Positions 1 through 64,000 of a stretch of DNA of 64,000 bases are shown here, in pieces. The stretch spans positions 4,032,501 through 4,096,500 of the forward strand of contig NZ_CP030032.1 of the NCBI RefSeq assembly GCF_003258315.1, written 5' to 3'. Position numbers and translations under genes: made by a program. The stretch is from Bradymonas sediminis (GTDB lineage: Bacteria > Myxococcota_A > Bradymonadia > Bradymonadales > Bradymonadaceae). Position 1 is the stretch's first letter. Each line of letters begins with the position of its first letter. The notes beneath the pieces are model-generated. The model did not search any database, was not told where the DNA came from, and saw only the letters and a list, made by a program, of their open reading frames with translations.

Positions 1-1104
1 GCGGTTGGGGTATCCGAAGGTGATATTGTCGAAATGCACCGCCCCGGCGACCTGCGCCGGCTCGAGCGATTGCTCGCCATTGTCGATGCGAATCGGCGTC
101 TCGAGCAGGTCCATGACGCGGTTGGTCGAGGCCATCGCGCGCTGGTAGAGGTCGAAGGTCTCGCCCAGGCGCGTCAGCGGCCAGAGCAGCCGCTGGGTCA
201 TAAATACGAGCACCGTATACACGCCGACCGGCAATTCGCCCTCCAGGGCGAGGTGGCCGCCGTAGACCAGCGTGGCGATGAACCCCAGCACGATGACCAT
301 GCGGATCAGCGGAGAGAACGCCGAACTCAGCACGATCGCCTTGCGATTGGCCTCGCGATAATCCGAGCTCACGTGCTCGATGCGCGCGCGCTCGTAGTCC
401 TCGGTGGTGAAGCTCTTGATGGTCGCGATGCCCGACAGATTATTGGCGAGCTGCCCGTTGAGCAGGCCGACCTGCTCGCGCACGTGGGCGTAGCGCGGGG
501 CGAGCAAACGCTGGAATTTGAAGGAGCCCCAGAGGATCAACGGGATGGGCGCCATCGCCATCCAGGCCACGCCCGGGGCCAAAATAAAGAACGCCGCCGA
601 GACCACCAGCGCGGTGGTCATCACCGAGATCAACTGGTCGGCGCCGGCGTCCAAGAAACGCTCAAGCTGATTGATATCGTCGTTGAGGATCGACAGCAGC
701 CCGCCGCTGGATTGCTCGTGAAAATAGGCCAACTCGAGGTCTTGGATATGCGCGTAGGCGTCCAGGCGAAGTTCGTGCTGGATGGTCTGGGCGAGGTTTC
801 GCCACAGCCAGGCCTGCGCGTATTGGAAGACGGATTCAAGCCCCCAGATAAGCAGCGTCGCGCCGGCCAACCACACCAATTGGCTGAAGACATCGGTGAC
901 GCCGAGCGCCGCGATGATCGAGTCCTCGCGCTTGACCACCACGTCGATCGCCGCGCCGATGAGCACCGGCGGGGCGAGGTCGAAGATCTTATTGAGGACC
1001 GAGGCCGTGATGGCCATCCAAATAAAGCGGCGCTGGGTGCGCGCGTAGGAGAAAAGACGACCGAGCGGTCGTTTATTCGAGGTTATCACGGGGTTGGATG
1101 CCAT
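1..1104 (-). CDS. ABC transporter, fused permease/ATPase (3' part cut by window edge)
   Basis: Reading leftward from an ATG at 1104, 368 codons stay open to the window edge, so the C-terminal part is missing. The N-terminal ~340 residues form an ABC exporter membrane domain. It has several hydrophobic helices, the typical '[18 protein letters not shown]' coupling segment and '[12 protein letters not shown]', followed by the linker into the nucleotide-binding domain ('[11 protein letters not shown]'), which is where the window ends. Such half-transporters act as homodimers or heterodimers in the inner membrane and export lipids, peptides or drugs; the substrate cannot be told from this sequence. 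It lies 81 bp downstream of the AAA ATPase on the same strand and may be co-transcribed with it. Walker motifs lie outside the window. Confidence 0.88.
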
Positions 1105-1185
1105 AGTGCACTGCCTGCGGGGCCGCCCGGAGCGGGCGCAAAGATGCGCTGCGCCGTGAGGCCCGCTGTCGTTTTTCAGAAGATA

Positions 1186-2670
1186 TCAGTCGAAATAATC
1201 GAGGATGCGCCGCTCATGCGAGGCGCCACGCGCGCGGCCGTGGGCCCACTCGCGCAGGGCCTTAATCTCATCCTCATACGTTCGGTAGAGCGGAATAATT
1301 TCACGCGCGGCAAATTCGAGGTCTTCGGCCTCGATATCGCGCTGATGCTCGAAGGCGACGTACATCGCGTCGATGACAACTTGCTCGACCTCGGCGCCCG
1401 AGAAATGCTCGGTGCGCGCGGCGAGCTCCTGCAAAACGGCGTCGTCGAAATGACGGCCGCGCCGATGCAGGTGAATGCGGAAGATATCGACGCGCTCGTG
1501 GGGGTCGGGGAGGTCGACAAAAAAGATCTCGTCGAAGCGCCCTTTTCGCAGCATCTCGGGCGGCAGCGCGGTGACATCGTTGGCGGTGGCGACGAGAAAT
1601 ACCGGCGCGGTCTTCTCCTGCTGCCAGGTCAAAAGCGAGCCGAGCACCCGCGCGGTGCTGGCGTCTGCGCCCTCGCCAAAGCCCTTCTCGATCTCGTCCA
1701 TCCACAACACACAGGGCGCGACGGCCTCGGCGGTGCGCAGCGCCTGGCGAAGCGCGTCCTCGGGCGAGCGCTTGCCGTCGAAGATGACGCCCAGGTCCAG
1801 GCGCAAAAGCGGTAGCCCCCAATAGCGCGCCACGGCCTTGGCGCTCAGGCTCTTGCCGCAGCCCTGCACGCCCAGAAGCAACAGCCCCTTGGGCGACGGC
1901 AGCCCGAAGGCGCTGGCCTCCTCGCTGAAGGCGCGCTTTCGCTCGGCCAGCCAGCGCTTGAGCGCGTCCAGCCCGCCGACGTCGCCCAAGCCCTGCTCCA
2001 AGGGGAAGAATTCGAGGATATCGCTCGCCCCAATCAGGCGCTGCTTTTCGCGCAGAATCGAGGTCTCGAGGTCGAAAGGTTGGTTGCGCTGGAGCGCCTC
2101 TTCGTATTGGCTTCGCACGCGGTGAAACGCGCGAAACGCCTGGCGGGCGGTGAGCCCGACGGCGCCGTCGACCAGGGCCTCGTGATTGATATGGGGAAAT
2201 TGCTCGGGCGGAAAGATATTGTCGCAATCACGCCGAATCACCGCTCGCCCGGGCAGCGGCATCTCGATATGCGTGAGGTCTTTTTGCAGCTCGGCGGCCT
2301 CGATCTTAAGCGGGCCGAGAAAGACGATGGTCTTTCGGGCGGCGGCGCAGTGGCCCTCCATCTCGCGCAGCCGACGGCGCACCTCGGGCGCGTCGAGCAG
2401 GGCGTGGACATCTTTGAAGACGAAAACGCCCGGGTTGGCATCTTTGCTCACGGCGTCGAGCGCATCGGCCAAACTCCCCGGGTTGGGGCTTCCATCAAAG
2501 CCGGTCAGCGGACTCCAGGTGTGCAGCGCGCGATTGTCGGCCCCCGCCAGGGTCCGTAAAATCGCCTGCGCCCGCTCCTCCTCGAAGGTTTGCAGATGGA
2601 TCAGCGCGTAGGGGGCGCGAAGCAGCGCGCGGAGTTCGCGCAAGAATTGAGCATGAGGAGGACTGTGCAT
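1186..2670 (-). CDS. AAA-family ATPase (Ycf46-like)
   Basis: A cytoplasmic AAA+ ATPase of 494 residues from the chosen ATG at 2670 ('[10 protein letters not shown]'). A GTG 69 bases further upstream is in frame but lies inside the preceding gene and adds a poor N-terminus. Residues 1-225 form a family-specific N-terminal domain. The AAA core begins near residue 230, with Walker A 'GVQGCGKS' at about 267-274, Walker B '[10 protein letters not shown]', sensor 1 'VATAND' and the 'RKGRFDE' arginine-finger segment, then a C-terminal helical lid. The architecture matches the Ycf46 group described from plastids and cyanobacteria; its substrate is not established. The gene sits between an unknown 178-residue protein (31-bp gap) and an ABC exporter, all minus strand, so an operon is plausible. 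Confidence 0.88.
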
Positions 2671-2701
2671 AATCGGAGCAACCGGGGTGATCAGGGTCGA
2701 T

Positions 2702-3238
2702 TCAGCGGTTATAATACTCCACGACCCGATAATCGTCACCCACTAACACCCCACGGGTGTCTTCGCGCCACTTTTTTTTTAATTCCGGATAGTTATCCAG
2801 ATAATCCCCGGAAGTCAGCGGCGCATCCAATAATATCTTGGCCGAGATGCCGCGCCCCTTGGGCTGCACCACGATGATCCCGATATTTCGCTTGGCGCAG
2901 GTGTCTTCCATGATGCCATTATAGGACTCATCCCCGGCGCGAAACTCATCCAAAGGCAGCGCGATCCAGCTCGCGTTGGCCTGGACGTCGTCCAGGCTCA
3001 AGATTCCCCGTTCCATGTCGAATAAGCAGGTGTCAAATTCGGTGACCAGGCGCACCGAGTGCAAGGAGGTGCGGTCTTCGGCGAGGAAGACCAGGTCGAC
3101 GGTGCCATCCGTCGGGCTCTTCTGAGCATCTGCGCTCTTGTGCACGACAAAGAGGCCGTTGTCCCGCCCCGTCTCGCGCTCAAAAAGACGCTCAATCGGC
3201 TCAATCATTTCTTCGCGGCTAAATGACTCTTCGGTCAT
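2702..3238 (-). CDS. hypothetical protein, soluble alpha/beta
   Basis: A 178-residue acidic soluble protein starting at an ATG ('MTEESFSREE'). No signal peptide or membrane helix is visible. I do not recognise the family. The central pattern is two strands ('VDLVFLAED', 'HSVRLVTEFD'), then 'ASWIALPLDEF', then 'NIGIIVVQPKGRGISAKILLDAP'. It faintly resembles the core of PD-(D/E)XK nuclease-like folds, but no clear E-x-K dyad can be assigned, so this is only a hint. It precedes the AAA ATPase gene by 31 bp on the same strand and may be co-expressed with it. Confidence 0.7.
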   Translation of the reverse strand: MTEESFSREEMIEPIERLFERETGRDNGLFVVHKSADAQKSPTDGTVDLVFLAEDRTSLHSVRLVTEFDTCLFDMERGILSLDDVQANASWIALPLDEFRAGDESYNGIMEDTCAKRNIGIIVVQPKGRGISAKILLDAPLTSGDYLDNYPELKKKWREDTRGVLVGDDYRVVEYYNR

Positions 3239-3423
3239 AGGTTAATTCCTCCTGAGAACTGCATCAATAGAATCGGTCAAGTCGTGGATTCTTGGCCCAA
3301 CAGCCCAACGAACCCATCGACATCGTGCCAAACCTAAACACGCGATGCAAAAAGTCTACTTCTCAGATAGGATTTAACGATGAAGCCGCCCAAAACCGGG
3401 GTCTCAGGCGGCTCCAAGGCCGA

Positions 3424-4518
3424 TCAGGCGCCGTGCAAGATATGCATAATATCGCCGTCCTTGACGATATAACCCTTGCCCTCAACCCGGAGTTTACCGG
3501 CGGCCTTGATGTTGGCCTCGCTGCCGTGCTCCTGGAGCGCCTCAACGGTATAGACCTCGGCGCGGATGAACTTCTTCTCAAAATCGGTATGGATGGCGCC
3601 GGCGGCCTGCGGGGCGGTCGCGCCGACCGGGATGGTCCAGGCGCGCACTTCGACCTCACCGGCGGTGAAGAAGCTCTGCAGGCCAAGCAAGGAATAGGTC
3701 GCGCGGATCAGCACGTTGAGCGCCGGCTCGGCGATCCCAAGCCCCTCAAGCATCTCATTCTTCTCGGCCTCGTCGAGCTCGGCGAGCTCGGACTCGATCG
3801 AGCCGCAGACCACGACCACGTCGCTGCCCTCGGCGGCGGCCAGGTCACGCAACGTCTGGACATATTTCGCCTCGCCGTCGAGGTCATCCTCGGCGACGTT
3901 GGCGACGTAGAGCACCGGCTTGGTGGTGAGCAAATGGCAGTCGTGGGCGAGCTTGGCCTCTTCTTCGCTATACTCAAGCGAGCGCGCGGGGCGGCCTTCG
4001 TTGAGCGCCTCACTGATGCGCTCGAGCACCTTGACCCGCGCCACCTCGACCTTGTCCTGGCCGCGCGCGGCCCGGCGCGACTTCTCCAGACGCTTCTCCA
4101 CCGTCGTCATATCGGCGAGGATAAGCTCGGTGTTGATGATGTCGACGTCGCGCGCGGGGTCCACGCTTCCCTCGACGTGGACGACATCGGAGTCCTCAAA
4201 GCAGCGCACGACGTGCAGAATCGCGTCGACCTCACGGATATTGGCCAGGAATTTATTGCCCAGCCCCTCGCCCTTCGACGCGCCCTTAACCAGCCCGGCG
4301 ATGTCCAAGATCTCGACCACCGTCGGGATCACCTTGAGCGTGGTGATATGCTCGCAGATAATGTCCATGCGCGGGTCGGGAACCGGGACGATGCCGACGT
4401 TCGGGTCGATCGTGCAGAAGGGGTAGTTCGCGGACTCCGCCCCTGCCTCTGTTAACGCATTGAAGATCGTCGATTTTCCAACGTTGGGAAGCCCAACCAC
4501 ACCTGCTGAAACGCTCAT
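3424..4518 (-). CDS. ychF: redox-regulated ATPase YchF (OLA1 family)
   Basis: A TRAFAC-class P-loop protein of the Obg group that binds ATP rather than GTP and associates with ribosomes. From the ATG at 4518 ('[16 protein letters not shown]') the protein has 364 residues, the usual YchF length; an upstream in-frame start at 4566 would add 16 atypical residues. The G1 motif 'GLPNVGKST' is at residues 9-17, '[20 protein letters not shown]' is the G3 region, a coiled-coil insertion follows ('[17 protein letters not shown]'), and a C-terminal TGS domain ends in '[19 protein letters not shown]'. The G4 element is the non-canonical one typical of this ATPase ('[11 protein letters not shown]'). It is apparently monocistronic, with divergent genes upstream. 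Confidence 0.96.
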
Positions 4519-4656
4519 GAGGATAAATCTCGATAAGTACAAAATTTGTGGGAGTTCCAGGCTCAACCCGATTCATCGCGAATCGAGAATCCCGGATTGA
4601 TTGTCAACGCCGCAGTGGATAATGGAATTCCCCTCGAATGTGAAGCCACATGGTCC

Positions 4657-4662
4657 TATAAT
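4657..4662 (+). promoter_or_regulatory. candidate -10 element (TATAAT)
   Basis: A perfect TATAAT hexamer lies 33 bases before the ATG of the coiled-coil protein gene, in the divergent gap with ychF. The -35 region at the expected spacing is weak, so this is a candidate only. Confidence 0.35.
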
Positions 4663-4694
4663 AAGTTTTTTATCCCCCTCACTCCGGTATAAAG

Positions 4695-5198
4695 ATGGCT
4701 GTCGATCCCGTGATTCACGCGCATATGGCGTATCTGGTTCAGTGTGAAAAGAAAGACCTCGAGGTGGCCGAGAAGCTCGAGGAGGACATCGCGCTGTGGA
4801 AAAAACGCGTCGGACTGGCCCGCGAGCGCGGCGAAGACGAGCTCGCCGAGCAGGCGCGCGAGCGCGCGCTGGCGCTGATCGCCGAGCGCCGCGCGCTGCA
4901 GACCCGCCTGGACATGATCGCCAATGAGAAGGATATCCTTCGGCGCGAGAGCCGCCGCCCCCACGGGCGCGAGCTGGAATACGCCGAGGAATTATTGCGC
5001 CGCTGGCAAGAGAGCGGCCTGGTGGACCCGGAGAAGGCGGCGCTCGACGAGGAATTCGACAAGCTCGACAGCGAGCAGGCGCTGGCGGAGCTGCACGAGG
5101 AAATCGTGGGAACGCTCGACGATGACTCGCTGGCCAATGAGGTTGTCTTGTCGGACCCGGACGCCCTGGGTAGCCCTGAGCCCGATGATCTTAGATAA
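4695..5198 (+). CDS. coiled-coil protein, PspA-like small hypothetical
   Basis: A 167-residue, highly charged protein without signal peptide. Residues ~15-105 are a continuous Glu/Lys/Arg/Ala-rich helix predicted to be a coiled coil ('KDLEVAEKLEEDIALWKKR', 'EQARERALALIAERRALQ'). The C-terminal 50 residues are acidic and helical-to-disordered. The overall style resembles PspA/IM30-related helical proteins, but there is no diagnostic motif. It is transcribed divergently from ychF and followed within 26 bp by a strong terminator hairpin, so it is probably a single-gene transcript. Confidence 0.75.
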   Translation: MAVDPVIHAHMAYLVQCEKKDLEVAEKLEEDIALWKKRVGLARERGEDELAEQARERALALIAERRALQTRLDMIANEKDILRRESRRPHGRELEYAEELLRRWQESGLVDPEKAALDEEFDKLDSEQALAELHEEIVGTLDDDSLANEVVLSDPDALGSPEPDDLR

Positions 5199-5223
5199 GA
5201 TCACCGGCGCCGCTCCGCTCGAA

Positions 5224-5259
5224 GCCTCGCCCGAAGTCTGACTTCGGGCGAGGCTTTTT
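5224..5259 (+). terminator. rho-independent terminator
   Basis: A perfect 14-bp stem (GCCTCGCCCGAAGT / ACTTCGGGCGAGGC) with a CTG loop, followed by TTTTT. It ends the coiled-coil protein transcript. Nearly the same hairpin recurs at 7383-7417. Confidence 0.93.
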
Positions 5260-5468
5260 CATGCCAGCTACCCACTCGCTAATTCGGCGCAAATCAACTA
5301 GAAGAAAACAGGCAAAACAACGCGATTATTTGTTTTATATCTCTCAGAAATATATAGTCACTCCCGAGAAAATCATCTCACGCCCCAGTCACCGCCATGG
5401 CGACCCCGGCGCTCAGCTTGGCTACTCACTAGGCGGGTTTGTTGTCCTCGACCGATTGGAAGTACCCC

Positions 5469-7364
5469 ATGAATAACAATCTTCATCGCCTCGCGCTCAC
5501 GATTTTGCTCTTTCTCGCTCGGCAGCTCAGGCTGCGCGATTTTGGACGCGATGAGTGGCGCTGAAGATGATAAAGGCGGCCCCGACGCGACTTCATCTGA
5601 CGCCGGCAACCTAGACGCGGGCGATACCGAGCTTTCAGACACCAGCGAGCCCGACGCCGATCTTCCCGACGCGGGCGACGCGGGCGACGCGGGCGACGCG
5701 GGCGACGCGGGCGACGCGGCATTGCCCGACGCGGACGGTGACGCGAGCGACACCGACACCAACAGCGACTCCGGCGAGACCTGCGCGCCGACGACCTGTG
5801 GCCCGTGCGGGCTCGGCCGCATCATCTGCGGCCAGGCGTCCGACGAAGCCGTCTGCGTGCACCCGGACGCTATTCTTGAAGGGGTGAACGAGGCGCAGTG
5901 CGCCCAGAGACTTCTCTTTGTCGATCCTGCGGTAGACATCGATGATGGCACCCATGCCGGCACACAAACGCACCCCTATAAAACCTATCAAAGGGCCCGC
6001 CAGGAAGCCTCGGAAGGCCAAATAATCATTCTTCGCCAAGAGCCCGGCGTGACGTATGAGGAAGGGTTGGTGGTCAAAAACGGCGTCTCGGTGGTCGGCG
6101 GATTTTCGCGCGGCGACGACGGATTTGAATGGTATCCGACCAACGAACCGTCGCGATTTGGGGTGCCATCAACGACAATTTCCCCGCATATCTTTGGCTT
6201 GAGGGCCGTGGGCATTGACTCCGCCACGGTCATCGCCAATATCAGCCTGCGCACCACGAACGCACGGACCGGGGGTAGCAATTACGGCGCCTATATCCTC
6301 AACACGAGCGAGCTCACGCTGCGCGGGGTGTCGGTGGTAAGCGGCGCGGGCGGAGATGGCGCAGACGGGGATTCCGGTGCTCAGGGTGCCAATGGAGAGC
6401 CCGGCCAGACCGTTCAGGCCAGGCTGGTCGCCCCCAATTCCCCTACCTATGACTATTTCGCGCCGAACTACGGCGGCAAACCCGCGCCAGGCTGCCGCCT
6501 CACGGACCGATCTGGCACGGGAGGTCAGGGAGGCCGCGGCGCGAAGAATTTGAGAAAGTCCACAGTGCTGCCCGCCGCGGGCGGCGACGGAGCCCTGCTT
6601 TTGAGTTCGCTCGATGAAAACGGAGGCACGCCCGGGACCTACATAGATATGAACGGCGGCAACGGCTCCGAGGGCGCCGACCGTGTTCTCTCGGGCGCCA
6701 GCGGCACGGGGGCGCGTCGGCGGGCGAACTCTCGGCTGCCAGCCTATGGCGCCCGATCGGCGTTGGTACGCCGGGGGCAGCGGGCCCAATTGGGCAAGGC
6801 GGCGGCGGCGGCGGCGGCGCCGATAAAGCAAGCCATATTATCGCCAGCGCTCCGGGTGGAGGCGGCGGCGGCGGGGGTTGCGGCGGCATTGGCGGTCAGG
6901 GAGGCCAGCCCGGCGGCGCCTCCTTCGGTCTATTTCTCGTCGAATCGACAATCGAGATTCAGGACTCCAGCTTTGCTGCGGGACTTGGCGGCAAGGGCGG
7001 CAACGGCGGCGCCGGCGGCCCGGGCGGCATGGGAGGCCCGGGTGGAAGCGGCTCGAATTTGCAGGTCGTGACCGCGCGCGACGGCCAAGGATACGCCGTT
7101 CAAAGCAACCCGGCCGCCCCGACCTCGGGCGCCGGCGGCCCGGGCGGCATGGGAGGCCCGGGTGGTGGTGGTGGCGGAGGCGCCGGCGGCGGCTCCTACG
7201 GCGCCTATTGTTTCGGCAACAACCTCTTGAGGAAAGTAGGCTCGGTAACCTTTGCCAAGCAGCGCAATAGCCTGGGCGGCACCGGCGGCGATGGTCCCTC
7301 CATCAGCAATCACCACGGCGCCCCAGGCACGTCGAAACTAAGCGTCGGCTGCCTGACCGATTGA
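5469..7364 (+). pseudogene. Gly-rich surface lipoprotein gene with two compensating frameshifts
   Basis: One protein is spread over two frames. ATG 5469 opens a signal peptide ('MNNNLHRLALTILLFLA'). One extra base near 5520 moves the frame, after which a lipobox (S-S-G-C) and the mature protein follow. One missing base in the G run near 6703-6709 returns to the first frame, which runs through Gly-Gly-X repeats to the stop at 7364. If repaired it is a lipoprotein of about 630 residues. It contains an Asp/Ala/Gly linker with GDA repeats, a Cys-rich stretch ('CAPTTCGPCGLGRIICG'), a DUF1565-like beta-helix segment ('LFVDPAVDIDDGTHAGTQTH', 'PYKTYQRARQ') and long collagen-like/poly-Gly tracts ending in a Cys-containing tail. 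Homopolymer sequencing error is as likely as true decay. The unbroken middle piece alone is 5542-7071, whose last ~120 residues are out-of-frame Ala/Arg-rich junk. Confidence 0.72.
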
Positions 7365-7382
7365 CCCTGGCAGCATCGAGAA

Positions 7383-7417
7383 GCCCCGCCCGAAGTCTGA
7401 CTTCGGGCGGGGCTTTT
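7383..7417 (+). terminator. rho-independent terminator
   Basis: A 14-bp perfect stem (GCCCCGCCCGAAGT / ACTTCGGGCGGGGC), CTG loop, then TTTT, placed 18 bp after the stop of the Gly-rich lipoprotein gene. It differs from the hairpin at 5224-5259 by a single compensated base pair. Confidence 0.9.
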
Positions 7418-7445
7418 GCGCTCTCACTGCATCAACGCTGAAGAC

Positions 7446-8483
7446 TCACTGCTCCAAAAACGCCCGCAAAAGCTCCACCGTGGCGTAGAGGTCGTCTTTG
7501 TGCACGGTCTCCGTCACCGTGTGGATATAGCGCGTCGGGATGCTCAACGCGATGGCCCGCGCCCCGCTGCGCGCGCGCTGCAAGGCCGCGGCGTCGGTGC
7601 CGCCCAGCGGCAGGATCTCCATCTGATAGTTGATCTTTTTGGCCTCGGCCAGATCGATGAATTCGTCGACCAACTCGCGATTGCTGATGGCGTAGGAGTC
7701 CATGATCTTAATCGCCACGCCGTCGCCCAGGTTCGTGATCTGGTGCTCGCCGGGGACGCCGGGGATGTCGACCGCGAGCGTGGTGTCCACGCCGATGCCG
7801 ATATCCGGCGAGATGCCGTAGGCCGAGGTGGTCGCGCCGCGGATGCCGATCTCTTCCTGCACGGTGAAGACGACGTAGATATCGTAGGCCGACTTCGCCT
7901 CGCTCAGCGCCTCGAGCAGGCGCACGCCCACCCAGCAAGCCACGCGGTTATCCAGGCATTTACCGCTGACCATATCGCCCATTTCGACGAACTCCTGGAC
8001 CAGGGTCACCGGGTCACCCGGGCGAATCTTGGCCTTCACCTCGTCTTTGGGAAGCCCGGTGTCCACGAAAAACTCGTGCATCTTCGGGATCTTATTGCGC
8101 TCGTCGGCGTCGGCGATATGAATCGGTTTGCCGCTCGGGTTCAGGTTCCCCAGAATCTCGCCGCCGTCGCGGGTCTGGATGCGCACCCGGCGCGCGAAGA
8201 GGTTTCGGAAGTCGAACCCGCCCAATTGCTGCAGGCGAATAAAACCGTTGTCATCCACCGAGCGCACATAAAAAGCGATCTCGTCCATATGACAGGCGAG
8301 CATCACTTTTTTGGCCTTCTCGTCGCCCTTGATCGTCGGCTTGACCCGGCAAATCAGGTTCCCCATCGGGTCGACCGACACCTCGTCGGCGAGGCCATCG
8401 ACCTTGCTGCGAATATAATCGCGCACTTTTTCTTCGCGTCCGGGCGCGCCAGGAAGTTCCGAGAGAATCTTGAGCATATCCAT
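7446..8483 (-). CDS. M42-family metallopeptidase (glutamyl/deblocking aminopeptidase type)
   Basis: A di-metal aminopeptidase of the M42 family, 345 residues, the normal family length. Cytoplasmic tetrahedral (TET) dodecamers of this family trim N-terminal residues from oligopeptides. The metal and catalytic residues are visible: H65 in 'CHMDE', D178 in 'CLDNR', the catalytic E210 and metal-binding E211 in 'VQEEIG', D233 in 'GVDTT' and H321 in 'RYIHTVTE'. An insert PDZ-like/OB subdomain occupies roughly residues 75-165. The ATG at 8483 is preceded by GGAG with 9-base spacing. It lies convergent to the Gly-rich lipoprotein gene, separated by that gene's terminator. Substrate preference within the family cannot be read from sequence. 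Confidence 0.93.
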   Translation of the reverse strand: MDMLKILSELPGAPGREEKVRDYIRSKVDGLADEVSVDPMGNLICRVKPTIKGDEKAKKVMLACHMDEIAFYVRSVDDNGFIRLQQLGGFDFRNLFARRVRIQTRDGGEILGNLNPSGKPIHIADADERNKIPKMHEFFVDTGLPKDEVKAKIRPGDPVTLVQEFVEMGDMVSGKCLDNRVACWVGVRLLEALSEAKSAYDIYVVFTVQEEIGIRGATTSAYGISPDIGIGVDTTLAVDIPGVPGEHQITNLGDGVAIKIMDSYAISNRELVDEFIDLAEAKKINYQMEILPLGGTDAAALQRARSGARAIALSIPTRYIHTVTETVHKDDLYATVELLRAFLEQ

Positions 8484-8619
8484 GATAAAAACTCCAAAAT
8501 ATGGGTCGTTTAGTGGGGAAAATCAGCGCAAAAATAACTAGGTATCTACGCGAGGTGACGAGGTGACGCTCACTGGCTGAAGTCGCGTCTAAAGGTGTCC
8601 GGTGGGGCGAGCGATTGCC

Positions 8620-10296
8620 TTATTTCTCGGACCAAATATTGCGGGGCAGCACGCCGGTGTGGTCAGCGTCGGCCATGGCATCCGCGTCGGTCTTCAGGGC
8701 GAGGACCCGGAAGATATCGACATGCTCGCTCTTACCTTTGAGCTTGGTCGGGGGCAATTTTTCGACCTGCAGCTGCTCGGAAACCTCGGCGTAGGTATTC
8801 TCGCCGATGAGGATCTCGCCGGGGCCGGCGGCCGAGCAGAAGCGCGCGGCGGTGTTCACCACGTCGCCCATCACGGTATAATTCATGCTCTTGCTCGAGC
8901 CCATATACCCCGCCACGACCTCGCCGGTGTTCAGGCCGATGCCGATATCAAAGACCCGCTCGCCCTTGGCGGCCAGCAGCGCGTTATACTCGCCCATCAC
9001 CCGCTGCATCTCGACCGCGCAGCGCACCGCGCGAATCGTGTCGTCCGGGTGCCCAATCGGCGCGCCCCACACGGCCATGATCTCGTCGCCGATAAATTTA
9101 TCCAGTGTGCCCTCTTCGCCGAAGATGATGTCGACCATCAGCTCGAAATACTCGTTGATGCTGTCGACGACCTCGCGCGGCGGCAGCTTCTCGCTGGCGG
9201 CGGTGAAGTTGCGGATATCGGCAAAGAGCACGGTCGCGCGGCGAAGCTCCCCGCCGCGCTTGACCTCCAGGCGCCCGCTGACGACCTCCTCGACGAGTTG
9301 GGGCGACAGCAGCCGGCGCATCTTCTCGCGCACGACGATGTCGGCCTCGATCTTCTTGAGCATCTGGTGGTGGCGCACCATCGCCGCCGCCTGGCGGGCG
9401 AAGCCGGTCAGGATCTGCAGGTCCTTCTCGGTGAACGCGCCGCTGGCGAGCTTGGAGTCCAGATGAATCACCCCGAGCACGGTGTCCTCGTGCAAAAGCG
9501 GCACGCTCATGGTGCTTCGAATCTGGCCGAGCATGATCGAGTGGCTTCCTGAGAAGCGCGAGTCGGTCATCGCGTCGCTCGAGAGCACCGCCTGCTTCTC
9601 CTCACAAACCTCGTTGAGGATGGTCTGGCTGATGCGCACATCATCGACCTCGCCGGCCTCGCCCTGGCGCGACTTCACGACCATGGGCACCAGCTCGCTG
9701 GTGTCTTCGTTGCGCAACAAAATCACGCCGCGGTCGGCCGGGAAGATCTCAAAGGCCTTGTCGAGGATCTTCTGGAGCAAGACCTCTAGGTCCATCTCCA
9801 CGCCGATGGACTGGCTCAACTCGTGGGCGATGCGCAGTTTTTCATAGTCGCGCCGCAGCGTTTTTTCGTCGCATAGCGCGGCCTCGGGCAAGAATCGGTC
9901 GTCGCCCTGATGCGCAAATTTATTGTGAATATGCGACTGCACCGCGTCGGCGTGAATCGTGACGCGACCGCCACGGGCCTGGGTAAACGAGTCGGTCGTG
10001 GGCTCCTTATCGGCCTTAAAGAACAGCTCGGTCGAGCCCAGCGTAATCCGGTCACCGTCGCGAAGTTGGTGGCGCTCCTGAATCAGCGAGCCGTTGACAT
10101 AGCTGCCGTTTCGACTGCCCCCGTCGATGAGCGCGAAGCCCCCGCCCGGGGTCGCCACGATCACGGCATGTTGCTTGGAGACCACCCGGTCCAGGATCTG
10201 AATCGCTTGGTCCGGGTGACGCCCGATCGGATTTCTGGCCGCCAAGCGGTGCTCACGCAACACCCCTCGCGCATCCCGATATGACAATTTCGCCAT
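8620..10296 (-). CDS. adenylate cyclase with FHA and GAF sensory domains
   Basis: A 558-residue cytoplasmic class III nucleotidyl cyclase. Residues ~1-95 are an FHA phosphothreonine-binding domain ('GRHPDQ', 'VSKQHAVI', 'GSRNGSYVNG'). Residues ~165-310 are a GAF domain ('DRGVILLRNEDTSELVPMVV'). A short coiled linker leads to the cyclase catalytic domain from ~345. Metal-binding D360 ('TVLFADIRNF') and D404 ('KFIGDEIMAVWG') are present, as are the adenine-selecting pair K400 and D478 ('MGDVVNTAARF') and the transition-state N481/R485, so cAMP production is expected. FHA input suggests control by a Ser/Thr kinase; one is encoded at 23.8 kb. Two cAMP-binding-type proteins are encoded at 27.4-28.4 kb. 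Confidence 0.95.
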   Translation of the reverse strand: MAKLSYRDARGVLREHRLAARNPIGRHPDQAIQILDRVVSKQHAVIVATPGGGFALIDGGSRNGSYVNGSLIQERHQLRDGDRITLGSTELFFKADKEPTTDSFTQARGGRVTIHADAVQSHIHNKFAHQGDDRFLPEAALCDEKTLRRDYEKLRIAHELSQSIGVEMDLEVLLQKILDKAFEIFPADRGVILLRNEDTSELVPMVVKSRQGEAGEVDDVRISQTILNEVCEEKQAVLSSDAMTDSRFSGSHSIMLGQIRSTMSVPLLHEDTVLGVIHLDSKLASGAFTEKDLQILTGFARQAAAMVRHHQMLKKIEADIVVREKMRRLLSPQLVEEVVSGRLEVKRGGELRRATVLFADIRNFTAASEKLPPREVVDSINEYFELMVDIIFGEEGTLDKFIGDEIMAVWGAPIGHPDDTIRAVRCAVEMQRVMGEYNALLAAKGERVFDIGIGLNTGEVVAGYMGSSKSMNYTVMGDVVNTAARFCSAAGPGEILIGENTYAEVSEQLQVEKLPPTKLKGKSEHVDIFRVLALKTDADAMADADHTGVLPRNIWSEK

Positions 10297-10451
10297 TGAT
10301 TAAGCCCAAAACAACGGTTCTCGGTGAAGAACAACTCGACACCCTGACAGGCAATCGCTTCGACGCTGCTCGCGCGCCGGACGCCAACTTCGGCCTCCCT
10401 GCGCCCCGAGCAAGCGCAATCATATACCCTGCAAAAGAAATAGAACAATTC

Positions 10452-12578
10452 TCACATATACGCCAATCCCAACCCGAAAATAATCCAATGCCCGCCGATG
10501 ATATCGTCGGCGAAAAAGCCGCCATCGGAGCTAAAGAAATTCAGCGGAAGTCGGTAGCTCAGGCTCATCTCCAGCGGCAGCTTCGTCCACCCCTCGGGCA
10601 ATAGGGTCATGCCGACCCCGGGGGCGAGCCCGGCGAAGAAAGTCGGGTCGACGTTGAGGTGCTTGATGCCGGTGAAGACCGAATTGCGCGCGTCGATGCT
10701 GAAGCGGGCCGCCCAGCGCCAGTGAAAACTATAGGCGTAGTCCAGGCTGATCTGGTTGAAATTACTGTCGCCCAGGGTGGTGCGCGCGCCGATGGAGTGG
10801 CTGACCAGCCAATTGGCGCGGCTGTCCAACTCCTCCAATAGGTTCACGTGCACGCCGAGCTGGCTGGCGTCGCCGGTGGCCTCCAGGCCGATGTCGATCA
10901 TCAGTGATTGGTAGGCAAAGGGCGGCGGCGGCACCGGAATCGAGCCGTGCTGCATGCGCATGCTGATGGCCTCGGAGCTATTGGTCTCAAGCCCCGGGGT
11001 CACCGTGGCGCGCGCCGGAAGCGTGCGACACACAAAGTTGATGAGCGCGTCGGGGTTGGCGCAGTTGTCGTCGCGCGCCGCGCCGGCCGAGGAACGGTGC
11101 CCCGAAGGCTGCGCGTTCGGCGCCTCATAAAGCGTGCCGTCAAGGGCCCAGTCGACCAGGCTCGCCGAGGAGGTCGCGATGAGCAGGCCGCGTTGATGCT
11201 GAAGCAGGCAATTGGTCACCAGGCGCGGAGACGGCGTGCCGTGGGCGAGCTCATTCCAATTGCAATCGACAAAACTCGGCAGCAGCTGGGGCCCGAGCAT
11301 ATACGTGTCGCCGTAGGCCAAAAACGGATACTCGCCGCTGCGGGTTTGCAGCAGGGCGACGACGCCGTTCTTATTGTCGGAGTTATGCTCGTAGCGCACG
11401 ACCTCGAGCTGGCCCTTGGCGCGGATGGTGCGCATATGCCCGGCGGCCAGGCCGTCCTGCAAAAAGTGCAGGCCCACGCCCTCTAAGACCAGCGAGGTGG
11501 TCGCGGCGCTCACGCCGTCGAGCAGCGCGCGGCGCGGCGCGGCGTTCTGCGGGGCGTCATCGGCCAGCAGCGCGGCGAGCATCGATTGCACCGGCGCGAC
11601 CAACTTCGGGTCGGCGCGCCTTTGCCACTCGAGCAGGCGTTTATGCACCGACTCGCGCATCATATCGCAGCCGCGCTGGGCGCGAATCGTCTCGCTCAGC
11701 CCGCCCCAATCGATCGCGCTATATTCGGGCATATCGTCGGCGAGGTCCTCCAATTGGTCGACGCTGAAGTCGATCAGATCTTCGCAGGTATAGCGCGCCG
11801 TCGACACCGCCGCGGAGTGAAAGCCGAGCCACGCACCGAAGGAGTATTTGCCGAAATGGTCGTGGTTTCGAAGCACCAGGTCGAGATAATGCGGATTGAT
11901 AAAGCTATAGATCGCCGAGGGGTCCGACGGCCCAGTGGGCACCGGCGCGTGGGTCAGCGGGCTGAGCAAATTCCCCGGCACGGCCTCCAACCCGTGTTTG
12001 TCGAAGCGATTCAACGTGACCTCGATATCGGCCTCGACCCGGCGCCACGGCACCATCTCGCTGTCTTGGCAGGCCTTATGCGCCACGGCGCCGATGACAC
12101 CGCCGGCGTCGCCGTCATCGGCGGTCAACCATTTCCAGGTATTAAACGCCAGGCCAAAGCGCCCAAGCCGCGGAAGCCCGCGCACCGGTCCGTAGCGCGA
12201 CAGATGGTCGGGCAGCGCGACAAAATCGCCGAAGGTCGCCGCGATCTCTTCGCTCTCGGCCGGCGGCCCGCTTAAGCGGTTCAGCCCGGCTTCTGCCTGC
12301 TTATACCCATCCTCACAATAGCGGCGCTCCCAGCGCTCCGGGCACACCAGCCCGAGGGCCAGATAGCGGGTCATCGTCTCATAGGAGGCATCCCCCGCCT
12401 CAATGCGCGCGGCCAGACGGGTCTGCGCGTCCAGGCAGGCGCGGTCTCCCAGAAAGGAGTGCTCAAGATAGTCGTAGGCCTGCGCGGTCGACCCGCTCAT
12501 CAGCAGGATGCTCAGGGTCAGCAGGCCCCCCAACAGGCATTTGCGATAATTTGTAACGAAGCGGTGCGTGCGGTGCAT
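10452..12578 (-). CDS. exported protein, zinc phospholipase C / S1-P1 nuclease-like with barrel-like C-terminus
   Basis: A 708-residue exported protein from the ATG at 12578, whose signal peptide 'LLGGLLTLSILLMSGSTAQA' is cleaved before YDYLEH. An earlier in-frame start at 12659 would bury the signal. Histidines and aspartates typical of the trinuclear-zinc phospholipase C/S1-P1 nuclease fold appear in order: 'YLEHSFLGD' near the mature N-terminus, 'FVALPDHLSRYG', and 'GLHFLQDGLAAGHMRT', which fits the H-x3-D-x5-H core; 'RYEHNSD' follows. The last ~150 residues alternate aromatic strands and end in 'WIIFGLGLAYM', like an outer-membrane beta-barrel or autotransporter-type terminus. The enzyme assignment is inference from motif spacing, not a recognised family match. 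Upstream of it, in the same direction, is an outer-membrane barrel gene. Confidence 0.72.
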   Translation of the reverse strand: MHRTHRFVTNYRKCLLGGLLTLSILLMSGSTAQAYDYLEHSFLGDRACLDAQTRLAARIEAGDASYETMTRYLALGLVCPERWERRYCEDGYKQAEAGLNRLSGPPAESEEIAATFGDFVALPDHLSRYGPVRGLPRLGRFGLAFNTWKWLTADDGDAGGVIGAVAHKACQDSEMVPWRRVEADIEVTLNRFDKHGLEAVPGNLLSPLTHAPVPTGPSDPSAIYSFINPHYLDLVLRNHDHFGKYSFGAWLGFHSAAVSTARYTCEDLIDFSVDQLEDLADDMPEYSAIDWGGLSETIRAQRGCDMMRESVHKRLLEWQRRADPKLVAPVQSMLAALLADDAPQNAAPRRALLDGVSAATTSLVLEGVGLHFLQDGLAAGHMRTIRAKGQLEVVRYEHNSDNKNGVVALLQTRSGEYPFLAYGDTYMLGPQLLPSFVDCNWNELAHGTPSPRLVTNCLLQHQRGLLIATSSASLVDWALDGTLYEAPNAQPSGHRSSAGAARDDNCANPDALINFVCRTLPARATVTPGLETNSSEAISMRMQHGSIPVPPPPFAYQSLMIDIGLEATGDASQLGVHVNLLEELDSRANWLVSHSIGARTTLGDSNFNQISLDYAYSFHWRWAARFSIDARNSVFTGIKHLNVDPTFFAGLAPGVGMTLLPEGWTKLPLEMSLSYRLPLNFFSSDGGFFADDIIGGHWIIFGLGLAYM

Positions 12579-12759
12579 AGATATTGGCGAAAGAGTCTTC
12601 AAATTCGGAGAGGCTCCGTGGGAGTGACGGCCTCCCACCCATACGCCGTGCCACCGCAAAAGTCGAGTTCACCGACTCCCGCGAGCCGGCGCGCCTGCCG
12701 CCGGAAGGTGTCGACAAGCGCGCTAGCCGCTGACGCTCTTGTCGCCGGGGAGGCACCTC

Positions 12760-13443
12760 TCAGAGCTGAAAGGTCCCGCCGAGGTTCACCGCAAATTGGT
12801 TGAAATCACCGTCAAGCCCAACGTCAACGCCATTGAAGACGGTGCCGGAGGTTTGGCCCTCCAGGCGGAAGGAATGCAGCGTCCACCCCAGCTCGGCGAA
12901 GAGGCCGAAGCGCTCGTCGAGCTCGAGCTTTACGCCTGCCAGGCCGGAGACGTTAAAGCCCAAACCGGGGTCAAAATCGACATTCCCCTTCCGGCGCCAA
13001 TCCTCATCAAAGATCACGACCGATAAACCCAGCGGGACCCCCAAATACAGCTCATAGGCCGCGCCTGCGGGGCTGAAGCGAAAGCGGGGCGCAAAATTAA
13101 GGTCGACCACGCTATTGCGGCCCCACCCTTCATCGGCGCGATCTCGGTCGAGAAAGCTCGTATAGCCCAGGCGCCCGCCGATGGCGATATTTGGGTGGAC
13201 GCCGACATCGTAGTGGAGCATCCCACCCCAGCTCGTCTCCATGTCAACGTCCTTGATGGCGTCGCCGGCGTTCACCATAATATCCCCGATACGCACCTGC
13301 GAATCCCACTCTCCATTAAACTCGCCGGCGAACCCGCCGGACACACCAACCCACAGCGAGGCGTCATCCTGGGCCAACGCGGTCGCGGGAAGCAAACAAG
13401 CAGCGGCGAGCATAGACATAGCTAAGAGCGAAGACGACTTCAT
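12760..13443 (-). CDS. outer-membrane beta-barrel protein
   Basis: A 227-residue protein with a clear Sec signal peptide ('MKSSSLLAMSMLAAACLLPA', cleavage after TALA) and a mature part made of alternating hydrophobic/polar strands rich in Gly and aromatics ('LWVGVSGGFAGEF', 'IAIGGRLGYTSF', 'FGLFAELGWTLHSF'). It ends in 'FAVNLGGTFQL', matching an outer-membrane barrel C-terminus with a penultimate aromatic-x pattern. Size suggests an eight-strand OmpA/OmpX-like barrel. There is no OmpA peptidoglycan-binding domain. Function unknown; it is the first of several envelope genes in the 10.4-18 kb block. Confidence 0.85.
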   Translation of the reverse strand: MKSSSLLAMSMLAAACLLPATALAQDDASLWVGVSGGFAGEFNGEWDSQVRIGDIMVNAGDAIKDVDMETSWGGMLHYDVGVHPNIAIGGRLGYTSFLDRDRADEGWGRNSVVDLNFAPRFRFSPAGAAYELYLGVPLGLSVVIFDEDWRRKGNVDFDPGLGFNVSGLAGVKLELDERFGLFAELGWTLHSFRLEGQTSGTVFNGVDVGLDGDFNQFAVNLGGTFQL

Positions 13444-13499
13444 AACACACTCCGTGTCTCTATCATGGGGAGCCTACCGAGCGCAGGCTTTCATCAGAC

Positions 13500-14915
13500 T
13501 CAAAAAACTTCGTTCATTCGGTCCAGAAGCGGGCCTAAGATTGCGTCAAAATACTCGTCGCCGGACTTATCATCGATGACCTCGATGGTGGGGGCGTCCG
13601 CGCGGGTCTCAAAGGCCGGGTCGAAGACGCCGTCTAAGAAGAACGCCTGGGCGGCGTCCTCGGTGATCACCCACTCCACGTATTCGGCCTCCACCCACTC
13701 GCCCTGGTCGTTTTGACTCGACACGATGACCTCGGGGTCCACCACGCGCTCAAACCAGTCGATGGAGCCGTCCAGGACGCGCCCGCCCTCAAAAAACGAA
13801 GACAGGTCGATGGTCGTCTCGGGCGAAGAGCCCGGGATCACGGCCGGCCCGGCCAGCGAGGCGCGCAGCGCGCCGAGGAAGCCCAGGATCTGCTCGGCAT
13901 GCGCGGGGTTTCCCTTGTCCCAGCGAATGCTGGTTTGCCACGACGCGCTCATCCCGTCGCGGATGGCGCCCATCGTGGAATCAAGCCCGCCCTCCAGGGC
14001 CTCGCGCGCCTGGAGCAGGCGCTCGGGGGAGTCGACCTGGCGCAGCACCCGCGCGTCCAAGAAGGCATGAGCATAGTCTTCGACGCCCCAGCCCTGCTGA
14101 GGGTCTTGGCGCTGCGGGGTCTGACTTCCGAGCGCGTCGTCCAGGCTGAAGTCGTAATCATAGGCGCTCAAAAAATAGAGCCCGGCGCGCACCCACGCCA
14201 CGGTCGCCGACAGAAGCTGCAGCTCCGCGCGGCCCAGAAAAAGGTCGAGCCGCTCGGAGTGAAAGGTCAGCCCCGGGATATAGATCGAGTCGAAATACTC
14301 ATCTTGAAGCGCGCGCTCGATATCGAGCTGAATCGAGCCCATGGAGTCGGCGAGTTGAGTGAGGTCGGCGGTGGCGAGGTTAAGCGAGTTGCTCAGGCCG
14401 CCAAAGAAAATCTGCGTGCCCGAAAGTTGCTCCTGAGACCAGGGGAGGCGGGCCGAAATCAGACTCCGCACGCCCTTATAGCTGCCCTGGTCCTCCCAGG
14501 AGACCCCGCGCACCACCCAATAAAAAAGGCCGTCGTCGGCGTAGAATAATGCGTTGGCGTCGACCGGGTGCGCGGCGCCCAGGTGCCCGATTAACAGCGC
14601 GCTGACCTCGGAACTCCCAGGGAGCATGAGCAGGTCCGTGATGGCCTTTCCGGCGAATGCCTGCCCGGGCGGGTTGGGCTGCTCCGAGATGATCTGATTA
14701 TAGATCGCCTGGGCCTGGTCGACCCGGTGGCGCGCCAGCTCGCCCTGGGCCTCCATGATCTGGGAGGTCTCCGCGTCCGCGCCAAACTCGCCGTCGTAGC
14801 CCGCGTCATCGCCCATCATGCAGCCCAAAATCATGACCGCCAGCCCCAGGAGGACAAGAAGCCCCAGGGGGACGCGTCGGGCGTGAGAGCATTTGTGATT
14901 GCGTGTGCTTGGCAT
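13500..14915 (-). CDS. lipoprotein of unknown function
   Basis: A 471-residue lipoprotein from the ATG at 14915 ('MPSTRNHKCSHARRVPLG'). The hydrophobic stretch 'LGLLVLLGLAVMILGC' ends in the lipobox I-L-G-C, giving a lipidated Cys followed by 'MMGDDAGYD'. Asp/Glu near +2/+3 is absent, so outer-membrane sorting is likely. The mature part is helical and TPR-like at first ('ARHRVDQAQAIYNQIISEQP'), then has no recognisable domain. The longer open frame to 15269 has no signal-compatible start. The divergent neighbour at 15236 also encodes a lipoprotein, and the two may share a regulatory gap of 320 bp. Confidence 0.82.
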   Translation of the reverse strand: MPSTRNHKCSHARRVPLGLLVLLGLAVMILGCMMGDDAGYDGEFGADAETSQIMEAQGELARHRVDQAQAIYNQIISEQPNPPGQAFAGKAITDLLMLPGSSEVSALLIGHLGAAHPVDANALFYADDGLFYWVVRGVSWEDQGSYKGVRSLISARLPWSQEQLSGTQIFFGGLSNSLNLATADLTQLADSMGSIQLDIERALQDEYFDSIYIPGLTFHSERLDLFLGRAELQLLSATVAWVRAGLYFLSAYDYDFSLDDALGSQTPQRQDPQQGWGVEDYAHAFLDARVLRQVDSPERLLQAREALEGGLDSTMGAIRDGMSASWQTSIRWDKGNPAHAEQILGFLGALRASLAGPAVIPGSSPETTIDLSSFFEGGRVLDGSIDWFERVVDPEVIVSSQNDQGEWVEAEYVEWVITEDAAQAFFLDGVFDPAFETRADAPTIEVIDDKSGDEYFDAILGPLLDRMNEVF

Positions 14916-15235
14916 AAAGTCGAGACCGGTTAAAGGTCGATGATGAGAGGGCTGCGATACACAGGGCATAAAAATCGAGCAGGTCACACTTTCGATGTGC
15001 GCGTTTATGCACCGAGCCGAGCGCGCTGTCAAAAAGTACAGGCGCACGACAAGATCTATGCAATTATCTTGCCGTCCAACAAAACAGAGCCTATCAATGG
15101 GTTCGCCCTCGGTTAAACCTGCGATTGGAGTAAGAATACTCCACATACTGGGGTGCAATTGGAGGCTCGTACACCTATAGTGCGCGCGGCGGTTGCGAAG
15201 ATCACAAATGCGCAGTTCTGAAGTGAGGATTCTAG
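14916..15235. other. divergent intergenic region
   Basis: A 320-bp gap between two divergent lipoprotein genes with lower GC than its surroundings. It must carry promoters for both sides, but I could not assign confident -35/-10 pairs. The only clear signal is the AGTGAGGAT ribosome-binding site just before 15236. Confidence 0.4.
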
Positions 15236-16498
15236 TTGAAGTCGCGAGCGATTCCCAACCTGGTGGCATTGGCCGCGGGGGTGCATGAGCACCGCCGGGT
15301 GGGGCGTGCGCTCGTGCTGCTCTTTGTGCTGCTCTTTAGCAGCGCCTGCCCGGGGTACGAGGACGGGTATTCGGGGACGTTTCGCGAGAATATCGAGGCT
15401 TCGGGGCGAAACGGTGACGCCCTGGCGGTCGACCTATTTCGCTTCGGCGACAACGTCTCGGCCATCCTGCGCGTCTACCAGCGCGACCCGATCACCGGCG
15501 ACCCCTTCGGCAAACAGAAGTTATGCGTGTGGAGCGACGCCCAGAGCTTTGACAGCGACGCGAATAAATTTCGCCTCTATATCAACAAGGAGTCCCGCCA
15601 GATCCCGCGCAGCCAGCTCTTTGGCACGCTTCATAACGAGCTCTCCATGGACATCACCCTCTATGAGGAGAGCACCAGCGCGCCCTTCGACGGGATCGAA
15701 GCGCTGCGCATGGAGCGGGTGAGCGAGGAGCCCGACGTCGACTGCCAGAGCATCGACGACACGCTTATCAAGGTGAGCTTTCCGCGCGACCCCGACAGCG
15801 GCGCGACCCAGAAGATGCCGGCTGCGGCCGATTACGACATCCATAACCCCGTGCTGACCGTGGCCTGGGTGGGCGTTCAGCCGGCGGCGGGCTCCAGCCA
15901 ATTGGCCGCCGTCAACCGCCAGACCCCGGCGATTCCGCTGGACGACGGCTTCGGCACCAACTTCGACGCCCAGCAGCACGCCCTCAAAAATGAGCGCCGC
16001 TTCGCGGTCGCCCCGCCCCCCGACGTCGTGCGCATGGCCAGCGGCCAGACGACCCTGGCGCTGGGGCACTTCGCGGTGGTCGACGACTCCGAGGCCGACC
16101 GCCCCGAGGATATCTCGCTGCGCGATTGGCAATTTAGCTGGGATGTGGTCAACGAGAAGTTGGTCGCCAGCAGCCTGCGCCCGGCGACCCGGCCGTATTG
16201 CGACCGCGGCACCGACCAGTGGGGCACGGCCCTGCTCTTCGTCGAGGGAAGCCTCAACGACCTGTCGCGCACGATGCGCTCCGAGATCCAGGGCGCCGAA
16301 TCATGCGCCGAAAACAACCGCTGCGACGAACATTTCTACCTGGTCGACGTCTGCTCAGAGGGGGACCAGGTCCTCAATATTGAGCTGCACCCCACGCCGG
16401 CGCATCTGTCGACGATCGGCCTCTTCGTGACCGACCAATTCCTGCAGAGCACGACCATCCCCCTGCCGCGAGTCAACCCCTACCAATTATGGCGATAA
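15236..16498 (+). CDS. lipoprotein of unknown function
   Basis: A 420-residue protein beginning with TTG at 15236, chosen because a good Shine-Dalgarno (AGTGAGGA) lies about 6 bases upstream and no ATG precedes the signal sequence. Hydrophobic core 'ALVLLFVLLFSSAC' ends in the lipobox S-S-A-C at about residue 38, followed by 'PGYEDGYSGTF'. The mature protein is beta-rich, with several conserved-looking Cys ('LCVWSD', 'VDCQS', 'AESCAENNRCDEHFYLVDVC'), and I recognise no family. Its stop overlaps the start of the next gene, indicating translational coupling, so the two products probably act together at the outer membrane. Confidence 0.8.
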   Translation: MKSRAIPNLVALAAGVHEHRRVGRALVLLFVLLFSSACPGYEDGYSGTFRENIEASGRNGDALAVDLFRFGDNVSAILRVYQRDPITGDPFGKQKLCVWSDAQSFDSDANKFRLYINKESRQIPRSQLFGTLHNELSMDITLYEESTSAPFDGIEALRMERVSEEPDVDCQSIDDTLIKVSFPRDPDSGATQKMPAAADYDIHNPVLTVAWVGVQPAAGSSQLAAVNRQTPAIPLDDGFGTNFDAQQHALKNERRFAVAPPPDVVRMASGQTTLALGHFAVVDDSEADRPEDISLRDWQFSWDVVNEKLVASSLRPATRPYCDRGTDQWGTALLFVEGSLNDLSRTMRSEIQGAESCAENNRCDEHFYLVDVCSEGDQVLNIELHPTPAHLSTIGLFVTDQFLQSTTIPLPRVNPYQLWR

Positions 16499-18003
16499 TG
16501 CGGGCGACACATAGTGAGGCGAGGGGAGCGAAGACGCCAGCGCGCCGGGGCGCGGCGCTCTGCCTTATTTGGCTGGGCGCCCTGCTCTTTATCGTCGCCG
16601 GGCCCGCGGGGCTCTCGGCCCAGGCCCCACCGGCGCCAAAGCCGGCGAGCCTGGTGATATCGCCGCATTTCCAGGTCTTCGCGGACTTCGAAGACGCCGA
16701 CGCGGCGGTGCGCACCTCGCGCGCGTTTTATCAGGGCGCGGCGGATTTCGCCCGCCGCCAGCACGACACCCTCTACCTGGTCAGCCAATCCGACCTCCAG
16801 CAGGCGGTGCGCACCGCCCGCGGCTACGACTACCGGCTCACCAACGCCGAGTTGGCGACCCGGCTGGGCATCGACTCCTATACCAAGCTCGACGTCGCCT
16901 CGGCGGCGACCTATTTGGAGAGCGCCTTCGAGACCTACCAGGAGTTAAACTACGGGCTGGTCGACCCCGAGCGGGTGGCCGAGGTCGCCCTCTACCTGGC
17001 GCTGAGCTATATCGAGCAGGACCGCACCACGCTCAAGCTCTTCGACCGCCTCCAAACGATGACCCTGCTGGACCCGGCGCGCCGGATTCGCCCGGGCTAT
17101 TATCCCGACGACGTCGTGCGCATCTATGACAGCGCGCGCGAATCCCTGGTCACCCTGCTGCGCGACGAGGGGCCGCAGACCCGGGAGGCCGCAGCGTTGG
17201 CCGAATTCTCGGACACCGACTTCGCCGCGTTCGGCTACGCCTGGCCGACCGAGCGCGGGACCTTCGAGGCGACGCTCTACGTCTACTCGCAGAGCGAATC
17301 GCGCTTCTTGCCCCCCGAGAGCATCGAGATCGCGGACCTCGACCCGGCCACCCTGCGCGCGGCGGGCAATCGCCTGATGAGCCGCTTCTTACCCTGCCTG
17401 ATCGCCCCGCCGCAGCCGACCGCCCCGGCGTCGACCGTGGTCACGACCAACGGCGCCAGCCCATTCTCGCTGGACTTCGGCTTCGCCTACACCTCGTTTA
17501 TGCAGTACCCCTACCAGGAGCGCGCGCGCACCCAGCCCTGGGGAAATTACGGCCTGAGCGTCGCCGGCAGACTGCAGCTCACCCATGAGTTTTCGCTGGT
17601 CCTGGGCGCGCAACTGCTGAACTCCATGCGCGATTATGCCGGATTTGTCTTCGACGATTTTAGCATCGCGCGCGGGTTCTTCGGCGGCGACCTGGGCGTG
17701 AGCGTGGGGGCGTTCAACTTCGGCGCCCAGCTCAGCCTGGAGGGCAGCAGCCTGGGCAGCTTCTATGCCTGCCCGGACATCAACGCCCAATGCGCCGAGC
17801 GCGCCGACCGCAACTTCGCGGTGCGCATCGACAATGACAGCCTCTTCGTGGGCGCAAACGTGCGCCCCCGCATCATCTGGAACGCCTATCGGCAATTCAG
17901 CCTGATCGCCAGCGGGAGCGCGTCTTATTATTTCGTCCCGCTATCGCGGCGAAATTTCAACATCCCGCTGAGCGGGCAACTCGACGTATCCTACCGATTC
18001 TAA
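16489..18003 (+). CDS. outer-membrane protein with N-terminal helical periplasmic domain
   Basis: A 504-residue exported protein starting at ATG 16489 or the in-frame ATG at 16498 (TAATG junction with the preceding stop). The signal peptide spans 'ALCLIWLGALLFIVAGPAGLSAQA'. Residues ~50-300 are helical ('YLESAFETYQELNYGLVDPE', 'YYPDDVVRIYDSARESLV') and read like a TPR-type module. The last ~170 residues are amphipathic strands with aromatics and end in 'LSGQLDVSYRF', the terminal Phe of outer-membrane barrels. It is coupled to the lipoprotein upstream. The design of a helical periplasmic part plus a small barrel recurs in myxobacterial-type secretomes; function unknown. Confidence 0.82.
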   Translation: MAIMRATHSEARGAKTPARRGAALCLIWLGALLFIVAGPAGLSAQAPPAPKPASLVISPHFQVFADFEDADAAVRTSRAFYQGAADFARRQHDTLYLVSQSDLQQAVRTARGYDYRLTNAELATRLGIDSYTKLDVASAATYLESAFETYQELNYGLVDPERVAEVALYLALSYIEQDRTTLKLFDRLQTMTLLDPARRIRPGYYPDDVVRIYDSARESLVTLLRDEGPQTREAAALAEFSDTDFAAFGYAWPTERGTFEATLYVYSQSESRFLPPESIEIADLDPATLRAAGNRLMSRFLPCLIAPPQPTAPASTVVTTNGASPFSLDFGFAYTSFMQYPYQERARTQPWGNYGLSVAGRLQLTHEFSLVLGAQLLNSMRDYAGFVFDDFSIARGFFGGDLGVSVGAFNFGAQLSLEGSSLGSFYACPDINAQCAERADRNFAVRIDNDSLFVGANVRPRIIWNAYRQFSLIASGSASYYFVPLSRRNFNIPLSGQLDVSYRF

Positions 18004-18044
18004 AAGCCTTTTAGCCGCCTCCCCCGCTGCAACATATTGGAAAA

Positions 18045-19304
18045 TTAGACCCGCGCGATCATCTGCTCGCCGTCCATCTGCAGCGGCGCGTAGACCAGAT
18101 CGCCGATGCGCTCGGCGGGGTTGCCGACAAGGCGCACCCGCAGATAATCCTCGGTCACGCCGTAGTCATTATCCTCGACCACGATCTCGGCGGCCTGCCC
18201 GACGCGCTCGCGCTGGTAGGCCATGCCCTTGGCCTGGGCCAGATCGCGCAGGTGCTGGCTGCGCGCGGCTTTGACGTCGCCGTGGATCTTGCCGTCCATC
18301 TCGGCCGCGACCGTGCCGTCGCGCTCCGAGTAGGGGAAGACGTGCAGATAGGTAAAGGGCAGCGTCTCGACCAGGTCGACCGTGTCGGCGAAGTCCTCGT
18401 CGGTCTCGCCGGGGAACCCGACGATGACGTCTGCGCCAAGGCCCAGATACGGCAGACGCTCGGTGATCTCGAGCAGGCGGTCGCGGTATTGCTCGCGGGT
18501 ATGCCAGCGGCGCATATTGCGCAGCACCGCGTTCGAGCCAGCCTGCATCGGCACGTGCAAATGCGGCACCAGACGCCCGTCGGACTCCGCCAAAAGGTCG
18601 AGCATCAGGTCATCGATCTCGGTCGCCTCGATGCTCCCCATGCGAAAACGCACGCCCGGAACCTCGTCCAAAAGGCGTTGAATCAGCAGCGAGAATGTGT
18701 GGGATTTCGGCTCCTCCATATCGATACCATAGTGGCCAATATGAATGCCGGTGAAGACGATCTCGCGGTGGAATTCGGCCAACTGCCGCGCCTCGGCGAT
18801 GATCGCGTCTTCGCCGCGCGAGCGGCTCTTGCCGCGGGCGAGCTTGGTCGCGCAAAACGAGCAGCGCCGATTGCAGCCGTCCTGGATCTTCATCCACCCG
18901 CGGGTGCCGCGCTCGTTTCGCTTGAGCAAAAGTCCGCCGATCGGCTCCTCGTGGATGTCGATGAGCGGCGAGACCGGGGCGAGCATGCCCGCGACCTCGA
19001 CGGCGTCGTGGCCCTTGACCACGCCGGTGACCTGCTCCATGCCCTGGTAGGCGTCAAAATGCAGCGCCGCCGAGCAGCCGGCCACGATGATCTGGGCGTC
19101 CGGGTTATCGCGCTTGAGCCGGCGAATCGCCTTTCGCGCCGCGGCGTCCGCGTTGTTGGTCACGGTGCAGGTATTGATGACGTAGGCGTCCGCCTCGGCC
19201 GGGTCATCCACGCTCTGCGCGCCGCGGGCCTCAAGTTCCTGGCGAAAGCGCTCGGAGTCGTATTGATTGGCCTTGCAGCCGTGGGTCACAAAATGAATTT
19301 TCAT
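18045..19304 (-). CDS. mtaB: tRNA threonylcarbamoyladenosine (t6A37) methylthiotransferase MtaB
   Basis: A radical-SAM methylthiotransferase that converts t6A37 to ms2t6A in tRNAs. At 419 residues it has the family length and domain order. The UPF0004 N-domain has the auxiliary [4Fe-4S] cysteines C10 ('THGCKANQYDS'), C46 ('NTCTVTNNAD') and C77 ('AGCSA'). The radical-SAM domain has 'CNRRCSFC' (C144, C148, C151), and a C-terminal TRAM-like segment follows ('AAEIVVEDNDYGVTEDYLRV'). The 'NTCTVTNNAD' signature favours MtaB over MiaB or RimO. It lies convergent with the outer-membrane protein gene (41-bp gap). Confidence 0.94.
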   Translation of the reverse strand: MKIHFVTHGCKANQYDSERFRQELEARGAQSVDDPAEADAYVINTCTVTNNADAAARKAIRRLKRDNPDAQIIVAGCSAALHFDAYQGMEQVTGVVKGHDAVEVAGMLAPVSPLIDIHEEPIGGLLLKRNERGTRGWMKIQDGCNRRCSFCATKLARGKSRSRGEDAIIAEARQLAEFHREIVFTGIHIGHYGIDMEEPKSHTFSLLIQRLLDEVPGVRFRMGSIEATEIDDLMLDLLAESDGRLVPHLHVPMQAGSNAVLRNMRRWHTREQYRDRLLEITERLPYLGLGADVIVGFPGETDEDFADTVDLVETLPFTYLHVFPYSERDGTVAAEMDGKIHGDVKAARSQHLRDLAQAKGMAYQRERVGQAAEIVVEDNDYGVTEDYLRVRLVGNPAERIGDLVYAPLQMDGEQMIARV

Positions 19305-19391
19305 CGCGATAACTTCAGATCTTTAGATAGGTTTTTGGGGCGATTTTGACGGCCGATATGGTGAGAGCAAACGGCCATAAAGCTCGCAAAC

Positions 19392-19658
19392 TCAGGGGGT
19401 CTTTTGGCCAGAAGGCACAGCCCCGGGTTGCCCGGGCGCCGCGGAATCCGAGGGCGCATCGGCGCCCGCTTCGACTTCGCCGGCCGCCTCGGCCGCCTTT
19501 CGCTCGGCGATATACTCCTCCATCTTTCGAATGCGATACCCCAGGCAAGACCCGCCGCTGATCATCAACACGAATAGGATAAGCATCACCCGGCGCAAAC
19601 TGCGCTTATACTCGGGTGAATTCGGGTCAACATCGGGGCGAATGCGAACAGGTTCCAT
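19392..19658 (-). CDS. small single-pass membrane protein
   Basis: An 88-residue protein with a polar N-terminus ('MEPVRIRPDVDPNSPEYKRS'), one transmembrane helix at about residues 22-42 ('RRVMLILFVLMISGGSCLGY'), a charged helical stretch and a Pro/Ala/Ser-rich tail. It is likely anchored in the inner membrane. I do not recognise a family. It is upstream of mtaB on the same strand (about 90 bp) and may share its transcript. Confidence 0.6.
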   Translation of the reverse strand: MEPVRIRPDVDPNSPEYKRSLRRVMLILFVLMISGGSCLGYRIRKMEEYIAERKAAEAAGEVEAGADAPSDSAAPGQPGAVPSGQKTP

Positions 19659-19931
19659 GAAGGGCCTGGCAGGTATAGGGGGCGGAAAACTTCCCGGTAT
19701 ATCGAAGGAGCCATCGTCTCCGCGCGCACAATCTGGGCAAATGCTGCCAAAAAGCGCGGGACAGGCATGGGCAAGTCTTCCCTAACTCCCCGCGCAATGT
19801 CAATTGCTCACCCAAATAAAAATGCGCGCCGCAGCCACGCCCGCTGCACGCAGAGCGCCTTGCCTCAAAGCAAGGCATTGCCTATCCATAGACGAGTCTT
19901 TTCACCCTCAATTTTTGCAATGGAGTTTATG

Positions 19932-20402
19932 ATGGGCATCAACCCAAAACTTAAAGTTGGCGACGCAGCACCCGATTTCAGCCTCGAGTCCGACACCCAC
20001 GGACAGGTCTCATTGAGCGATATGAAGGGAAAGAAATTGGTCATCTATTTCTACCCCAAAGATATGACACCGGGGTGCACCCGCCAGGCGTGTGATTTCC
20101 GCGACAATCATCAGAAATTCGAGGCCGCAGGGTACACGATTCTCGGGGTCTCGCCGGACCCCATCGAACGCCACGCGAAATTTCGGGAGAAGCATGACCT
20201 GAACTTCATCCTGATGGCCGACCCGGAGCACGAGATGGCCGAGGCCTACGGCGTGTGGCGCGAGAAGACCAATTACGGCAAGAAATATATCGGCCTGGTG
20301 CGCTCGACCTTTATGATCGACGCCGACGGAAAGATCGCCGAGATTCAGGACAATGTCCGGGCGACGGGGCACGTGGATCGGTTGATCCGCGATTCGATCT
20401 GA
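19932..20402 (+). CDS. bcp: thioredoxin-dependent peroxiredoxin, Bcp type
   Basis: An atypical two-cysteine peroxiredoxin of the Bcp/PrxQ subfamily that reduces hydrogen and organic peroxides using thioredoxin. 'DMTPGCTRQACDF' contains the peroxidatic Cys and the resolving Cys five residues later, as in E. coli Bcp. 'IYFYPKD' and 'RSTFMIDADGKI' are family-typical. The ATG at 19932 gives 156 residues and is 6 bases after GGAG; in-frame ATGs at 19920 and 19929 are possible but worse spaced, and the open frame extending back to 19767 adds non-homologous sequence. A strong bidirectional terminator follows. Confidence 0.94.
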   Translation: MGINPKLKVGDAAPDFSLESDTHGQVSLSDMKGKKLVIYFYPKDMTPGCTRQACDFRDNHQKFEAAGYTILGVSPDPIERHAKFREKHDLNFILMADPEHEMAEAYGVWREKTNYGKKYIGLVRSTFMIDADGKIAEIQDNVRATGHVDRLIRDSI

Positions 20403-20442
20403 TCGACCTTCGCTGGCTCTAAATTTTCGCCGCAAATAAAAA

Positions 20443-20483
20443 GCCCCGCGGACTCCTTACGAGTCCGCGAGGCTTTCTTTTTT
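20443..20483 (+). terminator. bidirectional rho-independent terminator
   Basis: A near-perfect 13-bp stem (GCCCCGCGGACTC / GAGTCCGCGAGGC) with a 5-base loop. It is followed by a T-rich run on the plus strand and preceded by AAATAAAAA, which gives a T-run on the minus strand. It serves bcp and the convergent S41 peptidase gene. Confidence 0.92.
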
Positions 20484-20510
20484 CGGCTAGCTGACCAGCC
20501 TCAGCCAAGA

Positions 20511-23504
20511 CTACTCGCGATAGACGTAGACGTCTTGAGTCGTCTGCATGCCGTTTTCGTCGCGCGCGACGATGGAGATTCGGTTCATCCCAGAGAACAG
20601 GGGGATTTCCGCCGAGATGTCGGCTTCGTGCGCGTCAACCCGCGTATAATTGAGCTTACGGGTATTGGCCTTGGTCGCGTTCTCGCGATTAAAGACGAAG
20701 ATATAATAGTCTTTAATCAGCGCCTCATCCTGGATCTTGGCCTTAAGCGGCACCGACTTCTTCGAGGTCTGCATGGTCTGCAGATCGATGGTGACCTGCG
20801 GCGACTGGTAGAGCACGTGGCGCGAGATGCCGCTGAGTTTGGCGCTGGCCTTGGCGTCATAATTGACGGCCTTGGCCTCGACCCATGCCTTCTGCTCTCC
20901 AACATTCACCTTAATCCACTCGCCCTTCTTGGCGACGACCGGCAGCGTCGCGCCTTTTTGCGCGATCGCGGCGGTGTCTGTCGCGGTCGACGCGCCCTCA
21001 TAGAGGTTGGCGGGTCCGCTCTTCAGCGTCGCGACGCCCGAGGCCTTCTTCACCTTCTCGGTATCCTCGCTATAGGGGAGCTTGATTTTGCGGTGGACGA
21101 AGTCGCGGAAGACCTCGTCGAAGATATCGACCTCGATCTCGATAAAGTTATCTTTGGGCGCCTTCTTCACCTGGAAGGTAAAGTCCGCCGTCTTGGTCTC
21201 GCCCTGCTTAATATTCTCGATCGTGGCGCGCCCCTCCTTCAGGTACACGGCCTCGCCAGCCAGGCTCTTCAGGAAGACCATGGCCTCCTTGCTATCGGCG
21301 GTGCCGACGTTCTTCACGGAGGTCCGGAAGGTCACTTCCTCGCCTTTTTGCAGGATGCCGTCGCCATTGGTGTCGTCGATCTCATAGCCGAACGCGAATT
21401 GCGGATGCGGCTGACCGACGATGCGAATCGCCTGGCTCAGCGTGGTCCCGTACGACTTCTGCGGGCCGCTGACTTGCATGGTGAGCGGGTCGAAACGCGT
21501 CGGCATCTCCATGGGCATTTCCACTTCAACCGACCAGGATTTCGACTCACCGGGGTTCAATTTACCGAAGATAAACTCGCGGTCATCGAAGACCGGATTA
21601 TCGCTCGTGGCGATCGCCTTCATGCGATACAGCGGCGACTTACTCTTATTGGTCAACTCCGCGGTCACGTCGATCTTCTCGCCGGCTTTCACGCGGTTAT
21701 TCTTGGCGGAGGTCGTCAATTTCAGCGCGACTTCGGCGTCTTTGGGATTCTCGCCGGCGCTCCAATCGACGCCAAACGTCTTGAGCTCCTTGTGAATGCG
21801 GTCCATCTCGCGCGCCGAAATCTTCTCGAGCACGGGCTGCACCAGCTTCATCAGCTCGGGCGCCTTCCAGGCTTTGGGGGCCGAGGCGAGCAACTCCTGG
21901 GCGAAACGAATCTCGAAGTCCTCGCGGAACTCGTTGGGGTCTTGATAATCGGCGTCTTCTCCCTCGGCGGCCGGATCTGCCAAAAAGCGGATATGATGCA
22001 GATTATCGCCATCAACGATCGAGGTCGCGGCGTTCGACAACGCGCTCTGCAGGTCGCCCTCACGCAGGATATTATGCGACAGGAACATATCGGCGTTGCC
22101 GTCGGTGAAGGTCACCGGCGTCAGGCGCAAGTCGGGGCGAATACCGCTGCCCTGAATCGAGACGTCGCCGGGGGTCAGGTATTGCGCGATCGTCAGCTTG
22201 AGCGCCGACTTATCGTTAAACTCATAGAGCACCTGCACCGAGCCCTTGCCGAAGGTCGTATCACCCACGACCAGGCCGCGCTTATTATTTTGAATGGCGC
22301 CCGCCACAATCTCGGAGGCCGACGCGCTGCCGGCGTTAACCAGCACGAGGATTGGATAGTGCGCCTCGGTGCCGGCGCGGGTCGCGACCTTCTGGTCGCG
22401 CATGCGGTTGCCCACGCCCACGGTGCTCACGATCGCGCCCTCTTCCAAGAAGGTGTCGCTGACCTTGATCGCCTGGTCGAGCAGGCCGCCGGGGTTGTCG
22501 CGCATGTCGAGCACCAGGCCCTGCATGCCGCCCATCTTCTTCTTAAGCTTGGTCAGCTCCGCGACCAGATCATCGTGGGTGTTGGACTGGAAATTTTTGA
22601 TGCGGATATAGCCGATCTTATCACCCAGCGCCTGACCGTCGACCGAGTCGATATTGATGATCGCGCGCACGATGGTGAACTTCTTCGCCTCCGTCCACGA
22701 CTCGCGCATCACCCAAATATCGATGGGCTCGCCGGGGTCGCCGCGCATCATACCAACGGCTTCTTGCAGCCCCATATTCACCGTGGAGGCGTCGCCAATG
22801 CGCACAATTTTGTCGCGCGCTTTGATGCCCTTTTTGGCCGCCGGGGTCCCCGGGATCGGGCTCATCACGGTGAGGCCGCCGTCGCGGATCGAAATCACGA
22901 TGCCCAGCCCGCCGAATTTGCCGCCGGTCTGGGTGCGCATATCGTCGTAATGCTTCGGCGACAGCAGGATGCTGTGCGGGTCGAGCGTCGACAGCATGCC
23001 GTTGATGGCTGCGTATTCGATCTCGCTAAAGTCGAGCTCGGCATCGGGCTCAAGATGCTCGTCGATGAAGCGGAACATCTTCTGCAGGCGGAAGCTCATC
23101 TCCCAGAGGCTCTCGATCTTTTGAACCTCGAAGCTCTGCGTATCCCCGTTGACGTGGATCTGAATCTCGGTCGGCTTCTCTTTGCCGCCCACGAAGGTCA
23201 CGACCAGCTCGGAGATCGAGTTTTGGACCTGGTCGAGCGCGGCAATCAGCATCTTATTCGGGTCGACGCGCGAGGGGTCGACATAATTATCCTTAATCCG
23301 CAACAGCACGCGATTAAAGATCTTAAGGGCCGCTAAATCGTAGCTATCATCCGCCCCTTCCGCCGCCGAGACGCTGGAGTTGCGCAGGTCGAATTGGACC
23401 CCGCGATCGCTGAATTGCACGCTTAACGCGAACGCAATTGTCAGCGCGATAAAAGCGACGATAAAGCGCCCGTGACGCTTGAGTTTGCCCATCAGAGTTT
23501 CCAT
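20511..23504 (-). CDS. S41-family C-terminal processing peptidase, long MXAN_5808-like form
   Basis: A 997-residue periplasmic serine protease; the start could also be the ATG at codon 5 ('MGKLKRHGRF'). An N-terminal hydrophobic segment ('FIVAFIALTIAFALSVQF') acts as signal or anchor. A PDZ domain spans about residues 195-275 ('GGLGIVISIRDGGLTVMSPI'). The S41 catalytic core spans ~295-460, with S395 in 'GSASASEIVAG' and K420 in 'FGKGSVQ', spaced 25 residues apart as in CtpB. Unlike ordinary CTPs (about 400-500 residues), ~500 further residues follow: a helical linker, two Ig-like/CARDB-like beta domains ('EKIDVTAELTNKSKSPLYRM'), an SH3-like domain near 790-850 ('LPVVAKKGEWIKVNV') and another beta domain. 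The layout matches what I know as the MXAN_5808 family. The target is unknown. Confidence 0.93.
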   Translation of the reverse strand: METLMGKLKRHGRFIVAFIALTIAFALSVQFSDRGVQFDLRNSSVSAAEGADDSYDLAALKIFNRVLLRIKDNYVDPSRVDPNKMLIAALDQVQNSISELVVTFVGGKEKPTEIQIHVNGDTQSFEVQKIESLWEMSFRLQKMFRFIDEHLEPDAELDFSEIEYAAINGMLSTLDPHSILLSPKHYDDMRTQTGGKFGGLGIVISIRDGGLTVMSPIPGTPAAKKGIKARDKIVRIGDASTVNMGLQEAVGMMRGDPGEPIDIWVMRESWTEAKKFTIVRAIINIDSVDGQALGDKIGYIRIKNFQSNTHDDLVAELTKLKKKMGGMQGLVLDMRDNPGGLLDQAIKVSDTFLEEGAIVSTVGVGNRMRDQKVATRAGTEAHYPILVLVNAGSASASEIVAGAIQNNKRGLVVGDTTFGKGSVQVLYEFNDKSALKLTIAQYLTPGDVSIQGSGIRPDLRLTPVTFTDGNADMFLSHNILREGDLQSALSNAATSIVDGDNLHHIRFLADPAAEGEDADYQDPNEFREDFEIRFAQELLASAPKAWKAPELMKLVQPVLEKISAREMDRIHKELKTFGVDWSAGENPKDAEVALKLTTSAKNNRVKAGEKIDVTAELTNKSKSPLYRMKAIATSDNPVFDDREFIFGKLNPGESKSWSVEVEMPMEMPTRFDPLTMQVSGPQKSYGTTLSQAIRIVGQPHPQFAFGYEIDDTNGDGILQKGEEVTFRTSVKNVGTADSKEAMVFLKSLAGEAVYLKEGRATIENIKQGETKTADFTFQVKKAPKDNFIEIEVDIFDEVFRDFVHRKIKLPYSEDTEKVKKASGVATLKSGPANLYEGASTATDTAAIAQKGATLPVVAKKGEWIKVNVGEQKAWVEAKAVNYDAKASAKLSGISRHVLYQSPQVTIDLQTMQTSKKSVPLKAKIQDEALIKDYYIFVFNRENATKANTRKLNYTRVDAHEADISAEIPLFSGMNRISIVARDENGMQTTQDVYVYRE

Positions 23505-23792
23505 AAACTGTATAAAGTCTAGTGAGATCAGCAGAAGAAAACAGTGCCTGCATTTAACCTACAATTGCGCACCAGCGCCTCAACGGCAAGCCCAATGCGC
23601 CAAAGCGAGCGAGTTTTTTGGCATGCAACACACTGTGTCATACGATGAAACTTAATCGCGCGCCCATCCATTCCTTCGATTTTGCGTCTGGCCACATGAC
23701 AACACGCCGGGATATGGTGCACAATAGTCTCACGCGGCCATTCTTGATTCGCAAGTTCGCTCGCTCTGGCGTCGGTTTACGAGTAATTATTT

Positions 23793-25349
23793 ATGTCTCA
23801 ACTGCCACAACTCGGTGAGGTCGTCGACGATGTATTCCGCGTCGACGCGGAGCTCGGGCACGGAAATTTCGGGGCGGTTTATCGCGTCCACGATCTGCTC
23901 GAAGGGCGCACCCTTGCGCTCAAGGTGCTCAAGCCCGGGCCCCACGACGAACAGGAGTTGCGCCAACGCTTCGAGCGCGAAGCCCGCCTGGTCTATAGCC
24001 TGCACCACCCCCACGTGCTGCGCGTCTACTATTACGGCCAGACCGCCTCGGGCCTGCCCTATATGGCCATGGAGTTCCTCGAAGGCACCGACCTGCGCGC
24101 CCTGCTCGCCCACCACGGCCCGCTGAGCCCGCGCCTGGTCAAGCGAATCGCCCTGGAGACACTCTCCGCTCTGGAAGCTGCGCACGAACTCGGCATCGTC
24201 CATCGCGACCTCAAGCCGGCCAATATCTTCCTGGTCAATGACGGCGGCAACGGCCACGTCAAGGTCTTGGACTTCGGCTTCGCCAAGGCGCTCGACGACG
24301 GCGGGCGCGCCGGCGACGAGTTGACCGCCGCCAAAACCCTGGTCGGCACACCGGCCTATATGTCCCCGGAGTTGGTGCACAAAAAGAACGTCGGCGCCCA
24401 GGCCGATATCTACGCGCTCGGCCTGATCATGGCCGAGATGCTGACCGGCAAAAAGATCGTCCAGATCGAGTCGATCTACGACACCATCATGTTCCAGGCC
24501 TCCGACAAACCGATCAAATTCCCGCCCACCATCACCGAGTCGATCTTCGCCGACATCATCCAGCGCGCGGTCGAAAAGGACGTCAACGCCCGCTACCAGA
24601 CCCCGACCGACATGGTCCTGGACCTGGCCACCCTGGAGACCCGCCAGGGCGCGCGCCGCCGCCGCGCCTCATCGCTGGTGCACGCTCAGGCCAGCGGCGA
24701 GGACGCCATGACCACCCCGCACGCCACCGGGCTGCCGTCGATGGCCGAGGTCAACCGCGCCCTGGCCACCTCCCAGAGCATCACCGCGACCAACCCACAC
24801 GGCTCCATTGACCCCTTCGCCGACTTCCCGGACTACGAGCCCCAGGAGGCGCCCGCCCACTCCATGCAGGGTTCGCTGCGCCAACGTAGTCGAACGCAGT
24901 CGCGCCAGCTGCGCGCCGAGCCCACCGACACCACCACCCGGCGCAATAGCTACGACGTCGGGCCGTCGCAGGCGCGCCAAAGCCAACTAAGCCAACGCCT
25001 TCCCTCGCTGGCTACCCACGATGCCCAATCCGAGTCTTCAATCACCCAGCCGGCGCTGCTCCCCGAGCCCGCCCAACAACAGTGGGCCGCGCCCACTCCG
25101 GAGTTTCGCGACCCCTCCTGGGCCTCCCCGGCGCCCCAGACCGATAGCACCACGCAATTCGAGCGCGGCAACGTCATCCAACACTTCAATGACCAACCGC
25201 TGAGCGCCGAGCTGCAGCTCGATCACCAACGCCCCGCCTCTTCCAACTCGTCGACCTCGCGCTCCCATCTCATTAAGGAGGCGCTGATCGGGGTTGGAAT
25301 CGGCGGGGCGATTCTTGGCATCTTCATCTTCTTGCTGCAATATTGGTGA
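23793..25349 (+). CDS. eukaryotic-type Ser/Thr protein kinase, tail-anchored
   Basis: A 518-residue Hanks-type kinase. The catalytic domain spans residues ~14-275: Gly loop 'LGHGNFGAVY' (21-30), K44 in 'LALKVLKP', 'HRDLKPAN' with catalytic D139, 'DFGFAK' (160-165), 'GTPAYMSPE' and 'ADIYALG'. A Ser/Thr/Gln/Pro-rich linker of about 200 residues follows, and the protein ends in one transmembrane helix ('IGVGIGGAILGIFIFLLQYW'), which places the kinase in the cytoplasm on a C-terminal anchor. No extracellular sensor domain is present. It could phosphorylate FHA partners such as the cyclase at 8.6 kb (inference). The gene converges on map with a 16-bp gap. Confidence 0.95.
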   Translation: MSQLPQLGEVVDDVFRVDAELGHGNFGAVYRVHDLLEGRTLALKVLKPGPHDEQELRQRFEREARLVYSLHHPHVLRVYYYGQTASGLPYMAMEFLEGTDLRALLAHHGPLSPRLVKRIALETLSALEAAHELGIVHRDLKPANIFLVNDGGNGHVKVLDFGFAKALDDGGRAGDELTAAKTLVGTPAYMSPELVHKKNVGAQADIYALGLIMAEMLTGKKIVQIESIYDTIMFQASDKPIKFPPTITESIFADIIQRAVEKDVNARYQTPTDMVLDLATLETRQGARRRRASSLVHAQASGEDAMTTPHATGLPSMAEVNRALATSQSITATNPHGSIDPFADFPDYEPQEAPAHSMQGSLRQRSRTQSRQLRAEPTDTTTRRNSYDVGPSQARQSQLSQRLPSLATHDAQSESSITQPALLPEPAQQQWAAPTPEFRDPSWASPAPQTDSTTQFERGNVIQHFNDQPLSAELQLDHQRPASSNSSTSRSHLIKEALIGVGIGGAILGIFIFLLQYW

Positions 25350-25365
25350 GCGTGGCCCGCTGAAT

Positions 25366-26199
25366 TTAGAGGCCGATTTCCTCAAAATTGATCTTTCCGC
25401 CCGGCGCGATCTTGAAGGGGTCGTCGCCTTCACGACAGGTCATGATCTCAACGCCGTCCTCGGTGACCACGAGCGTATGCTCGAATTGGGCCGACAGGCT
25501 CCGGTCCCGGGTAATGGCGGTCCAGTCGTCGTCGAGCACCTTCACCCCGTAGTCGCCCACGTTGATCATCGGCTCGACCGTAAAGGCCATCCCCGGGCGC
25601 AAGCGAAGCCCGGTGTTGCGCGTGCCATAATGGGGAACTTCGGGGGAGCCGTGGAAGTTGCGCCCGATGCCGTGGCCGATAAAGTCACGCACCACCGAGA
25701 ACCCGAGCGGCTCGGCGTGGGCCTGAATCGCCGCGCCGATATCGCCGATGCGCTTGCCCGGGCGAATCTCGCGAATGCCGCGCATCAAGCACTGCGCGGT
25801 GACCTCGACCAACTCGCGGGTCTTCGGCGCCGGCTCACCGACAAAGAACGTCGCGCAGGTGTCGCCGTGGTACTCATTGAGGATCGGCGTCACGTCGATG
25901 GAGATGATGTCGCCATCCTTTAAGATCAGCTCGGAGTTCGGGATGCCGTGGCAGATCACCTCGTTGACGCTGGTGCAGATGCTGCGCGGGAACCCCTTAT
26001 AATTAAAGGGCGCGTGGATGATCTTTCTGGCCTTGCCCCAACGCTCCGCCTCGTCGTTGATCTCCTGGGTCGAAATCCCGGCTTCGACCATATCACCGAG
26101 GTGACAGATCAGCTCGGCGGCCAGCTGGCCCGCCTCGCGCATCCGCTGGATTTCGTCCTTGGATAAAAGCGTCAATTGGCGGCGTCTTCTCATCTTCAT
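25366..26199 (-). CDS. map: type I methionine aminopeptidase
   Basis: Removes the initiator Met from nascent proteins. The 277-residue sequence has all five metal ligands in order: D102 ('ISIDVT'), D113 ('HGDTCAT'), H176 ('GHGIGRNFHGSPEVPHY'), E209 ('FTVEPMIN') and E240 ('QFEHTLVV'). The absence of the 60-residue type II insert makes it type I. A short basic leader ('MKMRRRRQLTLLSK') precedes the catalytic fold; the second Met (residue 3) is an alternative start. It is 63 bp downstream of gpsA on the same strand but not visibly coupled to it. Confidence 0.96.
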   Translation of the reverse strand: MKMRRRRQLTLLSKDEIQRMREAGQLAAELICHLGDMVEAGISTQEINDEAERWGKARKIIHAPFNYKGFPRSICTSVNEVICHGIPNSELILKDGDIISIDVTPILNEYHGDTCATFFVGEPAPKTRELVEVTAQCLMRGIREIRPGKRIGDIGAAIQAHAEPLGFSVVRDFIGHGIGRNFHGSPEVPHYGTRNTGLRLRPGMAFTVEPMINVGDYGVKVLDDDWTAITRDRSLSAQFEHTLVVTEDGVEIMTCREGDDPFKIAPGGKINFEEIGL

Positions 26200-26262
26200 T
26201 TCTCATTTCCGTGCTATAAAATAGCTCTTTTGAACCTGAATGCTCGGCGCTGGCCGAGGTGT

Positions 26263-27273
26263 TTAATATAGACCTTTGAGTTCCGGCTTCAGATCGCGCT
26301 TCATCAACTCATGAACCGCGTCCTTGGTGCTCTTTCCTTCGTAAATCACGCGATAAACCTGGTCGCAGATCGGCATCTCAACGCCGAGTTTGGCGGCCAG
26401 GTCATGCACGCTTCTGGCCGTCTTGACGCCCTCAGCGACCATATTCATCTCGCTGAGAATCTCCTCGATGGTATACCCCTGACCGAGTTTGACGCCCACA
26501 GAGCGGTTTCGGCTCAGCCCGCCGGTGCACGTTAGAACCAGGTCACCCATTCCCGCAAGTCCAGAAAGTGTGAGCGGATTCGCCCCGATCGTCACGCCCA
26601 GGCGCGTAATCTCGTGCAGCCCGCGCGTGATCATGCCCGCCATCGAGTTCGAGCCCAACTCCATGCCTGCGATCCCGCCGGCGGCGATGGCGATGACGTT
26701 CTTGAGCGCCCCGCCCACCTCCACGCCCACCACATCCGTGGTCGTATAGGCGCGAAACACATCATTGCTAAAGACGCGCTGGACCCGCTCGGCGAGTCGA
26801 TGATTAAAGGAGGCGATGGTGACCGCGGTGGGCTTGTGGTCGGCGACCTCGCGCGCGAAGCTCGGCCCGGACAAATACGCCAGATAAGGCAGGCAATGCT
26901 CGGGCAGCACGTCCTCCAGGATATCCGACACCAGCATCTGCGTTTCGTTCTCGATCCCCTTGGTCGCGCTCACAAAGGGCGTCCCCGGCTCCACCAGCGG
27001 CGCCAATTGCACCAGCACCTTGCGCAACACATGGCTTGGGACCACCGATAAGATCAGCTCCTGGCCCACCACGGCTTCGGCTAATTCACCGGTCGCGCGC
27101 AGGTTTTTGGGCAAGGTAAACCCGGGCAAATACACGGGATTCTCGTGGTCGACATTGATCTGTTCGGGCAGCGGCTTGTCGTGCGCCCACATCATAATAT
27201 CGTGACCATTTTCGGCCAATAATTTCGCCAGGGCCGTGCCCCAAGAACCTGCACCGATAACGCCAATCTTCAT
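26263..27273 (-). CDS. gpsA: NAD(P)-dependent glycerol-3-phosphate dehydrogenase
   Basis: Makes sn-glycerol 3-phosphate from dihydroxyacetone phosphate, the precursor used by acyltransferases such as the PlsB-like enzyme encoded at 46.6 kb. At 336 residues it is of normal length. The N-terminal Rossmann motif 'IGVIGAGSWGTALAKLL', 'VPSHVLRKVL', 'SATKGIE', the substrate-domain motif 'GALKNVIAIAAGGIAGMELG' with the catalytic Lys, and 'GMGDLVLTCTGGLSRNRSVG' are all intact. It follows the two cNMP-binding protein genes on the same strand with an 87-bp gap. Confidence 0.97.
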   Translation of the reverse strand: MKIGVIGAGSWGTALAKLLAENGHDIMMWAHDKPLPEQINVDHENPVYLPGFTLPKNLRATGELAEAVVGQELILSVVPSHVLRKVLVQLAPLVEPGTPFVSATKGIENETQMLVSDILEDVLPEHCLPYLAYLSGPSFAREVADHKPTAVTIASFNHRLAERVQRVFSNDVFRAYTTTDVVGVEVGGALKNVIAIAAGGIAGMELGSNSMAGMITRGLHEITRLGVTIGANPLTLSGLAGMGDLVLTCTGGLSRNRSVGVKLGQGYTIEEILSEMNMVAEGVKTARSVHDLAAKLGVEMPICDQVYRVIYEGKSTKDAVHELMKRDLKPELKGLY

Positions 27274-27360
27274 AGTCTTCTCGCTTATTGCCTAAGAAAT
27301 ACGCGGACGTTGCTGCTCCACATAACAGACCTGCATTGCGTCTTTAATCCAGCAAATTCA

Positions 27361-27879
27361 CTAGCGCCGCCCGACGCGGCTGCGGCGGCGCAGCATGCGC
27401 AGCGTCTCGGCCGGGTGGCCGAACACCTCGTGCAGGCGCCGATTCGCGTCGCGAACCTCCGCCACAAGATCGTCGGCGATCAGGTCGACCAGCGCAAAGG
27501 CCGCCGGATGCCCGGCCTCAAAGAGCTCCTCAAATTCGGGGCGCGTCAGCCTCAATAATTGGCTGCGCTCCAGCGCGATGCCCGCGCTGGCATGGCGCCA
27601 TGAGTGAACCAGCGACGAGAGCGTCAAGAAGGTGCCCGGGGCTGCATACTGATCTTCGCGATGCCCATCTGGCTGCACGCGATAATTGATCTGCACCCGC
27701 CCCGACACCAAAATATACGCCGCGTCCTTCGCCTCTCCGGGTGACCAGATGGCCTGGCCCGGCAGCACCGTCAGCGGCTCGCAGGCCGCGACAAGCGCGC
27801 GCGCGTCGTCGGCCTGCAAGCGCGCAAAGAACGCGCTCTCCCCTATTTTGTCGAATATAACCTGCTCGGAATTGCCCAT
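27361..27879 (-). CDS. cyclic nucleotide-binding domain protein (degenerate phosphate cassette)
   Basis: A 172-residue protein consisting of one cNMP-binding beta-roll plus a C-terminal helix, with no DNA-binding domain. The roll is recognisable from 'LTVLPGQAIWSPGEAKDAAYILVSGRVQINY'. In the phosphate-binding cassette the Arg is kept ('SWRHASAG'), but the usual Gly-Glu is replaced ('GTFLTLSSL'), so cAMP affinity is doubtful. AGGAG precedes the ATG by 7 bases. It starts 19 bp after the stop of the neighbouring cNMP protein gene, so the two are almost certainly one operon and may form a heteromer. Confidence 0.85.
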   Translation of the reverse strand: MGNSEQVIFDKIGESAFFARLQADDARALVAACEPLTVLPGQAIWSPGEAKDAAYILVSGRVQINYRVQPDGHREDQYAAPGTFLTLSSLVHSWRHASAGIALERSQLLRLTRPEFEELFEAGHPAAFALVDLIADDLVAEVRDANRRLHEVFGHPAETLRMLRRRSRVGRR

Positions 27880-27898
27880 CTATTCTCCTGACGAATGC

Positions 27899-28444
27899 TC
27901 ACGCCTTCTTGAGGCGCCCGAGCATATCGTGGACCTGGGATTCGAAATCATCGAGAAACTCCGCCGGGTCCGCGAAGACCTCGTTGACCCGGGCCTCCGT
28001 GCGGCGCCGACGCTCCCCAAGGATGCGCGCAAGCTGGAGAACCACACGGTACGCGGCCATGCTTTTGGCCTCGCGCAGCGCATGAAACGCGGCGTGGCTC
28101 AGGCGCAGAAGAGTCGCGTCCTGGGTGACCTCGACGCTCGCCGAGCGCACGCCCCCGCCGATCAGCGAAATCTCGCCAACCACCGACCCCGCCCCCAGCG
28201 TCGCCAGCTGGATATTCGCCCCGGCCGGCCCCAGTGACTGCACCTGCACCTCGCCAATCGCCACGATATAAAGGGCGTCGGCCTGGCTGCCCTGGCGAAA
28301 TAACTGCGCGCCGCGCGCCACCTTCACCACCTCGCAGGCGTCGACGATCTCGGCGATTTCGGCCGCCGATAGGGCGTCAAAAAGCTCGAGACTCGCGATG
28401 ATCGCCTGCGGGTCAAGCCTGTCGGAATCGTGATTCGAGCTCAT
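27899..28444 (-). CDS. cyclic nucleotide-binding domain protein
   Basis: A 181-residue single-domain cNMP-binding protein. Residues ~20-135 form the beta-roll ('LFDALSAAEIAEIVDACEVV', 'GAQLFRQGSQADALYIVAIG'), and the phosphate cassette 'GEISLIGGGVRSASVEV' has both the Glu and the Arg needed to bind the cyclic phosphate. The C-terminal 45 residues are helical, with no helix-turn-helix, so it is not a CRP-type regulator by itself. It is the first gene of a two-gene unit with the degenerate paralogue. The FHA-GAF adenylate cyclase 18 kb away is a candidate source of ligand (inference). Confidence 0.9.
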   Translation of the reverse strand: MSSNHDSDRLDPQAIIASLELFDALSAAEIAEIVDACEVVKVARGAQLFRQGSQADALYIVAIGEVQVQSLGPAGANIQLATLGAGSVVGEISLIGGGVRSASVEVTQDATLLRLSHAAFHALREAKSMAAYRVVLQLARILGERRRRTEARVNEVFADPAEFLDDFESQVHDMLGRLKKA

Positions 28445-28632
28445 CAGCCTAATACCCGAGTGGGAGGAATATGCGCCTCAGCGCCCGCAATGGAAGACGC
28501 GCTCACCGAGAACGCCACCTGTCTTAAAAATACATGCTCCGTGAGCCTATAACCCTAACGTATGCCCATGGCGCGTGACAAGATATAACTCACTTCCCCC
28601 CTCGGACACCAACAGAGATGCCCCAAAAAAAC

Positions 28633-28664
28633 GAGGCCGCGACTCTCGCCGGAGCCGCGGCCTC
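28633..28664 (-). terminator. rho-independent terminator of the endonuclease I gene
   Basis: A 9-bp stem (GAGGCCGCG / CGCGGCCTC) with a 14-base loop. On the minus strand it is followed by a seven-T run (the A-run at 28625-28631). It lies 29 bp after the stop at 28694. Confidence 0.85.
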
Positions 28665-28693
28665 ATCCATTGTCTCAGGCGCCTAGGCCCGGC

Positions 28694-29932
28694 TTAATAA
28701 TCGCTGATCTTCTCGACAAGATGCGGCCAGTCGATAAAGAAGTTCCGGTTTTTCTGGGCCTCCTCGACGGCGTCATTTCGCGCGCGCTCGGCGTCATCGA
28801 CCGGGTCCAGCACGTGCCAGGCGCGCATCGCCGCCTCCTCGTCCGCCCGCATCGAATAATCGTAGACCACCGAGAAATACAGCATCGCGCGCGCCACGTT
28901 GCCCTTGTGCTCATCGCGCGGCTCAAAGCGGATCTCACCGGCGGCGTTCGCGCCGAGTTTTGACCCACCCTCGCTCCAATCAACGTCGACGACATCGTCA
29001 AAATAATAGCTGCTGCGCTTCGAGTTCGACATCGCGTCGACCACGAATAAATGATGGATATCGGACTTCGCGACCCCTGAGGCGCCGCGGCTCTGCGGCC
29101 AGGTATGCTCGGTATTATAGTCGTGGCGACTCTGCGCATCCCGCCGGCCGCTGACGAACGCCCGGCGTCCTGTATACGCGCATTCAATCTCGTCATCGGC
29201 GCCCACGTGGGCCATATCATATTCGAAAATAAAATCGCGCGCGCCGTCATAATTGAGGCTGCGATGGCTGTGATGCGTGGCCTTTAGCGCCCGTCGAAGA
29301 TCATCTTCGCTCAGGTCGTCATAGGGACTCTCAGTCGCGACGGCCTCGCCGCTATCGGGGCTTGAGTCTCCGCCCGCGTCACTCTCGCCGGGGTCGACGC
29401 CCTTACACGGTCCGGCCAAACACTCGAGCACGAATTCAAACGCCGCCTCGACGTCGCTCTGGTTGGCCAATTCGAGCCGATACTCTCCCCCGTCGTAAAA
29501 CTCCCAGCCGCTCTCCAAGCGGTCTTTCTGATAGGGAATATGCGCGTCTTCCCCGCTCCCCGGCGAGGAATAGACCAGGGCGCGCGTCTTGCCGGGCCGG
29601 TACATCGTTAACCGCGGGCTCCAGGCCTCGTCGCCCCTGGGGCGAAACCACATCACCACCGTGTCGCCTTCGTCGGCGATAAGCCGAAGACTCAGCGAAG
29701 CATTGGCCGCAACCACACCCTCGAAATGAGCTCCGCTGGTGTGAATGACATCCGGGACCCCCTCAGGGTTCGACTCAGCATCCGCGTTATCGGACTTCCC
29801 GCTGGAGCCACCGGTATTGGTGCCCTCCTGGGGCGCCGACGTCGCCTCGCGATGGTCCGAGTCAACGCCGCAAGCCGACACCGCAAGGGAGAGAAAAAGT
29901 ACGACGAAAAACTGCTGCGAAAATCGTCTCAT
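28694..29932 (-). CDS. secreted endonuclease I lipoprotein, paralogue 1 (with N-terminal PPC-like domain)
   Basis: A 412-residue lipoprotein nuclease. The signal peptide 'MRRFSQQFFVVLFLSLAVSAC' ends in the lipobox V-S-A-C. A Ser/Gly/Asp linker is followed by a beta domain of PPC style at ~60-170 ('SGAHFEGVVAANASLSLRLI', 'SGWEFYDGGEYRLELANQS'), a second acidic linker and an endonuclease I (His-Me finger, Vvn/EndA type) domain from ~205. The active-site elements 'NTEHTWPQSRGASG', 'DIHHLF' and 'HKGNVARAMLYFSV' are intact. These enzymes cut DNA without sequence preference outside the cytoplasm. It is the longest of four paralogues and the only one with the extra PPC-like domain. It is separated from the other three by clpP and a lipoprotein gene. 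Confidence 0.93.
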   Translation of the reverse strand: MRRFSQQFFVVLFLSLAVSACGVDSDHREATSAPQEGTNTGGSSGKSDNADAESNPEGVPDVIHTSGAHFEGVVAANASLSLRLIADEGDTVVMWFRPRGDEAWSPRLTMYRPGKTRALVYSSPGSGEDAHIPYQKDRLESGWEFYDGGEYRLELANQSDVEAAFEFVLECLAGPCKGVDPGESDAGGDSSPDSGEAVATESPYDDLSEDDLRRALKATHHSHRSLNYDGARDFIFEYDMAHVGADDEIECAYTGRRAFVSGRRDAQSRHDYNTEHTWPQSRGASGVAKSDIHHLFVVDAMSNSKRSSYYFDDVVDVDWSEGGSKLGANAAGEIRFEPRDEHKGNVARAMLYFSVVYDYSMRADEEAAMRAWHVLDPVDDAERARNDAVEEAQKNRNFFIDWPHLVEKISDY

Positions 29933-30050
29933 AAACTAACTACGGGCATGAGGAGCAAGAAAAGACCGGCTGACAGCCAACCTATATAGCATAGTCGGCG
30001 CGTGGCAGTCTCCGGTCAAAGCAGCGTCGACGAGGCTCGCCGCGCCGGGC

Positions 30051-30674
30051 TCACTCGGGAGCGGGGGCGCAGCGAAATTTCGCGCGGAAAGATCCCTCGG
30101 GGACCGCCCCCGGGTTTCGCCACGGAAAGACAAGCGCGTCATTGCAGACAAGCTCAATCTGGGCGCCCTGGCGACTCGCGCGGCATTGATAATCCACCAT
30201 ATGCCGCGCGCTCTGCGCGATGACCTGAATCATCGGATAGACCTCGCCGTCGAAGTCCACGCTGATCGCCGAGGCGCTCGCGCCGTAGCGCGCGTCTTCG
30301 GGGCCGAAGGTCATCTCGGGCACCGGGCCCAACGCGGAGGAGCCATCGCCGGGCTGAAATTCGAGGGGGAGTTGGGCGGTGAGGATATGGGACTGCTCGG
30401 CCTGGGCCTCGGTCGACAAATCGAAGGCGGCGGGCACCACGATATGAAGGGTGGTTTCTCCCGCGCGCGTCACCGGCTCGCAGGTCGCATCCATCAACTC
30501 AAAGCTGCGCATACGGGCGCCCACGGCAAAGTCCATCGTGCCGGTAGAGACGCCCGTCGGCTCGACCGAGGGGGCCTCGGTCGAGCAAGCCCCCGCGCTC
30601 GCGGCGAGCGCCGCGATAAAGAGTGCGCGACAAGCGCCTCGCCCGGGGGTTGATTTAAGGAAAGTGTCGATCAC
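30051..30674 (-). CDS. small lipoprotein coupled to clpP
   Basis: A 207-residue lipoprotein starting at GTG 30674; this GTG overlaps the clpP stop codon (GTGA), implying translational coupling. '[15 protein letters not shown]' ends in the lipobox S-A-G-A-C at about residue 30. The mature part has three further Cys ('DATCEPVTR', 'YQCRAS', '[10 protein letters not shown]'), is beta-rich and belongs to no family I recognise. Coupling of an envelope lipoprotein to clpP is odd; clpX usually occupies this place in other bacteria. Confidence 0.78.
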
Positions 30675-31306
30675 TTTTTCGCGGACTTCTTCGCTTCGGC
30701 TTTCGCCTTTCCTTCGGCCGGATGATTCTCAATGACCGTGTCGATAAGCCCGTATTCTTTGGCCTCCGCAGCGCTCATATAATAATCGCGGTCGGTGTCC
30801 TTCTCGATGCGCTCCATCGACTGGCCGGTGTGGTTGACCAGGATTTGGTTGAGGCGCTCACGCAGGCGCAGGATCTCGCGGGCCTGAATGTCGATATCGG
30901 TGGCCTGCCCGCCCATGCCGCCGCGCATCAGCGGCTGATGGATCAGGATGCGCGAGTTCGGCAGCGCGAAGCGCTTGCCCTTCTGACCAGCGGTCAAAAG
31001 CAGCGCGCCCATCGAGGCCGCCTGGCCCATGCAGATCGTCGAGATCTCGGGGTTCACATATTGCATGGTGTCGTAGATCGCCATGCCCGCGGTGACGCTG
31101 CCGCCCGGGGAGTTGATATAGAGGCTGATCTCTTTATCTGGGTCCTCGCTCTCCAGATACAGAAGTTGAGCGATGATGCTATTGGCGACATCATCGGTGA
31201 CCGGCGTGCCCAAGAAAATGATCCGGTCTTTAAGCAGCCGGCTGAAAATATCCCAGCCGCGCTCGCCGCGGTGTGTTTGCTCAACTACGGAAGGAATGAA
31301 TCCCAT
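30671..31306 (-). CDS. clpP: ATP-dependent Clp protease proteolytic subunit
   Basis: The serine peptidase chamber of the Clp protease. At 211 residues it carries the complete triad: S98 in '[11 protein letters not shown]', H123 in '[12 protein letters not shown]' and D172 in '[10 protein letters not shown]', with the oxyanion segment '[12 protein letters not shown]'. N-terminal '[20 protein letters not shown]' is the usual ClpP start, so the ATG at 31306 is right. The C-terminal Lys/Ala-rich tail ('[12 protein letters not shown]') is not part of the conserved fold. No clpX or tig lies in this window next to it. It is flanked on both sides by endonuclease I lipoprotein genes. Confidence 0.97.
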
Positions 31307-31552
31307 TTTAATTACCTATCAGTGAGAATATAAATTCGGAATCTATCACATTATTCAGCGACATCGTGGGCTCTCGGCGCGCGACGCCCACCGACCTCGC
31401 TTTCCATAACCAACGGGGAGCGGATTATGTTTCAACTCAGCGCGACTGTCCACCCTTGCCCCGCTTTAATATCATTCGCCCCGCGCCACGATTTTCAAGT
31501 AATCAATGGCGCGGTGCTTAAATTCGTCGAAAACCGCCGCGACGAAATGACC

Positions 31553-32692
31553 TCAGAAGTCTGAGATTTGGTCCACCAACTCGGGGTGATCGATAAAGAA
31601 GTTGCGGCTATTTTGCGCCTCGGCGAGTACGTCGTGGCGCGCGCGCTCGGCGGCATCGACCGGGTCGTCGATATGCCATTGGCGCAGCGTCGCGAACGTG
31701 GCGCCAGACGGCATCTCGACGCTTCCTCGCTCACCATATACCACCGCAAAATAGAACATCGCCCGCGCCACATTGCCCTTATGGACATCGCGCGGCTCAA
31801 AGACCTGATCGCCCTGCGCGCTGAAGCCGAGCTTAGAGCCACCCTCACTCCAACTTCCAGACCCCTGCACGACGCCAAAGGGATGGCTGCCGCGTCGACT
31901 ATTGGCCTGCGCATCCGTGATAAAAAGATGATGCAGGTCGGCCTTGGCAACCCCGCTGGCGCCGTGGCTTTGGGGCCAGGTATGCTCGGTATTGAGATCG
32001 TGTTGGCTATACGCGTTGCCCCGCCCCGTCACGATCGCGGTTCGCCCCGTATAAACGCATTCGACCTCTCCATCGGCGCCGACATTATCCATCGCGTATT
32101 GGAACATAACATCACGCGCAGACCCATACCCCAGGTCCGTATGACAATCATGGGAGTCACGCAGCACAGCTTTGAGCGCGTCGTCGGTCAATGCACCGTA
32201 GGTCGTAAAGTCGAACACGCACGGATCAACGCTCGCGTCCTCGTCGACGTCGCCCGCGTCGCTCGCATCTTCGACGTCTTCGGCATCGCTCGTATCTTCG
32301 ACATCTTCGACGTCTTCGGCATCGCTCGCATCTTCGACGTCTTCGACGTCTTCGGCATCGCTCGTATCTTCGACGTCTTCGACGTCTTCGGCATCGCTCG
32401 TATCTTCGACGTCTTCGGCATCGCTCGTATCCTCGACATCTTCGACATCTTCGACGTCACGGGCATCCTCGACGTCACGGGCATCCTCGACGTCACTGTC
32501 GCCATCGGCGTCTTGCGCCGCGTCCTGCCCGCCGGCATCAGCCGTGGCGTCACCCGTATCGGGCTCACCGGCCGCATCGGAGAGCACGTCGGCCTCGGTC
32601 ACATCACCTGAATTCCCGCTGTCGTCGGAGCACGCAGGCGCCGACAAAGCGAAGACAAGAAGCAGCAGAATAAGACGGGAAAACCTTTTCAT
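31553..32692 (-). CDS. secreted endonuclease I lipoprotein, paralogue 2 (acidic VED-repeat linker)
   Basis: A 379-residue lipoprotein: signal 'MKRFSRLILLLLVFALSAPAC', lipid-bearing Cys21. The linker (residues ~22-155) is almost pure Asp/Glu/Val/Ala/Ser, dominated by tandem V-E-D triplets and a 12-residue unit (T-S-D-A-E-D-V-E-D-V-E-D). The C-terminal endonuclease I domain (~160-379) has 'NTEHTWPQSHGASG', 'DLHHLFITD' and 'HKGNVARAMFYFAV', all active-site elements intact. An acidic tether would keep the nuclease away from the membrane and could bind divalent cations (inference). It probably forms an operon with paralogues 3 and 4 upstream (63-bp and 47-bp gaps). Confidence 0.93.
   Translation of the reverse strand: MKRFSRLILLLLVFALSAPACSDDSGNSGDVTEADVLSDAAGEPDTGDATADAGGQDAAQDADGDSDVEDARDVEDARDVEDVEDVEDTSDAEDVEDTSDAEDVEDVEDTSDAEDVEDVEDASDAEDVEDVEDTSDAEDVEDASDAGDVDEDASVDPCVFDFTTYGALTDDALKAVLRDSHDCHTDLGYGSARDVMFQYAMDNVGADGEVECVYTGRTAIVTGRGNAYSQHDLNTEHTWPQSHGASGVAKADLHHLFITDAQANSRRGSHPFGVVQGSGSWSEGGSKLGFSAQGDQVFEPRDVHKGNVARAMFYFAVVYGERGSVEMPSGATFATLRQWHIDDPVDAAERARHDVLAEAQNSRNFFIDHPELVDQISDF
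32234..32494 (-). repeat. in-gene tandem repeat encoding the acidic linker
   Basis: About 260 bp of nested 9-bp (GTCGAAGAC-type) and 36-bp tandem repeats inside the paralogue 2 coding sequence. It stays in frame because all units are multiples of three. This structure is prone to slippage and length change. Confidence 0.85.
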
Positions 32693-32755
32693 AGCACGAC
32701 TTTATGGTTGGAACGTTTAATCAAAAAGCTCAGGCTCGACCAGCGCGTTTAAGAC

Positions 32756-33712
32756 TCAGAAGTCTGAAATCTGGTCGACCAATTCGGGATAATCGATAAA
32801 GAAATTGCGACTCCTCTGCACGCCTTCAATCGCGTCGTTTCGCGCCCGCTCGGCGTCGTCGACCGGGTCGAGCACATGCCAGGCGCGCATCGCCGCTTCT
32901 TCATCGGCGTTGACCTCGTAATTATAGACCACCGAGAAATACAGAATCGCGCGCGCGACATTGCCCTTATGCTCATCGCGGGGCTCAAATCGGGTCTCGC
33001 CCGCGGCGTTGCGGCCCAACTTCGACCCGCCCTCGCTCCAGGTTACGTCCACGACATCGTCGAAGAAGTTATTGCTGCGCCGTGAGTTGACGGGCATATC
33101 GGTGATGAAGAGATGGTGCAGGTCGGCCTTGGCCACGCCCGACGCCCCGCGGCTCTGCGGCCAGGTATGCTCGGTATTATAATCATGCTGGCTCTGCGCG
33201 TTGCTGCGGTCATCGACGAACGCGGTGCGCCCGGTATAGACGCACTCGATCTGGCCAGTTGGCCCGTTATTGGCCATCTCATATTCAAAAAGAAAGTCGC
33301 GCGCCGAGTCATAGCCGAGGTCGTCATGGCCCCGATGCGTCTGGCGCAGCGCGCCCTTGAGCGAGCCGTCGGTCAACCCGCTAAAGGGGTTCTCCGGGGT
33401 GCCGTTAGTGTCCGGCTCATCGCTCCCAACATCCGGCGTCCCCAGGTCTTCGCCACTATCTTCGTCGCCCGTAGCGTCCTTCGGCTCCACGTCCGCGGAG
33501 GCCGCGTCTTTTTCCTCGGGGTCGACATCCTCCTCCCCGTTGGAGCGCCCATCTTCGGAGGCCGTATCCTGCGATGCATCCGTATTTTCACGAATATCCG
33601 ACACCACGTCGGCGCTGAGCGTCTCTCTCGGCGCGTTGCTATCCGCCGAGCAGGCCGGCGCGCTGATGGCGAGCATGAGGAGAAGAAGAAACTGCTGAGA
33701 AAACCTTTTCAT
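32756..33712 (-). CDS. secreted endonuclease I lipoprotein, paralogue 3
   Basis: A 318-residue lipoprotein: signal 'MKRFSQQFLLLLMLAISAPAC', lipid-bearing Cys21, an acidic non-repetitive linker of about 90 residues ('NGEEDVDPEEKDAASADVEP'), then an intact endonuclease I domain ('NTEHTWPQSRGASG', 'DLHHLFITDMPVNSRR', 'HKGNVARAILYFSV'). Its C-terminal half is closest to paralogue 1 (both share 'DDVVDV', 'WSEGGSKLG' and 'MRAWHVLDPVDDAERARND'). It sits between paralogues 2 and 4. A short conserved block, 'GACTTTATAGTTGGAACG' read on the plus strand, directly precedes its start and also that of paralogue 2. Confidence 0.93.
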   Translation of the reverse strand: MKRFSQQFLLLLMLAISAPACSADSNAPRETLSADVVSDIRENTDASQDTASEDGRSNGEEDVDPEEKDAASADVEPKDATGDEDSGEDLGTPDVGSDEPDTNGTPENPFSGLTDGSLKGALRQTHRGHDDLGYDSARDFLFEYEMANNGPTGQIECVYTGRTAFVDDRSNAQSQHDYNTEHTWPQSRGASGVAKADLHHLFITDMPVNSRRSNNFFDDVVDVTWSEGGSKLGRNAAGETRFEPRDEHKGNVARAILYFSVVYNYEVNADEEAAMRAWHVLDPVDDAERARNDAIEGVQRSRNFFIDYPELVDQISDF

Positions 33713-33759
33713 ATCAAGACTTTATAGTTGGAACGACAAATGATTAACTGGGGTTCAAC

Positions 33760-34629
33760 TTAGAAATTCGAAATCGAGTCGACCAGATCAGGTCGATCTA
33801 TAAAGAAGTTTCGACTCCGTTGAATTCCCTCGATGGCATCGTTGCGCGCGCGCTCCGCGTCGTCGACCGGATCCTGCACATGCCAGGCCCGCAGCGTCGC
33901 CTCCTCGTCGCGCGCGACTTGATGATTATAGGTCACCGCGAAATAGAAGATCGCGCGGGCCACATTGCCCTTATGCACGTCCCGCGGCTCAAAACGCTTG
34001 TGCCCGGAAGAGTCCGAGCCGAGCTTGGAGCCGCCCTCGCTCCAGCTTGCGTTGACCACATTTCCAAAAGACACGCTTCCTCGTTTTCCGTTGGCCGCGC
34101 CGTCAGTGATAAAGAGGTGATGCAGGTCGGAGCGCGCGACCCCCGAGGCCCCGCGGCTCTGCGGCCAGGTATGCTCGGTATTATACATCGGGTTCTGATT
34201 CTGGGCGTCCAATCGCCCCTCCACGAAGGCCTTTCGCCCGGTATAGACGCACTCGATCTGGCCGACCGCGCCGACATTGGCCATATCGTACTCGAACATA
34301 AAGTCACGGGCCGGGCCGTAGCCGAGGTCTCGATGACGGCGATTGGTCTGGCGCAGCGCGCTCTTCAGGGCGCTGTCGCGCAACCCCTCGTAGGGATCTT
34401 CTTCGACCTCGGCGACATCCGCCGGCGCCGCGTCGGCCGAGACGCCGTCTTCGGAAAGAACATCTTCGGCGACATCGCCCGCGTCAGCGCCGGCGTCGAC
34501 CTCAATCTGCGCGTCGGCGGTGATATCGGGCGAGTTCGTGTCGCCCGAGCCGGCGCTATCGTCGGAGCAAGCAGGCGCCGACAGCGCGGCGAATAAAAGC
34601 AATAAGCTAACAATCGAAAATCGTTTCAT
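33760..34629 (-). CDS. secreted endonuclease I lipoprotein, paralogue 4
   Basis: A 289-residue lipoprotein from the ATG at 34629 ('MKRFSIVSLLLLFAALSAPAC'); the longer open frame to 34851 lacks a signal at its start. Lipid-bearing Cys21 is followed by an acidic linker of ~60 residues ('VDAGADAGDVAEDVLSEDGV') and an endonuclease I domain with 'NTEHTWPQSRGASG', 'DLHHLFITDGAANGKRGS' and 'HKGNVARAIFYFAV'. It is the shortest paralogue and first in the run, so the operon promoter should lie in the 275-bp gap to the divergent AsmA/GT51 gene. Confidence 0.93.
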   Translation of the reverse strand: MKRFSIVSLLLLFAALSAPACSDDSAGSGDTNSPDITADAQIEVDAGADAGDVAEDVLSEDGVSADAAPADVAEVEEDPYEGLRDSALKSALRQTNRRHRDLGYGPARDFMFEYDMANVGAVGQIECVYTGRKAFVEGRLDAQNQNPMYNTEHTWPQSRGASGVARSDLHHLFITDGAANGKRGSVSFGNVVNASWSEGGSKLGSDSSGHKRFEPRDVHKGNVARAIFYFAVTYNHQVARDEEATLRAWHVQDPVDDAERARNDAIEGIQRSRNFFIDRPDLVDSISNF

Positions 34630-34904
34630 ATGATCGGTTGGGTTTGTGGAGGAGGGCAGAAACGGCGCTGAGGTGGGATTTCGCTCCAGCGCCAGGGCAC
34701 AATAGTCCTTTTCGCGCCGCGTTCCAAGAATCTTTCGTAGTCGCGCCAACAAGGGTATGAGATAAGCCGCCGAACCCGGCGGGTTTTGACGCCAGTCGAC
34801 CCGCAGCGGTGGATTAAAGTAGAATGCTCCGACATGCCTTTGAACGGGCATCTGACCGGCTCAAAGTCTGTAAATTTCGTCCTCGCCCTCAAAAGCAGTC
34901 AATC

Positions 34905-37898
34905 ATGTCTCGTCGCTTTGTTTATTTTGCGCTCATCGGCCTGCTGCTGGGCGCCCTTTTGGTGGGGCTCCCCTACGGGCTTAAGCACCTCGCCGAGCAG
35001 CAATTGCGCGCTCAATTGGACCAACGCGGCGTCGACCTGCAATGGGAAGAGCTCGCCTGGCAATGGCCCACGACGGTCGAGCTGAGCGATGTTAAATTCT
35101 CAACCCAGCGCGCGACCTTTCAAATCAGCGGGGGGATCGAACGGGTGGAGGTCGCGCTTTCCAGCAGCTCGATGCTCGGGAAGAGCGCCGAGATCGGCGA
35201 TGTTTCCCTCGCCTCTGGCACGCTCAAGATCCAGAAACTCGCCGGCGACCCGGCGCTTGATAGCGCGCAAAATGACGTGGCCCCCGACAGCCCACAAACC
35301 ACAGTGGCGGCTGTGGAAAACCTGTGGGCAAAGCTGTGGGAAGGGCTGGGGAAAACCGGCAACATCGAGGCAAAAGACCTTAAAATTCAACTCCTTGACG
35401 AATCCCACACCCTCCTCGAAATGCAAATCACAGAGGTGGTCTTAAGCGAGGACGCCCTTCGCGAAAACACCGCGGGTGACCCGAATTTTCTGCCCCCCTC
35501 GACCGCGCACCGAACCCTGCGCGCCCAGGGCGAAGTCGAGCTGAAGACCGCCAAATATAGCGCGATCTTCGCTCAACTCACCGCTCCCGAAAACCCCGAC
35601 AGCGCGGACTTCGAATTCCCGCCCATCCCCTGGTCGCTGGACGCATACCTCGCCGCCGCCGACCAATCGATCACCCTGAAGCTCGGCGCGCCTTCGCCCG
35701 AAGACGCCCTCTTATCGCTCAACATCCCGAATATCGCCGACCTGAACCTGCACCACGTCACCGCCTCGACCGACCGCACGCTCAAGCTCGACCTGAGCGC
35801 GCACCAGGCGAGCGCGCGCCTGGGAAGCGTCGCGAAGCCGGCGCTTGAGGTTGATGTTTTGCAGATTCGGGCGACCCGGGCGTCGCCGACAGCATCCATC
35901 GCGTGGAGCATCATTGAGCCGACCCTCGCCGTCGCGCCCACGCGCCTCACCGAGCTTCAACGCAACCTCACCGACCTGCGCGATGCGCTCAAACCCGAAC
36001 CGACGGCCGACGACAAACCCGCGGCGAAAAGCAACAAGTCAGGTGGCTGGCGCATGCGCCTGACCCATTGGCTGCAGCGCGGTGACCTGAGCATCGTCAA
36101 CGGTCATTTTGACCTGCGCCTGGTCGAGGGCGGCGAGGTGGCCCGCGAGATCGCGCTGGTGCAGAACTTCGACGGCACGCTGCGCGACGGGCGCCTGCAA
36201 ACCAAGGGCGTCTCGGCGGGCGGGCGCGTCCGGCTCGGCGCCAAATTTACGCCCGGCTCATGGCTTCCCCACGCGGTCGCCCTGGAGCTCGACAATATTC
36301 GCCTCGATGATCTCCCCGGCGTCCAGGAAGGTCGCACACTTCCCAAGCGCGGCGTGCGCGGGCGCATCGGCGGCATCATCGACGCCAACCTGCGCCTGTG
36401 GACCCACGGCGAGCTCGCCCCGGTGCGCAGCGCCACCGCGAGCGTGAACCTCGGCGGGAGCCTGACCTGGCGCGACGGCAACGTCGATATCTCGGGGCTC
36501 GCCGACACCCCCATTGACGCGATCAACGCGAGCACCGAGTTCTTGCTCTCCTGGGCCGCCAACACCTCGCGCGTCGAGTTATCCCAGGCGCGGGTTCAAT
36601 ACGGCCCGATCGTCGGAAACCTGCGCGGCCAATGGCGCGATTACCCGCTTGACCCGGTCCTCGACCTCGCCCTTGATATCGACGAGATCGGCTGCCAGGA
36701 CGCGGTCCGCGCGCTGCCCGACGCCCTGTTGGGCGCCTACCGCGATATCGAGATCGAGGGCAAAGCCGCGCCGCGATTCTCACTGCACCTGCCGGTCTAT
36801 CATCCCCGAAAGATCCGCATTCAGGTCGAGGACTTCGTCGACCTCTGCCATGTCACCGCGCTTAAGGCGCGAAAATCCGCCTGGCCCGACCTCACGATCG
36901 CCGCACACGCCGCGCCCAAGCCCGCGCCGGCTCAAAAACCCGCGCGATTTAACCCCTCAGGGCTCCTCGCCCATTTCGGCGCGGCGCCCACGCCCGCGCC
37001 CTGGCCCGCGCCGCCCTTTGTGCGTGACGAAACCTATGAATTGCCCGAAATCCCCAGCACCCATCAGCGAAATCGCTTCGACGACGTCCACTGGCTCAAC
37101 CGCCCCTTCATCAAACAGGTCACCGAAGGCGTCACCGAAGAAGTCGAGGTCCTGGTCGGCCCCGGCACCCCGGACTATAAGCCGCTGCGCGACCTGCCGC
37201 CCTATGTCGGCGCCGCGGCCTACCTCAGCGAAGAGATGGAGTTCTACGAGAACCACGGCATCGATCTGGGGCTGATTCAGCGCGCGCTGCGCATTGATTT
37301 CGAGAAGGGCCGCTTCGTCTACGGCGGCTCGACCATCACCCAGCAATTGGTCAAAAACCTGTTCTTATCGCGCGATAAAAAGCTCGCGCGCAAATTCAAA
37401 GAGGCGCTGATCTCCTGGCGCATCGAGGACACCGTGCCGAAGTGGCGCGTGCTCGAGCTGTATATCAACGTCATCGAATACGCCCAGGATATCTACGGGA
37501 TCGGGCCGGCCGCGCGCTATTATTTCGACAAGGACGCCGCCGATCTCACCCCGCGCGAGGCGGTCTTTTTGGCCGTGCTCAAGCCGGCGCCCTGGTACGG
37601 CGACCGCTTTCGCCGCCGCCGCTCAACCCCCACCAAACATTGGTGGTTCGACCGAATGGGCGAGATTATGGGGCGCCTGGTCGATAAGGGATATCTCACC
37701 GCCGAGCAGGCAGAGGCCGAAAAACCCTATATTCTTGAATGGGATAAAGACGGTCGCTATATCCCCGCGGCTGCGCCGGCGGTCGCCGTCGAGCCAGCCG
37801 AGCCCGAAGCGGCCCCCCGAAACACAGCCCCTCAGGGCATGGATCTTGCGCCCCATATTACGGACAGCGCCAACCCACCCGGCGACGAGCGCGATTAG
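34905..37898 (+). CDS. AsmA-like protein fused to a monofunctional peptidoglycan glycosyltransferase (GT51)
   Basis: A 997-residue inner-membrane protein from ATG 34905 ('MSRRFVYFALIGLLLGALLVGLPYG'), with one N-terminal transmembrane helix and the rest in the periplasm. Residues ~30-680 are beta-rich, with AsmA/DUF748-like character ('GLKHLAEQQLRAQLDQRGVD', repeated 'L.L.DI.L' strands). Residues ~765-930 are a GT51 transglycosylase: catalytic Glu776 in 'SEEMEFYENHGID', 'GGSTITQQLVKNLFLSRDKK', 'EALISWRIE' and 'LELYINVIEYAQDIYGIGPAARYYF'. No transpeptidase domain follows, only a Pro/Ala tail. It should polymerise lipid II into glycan strands. A 650-residue AsmA-like front is not part of ordinary MtgA. 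It is convergent with the acyl-CoA dehydrogenase gene, whose stop is only 2 bp away. Confidence 0.9.
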   Translation: MSRRFVYFALIGLLLGALLVGLPYGLKHLAEQQLRAQLDQRGVDLQWEELAWQWPTTVELSDVKFSTQRATFQISGGIERVEVALSSSSMLGKSAEIGDVSLASGTLKIQKLAGDPALDSAQNDVAPDSPQTTVAAVENLWAKLWEGLGKTGNIEAKDLKIQLLDESHTLLEMQITEVVLSEDALRENTAGDPNFLPPSTAHRTLRAQGEVELKTAKYSAIFAQLTAPENPDSADFEFPPIPWSLDAYLAAADQSITLKLGAPSPEDALLSLNIPNIADLNLHHVTASTDRTLKLDLSAHQASARLGSVAKPALEVDVLQIRATRASPTASIAWSIIEPTLAVAPTRLTELQRNLTDLRDALKPEPTADDKPAAKSNKSGGWRMRLTHWLQRGDLSIVNGHFDLRLVEGGEVAREIALVQNFDGTLRDGRLQTKGVSAGGRVRLGAKFTPGSWLPHAVALELDNIRLDDLPGVQEGRTLPKRGVRGRIGGIIDANLRLWTHGELAPVRSATASVNLGGSLTWRDGNVDISGLADTPIDAINASTEFLLSWAANTSRVELSQARVQYGPIVGNLRGQWRDYPLDPVLDLALDIDEIGCQDAVRALPDALLGAYRDIEIEGKAAPRFSLHLPVYHPRKIRIQVEDFVDLCHVTALKARKSAWPDLTIAAHAAPKPAPAQKPARFNPSGLLAHFGAAPTPAPWPAPPFVRDETYELPEIPSTHQRNRFDDVHWLNRPFIKQVTEGVTEEVEVLVGPGTPDYKPLRDLPPYVGAAAYLSEEMEFYENHGIDLGLIQRALRIDFEKGRFVYGGSTITQQLVKNLFLSRDKKLARKFKEALISWRIEDTVPKWRVLELYINVIEYAQDIYGIGPAARYYFDKDAADLTPREAVFLAVLKPAPWYGDRFRRRRSTPTKHWWFDRMGEIMGRLVDKGYLTAEQAEAEKPYILEWDKDGRYIPAAAPAVAVEPAEPEAAPRNTAPQGMDLAPHITDSANPPGDERD

Positions 37899-37900
37899 AG

Positions 37901-39691
37901 TCAGAAGGGGTAGGACTCCGCGCGAAGCACGGCTTCGGCGATCTGGCGCTCCAGCGCGATCTCATCGATGCACACCGGCAGGTCAAAACGCTCAACCGCG
38001 GCAGGGTCGGCGCCAAGATGGTTGAGCAGGCGCGCGGCGCGCTGCCGAATCGCCTGGGCCGACTGACTGATCTGCAGCCGCGTGACCGCCTGTTTGAGCG
38101 CGACCTCGCCGCCGGCGCCCTGCGCCAGAACCTGCTGCGCGCGCAACAGCGTCGAGTCGATCGCGAAGAGCGCGATGGTCATATCGGCCAGGTCGAGCAG
38201 AATCTCCTGCTGCTCCCGAAGATCGGCCATATGCTTTTGGATGGCCTGATTGAGCGTATAGAGCACCAGCTTCTGGGCCGCCTCGCTCAACCGCGCCTCA
38301 AGCGCCATTCGCTCGCCGCTGGCCTGCCCTGGGCCAAACGCGTCGCCCTTGGCGTCATCTTCTTGAAGCGTCGACAGCACCCACTCGATCATCTCAAAGA
38401 GGTTGAGCTGCCCCTTCATCGTGCGCTTGAGGATCATGCTGGGGATCAACATGCGGTTGATCTCATTGGTCCCCGCCGAGATCCGACTGGCCTGGGCGTC
38501 GCGGAAGATGCGCTCGACCTCGCAGTCGCGCTCATAGCCGCGGCTGCCGAAGATCTGCAGCGCCTGGGCGCTCAAAAAGACCGCCGCGTCGGCGCCAAAG
38601 ACTTTTATCATCGCGGCCTCAACCGCGAACTCATCGATCGCCCCGAGGGCATCGGCGCGGTAGCTATCCGCCTCGGCGTCGAGCAACTCCAGGCGCGCGT
38701 CCACCGCCCCGGCCACCCGGTAGCACATCGACTCAAGCGTCCAGGCGCGGGTCGCCATACGGGCAAGCTTCGAGCGAATCGCCCCGAACTCCGCGATCGG
38801 CTGGCCGAATTGGCGCCGCTGCTTGGCGTAGCTCGCCGCGAGCATCAACGCGCGCTTGCAGGTCCCAAGCGAGGTCGCGGCGGCTTCGACCCGCTCGAAA
38901 TTCAGCGTATTAAACGCGACCTTATGCCCCTTGGCCACCGCGCCAAACACATTGGCCGCCGGCACCGAGACGGCGTCGAACTCGACCGGAAAGACCGGCG
39001 CGGCCCGCAGCCCCATCGTCTCATTGGGCGCTCCCACCGTGACGCCGGGGCGGTCGCGCTCGACCAGAATCGCGCTGAATTTCGTGCCGTTTATCTGGCA
39101 GAAGACGATAAAGACATCGGCGATATCGGCGTTGGGGACCCAGGTCTTTGAGCCGCTCACCGCGTAGCTTCGGCCGTCGGCGGCTTCGCGCGCGACCGTC
39201 TTGGCGGCGAGGGCGTCTGAGCCGCTCTGCGCCTCGCTGATCGCGTAGGCGACCACCGCCCGGCCGCGCCCGATCTTCGGCAGCCAGGTCGCCTTTTGCT
39301 CGGCGCTGCCAAAGAAGAGCAGCGGCAAAATACCCGTGCTGATCTGGGCGCTGAAATTGGCCGCCCAGCCCGGATAATGCCCCAGGTTTTCGGCGATGCG
39401 CATGCACCCGCTCAGATCGGCGTCTGCCCCGCCAAAAGGGCGCGGCAGCGCGGCCGACAGCAGCCCAATCTCCCCCGATTTCTTCAGCGTCTCCTTCCGC
39501 GCGTCGAGGTCCTGTGCCTCCAACAACGCGGTCTTCCCAAAGATCTCCTCGCGCACAAACGCCTCGGCGAGCCGCGCGAATTCGCGCTGCGCGGCGCTGG
39601 CCGCCTCGGGCGTGCGAATCACCTCAACCCGCGGCTTTTGGGTCAAAAAACCGCAACCCTTCGGCCCCTGATTTGCGCGATTTTCGGGCAT
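37901..39691 (-). CDS. acyl-CoA dehydrogenase family protein
   Basis: A 596-residue FAD-dependent acyl-CoA dehydrogenase with the long C-terminal extension seen in FadE/VLCAD-like enzymes; oxidises acyl-CoA to enoyl-CoA in beta-oxidation or a related pathway. The FAD/substrate motif 'YAISEAQSGSDA', 'GSKTWVPNADIADVFIVF' and 'YAKQRRQFGQPIAEFGAIR' are present. At the usual catalytic-Glu position the motif reads 'SAGTNE', with Ala406 in place of the Glu of Y-E-G-T; however, Glu266 in 'NFERVEAA' sits where isovaleryl-CoA and long-chain dehydrogenases carry their base. It is therefore probably active with the alternative base. The first 20 residues are non-homologous. Substrate length is not determinable. 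Confidence 0.93.
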   Translation of the reverse strand: MPENRANQGPKGCGFLTQKPRVEVIRTPEAASAAQREFARLAEAFVREEIFGKTALLEAQDLDARKETLKKSGEIGLLSAALPRPFGGADADLSGCMRIAENLGHYPGWAANFSAQISTGILPLLFFGSAEQKATWLPKIGRGRAVVAYAISEAQSGSDALAAKTVAREAADGRSYAVSGSKTWVPNADIADVFIVFCQINGTKFSAILVERDRPGVTVGAPNETMGLRAAPVFPVEFDAVSVPAANVFGAVAKGHKVAFNTLNFERVEAAATSLGTCKRALMLAASYAKQRRQFGQPIAEFGAIRSKLARMATRAWTLESMCYRVAGAVDARLELLDAEADSYRADALGAIDEFAVEAAMIKVFGADAAVFLSAQALQIFGSRGYERDCEVERIFRDAQASRISAGTNEINRMLIPSMILKRTMKGQLNLFEMIEWVLSTLQEDDAKGDAFGPGQASGERMALEARLSEAAQKLVLYTLNQAIQKHMADLREQQEILLDLADMTIALFAIDSTLLRAQQVLAQGAGGEVALKQAVTRLQISQSAQAIRQRAARLLNHLGADPAAVERFDLPVCIDEIALERQIAEAVLRAESYPF

Positions 39692-39819
39692 AATTGTTGC
39701 TCCTCGGGCTCTGCAATATCGGCGGATGACTCACTAATCACTTCTCTGCGATTTATATCATAATCCTCAGCGCGTCGAATACCTTTTGCCCTCAAAAACT
39801 CCCCGGACCCAAGAAAAAC

Positions 39820-39849
39820 GAAAGCCCCCCAGATAACCGGGGGGCTTTC
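39820..39849 (-). terminator. rho-independent terminator
   Basis: A perfect 11-bp stem (GAAAGCCCCCC / GGGGGGCTTTC) with an 8-base loop; on the minus strand it is followed by GTTTTTCTT. It ends the transcript of the lipoprotein gene at 39909. Confidence 0.88.
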
Positions 39850-39908
39850 GTCTTCGGTGTTGAACGCGCCGACTTTAGTTCGGCGCGCTCAATTTATATG
39901 CTTCCTCC

Positions 39909-42782
39909 TCAGTCACAGACGAGCTCGATGCCCAGGGAGTTAAACGTGCTATCAGTCGAGCAGTTATAGCCGACGGTGAGCACCCATTCTCCGGTGCCAA
40001 CTTGCCCGTGGAAGACGCTCAACGGGCCTCCGTGAGGGGTCAACGTGTCGGGATAACGGCCCACCAGGCTCTTCTGGGTCGAGCCGTCGGCTGCGCGATG
40101 CAGCTCAAGCTCGGTACCCTCCGGGCTGATCAGCGTGAGGTTCAACTCATCCTTCCACGCATCGGCGGCGACGCTATATTCGGGGGCGTTGCTGCTTCGC
40201 TTCACCTCCAGATAATAGGCGCCCTGAGGCGCGTTGGAGAGGACCAGATCATTGCTCATTACGCCGCCAGCGATGCGGTTGAGCGCGCCGTCCAGGAGCT
40301 GCCACGAAGCCGACGAGGTCGGGTTGGCGCCCAGGCGCTCCACGCTGAACGTGATGATCTGATCGAGGGGCTGATCGGCGGCCAACTCGAACATATAATA
40401 GTCGGTGTCATAGGAGTACGGGACATAGCCGAAGACGCTGGCGCCGCCCAGGAGCGCGTCGAGCTCGAAGCTCGTCGCCGCGGCCTCGGACTCGTTGGGC
40501 TCAACCTCAACAAGCCCCGTCTCGACGCGACCCGAGAGCCTATATTTCTTATCCGACACGCCACCCTGGCGGCTGGTCTCAAGATAATAGGTTTGTGATG
40601 CGACCAGGTCGCTCGCCAAGACGACGTATCCATCCTGCACAGCCTCTGGATAGGTCACGCTCACCTCGGCGTCACTGCTATCGCGCAGCACACTGGTATA
40701 GCGCTCAAAGCCGCTGATCTCCTGGTCGAGCTGGAAGACCAATACCTCATCATCGGCAAGATCTGCGTCCAAGTTGATGGCGAAGATATCCACGTCGCTG
40801 CTGATGCCGATCATGCCCTTATTCAGGTCAAGCGGCGTCGCGTTTGCGGCGGTGTCGTTCGGCTCCACCTCGTAATCCGGGGCGTCGGCGAAGGTGAAGT
40901 TCATCTCGTAAGACGGCACCTCATCGACGGCTTCGATCTGCAGCAACATCGTGCCCGCCGGGACGATTTCGTCCGAAACAACCTCAACACCGCTCGACCT
41001 GAACGAGGCGAGTTTGGCGTTGGAGGCATCGAGGAAATGCAGGTCCAGGTTCTCGCCGTTCGGGGTCGAAACCTCGCCCGAAATAGTCGCCGGCGTATCG
41101 AGCGACAGCAGGTAGAATTCGGAGCGCTTCGCCTCGAGCAGCTCGCTCGCCGATTCGCTGAGCGTCTCACCGACTTCGAACGCGCCCAGATCTTTGGGCG
41201 TCGCCGTGGTCACGGTCACCGTGGCCTCGGTGATATTCGACGAATAGAAGGAGCTGGAGTTATCCAGGTGAAGGATATAGGTCCCACCGGTTTCGCTATA
41301 CCAATAGCGATAGCTCGTCCCCGCTTGCTGCGACGCGCTATCGAGCACAATATCGCCGCTGGCGCCCCTCAGCGTGGTCTTAACCGTCTCGCCCTCGGCA
41401 TTGTTCTGGGCGATCTCGATGACCTGACCGGCGTTCACCGTGAAGACATATTGGAAGTCGCCGTAGCGCGGGATGTCCTGAGGCGTGGTGGTCGTGGCCT
41501 CATCGTCTCCCAAGACCCCGACATACTCGTAATTTTCGGCCCGCTGGCTGCTCAGCTCAAAGCTCGCGCCCGTGGTCTGCATCGACGCCCAATCGACCAC
41601 CGCGAAGAGCTCGCCGCTGGCCGGAATCACCGCGTCGATCGAACCCGCCACCGACAGCGGCGCCGCCGTGACCAACTCGGTTTCGCTATTCCACAGGGTC
41701 AAAATACCCTGCGCGCCCGGCTCACTGGCCTGAACGCGGATCGTCACCAGGTCGCCGGCGTCATAGCCAGTGATCGAATAATAGTGGTCGCTCAGCGAAC
41801 CATAGTCACCGATGAGGTGGTTGGCGTTGAGGTTAAACTCCGCTCGCACCGGCGTATCAATCTGGGTCAATGACCCGACATATCCCCAATCATCTGCCCT
41901 GACGGCGAAGTCAGAAAACTCACTCGAGAGCGGCAGCACCTCCAGGGTATAGGCACCGTCGGCCGGAACGACGACCTGGCGCGCCGAGCCGTGGCCCGCG
42001 ATCGCCGGGCTCGAGCGCAGATAACCGTTGGGGCCTTTGACCCGAAAGATAGGGCTGGGCATGCCGGTGGATTGCATCGAAAGCTCGAACCAATCGCCGG
42101 CCACAGCCTCGAAGGTGAAGACGTCGATATCCTGGTCCAGCTCGCCGTCCTCGTCGAGGTCTACGGGCGCGCCGATCGTCCCCTTAAAGATCGTTGCGTC
42201 ACCCAATCCTTTGAGCGTCAGCGCCTGAGCGGTGCCCCCAAAAGCCGGGTCATTATTCTCGACCTCGGTGACATCCGCCTTGCTCACCAAATCTTCGGCC
42301 GGGCTCACGCAGAATCCGTCGACGATGACGTCGCCGACGCTGCAAGAGAACCCGGGGAGGCAAAGCCCGCTGTCTTCATTAAAAACGGTGCCCTCATCGC
42401 AGACCTCGGAGGTCGGCACACAGCTATTGCTCGATCCGTCAAAGACGGTGCCAGGGGCGCATTCGCGGTCACCCGCCACGCAGACCCCAGAGTTCGGGTC
42501 GAGCGTCTCACCGGCCTCGCAGGCGTCGGGTGACACGACACAACGACCGTCTTCATCCGGCGTGGTCATGGGGCCACAGACCTCCGGGGCCGGCACACAG
42601 ACGCCGTTCTCGCTGACGGTCCCCGCGCCGCAGGTTGACCCATCTCCCCCGAGATCCGCGACGCACTCGCCGTCCTTCTCGGTCGTCCCATCCCCGCACT
42701 CAGGGCCTCCACAACCAACCAGCGACAGCGTGGACAAAGCCAACGCGCTCATCAAAAAAATGAGTCGAAACTGCGTCTTCAT
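39909..42782 (-). CDS. giant Cys-rich/PPC lipoprotein A (truncated P domain)
   Basis: A 957-residue lipoprotein. The signal 'LIFLMSALALSTLSLVGC' ends in the lipobox at Cys24. Residues 24-160 hold about seven short Cys repeats of the 'C-x-x-G-T-x(4)-G-x-C-V' kind. Then come several bacterial pre-peptidase (PPC)-like beta domains, three with the 'E-V-E-P/N-N-D/E' signature (near 175, 650 and 775). The end looks like a proprotein-convertase P domain ('LNLTLISPEGTELELHRAAD', 'GTGEWVLTVGYNCSTD'), but its first half is missing compared with the tandem paralogue. No protease domain is present. It is probably an outer-membrane-anchored surface adhesin or binding protein; the ligand is unknown. Confidence 0.88.
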   Translation of the reverse strand: MKTQFRLIFLMSALALSTLSLVGCGGPECGDGTTEKDGECVADLGGDGSTCGAGTVSENGVCVPAPEVCGPMTTPDEDGRCVVSPDACEAGETLDPNSGVCVAGDRECAPGTVFDGSSNSCVPTSEVCDEGTVFNEDSGLCLPGFSCSVGDVIVDGFCVSPAEDLVSKADVTEVENNDPAFGGTAQALTLKGLGDATIFKGTIGAPVDLDEDGELDQDIDVFTFEAVAGDWFELSMQSTGMPSPIFRVKGPNGYLRSSPAIAGHGSARQVVVPADGAYTLEVLPLSSEFSDFAVRADDWGYVGSLTQIDTPVRAEFNLNANHLIGDYGSLSDHYYSITGYDAGDLVTIRVQASEPGAQGILTLWNSETELVTAAPLSVAGSIDAVIPASGELFAVVDWASMQTTGASFELSSQRAENYEYVGVLGDDEATTTTPQDIPRYGDFQYVFTVNAGQVIEIAQNNAEGETVKTTLRGASGDIVLDSASQQAGTSYRYWYSETGGTYILHLDNSSSFYSSNITEATVTVTTATPKDLGAFEVGETLSESASELLEAKRSEFYLLSLDTPATISGEVSTPNGENLDLHFLDASNAKLASFRSSGVEVVSDEIVPAGTMLLQIEAVDEVPSYEMNFTFADAPDYEVEPNDTAANATPLDLNKGMIGISSDVDIFAINLDADLADDEVLVFQLDQEISGFERYTSVLRDSSDAEVSVTYPEAVQDGYVVLASDLVASQTYYLETSRQGGVSDKKYRLSGRVETGLVEVEPNESEAAATSFELDALLGGASVFGYVPYSYDTDYYMFELAADQPLDQIITFSVERLGANPTSSASWQLLDGALNRIAGGVMSNDLVLSNAPQGAYYLEVKRSSNAPEYSVAADAWKDELNLTLISPEGTELELHRAADGSTQKSLVGRYPDTLTPHGGPLSVFHGQVGTGEWVLTVGYNCSTDSTFNSLGIELVCD

Positions 42783-43250
42783 CAGACTTCCTTGTTCTAG
42801 TGATTATTAATTTCTGCGCGCGCAGACAAATCAGCGTGTGAACACTGCACACACGCACACTTCCCGACGCCTCCGTTCGGAGCGCGGGCCTGGTTAGGAG
42901 ACTGAAATTTCAGGGATTTTCAAACGATAAAAGGACAATATCTCGGCGAAGGCAGCCGAAATGGCTGGAGACCCGAAGATATGGCCCAATGAAACCGGAC
43001 GACGCTGAAAGCGAGCGCAAACATGCTCGGAGGAAAACTCCTCGCGCTTAGAAGTCGCCGGGCGTCGCGGATATTCTCGACACAATGAAATTCGAGAAGT
43101 TTTCGCTTCGTCGATTCACCGATCGACCTGCGGCGGCGGGGTTAAGCTAAGATTCCCAGAAATACCAAAGCCCCCGATTTCTCGGGGGCTTTGGTGCTCC
43201 GGCTGAGCCTATCGGCGCGAGACCGGCGGGCTCAGGTTAGGCGTTCGGGC
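42783..43250. other. intergenic region between the two giant lipoprotein genes
   Basis: 468 bp holding the 5' region of lipoprotein A and the terminator of lipoprotein B at 43165-43194. A 63-codon open frame at 42894-43085 has no ribosome-binding site or recognisable features. I see no other structured element. Confidence 0.45.
43165..43194 (-). terminator. hairpin terminator
   Basis: A perfect 11-bp stem (CCAAAGCCCCC / GGGGGCTTTGG) with an 8-base loop, placed 57 bp after the stop of the 43251-46385 gene. The T-run on the minus strand is short (TTTGGTATTT), so it is weaker than its counterpart at 39820. Confidence 0.7.
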
Positions 43251-46200
43251 TCAGTCGCACGTGATATAAACGCTGAATGAGTTGAACATGCCGGCAATAC
43301 CACCGGCGGTATCAGCGGCATATAATTGCCACTCGCCGTTGGCGTCCTCACCGACGAAATCGGCCAGAGTACCCGGCCCTTCAACGGTCAGATCCGCCGG
43401 GTAATTACCCACCAGATCACTGGCGCTGCCACCGGAGCCGTCATGCAGACGCACGGTCGTTCCCTGCGGGCTGATCAGATCAACCACCAGGTCTCCACGC
43501 CAGCCATGGGTAATGTTGACGTCGACGCTAACCTCGGAAATGGGGTCAACGCAGCCGGCGATGGTCGCCTTGGCGACGTGACCGGCCGAGTCATTATCAG
43601 CGATGACTCCCGAGGTCGTGTCGCTTGCGGAGACGAAGCCGGGCTCCCACTCACAGGTGTTCGTGCAGCGCGGCGCGCCGTCGCACATCTCGCCGGGCTC
43701 CAACACTCCGTTGCCGCACACGCTCACGGTTTCTTCGGCCACGATCTGATAGACCAGGCTATTATAGCTGGTGCTATTGCTTCGCGTCAGCTCCAGATAG
43801 TAGGTGCCCTGAGTCAGGCCACTAACCATCAGTTGGCCGTCGATACCGGCCGCCGCCACTTCAGCCAGCGAGCTGTCGAGCAGTCGCCACGAGGCAGCAA
43901 AAGTCGGGTTGGTTCCCAGACGCGAGATGCTGAACTTAAGCATCTCGTCGCTCGCCTGGTCAGCGGCGAGGTCGAAGGTGAAATAATCGACATCGGTATC
44001 CGACGGCAGCATTCCGAAGGCTCCAGCGCCACCGATAAGCGCGGTCAAATCGACGCTAGTGGCCTCGGTGTCGGTTTCGTTCGGCTCGACCTCGAGCACG
44101 CCGGTCTCGACGCTGGGGGTGATCGTATAACCTTTGCTCGGGTTGCTATACGACGCGTAGTCGCGCACGATTTCGAGATAATAGGTCTCCGATGCCAGCA
44201 GATTCGCGGCCATCGAGACGCAGCCTTCTTCGACCCCTTCGGGGTGATTGATGCCCAGCGGGTTGCCGCTGCTGTCTCGGATGGTGCAGATATACTCGTC
44301 GGTGCCGGAGCTATCCTGCTCGAGCTTGAGGATCAACACCTCATCCGCGCCCATATCGGCGGCGGGGCTGAACGAGAACACGTCGACATCGTCCGAGTCG
44401 CTACTCACGCCGACCATCGCCTTGCTCAGGTCGAACGCAGTCGCCGTCGCGATGGTTTCGTTGGGCTCAACCTCGATGGAAGGGGCCTCTGCGAACGCCA
44501 GGTTGACATCGTACGAGGAAATAAGCTCCGAGGCGCTGACCTGAAGCAGCATCGTCCCCGCCGCCACCAGTGTGCCGGTGATGGTCTCAGCGCCCGTGGT
44601 AACGAACGAGTTCACCTGCTCGCCGGCCGCGTCAAGGATATAGACGTCGACATCTTCGTCGTTGGGGGTCGTCACGTCACCGGTCAGCGTGACATTCTCG
44701 TTGAGCGTCAGAATGTGGAAATCGGAGCGACCGTCCTGAAGCTCGTCGGTGACCGACGCGCTGACCGTGTCGCCCACACCGGCTGCGCCCAGATCATTCG
44801 GGGTCAGGGTGTTGATGGTGACCTTGGCATCGGTAAGCGGGCTGGAGCTGAACCCGGAATTGTCGAGCTCGAGGATGAACGTGCCGCCGGTCTCGGTATA
44901 GTGATAGCGGTAGCGCGTCAGGCTCGTATAGGCCTCATTGATATAAACGTTGCCGCTGACATCCCGCAGGGAGATGTCGACGGCGTCGCCTTCGACGTTG
45001 AAGTGCGAGATCTCGATGACCTGACCGGCGCTCACGCTAAAGGTGTAGCTCTGCACCGCCGCGCTGCCGATGGTCGTGGGGGTCGAGCTGGCGGACCCGT
45101 CATTCTCGATGGTGCCGATGGCCTCGAAATTATCGGCCCGCTCACTGCTGATCTCGAAGGTCGCGTCGGTGCGCAGCGCGAAGGACCAATCGACCGCGAT
45201 GAGCAACTCACCGCTGGGCGGGATGACCATCTCGAACGTATCACCCGCCTCAAACTCGACATTGCCGGCGAAATCGGTGGCGCTATTCCACATGCTGAAG
45301 ACGCCGTCGGCGCCATCTTCGCTCGACTCAATCGTCACCGTGACCAGGTCGCCGGCGTCATAGCCGGTCACCGAATAATAGTGGTCGCTCAGCGAGCCAA
45401 AGTCGCCGGTCAAGGTGTCGGCGTTGAGGTTGAACGCGCTCGGAGCGGGCGTGTCGATCTGCTTAAGCGAGCCGACATAGCCCCACTCGTCGCCACCGGC
45501 CGGGAAGTCGGTATAGAATACCGACAAGGGCAGGACGGTGATCGAATAGGTGCCGTCGGCCGGCAGCAGGAGCTGGCGCGCCGAACCCGGTCCAGCGATC
45601 GCCGGGCTGACCCGGAAATATCCATTGGGGCCTTCGACGAAGAAGACGGGGCTGACGGCGCCGGTGGATTGAACCGAGAGCTCAAACCAATCGCCAGCCG
45701 ACGCCTCAAACGTGTAGACGTCGACGTCCTGGTCCAACTCGCCATCCTCGTCGAGATCTTCGGGGGCGCCGATCGTGCCGGTGAATACGGTCGCCGAGCC
45801 GGGGCCTTTGAGCGTCAACGCCTGGGCGGTGCCGCCGAGGGCCGGGTCGTTATTCTCAGCTTCGGTGAGATCCGCGCTGGCGGCCAATTCTTCGGCCGGG
45901 CTGGCGCACACACCGTCAACGATCACGTCGCCGACGCTGCAGGCATAGCCGGGCAGGCAAAGGCCACTGGCGTCGTCAAAAACGGTGCCTTCGTCGCAGA
46001 CATCGGCGGTCGGAACACAGGTGCCCGTGTTTCCGTCAATCGCCGTGCCCTCGCCGCATTCCGCGGTGCCGGCGACGCAATTGCCCGTGTTGGGGTCCAG
46101 CGTTGCGCCGTCTTCACAGGCGTCCGGCGCGATCACGCAGCGGCCCTGGTCGTCTTCGGTGGTCTTGGGGCCGCAGGAGACCGTCTCGGAAGGAACGCAT

Positions 46201-46385
46201 GCGCCGTTCTCCTCAACCGTGCCCGCGCCACAGGTGATGCCACCTTCGCCGCCTGCTTCGGCAACACATTTGCCATCTTTCTCCGTCGTGCCGTCCCCGC
46301 ATTCGGGTCCGCCGCAACCGACGGCGGGCAACGAGGCCAGCGCCAACGCGCCCATCAACAATACAAGTCGTAACTGTGCTTTCAT
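43251..46385 (-). CDS. giant Cys-rich/PPC lipoprotein B with complete P domain
   Basis: A 1044-residue paralogue of lipoprotein A; the signal ends in the lipobox 'LPAVGC' at Cys24. Same order of parts: Cys repeats to ~160, then PPC-like domains ('EAENNDPALGGTAQALTLKG', 'EVEPNETIATATAFDLSKAM', 'EVEPNETDTEATSVDLTALI'). It additionally has a myxobacterial-style Cys motif 'CGNGVLEPGEMCDG' and a full ~110-residue P/Homo-B domain at the end ('HGWRGDLVVDLISPQGTTVR', 'NGEWQLYAADTAGGIAGMFN'). P domains normally follow subtilisin-like proteases, but none is present here, so the role is probably binding or structural. It is transcribed upstream of paralogue A with its own terminator between. Confidence 0.9.
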   Translation of the reverse strand: MKAQLRLVLLMGALALASLPAVGCGGPECGDGTTEKDGKCVAEAGGEGGITCGAGTVEENGACVPSETVSCGPKTTEDDQGRCVIAPDACEDGATLDPNTGNCVAGTAECGEGTAIDGNTGTCVPTADVCDEGTVFDDASGLCLPGYACSVGDVIVDGVCASPAEELAASADLTEAENNDPALGGTAQALTLKGPGSATVFTGTIGAPEDLDEDGELDQDVDVYTFEASAGDWFELSVQSTGAVSPVFFVEGPNGYFRVSPAIAGPGSARQLLLPADGTYSITVLPLSVFYTDFPAGGDEWGYVGSLKQIDTPAPSAFNLNADTLTGDFGSLSDHYYSVTGYDAGDLVTVTIESSEDGADGVFSMWNSATDFAGNVEFEAGDTFEMVIPPSGELLIAVDWSFALRTDATFEISSERADNFEAIGTIENDGSASSTPTTIGSAAVQSYTFSVSAGQVIEISHFNVEGDAVDISLRDVSGNVYINEAYTSLTRYRYHYTETGGTFILELDNSGFSSSPLTDAKVTINTLTPNDLGAAGVGDTVSASVTDELQDGRSDFHILTLNENVTLTGDVTTPNDEDVDVYILDAAGEQVNSFVTTGAETITGTLVAAGTMLLQVSASELISSYDVNLAFAEAPSIEVEPNETIATATAFDLSKAMVGVSSDSDDVDVFSFSPAADMGADEVLILKLEQDSSGTDEYICTIRDSSGNPLGINHPEGVEEGCVSMAANLLASETYYLEIVRDYASYSNPSKGYTITPSVETGVLEVEPNETDTEATSVDLTALIGGAGAFGMLPSDTDVDYFTFDLAADQASDEMLKFSISRLGTNPTFAASWRLLDSSLAEVAAAGIDGQLMVSGLTQGTYYLELTRSNSTSYNSLVYQIVAEETVSVCGNGVLEPGEMCDGAPRCTNTCEWEPGFVSASDTTSGVIADNDSAGHVAKATIAGCVDPISEVSVDVNITHGWRGDLVVDLISPQGTTVRLHDGSGGSASDLVGNYPADLTVEGPGTLADFVGEDANGEWQLYAADTAGGIAGMFNSFSVYITCD

Positions 46386-46592
46386 CAGACTTCCTTGCTT
46401 ATAAAGTAACTGAACTTCTGCAACTGCTTATTATTCGACGAGCGAATACTACACGTACATCGCCCTCGTTTCCAACCCTGTTGCCCCCCAATCAATTGAA
46501 AAAGCACATCTTTTCACACAAAAGCGCCCCACAACCCTAATATTTGAGTCGTGAGGCGCGAACACAATGAAATAAGCAGCGAATGGGCGCGC

Positions 46593-49500
46593 CTAGAGAA
46601 AGGAGCGCAGTCGGCCCGTCAGCGCATCGAATCGCGCCCGGTCCCAGTCTTCGGACGGGCTATAGGCAAGCGCCGACGCCTTTTTACCGACGCTGATCTT
46701 CTCGATCGCCGCCCAATCATCGAGCAGGCGCACCGCGTTCTTAAAGGTCGGCTTCGAGATCGACTCATAATAGAAGATCTGGCCGGCCGCATAATCCGCC
46801 CGTGATTTTTTAAGCGCCTTCTTGATCAGCGCGTCGCGCTCCCAGCGGGCCTCGCTCTGGGCGACCATCTCGACGACCAGGGCGTAGGCCTCCAAAAGAC
46901 TGGCGACCAGGCGCGCGAAGAAGTTGAGCTCGGCCGGGAACGGGTCGGGGATGCGCACCCGCGCGCCCACCACCGCCTCGCGGGGGTCCTGATCGTCCTT
47001 AAATCCGTCGAAGCCCTCGACCTCCACCCAACCCGCCGCCTCGAACCCGCGCAGCGTGCGCAAAAAGACGTTCTCAAATTGGGCGCGCTCCTCATAGATC
47101 CACTCAAATTTGAACAGCTTGCTCAAAAAGCGGGTCTCCTCCATGAGCTCGGCCATCGAAATATCGGTGGCCTTGAATTTGCGCACCGCGCTGGCGAGCA
47201 GGGCCTGGGCGACGAAATAGTGCACGATATTATTGCGATAATAGGCAAGCTCCGGGCGCGACTCCTCGGGGACGCTATAGAACACATCGTCGCCGACCCT
47301 CTCGACCCGAACCTGCTTATTATCCGTGAACAGACCGATCGCCTCCTCGATCACGCTCTCGACCGCGTCGCCCATCACCGACTCAAGGCCACCCGCGGCG
47401 CTCGGGCGCGAGTCATTCCCGCTCAACTTATCCAGGCTCGGCCAGCGCGCGCGCGCGCCCGCGCTGCGAAGCGCCGCCAATTGCGCGTCGAACTCCTCGA
47501 GCCCCTCGGTCAGGGTCCCCGAGATGCGCGCCGGCTCTTCGCGATTGATCAGCAGATGCAGGATAAACCCGACCTCGTCGAGCAGCAGGCGCCGCGAGAT
47601 CCCCGCCGGCTGGCCGCTGTCCGCGTCGCCATCTTTCAGGCTGATATTCGACAGCAATGCCATCGCCGCCAGCGCCGTCGGCGTGACCGTGGCGACGTGG
47701 TTGATCTCGTAGATGATCCGATGCGCCAGGCGCACCGTCACCGCGTCCATATCTTCGTCGGAGGGGCGCAGGTGGTCGATCTCATAGAGGTCGAGATAGT
47801 CGCCCAGGCTGATCGGGTCGCCGAACTCAATATAGAGGCGCCCGTATTTACTGGTCAGAAATTTGGGCGTCTTGAGCAGCCCGGTGATGCCCTCTTTTTG
47901 CTTCTCCCCGCCGAGCAGCTCCCGCCGATAGGAGCGCTCCTCGATGATCCGCTCATAGCCCACCGAGATGGGCACCAACTTCAGCGAGTCGATGCGCCCC
48001 GAGGTATAGGCCCGGATGATCATCTCGAGCATGCCGTATTTCGGCTTGATCAACTTCCCGGTGCGGCTGCGCGTGCCCTCGATAAAGAACTCAATGGGGT
48101 AGCCCTCTTCCATCTGGCTGATCAGATACTCGCGAAAGACCAGCGGGTATAACTTCTCGCCGCGGAAGGTGCGCCGAATAAAGAAACCACCGGCCCAGCG
48201 AAATAGCGGGCCCATCGGCCAAAACGAGAGGTTCACGCCGGCGGCTACCAGCGGGGTCACCATCCCGTAATTATACATAATATAGCTCATCACCAGATAA
48301 TCGACGTGGCTCTTATGGCTGGGGATCAGCACGATGCTGCTGTCGCGCGCGGCCTCCTTGACCTTCTCAAGCCCCTCGGTATCCAGGTCCAGACCGTCAT
48401 AGATGCGGTACCACACGAAGCTGAGCACCGACGCCCAGATCTTGAGCATCAGCGGGCTCGGCGAGGCGGCGATCTCGTCGAATTGCTCGCGCACCCGCTC
48501 GCGGATGACGGCCTCGTCGACGCCTTCTTCGGCGGCCATCTCGCGCACCGCCTCGATCAGCGCCGGCCGGTTGATCATCTGCTTATAGAGCACCTCCGGC
48601 GCCTCGCCGGTGGGCCCCAGGATGACGCTGCGCTCGCGCTCCAGATAGTTGAGCAGGCGCGCGCGCAACAATTCCGAGGCGTCCGCGCTGCCCGCGTGCG
48701 GGTATTCGCGCAGGAAACTCTCCAGATTCAGCGTGGTCGAGATCTGCACCATCGGCTGGCCGATCTTAAAAAAGCTCTGCCAGAAGGTCTGAAAGAAGGA
48801 GAGAAATTTGCGGAAGAACCCGGGGCGCTGCGGCGTGCCGAACACCTCCTGAATCAACCCGGCGCGCTTGGGGTCCGGGCGCTTCTCCCAGACCAACAAA
48901 AGCGGCACGACGATGATCGGGCGCGCGCTGTGTTTTTGCGCGTGGATAAGACGAGTCAGGTATTTTTGGCTGAATTCGTAATTTTCTTCGGCGCCTTTTT
49001 TGGATTCTTCCAAAAAGAGAAAGGCCGCCTGGTTATTCTCCACCAGCGCCTGCATGCAAAGCTCGGGCGCCTCGGCGGGCTTGCGCCGAAAAAGCTGCTT
49101 TAGCCAGGCGAAGGGGCCGCGCACCCAATTGGTGTTGACGCCGTTGGCGTATTGGGCCAGGGGCAGGTCATTTTTAAGGAAGAGATAATTAAAATACAGA
49201 TAATCGAGGAAGCTGCGCGACTGCATCACATACACCGGCGTGCCGGTCTCGGCGACGTCGCGCAGATTGTCGCGGTTGCGCTGCCCAAAGAGCACATGGG
49301 TAAATAGGATCGACCCGATGAGCCGCAGCAGGCGCCCGGTGACCCGCAGCATCGCCGACTTGTGGGGGCGCTCTAACAACCGCGCTGCCAGCGCCGCGTG
49401 CTCGGTGCGCACCACCTCCAGTTCACTGGTCTGCGTGACCTCGGACTCCTCGTCCAGGCGCGGCAGATCCGCCGGCAGCGTCGACTCACGCGGCTTCTTG

Positions 49501-49610
49501 GTCACTGATTCAGACTCCGACACGCCCGGCTCAGCCGCGTCCGCGCGCGCCACCTCTTCTGAGGGTTGCGGGTCCTTCTCGTAATTTTGAATTTCGCGAT
49601 CCACCGTCAA
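46593..49610 (-). CDS. plsB: PlsB-like glycerol-3-phosphate 1-O-acyltransferase
   Basis: Transfers an acyl group to the sn-1 position of glycerol 3-phosphate, the first step of phospholipid synthesis. The 1005-residue sequence is longer than E. coli PlsB (about 807). The catalytic motif H432-x4-D437 ('PSHKSHVDYLVMSY') is followed by 'AAGVNLSFWPMGPLFRWAGG', 'FFIRRTFRGEKLYPLVFREY' and 'IEFFIEGTRSRTGK', all PlsB-type. The N-terminal ~340 residues contain the usual degenerate first acyltransferase-like region ('MQSRSFLDYLYFNYLF') preceded by a disordered acidic leader. The start is a TTG at 49610; the true start may be the GTG two codons on. GpsA at 26.3 kb would supply the substrate. Confidence 0.93.
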   Translation of the reverse strand: MTVDREIQNYEKDPQPSEEVARADAAEPGVSESESVTKKPRESTLPADLPRLDEESEVTQTSELEVVRTEHAALAARLLERPHKSAMLRVTGRLLRLIGSILFTHVLFGQRNRDNLRDVAETGTPVYVMQSRSFLDYLYFNYLFLKNDLPLAQYANGVNTNWVRGPFAWLKQLFRRKPAEAPELCMQALVENNQAAFLFLEESKKGAEENYEFSQKYLTRLIHAQKHSARPIIVVPLLLVWEKRPDPKRAGLIQEVFGTPQRPGFFRKFLSFFQTFWQSFFKIGQPMVQISTTLNLESFLREYPHAGSADASELLRARLLNYLERERSVILGPTGEAPEVLYKQMINRPALIEAVREMAAEEGVDEAVIRERVREQFDEIAASPSPLMLKIWASVLSFVWYRIYDGLDLDTEGLEKVKEAARDSSIVLIPSHKSHVDYLVMSYIMYNYGMVTPLVAAGVNLSFWPMGPLFRWAGGFFIRRTFRGEKLYPLVFREYLISQMEEGYPIEFFIEGTRSRTGKLIKPKYGMLEMIIRAYTSGRIDSLKLVPISVGYERIIEERSYRRELLGGEKQKEGITGLLKTPKFLTSKYGRLYIEFGDPISLGDYLDLYEIDHLRPSDEDMDAVTVRLAHRIIYEINHVATVTPTALAAMALLSNISLKDGDADSGQPAGISRRLLLDEVGFILHLLINREEPARISGTLTEGLEEFDAQLAALRSAGARARWPSLDKLSGNDSRPSAAGGLESVMGDAVESVIEEAIGLFTDNKQVRVERVGDDVFYSVPEESRPELAYYRNNIVHYFVAQALLASAVRKFKATDISMAELMEETRFLSKLFKFEWIYEERAQFENVFLRTLRGFEAAGWVEVEGFDGFKDDQDPREAVVGARVRIPDPFPAELNFFARLVASLLEAYALVVEMVAQSEARWERDALIKKALKKSRADYAAGQIFYYESISKPTFKNAVRLLDDWAAIEKISVGKKASALAYSPSEDWDRARFDALTGRLRSFL

Positions 49611-50013
49611 GGTTAGCTGCCCTATCTAAAGTATGCGCTTGAAGCGGTTCAATAGTCACTCCATCCAATCCCTACAACACGTCCCTGGCTTTCGCACCCC
49701 AAAAAGCGGCGCTCTCTTCGGATTTAGGGGAGCTGGCCAAACTCGGGAGCATCTCAACGATTGCGATTTTCGCTGTGGCGTGCTAATGCCCACGCTCTAG
49801 AGCCCCTTGCCAAGGATGCGGCATCGCGAATAAGTTAGGGCCTTTACTCGTTGGACACCTGAAGTAGCCGCGTGCGAGCCACGCGGAACGTTGTTGGCGG
49901 CCCCCGCTGCACACACCTCTTCAAACACACAGTCCTACACCCATACCAGTGCGCTCCAAAGCAACTTCGCGTTGCGTTCTGGCCGGTTCACACCCCCCAC
50001 CCGGAGGTTTCGG
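49611..50013. other. divergent intergenic region plsB / three-gene cassette
   Basis: 403 bp with lower GC. It contains a 7-bp-stem hairpin (CCGCGTG / CACGCGG) at 49868-49886 without a T-run, and the GGAGGT ribosome-binding site at 50003-50008. No open frame with coding character or RNA gene was recognised. Confidence 0.4.
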
Positions 50014-51114
50014 TTGAATACGACCACTTTTCTAAAACGTCATCTTGATGCCTCGGACGAGGAGATACTTCGACTCATCGAGATGGCCACCAACGCGCTC
50101 GTTGAAAGCACCGATTACCCGGCTGGCGGAAATCCCGAGGAGCGCGTCTGGCGCTACCTGCAATACCCGTATTATCTGGGACTCTTCGCGCGACGCGTCG
50201 TCGCGGCAGAGGGCATTTCCAACCACGTCAAAGAAAAACTGTGCCACGCCTGCCTTCAGGTCAATTTGCACCTGGAAGAAGGCCAAGAGCCCGGCCCCGG
50301 CCTCTTTATGTTGACGGCCTGGCTGGGGACTCACTCCCTGCTGACCCGCCGCGACTACCTCGGATTGCGCCGCGGCATCATCTGGCTGCCGCGGCTGACC
50401 TCGAATTACGAGGAGCATGAGGAATACCTCATCCCGGCCTGCCGCGGCATCTTCACCAACTTCAAGATCAGCCGCGAGGAGTCCATCGAGATTATCTTGA
50501 TGGTCCTCACCGCCAAAGAAGCCATCGGCGCGCGCGGCCGCCCGATCTTCGACTTCCTGATGAGCCTGGACGCGCTCAATAAGACGCTCAAGCGCGAGGT
50601 CTGCAATATCGTGGTCGAGAACGCGATTCCGTTCCCGCGCGGCGAATACGAGCACCCGCTCGAGTGCAACTCCCAGGAGCAAGACCGCCTGAGCATCCGC
50701 TTCTTGCCCGGCAGCGTGCGCCGCCGGGCCGTGGTGTGGCTGGCCCGATTGGGCGGCGACCCGATGGACCTGCTCAAAAAGTTGCTCAAGCCGGGGACGG
50801 TGCGCGGCTACGGCGGCGACCATGTCGCCAGCGGCGCCCTGGACCTGCTCGACGAGCAATGGGAAAATATCGAAGAGCAAACGCGCCTGGCCCTGCTCGC
50901 CAAAGCCGCCGACCTGCCCGACACCTCGGTCCGGAAGCGCGCTTATATCCTCGGCGAGAAATATATGGGCATGGAATTCCTCGAGCAGTCGCTTGATGAC
51001 AAGGCCAAGAGCCTGCGTGAATGGGCGCGCGAGCGCCTGGAGCGACGCGAGGTGGAAGGTCCGCCCTCCATCGAGCAATTGCAGGCGGAGCTCGAAGAAG
51101 AGATCGAAGAATAA
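50014..51114 (+). CDS. HEAT-like repeat protein of unknown function
   Basis: A 366-residue soluble, mostly helical protein. The TTG at 50014 is chosen because a perfect GGAGGT lies 5 bases upstream; the open frame reaching back to 49891 has no such site and adds a low-complexity leader. Helical pairs recur ('RRRAVVWLARLGGDPMDLLK', 'SGALDLLDEQWENIEEQTRL', 'KAKSLREWARERLERREVEG'), suggesting alpha-solenoid (HEAT/ARM-like) packing in the C-terminal half. There are no catalytic motifs, signal peptide or membrane helix. It opens a tight plus-strand cassette: the next start is 29 bp after its stop. I do not recognise the family. Confidence 0.72.
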   Translation: MNTTTFLKRHLDASDEEILRLIEMATNALVESTDYPAGGNPEERVWRYLQYPYYLGLFARRVVAAEGISNHVKEKLCHACLQVNLHLEEGQEPGPGLFMLTAWLGTHSLLTRRDYLGLRRGIIWLPRLTSNYEEHEEYLIPACRGIFTNFKISREESIEIILMVLTAKEAIGARGRPIFDFLMSLDALNKTLKREVCNIVVENAIPFPRGEYEHPLECNSQEQDRLSIRFLPGSVRRRAVVWLARLGGDPMDLLKKLLKPGTVRGYGGDHVASGALDLLDEQWENIEEQTRLALLAKAADLPDTSVRKRAYILGEKYMGMEFLEQSLDDKAKSLREWARERLERREVEGPPSIEQLQAELEEEIEE

Positions 51115-51143
51115 CGCGCGCATCCCGCTCCCGAGGAGCCCCC

Positions 51144-51425
51144 GTGGTCACCTGGACCCTATCGGTGGACCGGCGCAAAGCCCAACGCGCCGCCATCATC
51201 GCCGAATTGGACGCCCTCGCCGAGGGCGTCCAAGACCTCACGATCGAGGTCTTCGCCGAAGACCATTATTGGAACGCCGCCGACCACGGGGCGTTCCGCG
51301 ATTTTGTGCCTTTCGCCACCCTGAGCCACCCCCACGCGGAAGGCCTCGAATACGTCGCCGAAGCGCTCCTTGAGAGCTTCGGTTGGCTGGTCGACTTCCG
51401 CCCCCCCGAAGTCACCGAGGACTAA
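51144..51425 (+). CDS. small hypothetical protein (93 aa)
   Basis: A 93-residue acidic protein starting with GTG 51144 after a clear GAGGAG site (5-base spacing). The longer open frame from 51021 overlaps the upstream gene in another frame and is not needed. Sequence features: 'SVDRRKAQRAAIIAELDALA', 'LTIEVFAEDHYWNAADHGAF' and a C-terminal amphipathic helix ('YVAEALLESFGWLVDFRPPE'), suggesting a small alpha/beta fold. It sits 29 bp after the HEAT-like gene and 3 bp before the F1-beta-like gene. Function unknown; position suggests it binds one of those products. Confidence 0.68.
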   Translation: MVTWTLSVDRRKAQRAAIIAELDALAEGVQDLTIEVFAEDHYWNAADHGAFRDFVPFATLSHPHAEGLEYVAEALLESFGWLVDFRPPEVTED

Positions 51426-51428
51426 TCC

Positions 51429-52547
51429 GTGGAATTCGAGAATTACGAACAACGCCCCAGCGCGATCATTCGCTGCGAGGGCGATTCGCTTCGCGCCTTC
51501 GTCGGTGACACCCTGCCGGGCATCGGCGAATCCCTGGAGATCCGCTCCGAAGCGGGCGACTCGGTCTTCGCCGTGGTGCGCCGCCACGTCGGCGGGCGCG
51601 AGGTCGACGCGCTGCTGCTCGACCCGCCCGCCTGGGTCCAACCCGGGTGCGCGGTTCACGCCACCGGCAAAGACGCGCATATGCCGTTGCCCAGCGCAGG
51701 CGTCACGCAATTAAAAGACCTGGCGTTCTCGGCCGGCGCCGAAGATGCCACCGACACCTTCGCCTTCCGCGCGCGCGAGTTGGCCTTCGCCGAATTAAAC
51801 GGCGCACGCCCCGCCCTCTCCACCGGCTTTGGCCCGGTCGACACCCTCGCCCCGGTCGCCGCCGCCGGCGTCAACCTGGTGCTCGACGCATCGCCCAACG
51901 CCGACGCGTTCAACACCCTCTGCGCCCGCATCGCCGCCGCCGGCGACTTCGACGCGAAGCTGCGCCTGAGCAATGATGGCAGCCCGGCCGACTGGGTCAC
52001 CCACCAATTGGAGCTTGAGCCGAACCCCGCGCGCCAACTGACCGGCGTGCGCGTCCTCACCAACTGGGCCGCCCGCCTGCGCGACCAGGGCCAGAACCTG
52101 CTGGTCTGCGCCGAGCTTCCGCCGCTGTCGACGCCCGGGTTCACCAGCCCCGAGGACGCCGCCCAGGGCACTTCCATCGGCGAGGTCATCGACCTGCTGG
52201 GCACCGCCCTGAGCTCGACCCACACCGCCACGGTCACCACCCTGCTGCGCCTGCCGCTGTTCGACAGCGCCGCCGGCATCGACGCCATCATCGAGACGAT
52301 GTCGCTGGGCGACGTCGACGCCCAGATATTTGTCGACGCCGACACCCGCTTCGTCCCCACCCGCTCAACCTCGCGCGCCCAGCTCGACGCCGACGCCCAG
52401 AGCCAGCAACAACAGCTGCTCTCGCTGCTCAACCGCGCCGCCAACGCCCGCGACAAAGCCGCCCTCCTGGGCGAATTCGGCGTCACCGACGCCGAGCTGC
52501 AGGCCATCGCCGACGCCGATCAATTAAACGTCTCGCTGCTCGACTAA
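51429..52547 (+). CDS. degenerate F1-ATPase beta-subunit-like protein lacking the P-loop
   Basis: A 372-residue protein from GTG 51429. Residues ~20-95 follow the N-terminal beta-barrel of rotary ATPase catalytic subunits ('FVGDTLPGIGESLEIRSEAG', 'HVGGREVDALLLDP', 'VQPGCAVHATGKDAHMPLPS'). Residues 131-165 follow the nucleotide-domain entry ('STGFGPVDTLAPVAAAGVNL' against the F1 pattern E-T-G-I-K-V-x-D-L-L-A-P), but the Walker A that should come next is replaced by 'VLDASPNADAF'. The Walker B region reads 'LLVCAELPPLS', and 'FVPTRSTSR' corresponds to the S-R segment before the C-domain. The C-terminal helical domain is very short. ATP hydrolysis is not expected; a scaffold or regulatory role is inferred. 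It ends a three-gene cassette. Confidence 0.75.
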   Translation: MEFENYEQRPSAIIRCEGDSLRAFVGDTLPGIGESLEIRSEAGDSVFAVVRRHVGGREVDALLLDPPAWVQPGCAVHATGKDAHMPLPSAGVTQLKDLAFSAGAEDATDTFAFRARELAFAELNGARPALSTGFGPVDTLAPVAAAGVNLVLDASPNADAFNTLCARIAAAGDFDAKLRLSNDGSPADWVTHQLELEPNPARQLTGVRVLTNWAARLRDQGQNLLVCAELPPLSTPGFTSPEDAAQGTSIGEVIDLLGTALSSTHTATVTTLLRLPLFDSAAGIDAIIETMSLGDVDAQIFVDADTRFVPTRSTSRAQLDADAQSQQQQLLSLLNRAANARDKAALLGEFGVTDAELQAIADADQLNVSLLD

Positions 52548-52604
52548 CCGGCCCCCAACCCAACGCCCCCCGCCAACCCAACGCCCCCGAGAAAGCATCA
52601 GTAG

Positions 52605-52649
52605 ATCTTCCCCTCTGGGGAAGATGTCGCGAAGCGACAGAAGGGGGGC
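52605..52649. repeat. REP-like double hairpin
   Basis: Two adjacent perfect hairpins (ATCTTCCCC-tct-GGGGAAGAT at 52605-52625 and GTCGC-gaa-GCGAC at 52626-52638), bracketed by GCCCCC at 52583-52588 and GGGGGGC at 52643-52649. It is preceded by a short direct repeat of CCAACCCAACGCCCCC. It looks like a dispersed palindromic element rather than part of a gene. Confidence 0.55.
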
Positions 52650-52690
52650 CGCGCACCTGCAAAACGCCCGACAAAAAACAACCCACAAAA

Positions 52691-52726
52691 AAACACCCCC
52701 GATGGAATCTCCATCGGGGGTGTTTT
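52691..52726 (-). terminator. bidirectional rho-independent terminator
   Basis: A perfect 15-bp stem (AAACACCCCCGATGG / CCATCGGGGGTGTTT) with a 5-base loop. T-runs exist in both directions, so it can end the acyl-CoA synthetase transcript and, from the other side, the three-gene cassette. Confidence 0.93.
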
Positions 52727-52761
52727 CTCAGGCTAAAAGCCCATGCCTCACGGCATCAACC

Positions 52762-54528
<1,767 letters not shown>

Positions 54529-54658
54529 TTCTATGCTCCGTATTCAGGTCAGAGTATGGACAGACAGTTATTGATCGCGCCTCGATAAGTTGTCGAATCA
54601 ACGACACCCTACCTATTTTTAGGTTATACAAACGCCTGCAGCCTATTACGGAAACCCC

Positions 54659-56047
54659 ATGAGACGCAAGACAACTCGCCAAATTGCCCCTAAAACACTG
54701 CCTTTGGCGCAATTGATTAAGACCGCGAGCGCACAAGGCCAAACGCCGGCCGCCCCGCAGCGCACCGCGGGGCGCCTGCGCCAGCGCTCGGGCGTCTGGC
54801 ACCTGGAGAGCGCCGGCCACAGTATCCGGCTCATAGCCGATGGCGCCGATGCCGCCGCAAGGCTCACGCATGGCGCGCTCGTGGAGGTCTTGGGAACGCT
54901 CGACGCGGCCCATGACGCCGACGGGAAATCCCCAGCGTTCACGGTCGAGTCCCTGGGAATCGTGCACCTTCCCCTGACCCAGGAACCCGCGCTCAGCGCC
55001 CAGCGTCAGCGCTCACTCGCCGAGGCCGTGCAGCTTCGCGCGCATGCCAATCGCCGCATCCGCGCGTTCTTTGACGCCCGCGACTTCGTCGAAGTTGAGA
55101 CCCCCAATTGGGTCGAGGCGGCCGGCACCGACGTCCACCTCTCGCCGGTCAACGCGTCCTTCCAGGACCCGCACCGCCCCGCCGAAGAGGCCATCCGCGG
55201 CGACCTGCACACCTCGCCAGAGTTCTCGATGAAGCGCCTGTTGGCAGGCGGCCTGGAGCGCATCTGGCAGATGAGCAAGGTGTGGCGAAACGGCGAAATC
55301 ACCCCGCTGCATAACCCCGAGTTTACGCTGCTCGAGTGGTACCGCGCCTGGGAAGACCTCGACGCCATCATCCAGGACGTCGAGGACTTAAGCCGCGCGC
55401 TCATCGGTGAGGTCGCGCGCATCGGCGAGCGCGAGATTTCGCTGGAAGCACCATTTTTGAGGATGACGATGCAGGAGGTCATCGAGGCGGCGTGTGGCTT
55501 CGACATCCTCGAGGCGACCGACTTCGACGCGCTGCTCGCGGTATGCGCCGAGCGTGAGCTGCTCTCCGAGCATTCCCTCAATCGCGCGCGTCAAACCCGA
55601 CGCTGGGATGAGCTCTTTTTCGAACTTCAGATCGGCTATATCGATCCCTTTTTGGACGCGCAGGGCCCGGTCTTTGTGACCGAATGGCCGACCCCGCTGG
55701 CAGTGCTCGCGCGCACCAAACCCGAAGACCCGCGCGTCGCCCAGCGCTTCGAGCTTTATATCGGCGGGGTCGAGCTGGCCAACGGCTTCCAGGAGCTCAC
55801 CGACCCCAAAGAGCAGCGCGCGCGTTTTGAGGCCGACCTCGCCACGCGCCAGGCCGCCGGCCTGCCCCTGCCGGCGATGCCCGAGCGCTTCCTCGAATCC
55901 CTCGAATGGGGCTTGCCGCCGTCGAGCGGCGTCGCCGTCGGTGTCGACCGCTATCTGATGCTCAAAAGCGGCGCCCAGAACATAAAAGAGGTCGCGCCCT
56001 TTGCGATGGGGCGCGACCTCGAAACCGGCAAGGCGCAGTGGAGCTAA
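54659..56047 (+). CDS. epmA: EF-P lysine ligase EpmA-like protein with N-terminal OB-like domain
   Basis: A 462-residue class II lysyl-tRNA-synthetase paralogue. The catalytic domain (residues ~120-460) has motif 1 'FDARDFVEVETPNWVEAAGT', motif 2 'MSKVWRNGEITPLHNPEFTL' and motif 3 'GVAVGVDRYLMLKSG', and matches EpmA (GenX/PoxA), which beta-lysylates elongation factor P. Standard EpmA is about 325 residues and has no anticodon domain; here ~120 extra N-terminal residues include an OB-fold-like strand pattern ('TAGRLRQRSGVWHLESAGHS', 'HGALVEVLGTL'). It could therefore modify EF-P or be a shortened LysRS-like protein. No efp or epmB gene is in the window. It converges on the alkaline phosphatase gene (9-bp gap). 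Confidence 0.85.
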   Translation: MRRKTTRQIAPKTLPLAQLIKTASAQGQTPAAPQRTAGRLRQRSGVWHLESAGHSIRLIADGADAAARLTHGALVEVLGTLDAAHDADGKSPAFTVESLGIVHLPLTQEPALSAQRQRSLAEAVQLRAHANRRIRAFFDARDFVEVETPNWVEAAGTDVHLSPVNASFQDPHRPAEEAIRGDLHTSPEFSMKRLLAGGLERIWQMSKVWRNGEITPLHNPEFTLLEWYRAWEDLDAIIQDVEDLSRALIGEVARIGEREISLEAPFLRMTMQEVIEAACGFDILEATDFDALLAVCAERELLSEHSLNRARQTRRWDELFFELQIGYIDPFLDAQGPVFVTEWPTPLAVLARTKPEDPRVAQRFELYIGGVELANGFQELTDPKEQRARFEADLATRQAAGLPLPAMPERFLESLEWGLPPSSGVAVGVDRYLMLKSGAQNIKEVAPFAMGRDLETGKAQWS

Positions 56048-56056
56048 GCGCTCGTC

Positions 56057-58654
56057 TTAGCGCGCGCTCACGAACTGCTGGAGCATCTGCCCAAGCGCTG
56101 GCTGGTCGTGGAAGCCCTCGAAGGCGCTGGCGCCCGGGCCAAAGGCGAAGAGCGGCACGAAATTCGCCGAGGTCGGCGCGTTGAGCGCCCCCTTGGCGCG
56201 CTCCACGCCCACCTGGGCGACCCAGCCATATTGAAGCGAGAAATGCAGCGGCGCGAACTCACCTTGCAGCCGCGCGCGCAGCGCCTCATCGCCCTCACAG
56301 GCGACCGTGTCGGCGTTCGCCACCGTCACCGCCTCGACCGGCTGGCACGCCGGGCCGAGCGCCTCGGGCGCCGCCGCGATCTTCTCCAACTCGAAGGTCC
56401 CGCCGAAGTCGACCAGCGCCGCGCCCTGGCAATCATTATGCCCATAATGGTGGTCGATCACCGAGGTGCTATAATCGCGGTCGCCCGTCACGAGCACCAG
56501 CGTCTCGCCGTCGGCCCGCGCAAACTCGACCGCCGCGCGCACGGCCCCATCAAAATCAACCACCGCGTCGACCAGACCACGGTCGCGCTTAAGTCCGCGC
56601 TGGGCCGCGTCGATCTGCGCGCCCTCGACCATCAAAAAGAAGCCCTTATTTTTATCGGATTTTGACGCGTCCTGCGCCTGGCGCGCGAGGTTCTCCAGCG
56701 CGCGTGCGGTCATCTCAGGCAAATTCGAAAACGCCGCATCTTCGCCCGTATAAACGAGGTCAACGCCATCTGATCCCTCGACACGCTCCGCCATCTCGCT
56801 CAACGCATGCGCGATATTTGGGGTCTCGGAGAAGTTTGGCGTATGCGCATAAAACGCCGCCGACGTCGCGCCTGTGATGGCCCCGCTGGTGACCAAACCG
56901 GTCATCATGCCAGCTTGCTCGGAGCGCTCCAATAGCGTCGGCAGGCTCTTCCAGGCGTCGCCCTGGCCGACCCCACCAAGCGCCCCGGCGTGGGTGCGCT
57001 GCCCCGTGGCGAGCGCGGTCGCCGCGGCCGCGGCGTCGTTGGCCAGGCGGTCCGCGCCGTGCGTCGCGACCAGCCCCTGAACCGGCATCTCCATCATCGC
57101 AAGCGATCCTTTTGCGTAATACCCGGCCGTCACGGCGCCCACGCCCATGCCACCTCCAACCATCAGGATGACATTGGTCGGGGTCTTTTCGGCGGTCTCT
57201 TCGACCTGTTTCGCGTCTTCGTCGCTCGCATAAACCGGCACCGTCTCGGCGTCGACCAGGGCCATCAGTCGCGCGCCGAGCACCGCGTTATCGCGACTCG
57301 CCGCGATGGACTGCGCGCCAGGCCCGTGCGCGTAAACCGCGACCATCGCCGCGGTATGCGCCGCGCTAAATCGGCCCTTCCACGCACAAACCCCACGGCT
57401 CGCCAGCGACAGATGCCCGAAGGACAGGCGCATCTCGGAATCCTCCACCTGCGAGAGCGCGCCAAGCCCCGCGAAGTCCGGCGTCCCCTCGCCATATTCC
57501 CCAATCCCCACGGCCGGAAGATGCTCCGGCGACGGGTATTTCGCCTCGACTTCGGCCGCGCGCCCGACCTCGGCCTTCGCCGCGTCGGCGCCGCCGGCCG
57601 CGGCGAGCAGGGGCTTGACCTGCGAAGAATCCAGGACCGAGAAACCGCCGGTCTCGTGGTCACTGGTCACCACGACAAGCGTGTCATCGCGCCCGGCGGC
57701 ATAGTCGAGCGCCGCCTGCACCGTCTCATCGAACTCCAACATCTCTTTGACCACGCCTTCGCCGTCCAGGCTATGCGCGCGCCAGTCGACCTGGGAGCCC
57801 TCGACCATCAAGAAGAAGCCCACCTCATTGTCGCGGTCGAGCACCTCGATGGCCGACTGCATCATCTCGGTGAGCCCCGCCTGACGCTCGGGATTTCCTG
57901 CCTCCTTAAAGTCCGACGGGTCCAAAAGCGCGACCATCTGCCGGGCCGAAGGCGTCGCCTCCTTCATCGCGCCGAGCGTATCTGCGACCGCGTAGCCCTT
58001 CTCTTTAAACGCCGCCATCAGGTCTTTGCCGTCTTTTCGCTTGTCGAAAAAACGCCGCCCACCGCCGATCACCACGTCCACGCCCGAGGCCAGCATATCT
58101 GCGGCCAGGTCGTCATATTGGCGTCGATTCACCCGGTGCCCGGCGAACGCCCCGGGGGTCGCGTGGGTCACGCGCACCGTCGCCACCAGACCGGTCTTCC
58201 ACCCGGCGGCGTGGGCCTTCTCGAGCATCGTCGGGGTCTGATGCGCCGGGTCGGTCTCCTGCTCAACCGTCGTGCCGGGCTTGACCGACATCCCCTCAAA
58301 ATGAGTCTTTCGCCCGGCCGCCAGAGCGGTGGCCGACGCCGCCGAATCGGTGGTCACAAAATCATAGGAATGTGTCGTCACCAGCCCCATGCGCTCCATG
58401 CCCAACATGCTCAGCGGCGCGCCCTTGGCGTAGGTCGCGGCGCTCGCCGCCGACACTCCCATGCCGTCGGCGATCAGATAAATAATGCGCTTGGGGGCGG
58501 CCTCGGTCTTCGCCTCGACCGACGCTTCTTGCGCCTTTGCCGGGGTTTGCTGCCCGTCCGGCTCAACCGTCGTCTTGGGGTGCGAGCAACTCGACACCAT
58601 CACGAGACCAAGCAATAGCAAAAATAAAGCCGCCTTCCCTTTTATCATTCTCAT
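56057..58654 (-). CDS. alkaline phosphatase lipoprotein, tandem domains with inactive second half
   Basis: An 865-residue lipoprotein from the ATG at 58654; other in-frame starts exist at 58726, 58672 and 58648. The signal ends in the lipobox V-S-S-C. The first PhoA-type domain has the metal Asp ('YLIADGMG'), nucleophile Ser ('TTDSAASATAL'), 'MVEGSQVDWRAHS', 'VTSDHETGG' and the late His ('AAHTAAMVAVYAHGPGA'), and should hydrolyse phosphomonoesters. The second domain repeats the fold ('ILMVGGGMG', 'ANDAAAAATAL', 'MVEGAQIDAAQRG', 'VTGDRDYST', 'FAFGPGA') but has lost the Ser nucleophile and most metal ligands, so it is catalytically dead. No Pho-box was recognised upstream, where a repeat array lies. 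Confidence 0.92.
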   Translation of the reverse strand: MRMIKGKAALFLLLLGLVMVSSCSHPKTTVEPDGQQTPAKAQEASVEAKTEAAPKRIIYLIADGMGVSAASAATYAKGAPLSMLGMERMGLVTTHSYDFVTTDSAASATALAAGRKTHFEGMSVKPGTTVEQETDPAHQTPTMLEKAHAAGWKTGLVATVRVTHATPGAFAGHRVNRRQYDDLAADMLASGVDVVIGGGRRFFDKRKDGKDLMAAFKEKGYAVADTLGAMKEATPSARQMVALLDPSDFKEAGNPERQAGLTEMMQSAIEVLDRDNEVGFFLMVEGSQVDWRAHSLDGEGVVKEMLEFDETVQAALDYAAGRDDTLVVVTSDHETGGFSVLDSSQVKPLLAAAGGADAAKAEVGRAAEVEAKYPSPEHLPAVGIGEYGEGTPDFAGLGALSQVEDSEMRLSFGHLSLASRGVCAWKGRFSAAHTAAMVAVYAHGPGAQSIAASRDNAVLGARLMALVDAETVPVYASDEDAKQVEETAEKTPTNVILMVGGGMGVGAVTAGYYAKGSLAMMEMPVQGLVATHGADRLANDAAAAATALATGQRTHAGALGGVGQGDAWKSLPTLLERSEQAGMMTGLVTSGAITGATSAAFYAHTPNFSETPNIAHALSEMAERVEGSDGVDLVYTGEDAAFSNLPEMTARALENLARQAQDASKSDKNKGFFLMVEGAQIDAAQRGLKRDRGLVDAVVDFDGAVRAAVEFARADGETLVLVTGDRDYSTSVIDHHYGHNDCQGAALVDFGGTFELEKIAAAPEALGPACQPVEAVTVANADTVACEGDEALRARLQGEFAPLHFSLQYGWVAQVGVERAKGALNAPTSANFVPLFAFGPGASAFEGFHDQPALGQMLQQFVSAR

Positions 58655-58740
58655 CGCATTCACCCGAGCCATTGGCGCAATATTACCGAGGTTCAACTTC
58701 TCGATGCCCCGCTTATCATTTGCCACCGTAATTCAAAACC

Positions 58741-59411
58741 TTCTAGGTATGGCGAGCACTCACTTTTGCCAGTGCTTGAAGCGCTGGCTCCGATGTTTTG
58801 ACCTCCCACACTCCGGAGCCAGACCTTCTAGGTCTGGTTATCACTTATTTTTGCCAGTGCTTGAAGCGCTGGCTCCGGTGTTTTGACCTCCCACACTCCG
58901 GAGCCAGACCTTCTAGGTCTGGTTATCACTTATTTTTGCCAGAGCTTGAAGCGCTGGCTCCGATGTTTTGACCTCCCACACTCCGGAGCCAGACCTTCTA
59001 GGTCTGGTTATCACTTATTTTTGCCAGTGCTTGAAGCGCTGGCTCCGGTGTTTTGACCTCCCACACTCCGGAGCCAGACCTTCTAGGTCTGGTTATCACT
59101 TATTTTTGCCAGAGCTTGAAGCGCTGGCTCCGATGTTTTGACCTCCCACACTCCGGAGCCAGACCTTCTAGGTCTGGTTATCACTTATTTTTGCCAGTGC
59201 TTGAAGCGCTGGCTCCGATGTTTTGACCTCCCACACTCCGGAGCCAGACCTTCTAGGTCTGGCTAGCACTCACTTTTGCCAGTGCTTGAAGCGCTGGCTC
59301 CGGCCTAGGTCTGGTTATCACTTATTTTTGCCAGTGCTTGAAGCGCTGGCTCCGGCCTAGGTCTCGTTTTGCCAGTGCTTGAAGCGCTGGCTCCGGCGTT
59401 TTGACCGGCTC
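58741..59411. repeat. 85-bp tandem repeat array with three hairpins per unit
   Basis: Seven copies on an exact 85-bp period (the core GCGCTGGCTC starts at 58781, 58866, 58951, 59036, 59121, 59206 and 59291), then two shortened copies at 59343 and 59384. Each full unit contains a palindrome around CCAGTGCTTGAAGCGCTGG, a longer stem GGCTCCG...CGGAGCC, and CCAGACC-ttcta-GGTCTGG. Alternating T/A and A/G variants show a 170-bp higher-order duplication (units 2-3 repeated as 4-5). There are no unique spacers and no cas genes, so it is not CRISPR. It fills the gap between the alkaline phosphatase and hotdog-protein genes; short open frames in it are artefacts. Confidence 0.95.
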
Positions 59412-59422
59412 CGGACAAATGC

Positions 59423-59929
59423 TCACGCATCCTTCTTCTTGCGCACATACAACACCTTCTCCACCTCGGCCACCACATCGCCCGCCTCGTCGATGACCTC
59501 GACCATGAAGACCGGCTCGACCTTATATTGCTCGGCAGCCTGCGCGCGAATCTCGTCGATCCGCTCCTGGGTCAGCGTGAACACCGCGCGCACTTTACCG
59601 CGCCCGGGCTTGCGAAAATGCACGGTCGCCGCCTTATCCCATACGATATAATCCGGCCCCAGATTCTGCATGATCATCAGCATATAAAAGGGGTCGGTCA
59701 TCGCATAAAGCGAGCCGCCAAAGTGGGTGCCCACGAAATTCTGGTTATAAATCGTCAGGTCCATCGCCACGACCATGCGCCGGTAATCCGGCGAGGCCTC
59801 CTCGATGCGAATCCCGGCGCCCACGAAGGGGGCGTAGAAATTCATCAATTGCTTGATATTGCCGACCAGGAGGGTGCGCCAGGTCCGGGTAAGCTGGCGT
59901 TTTGCGGATTTTAGACTCTTCTTCAACAT
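59423..59929 (-). CDS. DUF4442 hotdog-fold protein (thioesterase-like)
   Basis: A 168-residue cytoplasmic protein of the DUF4442 / YiiD C-terminal type hotdog superfamily. 'GAGIRIEEASPDYRRMVVAM', 'NFVGTHFGGSLYAMTDPFYM' and 'WDKAATVHFRKPGRGKVRAV' follow the fold's strand-helix-strand pattern, with 'GTHFGGSLYAMTD' forming the hotdog helix. Members are thought to act on acyl thioesters; the substrate is unknown and the catalytic residue cannot be assigned here. The N-terminus is basic ('MLKKSLKSAKRQLTRTWRTL'). It lies downstream of hutU on the same strand, separated by a terminator, and its own 3' end runs into the 85-bp repeat array. Confidence 0.88.
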   Translation of the reverse strand: MLKKSLKSAKRQLTRTWRTLLVGNIKQLMNFYAPFVGAGIRIEEASPDYRRMVVAMDLTIYNQNFVGTHFGGSLYAMTDPFYMLMIMQNLGPDYIVWDKAATVHFRKPGRGKVRAVFTLTQERIDEIRAQAAEQYKVEPVFMVEVIDEAGDVVAEVEKVLYVRKKKDA

Positions 59930-59955
59930 CTTCGAGGACCGTTCAGATAGAAAAC

Positions 59956-59989
59956 GCCGATGCGCAAGTTCGAAGACTCGCGCATCGGC
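59956..59989 (-). terminator. rho-independent terminator of hutU
   Basis: A perfect 10-bp stem (GCCGATGCGC / GCGCATCGGC) with a 14-base loop; on the minus strand it is followed by GTTTTC. It lies 24 bp after the hutU stop. Confidence 0.8.
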
Positions 59990-60013
59990 CGATTTACAGG
60001 GTAAATGTAGAGC

Positions 60014-61666
<1,653 letters not shown>

Positions 61667-61727
61667 GCTTATGCTCTCGTTTTGGATTGAAATGAAATGC
61701 TCTCAAAAGGGGCTACGGCTTCTGGGA

Positions 61728-62996
61728 CTATTCGTCCCAGAAGGTATATTCCATATTGACGTTGATGGTGCCCAGGGCGTCCTCGGACTCGGCCTTGGGG
61801 TATTTGGCTTTTTTGAGCGCGCTCTGCGCACACGCGACGATCTTCTTGTCGTTGATGCCCGAGTGCACGGTCTCAACGCCCTTGAGCTTGCCGTCATGGT
61901 CGACGCTGACCTTGAGGATCAACCGGCCGATGCCGGCAAATTGGCTGCTCTTGACCCGCTTGGCGTAGCATTTCGACAGCGCGTCTTGCTGGGCGCGCAC
62001 GGCGTCGGCGGCCTTGTCATTATCGGCGAAATAATTGGAGTAGACGCTCTCGAATTTGGCCAGCGGTTTGCGCTTATATTTGCGCGTCGAGGCGGAAAAT
62101 TTTTGCACGTCTTCGCCCTGCGCATCCATGACGAAGATCGACTTATTGGTGAGCACGACGATCTCGTTTTTGCCATCCAGGTCGAGGTCTTTGACCAGCG
62201 CGCTCACGGCTTTGCCGTCGAGCTTGACGCTCTTAACGGGTTTATCAGAGGCCTTCGAGCCGATCAGTAAATTATTGCCGTCGACGTTCAACACCTGGTC
62301 GGCGTTGCCGTCCAGGTTAAGGTCGACGCCCTCTTCGCCGCTGAGCAATTTCGGGTCGACGGGCTCAAGCGCGCCGTCCACCGCGCCGCCCGCCTCAATC
62401 TCGGGCGAGTCGACCGACGCCACCAGCACCTTGCCGCTGGAGTCGACGCGCACCCAGGACTTCGACCCGGCGAATTTACACTCAAAATCCGGCTTGAGAT
62501 CACCGCTATGATCGCCGACACGGCAGTCCTCGATGCGCTTACCTGCGTTCAATTCCCAGGCGAATTGCCCGTCATAGGTATAGACCTTGAGGGTTTTTCC
62601 GTCGTTGCAGGCGATGTCGAGGTTATTGCTGGAGATAAAACTCCCCAGCATCGTCTGCTTGCATCCCTTCTCGAGCTGCCACATCGGGTTGGATTTGGAG
62701 TCGAGAAAGAAGACCGGTTTGCCCGCGCCAACCAGCTCAACGCGACCGTTTTTATTGAGATCGACCGCGTAGAGCGAATCGAAGCCCTCGCCGATATTAC
62801 TGGCCTTCCACGAATAGGCGCGCGTGGGCTTTTTGTCTTTGGAGAGAAAGATAACGCCGTTTGAAGTCCGCACTAAAACCGGCACCTCAGCGTCGGGCCA
62901 ATCATAGATACCCGGGTTCGCGACGGCCTGCCCGGCGGTCGCGGTGACGAAAAAAAGAGCCGAGAAAATAAGCAAAAAGCGTGTAGAATTCTTCAT
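61728..62996 (-). CDS. exported protein with VCBS/FG-GAP-like repeats and AgmX/PglI C-terminal domain
   Basis: A 422-residue periplasmic protein. The Sec signal ('FLLIFSALFFVTATAGQAVA') is cleaved before NPG. Residues ~30-320 contain short calcium-loop-like repeats of the FG-GAP/VCBS type ('AVDLNKNGRVELVGAG', 'GVDLNLDGNADQVLNV', 'VKDLDLDGKNEIVVLT') and three Cys ('KGCKQT', 'DIACND', 'EDCRVG'). The last ~95 residues match the AgmX/PglI C-terminal, TonB-C-like domain known from myxobacteria ('DALSKCYAKRVK', 'GRLILKVSVDHDGKLKGVET', 'INVNMEYTFW'). In Myxococcus, proteins with this domain are tied to gliding motility and envelope functions; the role here is unknown. Confidence 0.85.
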   Translation of the reverse strand: MKNSTRFLLIFSALFFVTATAGQAVANPGIYDWPDAEVPVLVRTSNGVIFLSKDKKPTRAYSWKASNIGEGFDSLYAVDLNKNGRVELVGAGKPVFFLDSKSNPMWQLEKGCKQTMLGSFISSNNLDIACNDGKTLKVYTYDGQFAWELNAGKRIEDCRVGDHSGDLKPDFECKFAGSKSWVRVDSSGKVLVASVDSPEIEAGGAVDGALEPVDPKLLSGEEGVDLNLDGNADQVLNVDGNNLLIGSKASDKPVKSVKLDGKAVSALVKDLDLDGKNEIVVLTNKSIFVMDAQGEDVQKFSASTRKYKRKPLAKFESVYSNYFADNDKAADAVRAQQDALSKCYAKRVKSSQFAGIGRLILKVSVDHDGKLKGVETVHSGINDKKIVACAQSALKKAKYPKAESEDALGTINVNMEYTFWDE

Positions 62997-63280
62997 CGTT
63001 TCAACTCCCGAATAATTGCGCCACAGCGAAGACTCACTCAGCGCGTGGTCTGTGTCGGGGCGTATTTTAGGATAGATGCGCGCCTAAAACCAACCCTCGA
63101 CTTGCACCCCATGAGGTAGCGATTCCGCGCCCGAGCGTCAACACAAGCCCTGCCTCAAAGCCCGCGCTCGCGCCCCCGCCCGCGGCGTGACCCCCGGGCA
63201 TCCGCGTCGACATTCAGCATCGAGGACCGCCCAGCGCGCGGCCATCTCATCGTTACTGCTCCCACGACCCCGATGTAGCT

Positions 63281-63868
63281 ATGCTCGAATTAATCCGCCC
63301 CACCGCATCGCTAAAGCAGAGTTATCTCGAAGCGCTCGCCGAGTTTCACGCGGAGCGCCGTTTTCTATACCACCGTCTCGACGTGCTACAGCGCAATTTC
63401 GATGCGCACGTCCAGGCCGAATGCGCGCTGATTCATTGGGAAAATATCGCGCTCTTTCGCGTGCCGGAGACCATCTATTGGCTCGCGGATGACGACACCT
63501 TCGTGGGACGATTCGAGCTGCGCCATCGCCTGGACAACCTGGCCGATGATATCGGCGGGCATATCGGCTACTCGATCCGCCCGGGCCGCCGGCGCCAGGG
63601 TTACGGGGCGGCGATCCTGAAATTAGGGCTCGAAAAGGCCGCCCAGCGCGGGCTCTCGCGCGTGCTGCTGACCTGCGATCCTGACAATACCGCCTCGCGA
63701 AAGATCATCGAGAAGAACGGCGGGCTCTTCGAGAAACGCATCGAACGCATGATCGACGGCGTCCTCTATTGCAAACTTCGCTATTGGATCGAGGTCCCCA
63801 TCGCCCACCCGGCCGGACTGGCGAATATGGGGGCTGAACGCAAAACGGGCCATCAACCCGGAATTTGA
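63281..63868 (+). CDS. GNAT-family N-acetyltransferase
   Basis: A 195-residue acetyl-CoA-dependent acetyltransferase. The acetyl-CoA pyrophosphate loop is 'SIRPGRRRQGYGAAILKLGL' (Q-x-x-G-x-G/A type), preceded by 'GRFELRHRLDNLADDIGGHI' and followed by 'GLSRVLLTCDPDNTASRKII' and 'NGGLFEKRIE', the RimJ/RimL-like sub-pattern that often acts on amino groups of small molecules or protein N-termini. The 25 C-terminal residues after 'LRYWIEVP' are non-conserved and overlap the terminator. Substrate unknown. Confidence 0.92.
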   Translation: MLELIRPTASLKQSYLEALAEFHAERRFLYHRLDVLQRNFDAHVQAECALIHWENIALFRVPETIYWLADDDTFVGRFELRHRLDNLADDIGGHIGYSIRPGRRRQGYGAAILKLGLEKAAQRGLSRVLLTCDPDNTASRKIIEKNGGLFEKRIERMIDGVLYCKLRYWIEVPIAHPAGLANMGAERKTGHQPGI

Positions 63869-63890
63869 GGTCGATGGCCCGTCTTTGCTT
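63845..63890 (+). terminator. rho-independent terminator overlapping the GNAT stop codon
   Basis: A 10-bp stem (ACGGGCCATC / GATGGCCCGT) whose loop contains the GNAT stop codon, followed by CTTTGCTTTT. AAAA on the left side gives partial activity for the minus strand. Confidence 0.75.
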
Positions 63891-63940
63891 TTGCAATTCC
63901 CTGCGGCGAAGACTCACCTCAGCTCACTGCTTTGCCAAAC

Positions 63941-64000
63941 TCAGCGGCGATTGCCGCCGCGGCGCTTTGCGCCCTCGCCCGATTTCTTTGCGGGCGTGGT
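63941..64000 (-). CDS. C-terminal tail of a gene cut by the window edge
   Basis: Nineteen codons and a TGA on the minus strand encode a basic Gly/Arg/Lys-rich tail ('AKKSGEGAKRRGGNRR'). Such tails are common on DEAD-box helicases and other RNA-binding proteins, but too little is visible to assign a function. Confidence 0.4.
   Translation of the reverse strand, partial: TTPAKKSGEGAKRRGGNRR

Follow-up and report, generated by a model that had tools for sequence, protein, structure and literature searches.

Tandem cluster of REPIN-like, GGAG-tagged hairpin elements between a hotdog gene and an alkaline phosphatase gene of Bradymonas sediminis

The DNA studied comprises 64,000 nucleotides (positions 4032501-4096500; termed the window) of the single-contig genome of Bradymonas sediminis (G000, 5,045,683 bases). 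A tandem array sits between two minus-strand genes, upstream of an alkaline phosphatase gene and directly beyond the stop codon of a DUF4442/hotdog gene (Table 1), in agreement with the first-pass annotation, which had placed it in the 5' region of the former and the 3' region of the latter. TRF assigned a period of 85 and 6.6 copies, which match at 96% without indels, and the self-identity is 0.96 at a shift of 85, compared to about 0.23-0.28 at adjacent shifts. The first-pass annotation had described seven units of 85 bp; the period holds, whereas the unit alignment gives six full units and one partial unit. Past the period-85 part, two type-b hairpin copies follow at irregular spacing, reaching about 59411. 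Private variants are found in both edge units, and just two positions vary among the inner units, in phase across a 170-bp block over four units (58823-59162). The 170-bp higher-order pattern noted earlier is thus present, but it consists of two linked single-base differences and corresponds to one duplication of a two-unit block. The near-identical inner units and the diverged edge units also support the earlier proposal of recent unequal amplification.

Table 1. Features of the array and its flanking genes (window coordinates; those of G000 in brackets)
Feature	Position	Strand	Basis
REPIN-like tandem cluster; period 85 in 58738-59302, two additional copies of one hairpin after it	58738..59411	.	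TRF, unit alignment, hairpin matches
Left-edge hairpin, damaged, tag lost, AAACCTTCTAGGTATGG	58736..58752	+	sequence; diverged edge unit
Type-b hairpin, first, GGAGCCAGCGCTTCAAGCACTGG	58769..58791	-	hairpin matches
62-nt element 1, complete: type-a (+), 16-nt linker, type-b (-), GGAG tags outward	58815..58876 (G000 4091315-4091376)	.	hairpin matches, model R1
Element 2, complete; single long hairpin fold	58900..58961	.	hairpin matches, model R1, folding
Element 3, complete	58985..59046	.	hairpin matches, model R1
Element 4, complete	59070..59131	.	hairpin matches, model R1
Element 5, complete	59155..59216	.	hairpin matches, model R1
Element 6, complete	59240..59301	.	hairpin matches, model R1
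Additional type-b hairpin within shortened right edge	59331..59353	-	hairpin matches
Final type-b hairpin	59372..59394	-	hairpin matches
Alkaline phosphatase gene, flanking; PF00245, 330 bits; start codon ATG 58654, alternatively GTG 58726	56057..58654	-	
DUF4442 / hotdog thioesterase-like gene, flanking	59423..59929	-	

The phosphatase open reading frame (56057-58726, minus strand) encodes 889 residues, which by eye appear as two tandem phosphatase-like halves; Pfam matches it in three stretches. The second half has NDAAAAATALATGQRT where the first has TDSAASATALAAGRKT, and its active site may therefore be dead. Elsewhere in the window, TRF found dense 27/36/63-bp tandem repeats at 32244-32496, possibly within coding sequence, and a perfect 9-bp tandem repeat, CGACGCGGG, of 5.9 copies at 5667-5719.

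Each 85-bp unit is composed of a 62-nt element and a 23-nt spacer. The element consists of two inverted 23-nt hairpins whose GGAG tags face outwards: GGAGCCAGACCTTCTAGGTCTGG is followed, after a linker of 16 nt, by GGAGCCAGCGCTTCAAGC[A/T]CTGG in inverse orientation. The stem of either hairpin measures 8 bp and its loop 3 nt. Fifteen tagged hairpins are present in the window, all inside the array, compared to 0.06 in shuffled sequences. The type-b palindrome, CCAGTGCTTGAAGCGCTGG, has a T-G or A-G stem mismatch in every window copy, so that the type-b hairpin of the window may be decayed and immobile. As in BIME-2, the units are arranged in tandem with hairpins alternating in orientation. Folded as single-stranded DNA, the segment 58899-58961 adopts a single long hairpin fold (-17.6 kcal/mol, z -6.4), as a REPIN doublet does. 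The first-pass annotation had each unit fold into three hairpins, and the segment 58769-58837 does so when folded as DNA (-16.0 kcal/mol, z -4.3; none of 200 shuffles was as good), the third hairpin being merely two GGAG tags face to face (GGCTCCG/CGGAGCC). A search for a target-site signature of the element found none, and the CT cleavage sites near the hairpins, inspected by eye, take no fixed position.

Genome-wide searches revealed that this hairpin is not confined to the window. The core CCAGNNCTTNNAGNNCTGG has 86 matches in G000, with near-palindromic places counted on both strands, compared to none for the reversed control, and the looser pattern GGAGCCAGN{8,14}CTGG has 123 compared to 30. 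The tagged form GGAGCCAGACCNTCNWGGTCTGG matches 76 times in G000 and not once in 38 relatives of the same family, order and class, none of them of the same genus. Family elements with other linkers and spacers occur at 13 or more further places, and the listed matches of model R1, a covariance model of the doublet built from 13 sequences, fall at no fewer than 14 separate G000 loci, the window and the transposase locus described below included. A short palindrome right after a tag, in many copies, is a hallmark of REP sequences that this family shares. The first-pass annotation had suggested searching the whole genome for the unit; the many loci found speak for a mobile family rather than a single locus. 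Further arrays lie at 861319-862878 (period 124), 2325427-2326673 (period 99), 948612-948990 (period 87-91) and 2524254-2526319 (periods 44 and 108/109). Since linkers and spacers differ between the arrays, each was probably amplified separately. Elements also stand singly, for example at 1809622 and 3592067.

At seven loci, the non-tandem elements tend to be embedded in a longer stretch that they have in common, with GCGTTCAG at one flank and GATGTTA...CTGAACGC at the opposite flank; in the alignment these two are outer inverted repeats, preserved in part and located about 24 nt past the tags. The right-hand pattern has 17 matches compared to 0 in the control. In G000, the element may also extend past the doublet to the outer inverted repeats GCGTTCAG...CTGAACGC. 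The 23-nt spacer of the window agrees by eye with the outer arm (GATGTT...) at about 11 of 18 bases, which is suggestive of a truncated arm of such an extended element, though we do not claim it as one.

The Y1_Tnp profile has nine matches in G000. One of them, a 201-residue RAYT-like HUH transposase gene at 2524653-2525255 (minus strand), sits between two arrays of the window-type hairpin. Its best NCBIfam family is NF047646 (REP-associated tyrosine transposase), at 67.7 bits, which is below the curated cut-off of 80, and it scores 26.9 bits against Pfam Y1_Tnp, above the cut-off of 23. A phmmer search against PDB chains gave no match at E 0.1. The residues H122 and H124 of the HUH motif (H122xH124), Tyr182 (Y182) and Asn186 (N186) are invariant in 10 aligned proteins, and the stretch that holds the motif reads M-G-[T/S]-H-x-H in this protein and its closest homologue, compared to M-P-N-H-x-H in the other eight of the ten. 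Moreover, W161, Q162, D167, R168 and R171 (W-Q-x4-D-R-x2-R) are spaced as the guide- or tag-contact residues W94, Q95, E/D100, H/R101 and R104 of Escherichia coli TnpA-REP, as listed in passages of PMC6006769.

Two further loci of G000 carry other tagged hairpins. A second RAYT-like gene (214 residues; locus L049, 1510000-1513500) has its own GGAG-tagged hairpin family on both sides, with GGAGCGCGGGCCTCCCGGCCCGC and GGAGCGCGGGCGTCCCCGCCCGC in alternating orientation and nine hairpins of the form GGAGCGCGGGC... In locus L020 (around 313909), positions 64-284 hold four tandem 65-bp copies of the GGAG-tagged GGAGCAAGGGCATCCTGCCCTTG, near an IS200-like TnpA gene.

The transposase is matched at E 0.001 in 12 of the 21 family genomes, its own included. 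Homologues of at least 50% identity outside its own genome number two, both in G010 (8,047,206 bases), a genome from a different genus of this family. At 54% identity, the closer of the two carries arrays of GGAGGCAGCGCTTCGAGCGCTGG and GGAGGCAGACCATCTTGGTCTGG on both flanks, so that the hairpins flank the transposase on both sides in both genomes, as is characteristic of REP sequences; counted as GGAGGCAGCGCTTCGAGCGCTGG and GGAGGCAGACCATC[T/C]TGGTCTGG, these flanks hold 20 hairpins, compared to 0.2 in shuffled sequences. The pattern GGAGGCAGN{8,14}CTGG has 188 matches compared to 16 for the control in G010, and 2 compared to 5 in G000. Both inner-stem types of the window unit (ACC/GGT and CGC/GCR) are thus standard types beside the homologous transposase in G010. 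A scan for GGAG, GTAG or GTGG tags with perfect 7-bp stems found no hairpins beside several RAYT relatives or the second G010 homologue (50% identical), with a count of 0 at six loci, nor near five further loci; several family genomes hold more distant RAYT relatives without hairpins visible to the three-tag scan. In genome G017, a RAYT relative (locus L053) has TGGAG-tagged palindromes on both sides, at 1795-1831 and 2483-2633, with the stem CGATGAC/GTCATCG.

Among 150 candidates scored per genome, with near-palindromic places counted on both strands, model R1 gave 144 matches in G000, 100 in G010, two in G018 and two in G002, while 17 of the 21 genomes have no match at all; it is abundant solely in the two genomes that hold this transposase lineage. 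An inverted hairpin doublet is the dispersed unit, as for REPINs: among the matches listed, all 13 isolated opposite-orientation doublets (two in G000, 11 in G010) have their tags outward. The linker is no longer than 24 nt in 12 of the 13; the remaining one, in G000, has a 96-nt gap and is no real unit. The same listed matches include two same-orientation doublets and many single hairpins. This count omits non-hairpin rows, one overlapping pair, the G010 transposase-flanking array and the window array. In a scan of 84,980 species, the tagged hairpin has one lone exact match, in a Rhodomicrobium MAG (locus L055; BQJK01000002.1, 4784-4806).

The stems of these hairpins covary, as the first-pass annotation had proposed to check across copies. 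The alignment comprises 45 distinct 23-mers taken from the matches listed for both genomes, omitting four rows of other length and one stemless 23-nt row from G000, and five rows of 21-22 nt from G010. In these hairpins 88.9% of the stem cells are paired (71.8% in shuffles). The covariation score reaches 0.386, compared to 0.088 in shuffles, and none of 500 shuffles scored as high. Because the tag and three to four outer pairs were fixed in the search patterns, only the inner pairs (columns 9-12 paired with 16-19) are informative. At the base of the stem, one genome has the pair C-G and the other G-G.

The tag of the family differs from the published one. Across 66 distinct hairpin contexts of G000, it is GGAG in 59 and GGGG in three, with no tag in four; the scan did not require a tag, though some of the loci had originally been found with tagged patterns. 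The bases AG of the tag are thought to set cleavage at CT. Passages of PMC3686654 and PMC6006769 give the REP definition (Nunvar 2010/2013) as a 5' tetranucleotide GT[A/G]G; as the tag here is GGAG, the element is placed as a variant in which one defining REP tag letter fails. The same text of PMC6006769 assigns a CnGA foot to a separate class, and PMC3733652 gives CGTC as the tag of a palindrome family with no tie to transposases. In one system described in PMC8266576, cleavage occurs at CT and tag bases 3 and 4 are essential; GGAG keeps both of these bases. Reading GGAG in place of GT[A/G]G, the guide-reading pocket of the transposase would have changed its specificity for the second base while keeping AG. 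The GGAG tag is also found beside the second RAYT (1511583, L049) and beside the RAYT in G017 (L053). We tentatively suggest that a REP/RAYT lineage of the Bradymonadales might have a recoded tag, with no fewer than three hairpin families having exchanged GT[A/G]G for GGAG, a reading we hold to be nearly as probable as its opposite. Searches of the open-licence literature found no account of REP/RAYT in this Bradymonadales lineage.

Altogether, the anatomy of the unit, its recurrence in the genome, the covariation of the stems and the association with a RAYT in two genera argue that the array is very probably a BIME-like tandem cluster of a REPIN-like non-autonomous element, presumably dispersed by the RAYT and then amplified in place. 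A non-autonomous palindromic element had been among the first-pass options, and it gains from the unit's presence at many loci and from the RAYT-like gene between arrays of the same hairpin. By analogy with the REP/RAYT literature, the transposase at 2524653-2525255 would recognise the tagged hairpins as single strands, and would have placed one element, by copying or by moving it, between the hotdog gene and the phosphatase gene. The pattern of the units suggests that this element, together with the adjoining 23-nt spacer, was then amplified by slippage or unequal recombination, a process that would have included the one duplication of a two-unit block. At this locus the array most likely serves no function of its own, and in our view needs none; as has been reported for BIMEs of E. 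coli, however, its hairpins may act on the end of the mRNA or on local supercoiling.

A role as a protein-binding array for chromosome organisation, offering sites for gyrase, IHF or a regulator dimer, would be compatible with a mobile origin, and we regard it as unlikely. The alternating tandem units resemble BIMEs, which bind gyrase according to a passage of PMC2817692, and a chromosome-organising role has been proposed for E. coli BIME-2; for a mobile element, however, such binding would be a secondary role. A locus-specific regulatory RNA or attenuator, whose hairpins terminate, stabilise or process the hotdog-phosphatase mRNA under selection on copy number, is distinctly improbable. The array does lie between two same-strand genes, and the 671-nt RNA on their strand is highly structured (z -16.9, 20 shuffles), but strong structure follows automatically from tandem palindromes. 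Moreover, Rfam has no family match in the window, a scan for promoters and terminators over 58500-59600 found none, and the hairpins recur at other loci with other unit lengths, linkers, spacers and periods, which together speak against the dedicated structured RNA offered as a first-pass option. Against the mobile reading stands that no empty site could be shown: hotdog homologues were present in 11 relatives, and at the nine of these loci that were read, with flanks of about 1.5 kb or less, the gene never has the phosphatase as a neighbour. That an assembler expanded a single copy is very improbable: near-identical units are hard to assemble, but the edge units have private variants, the inner units have phased differences, four more G000 loci hold arrays of other periods, and the sequencing of B. 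sediminis FA350 used PacBio plus Illumina, as stated in the text of PMC7460792, which also describes a transcriptome. An ordinary minisatellite with palindromes arising by chance would account for the clear local amplification seen by TRF and unit alignment, yet it has next to no probability given the genome-wide family, the transposase beside it and the compensating stem changes.

We therefore read the window array as a cluster of mobile elements and not as a regulator dedicated to the phosphatase. Few transposase-linked repeats are believed to have been domesticated by their hosts for a long time; REP/RAYT systems belong to these, and their published tag has counted as a defining feature. 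A lineage with a divergent RAYT, another tag and two hairpin subtypes common to genera makes it possible to examine, in a natural experiment, how the guide is read by the transposase, and it suggests that scans demanding GTAG or GTGG miss whole families.

Comparison with known systems places the element near several of them. For the REPINs of Pseudomonas fluorescens SBW25 (Bertels and Rainey 2011), passages of PMC3116915 describe doublets as the mobile unit; an inverted doublet that as a single strand forms a long hairpin, clusters in tandem whose flanks vary, and neighbouring RAYT genes are shared with the array studied here. The present element differs by its GGAG tag, by the different subtypes of the two hairpins in the window unit, and by its organism, which lies outside the published set consulted. 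E. coli REP/BIME and TnpA-REP (REPtron) likewise have alternating hairpins in tandem, an HUH transposase with neighbouring hairpins, and different hairpin subtypes (y and z) joined in one unit, whereas the hairpins here lack the conserved bulge and have an 8-bp stem, a 3-nt loop and GGAG for GTAG. The short REPs of Stenotrophomonas (REPtron Sm), as portrayed in passages of PMC8266576, share the tetranucleotide abutting an 8-bp stem with a 3-nt loop, and differ in the second tag base, which is G instead of T here. The GTAG and CGTC palindromic super-families and the TIRtrons (PMC3733652) also comprise short palindromes with a tag, which form dimers and clusters and in some cases adjoin RAYT genes; neither of the two tags fits the present family, and yet its GGAG hairpins stand beside a RAYT-like gene.
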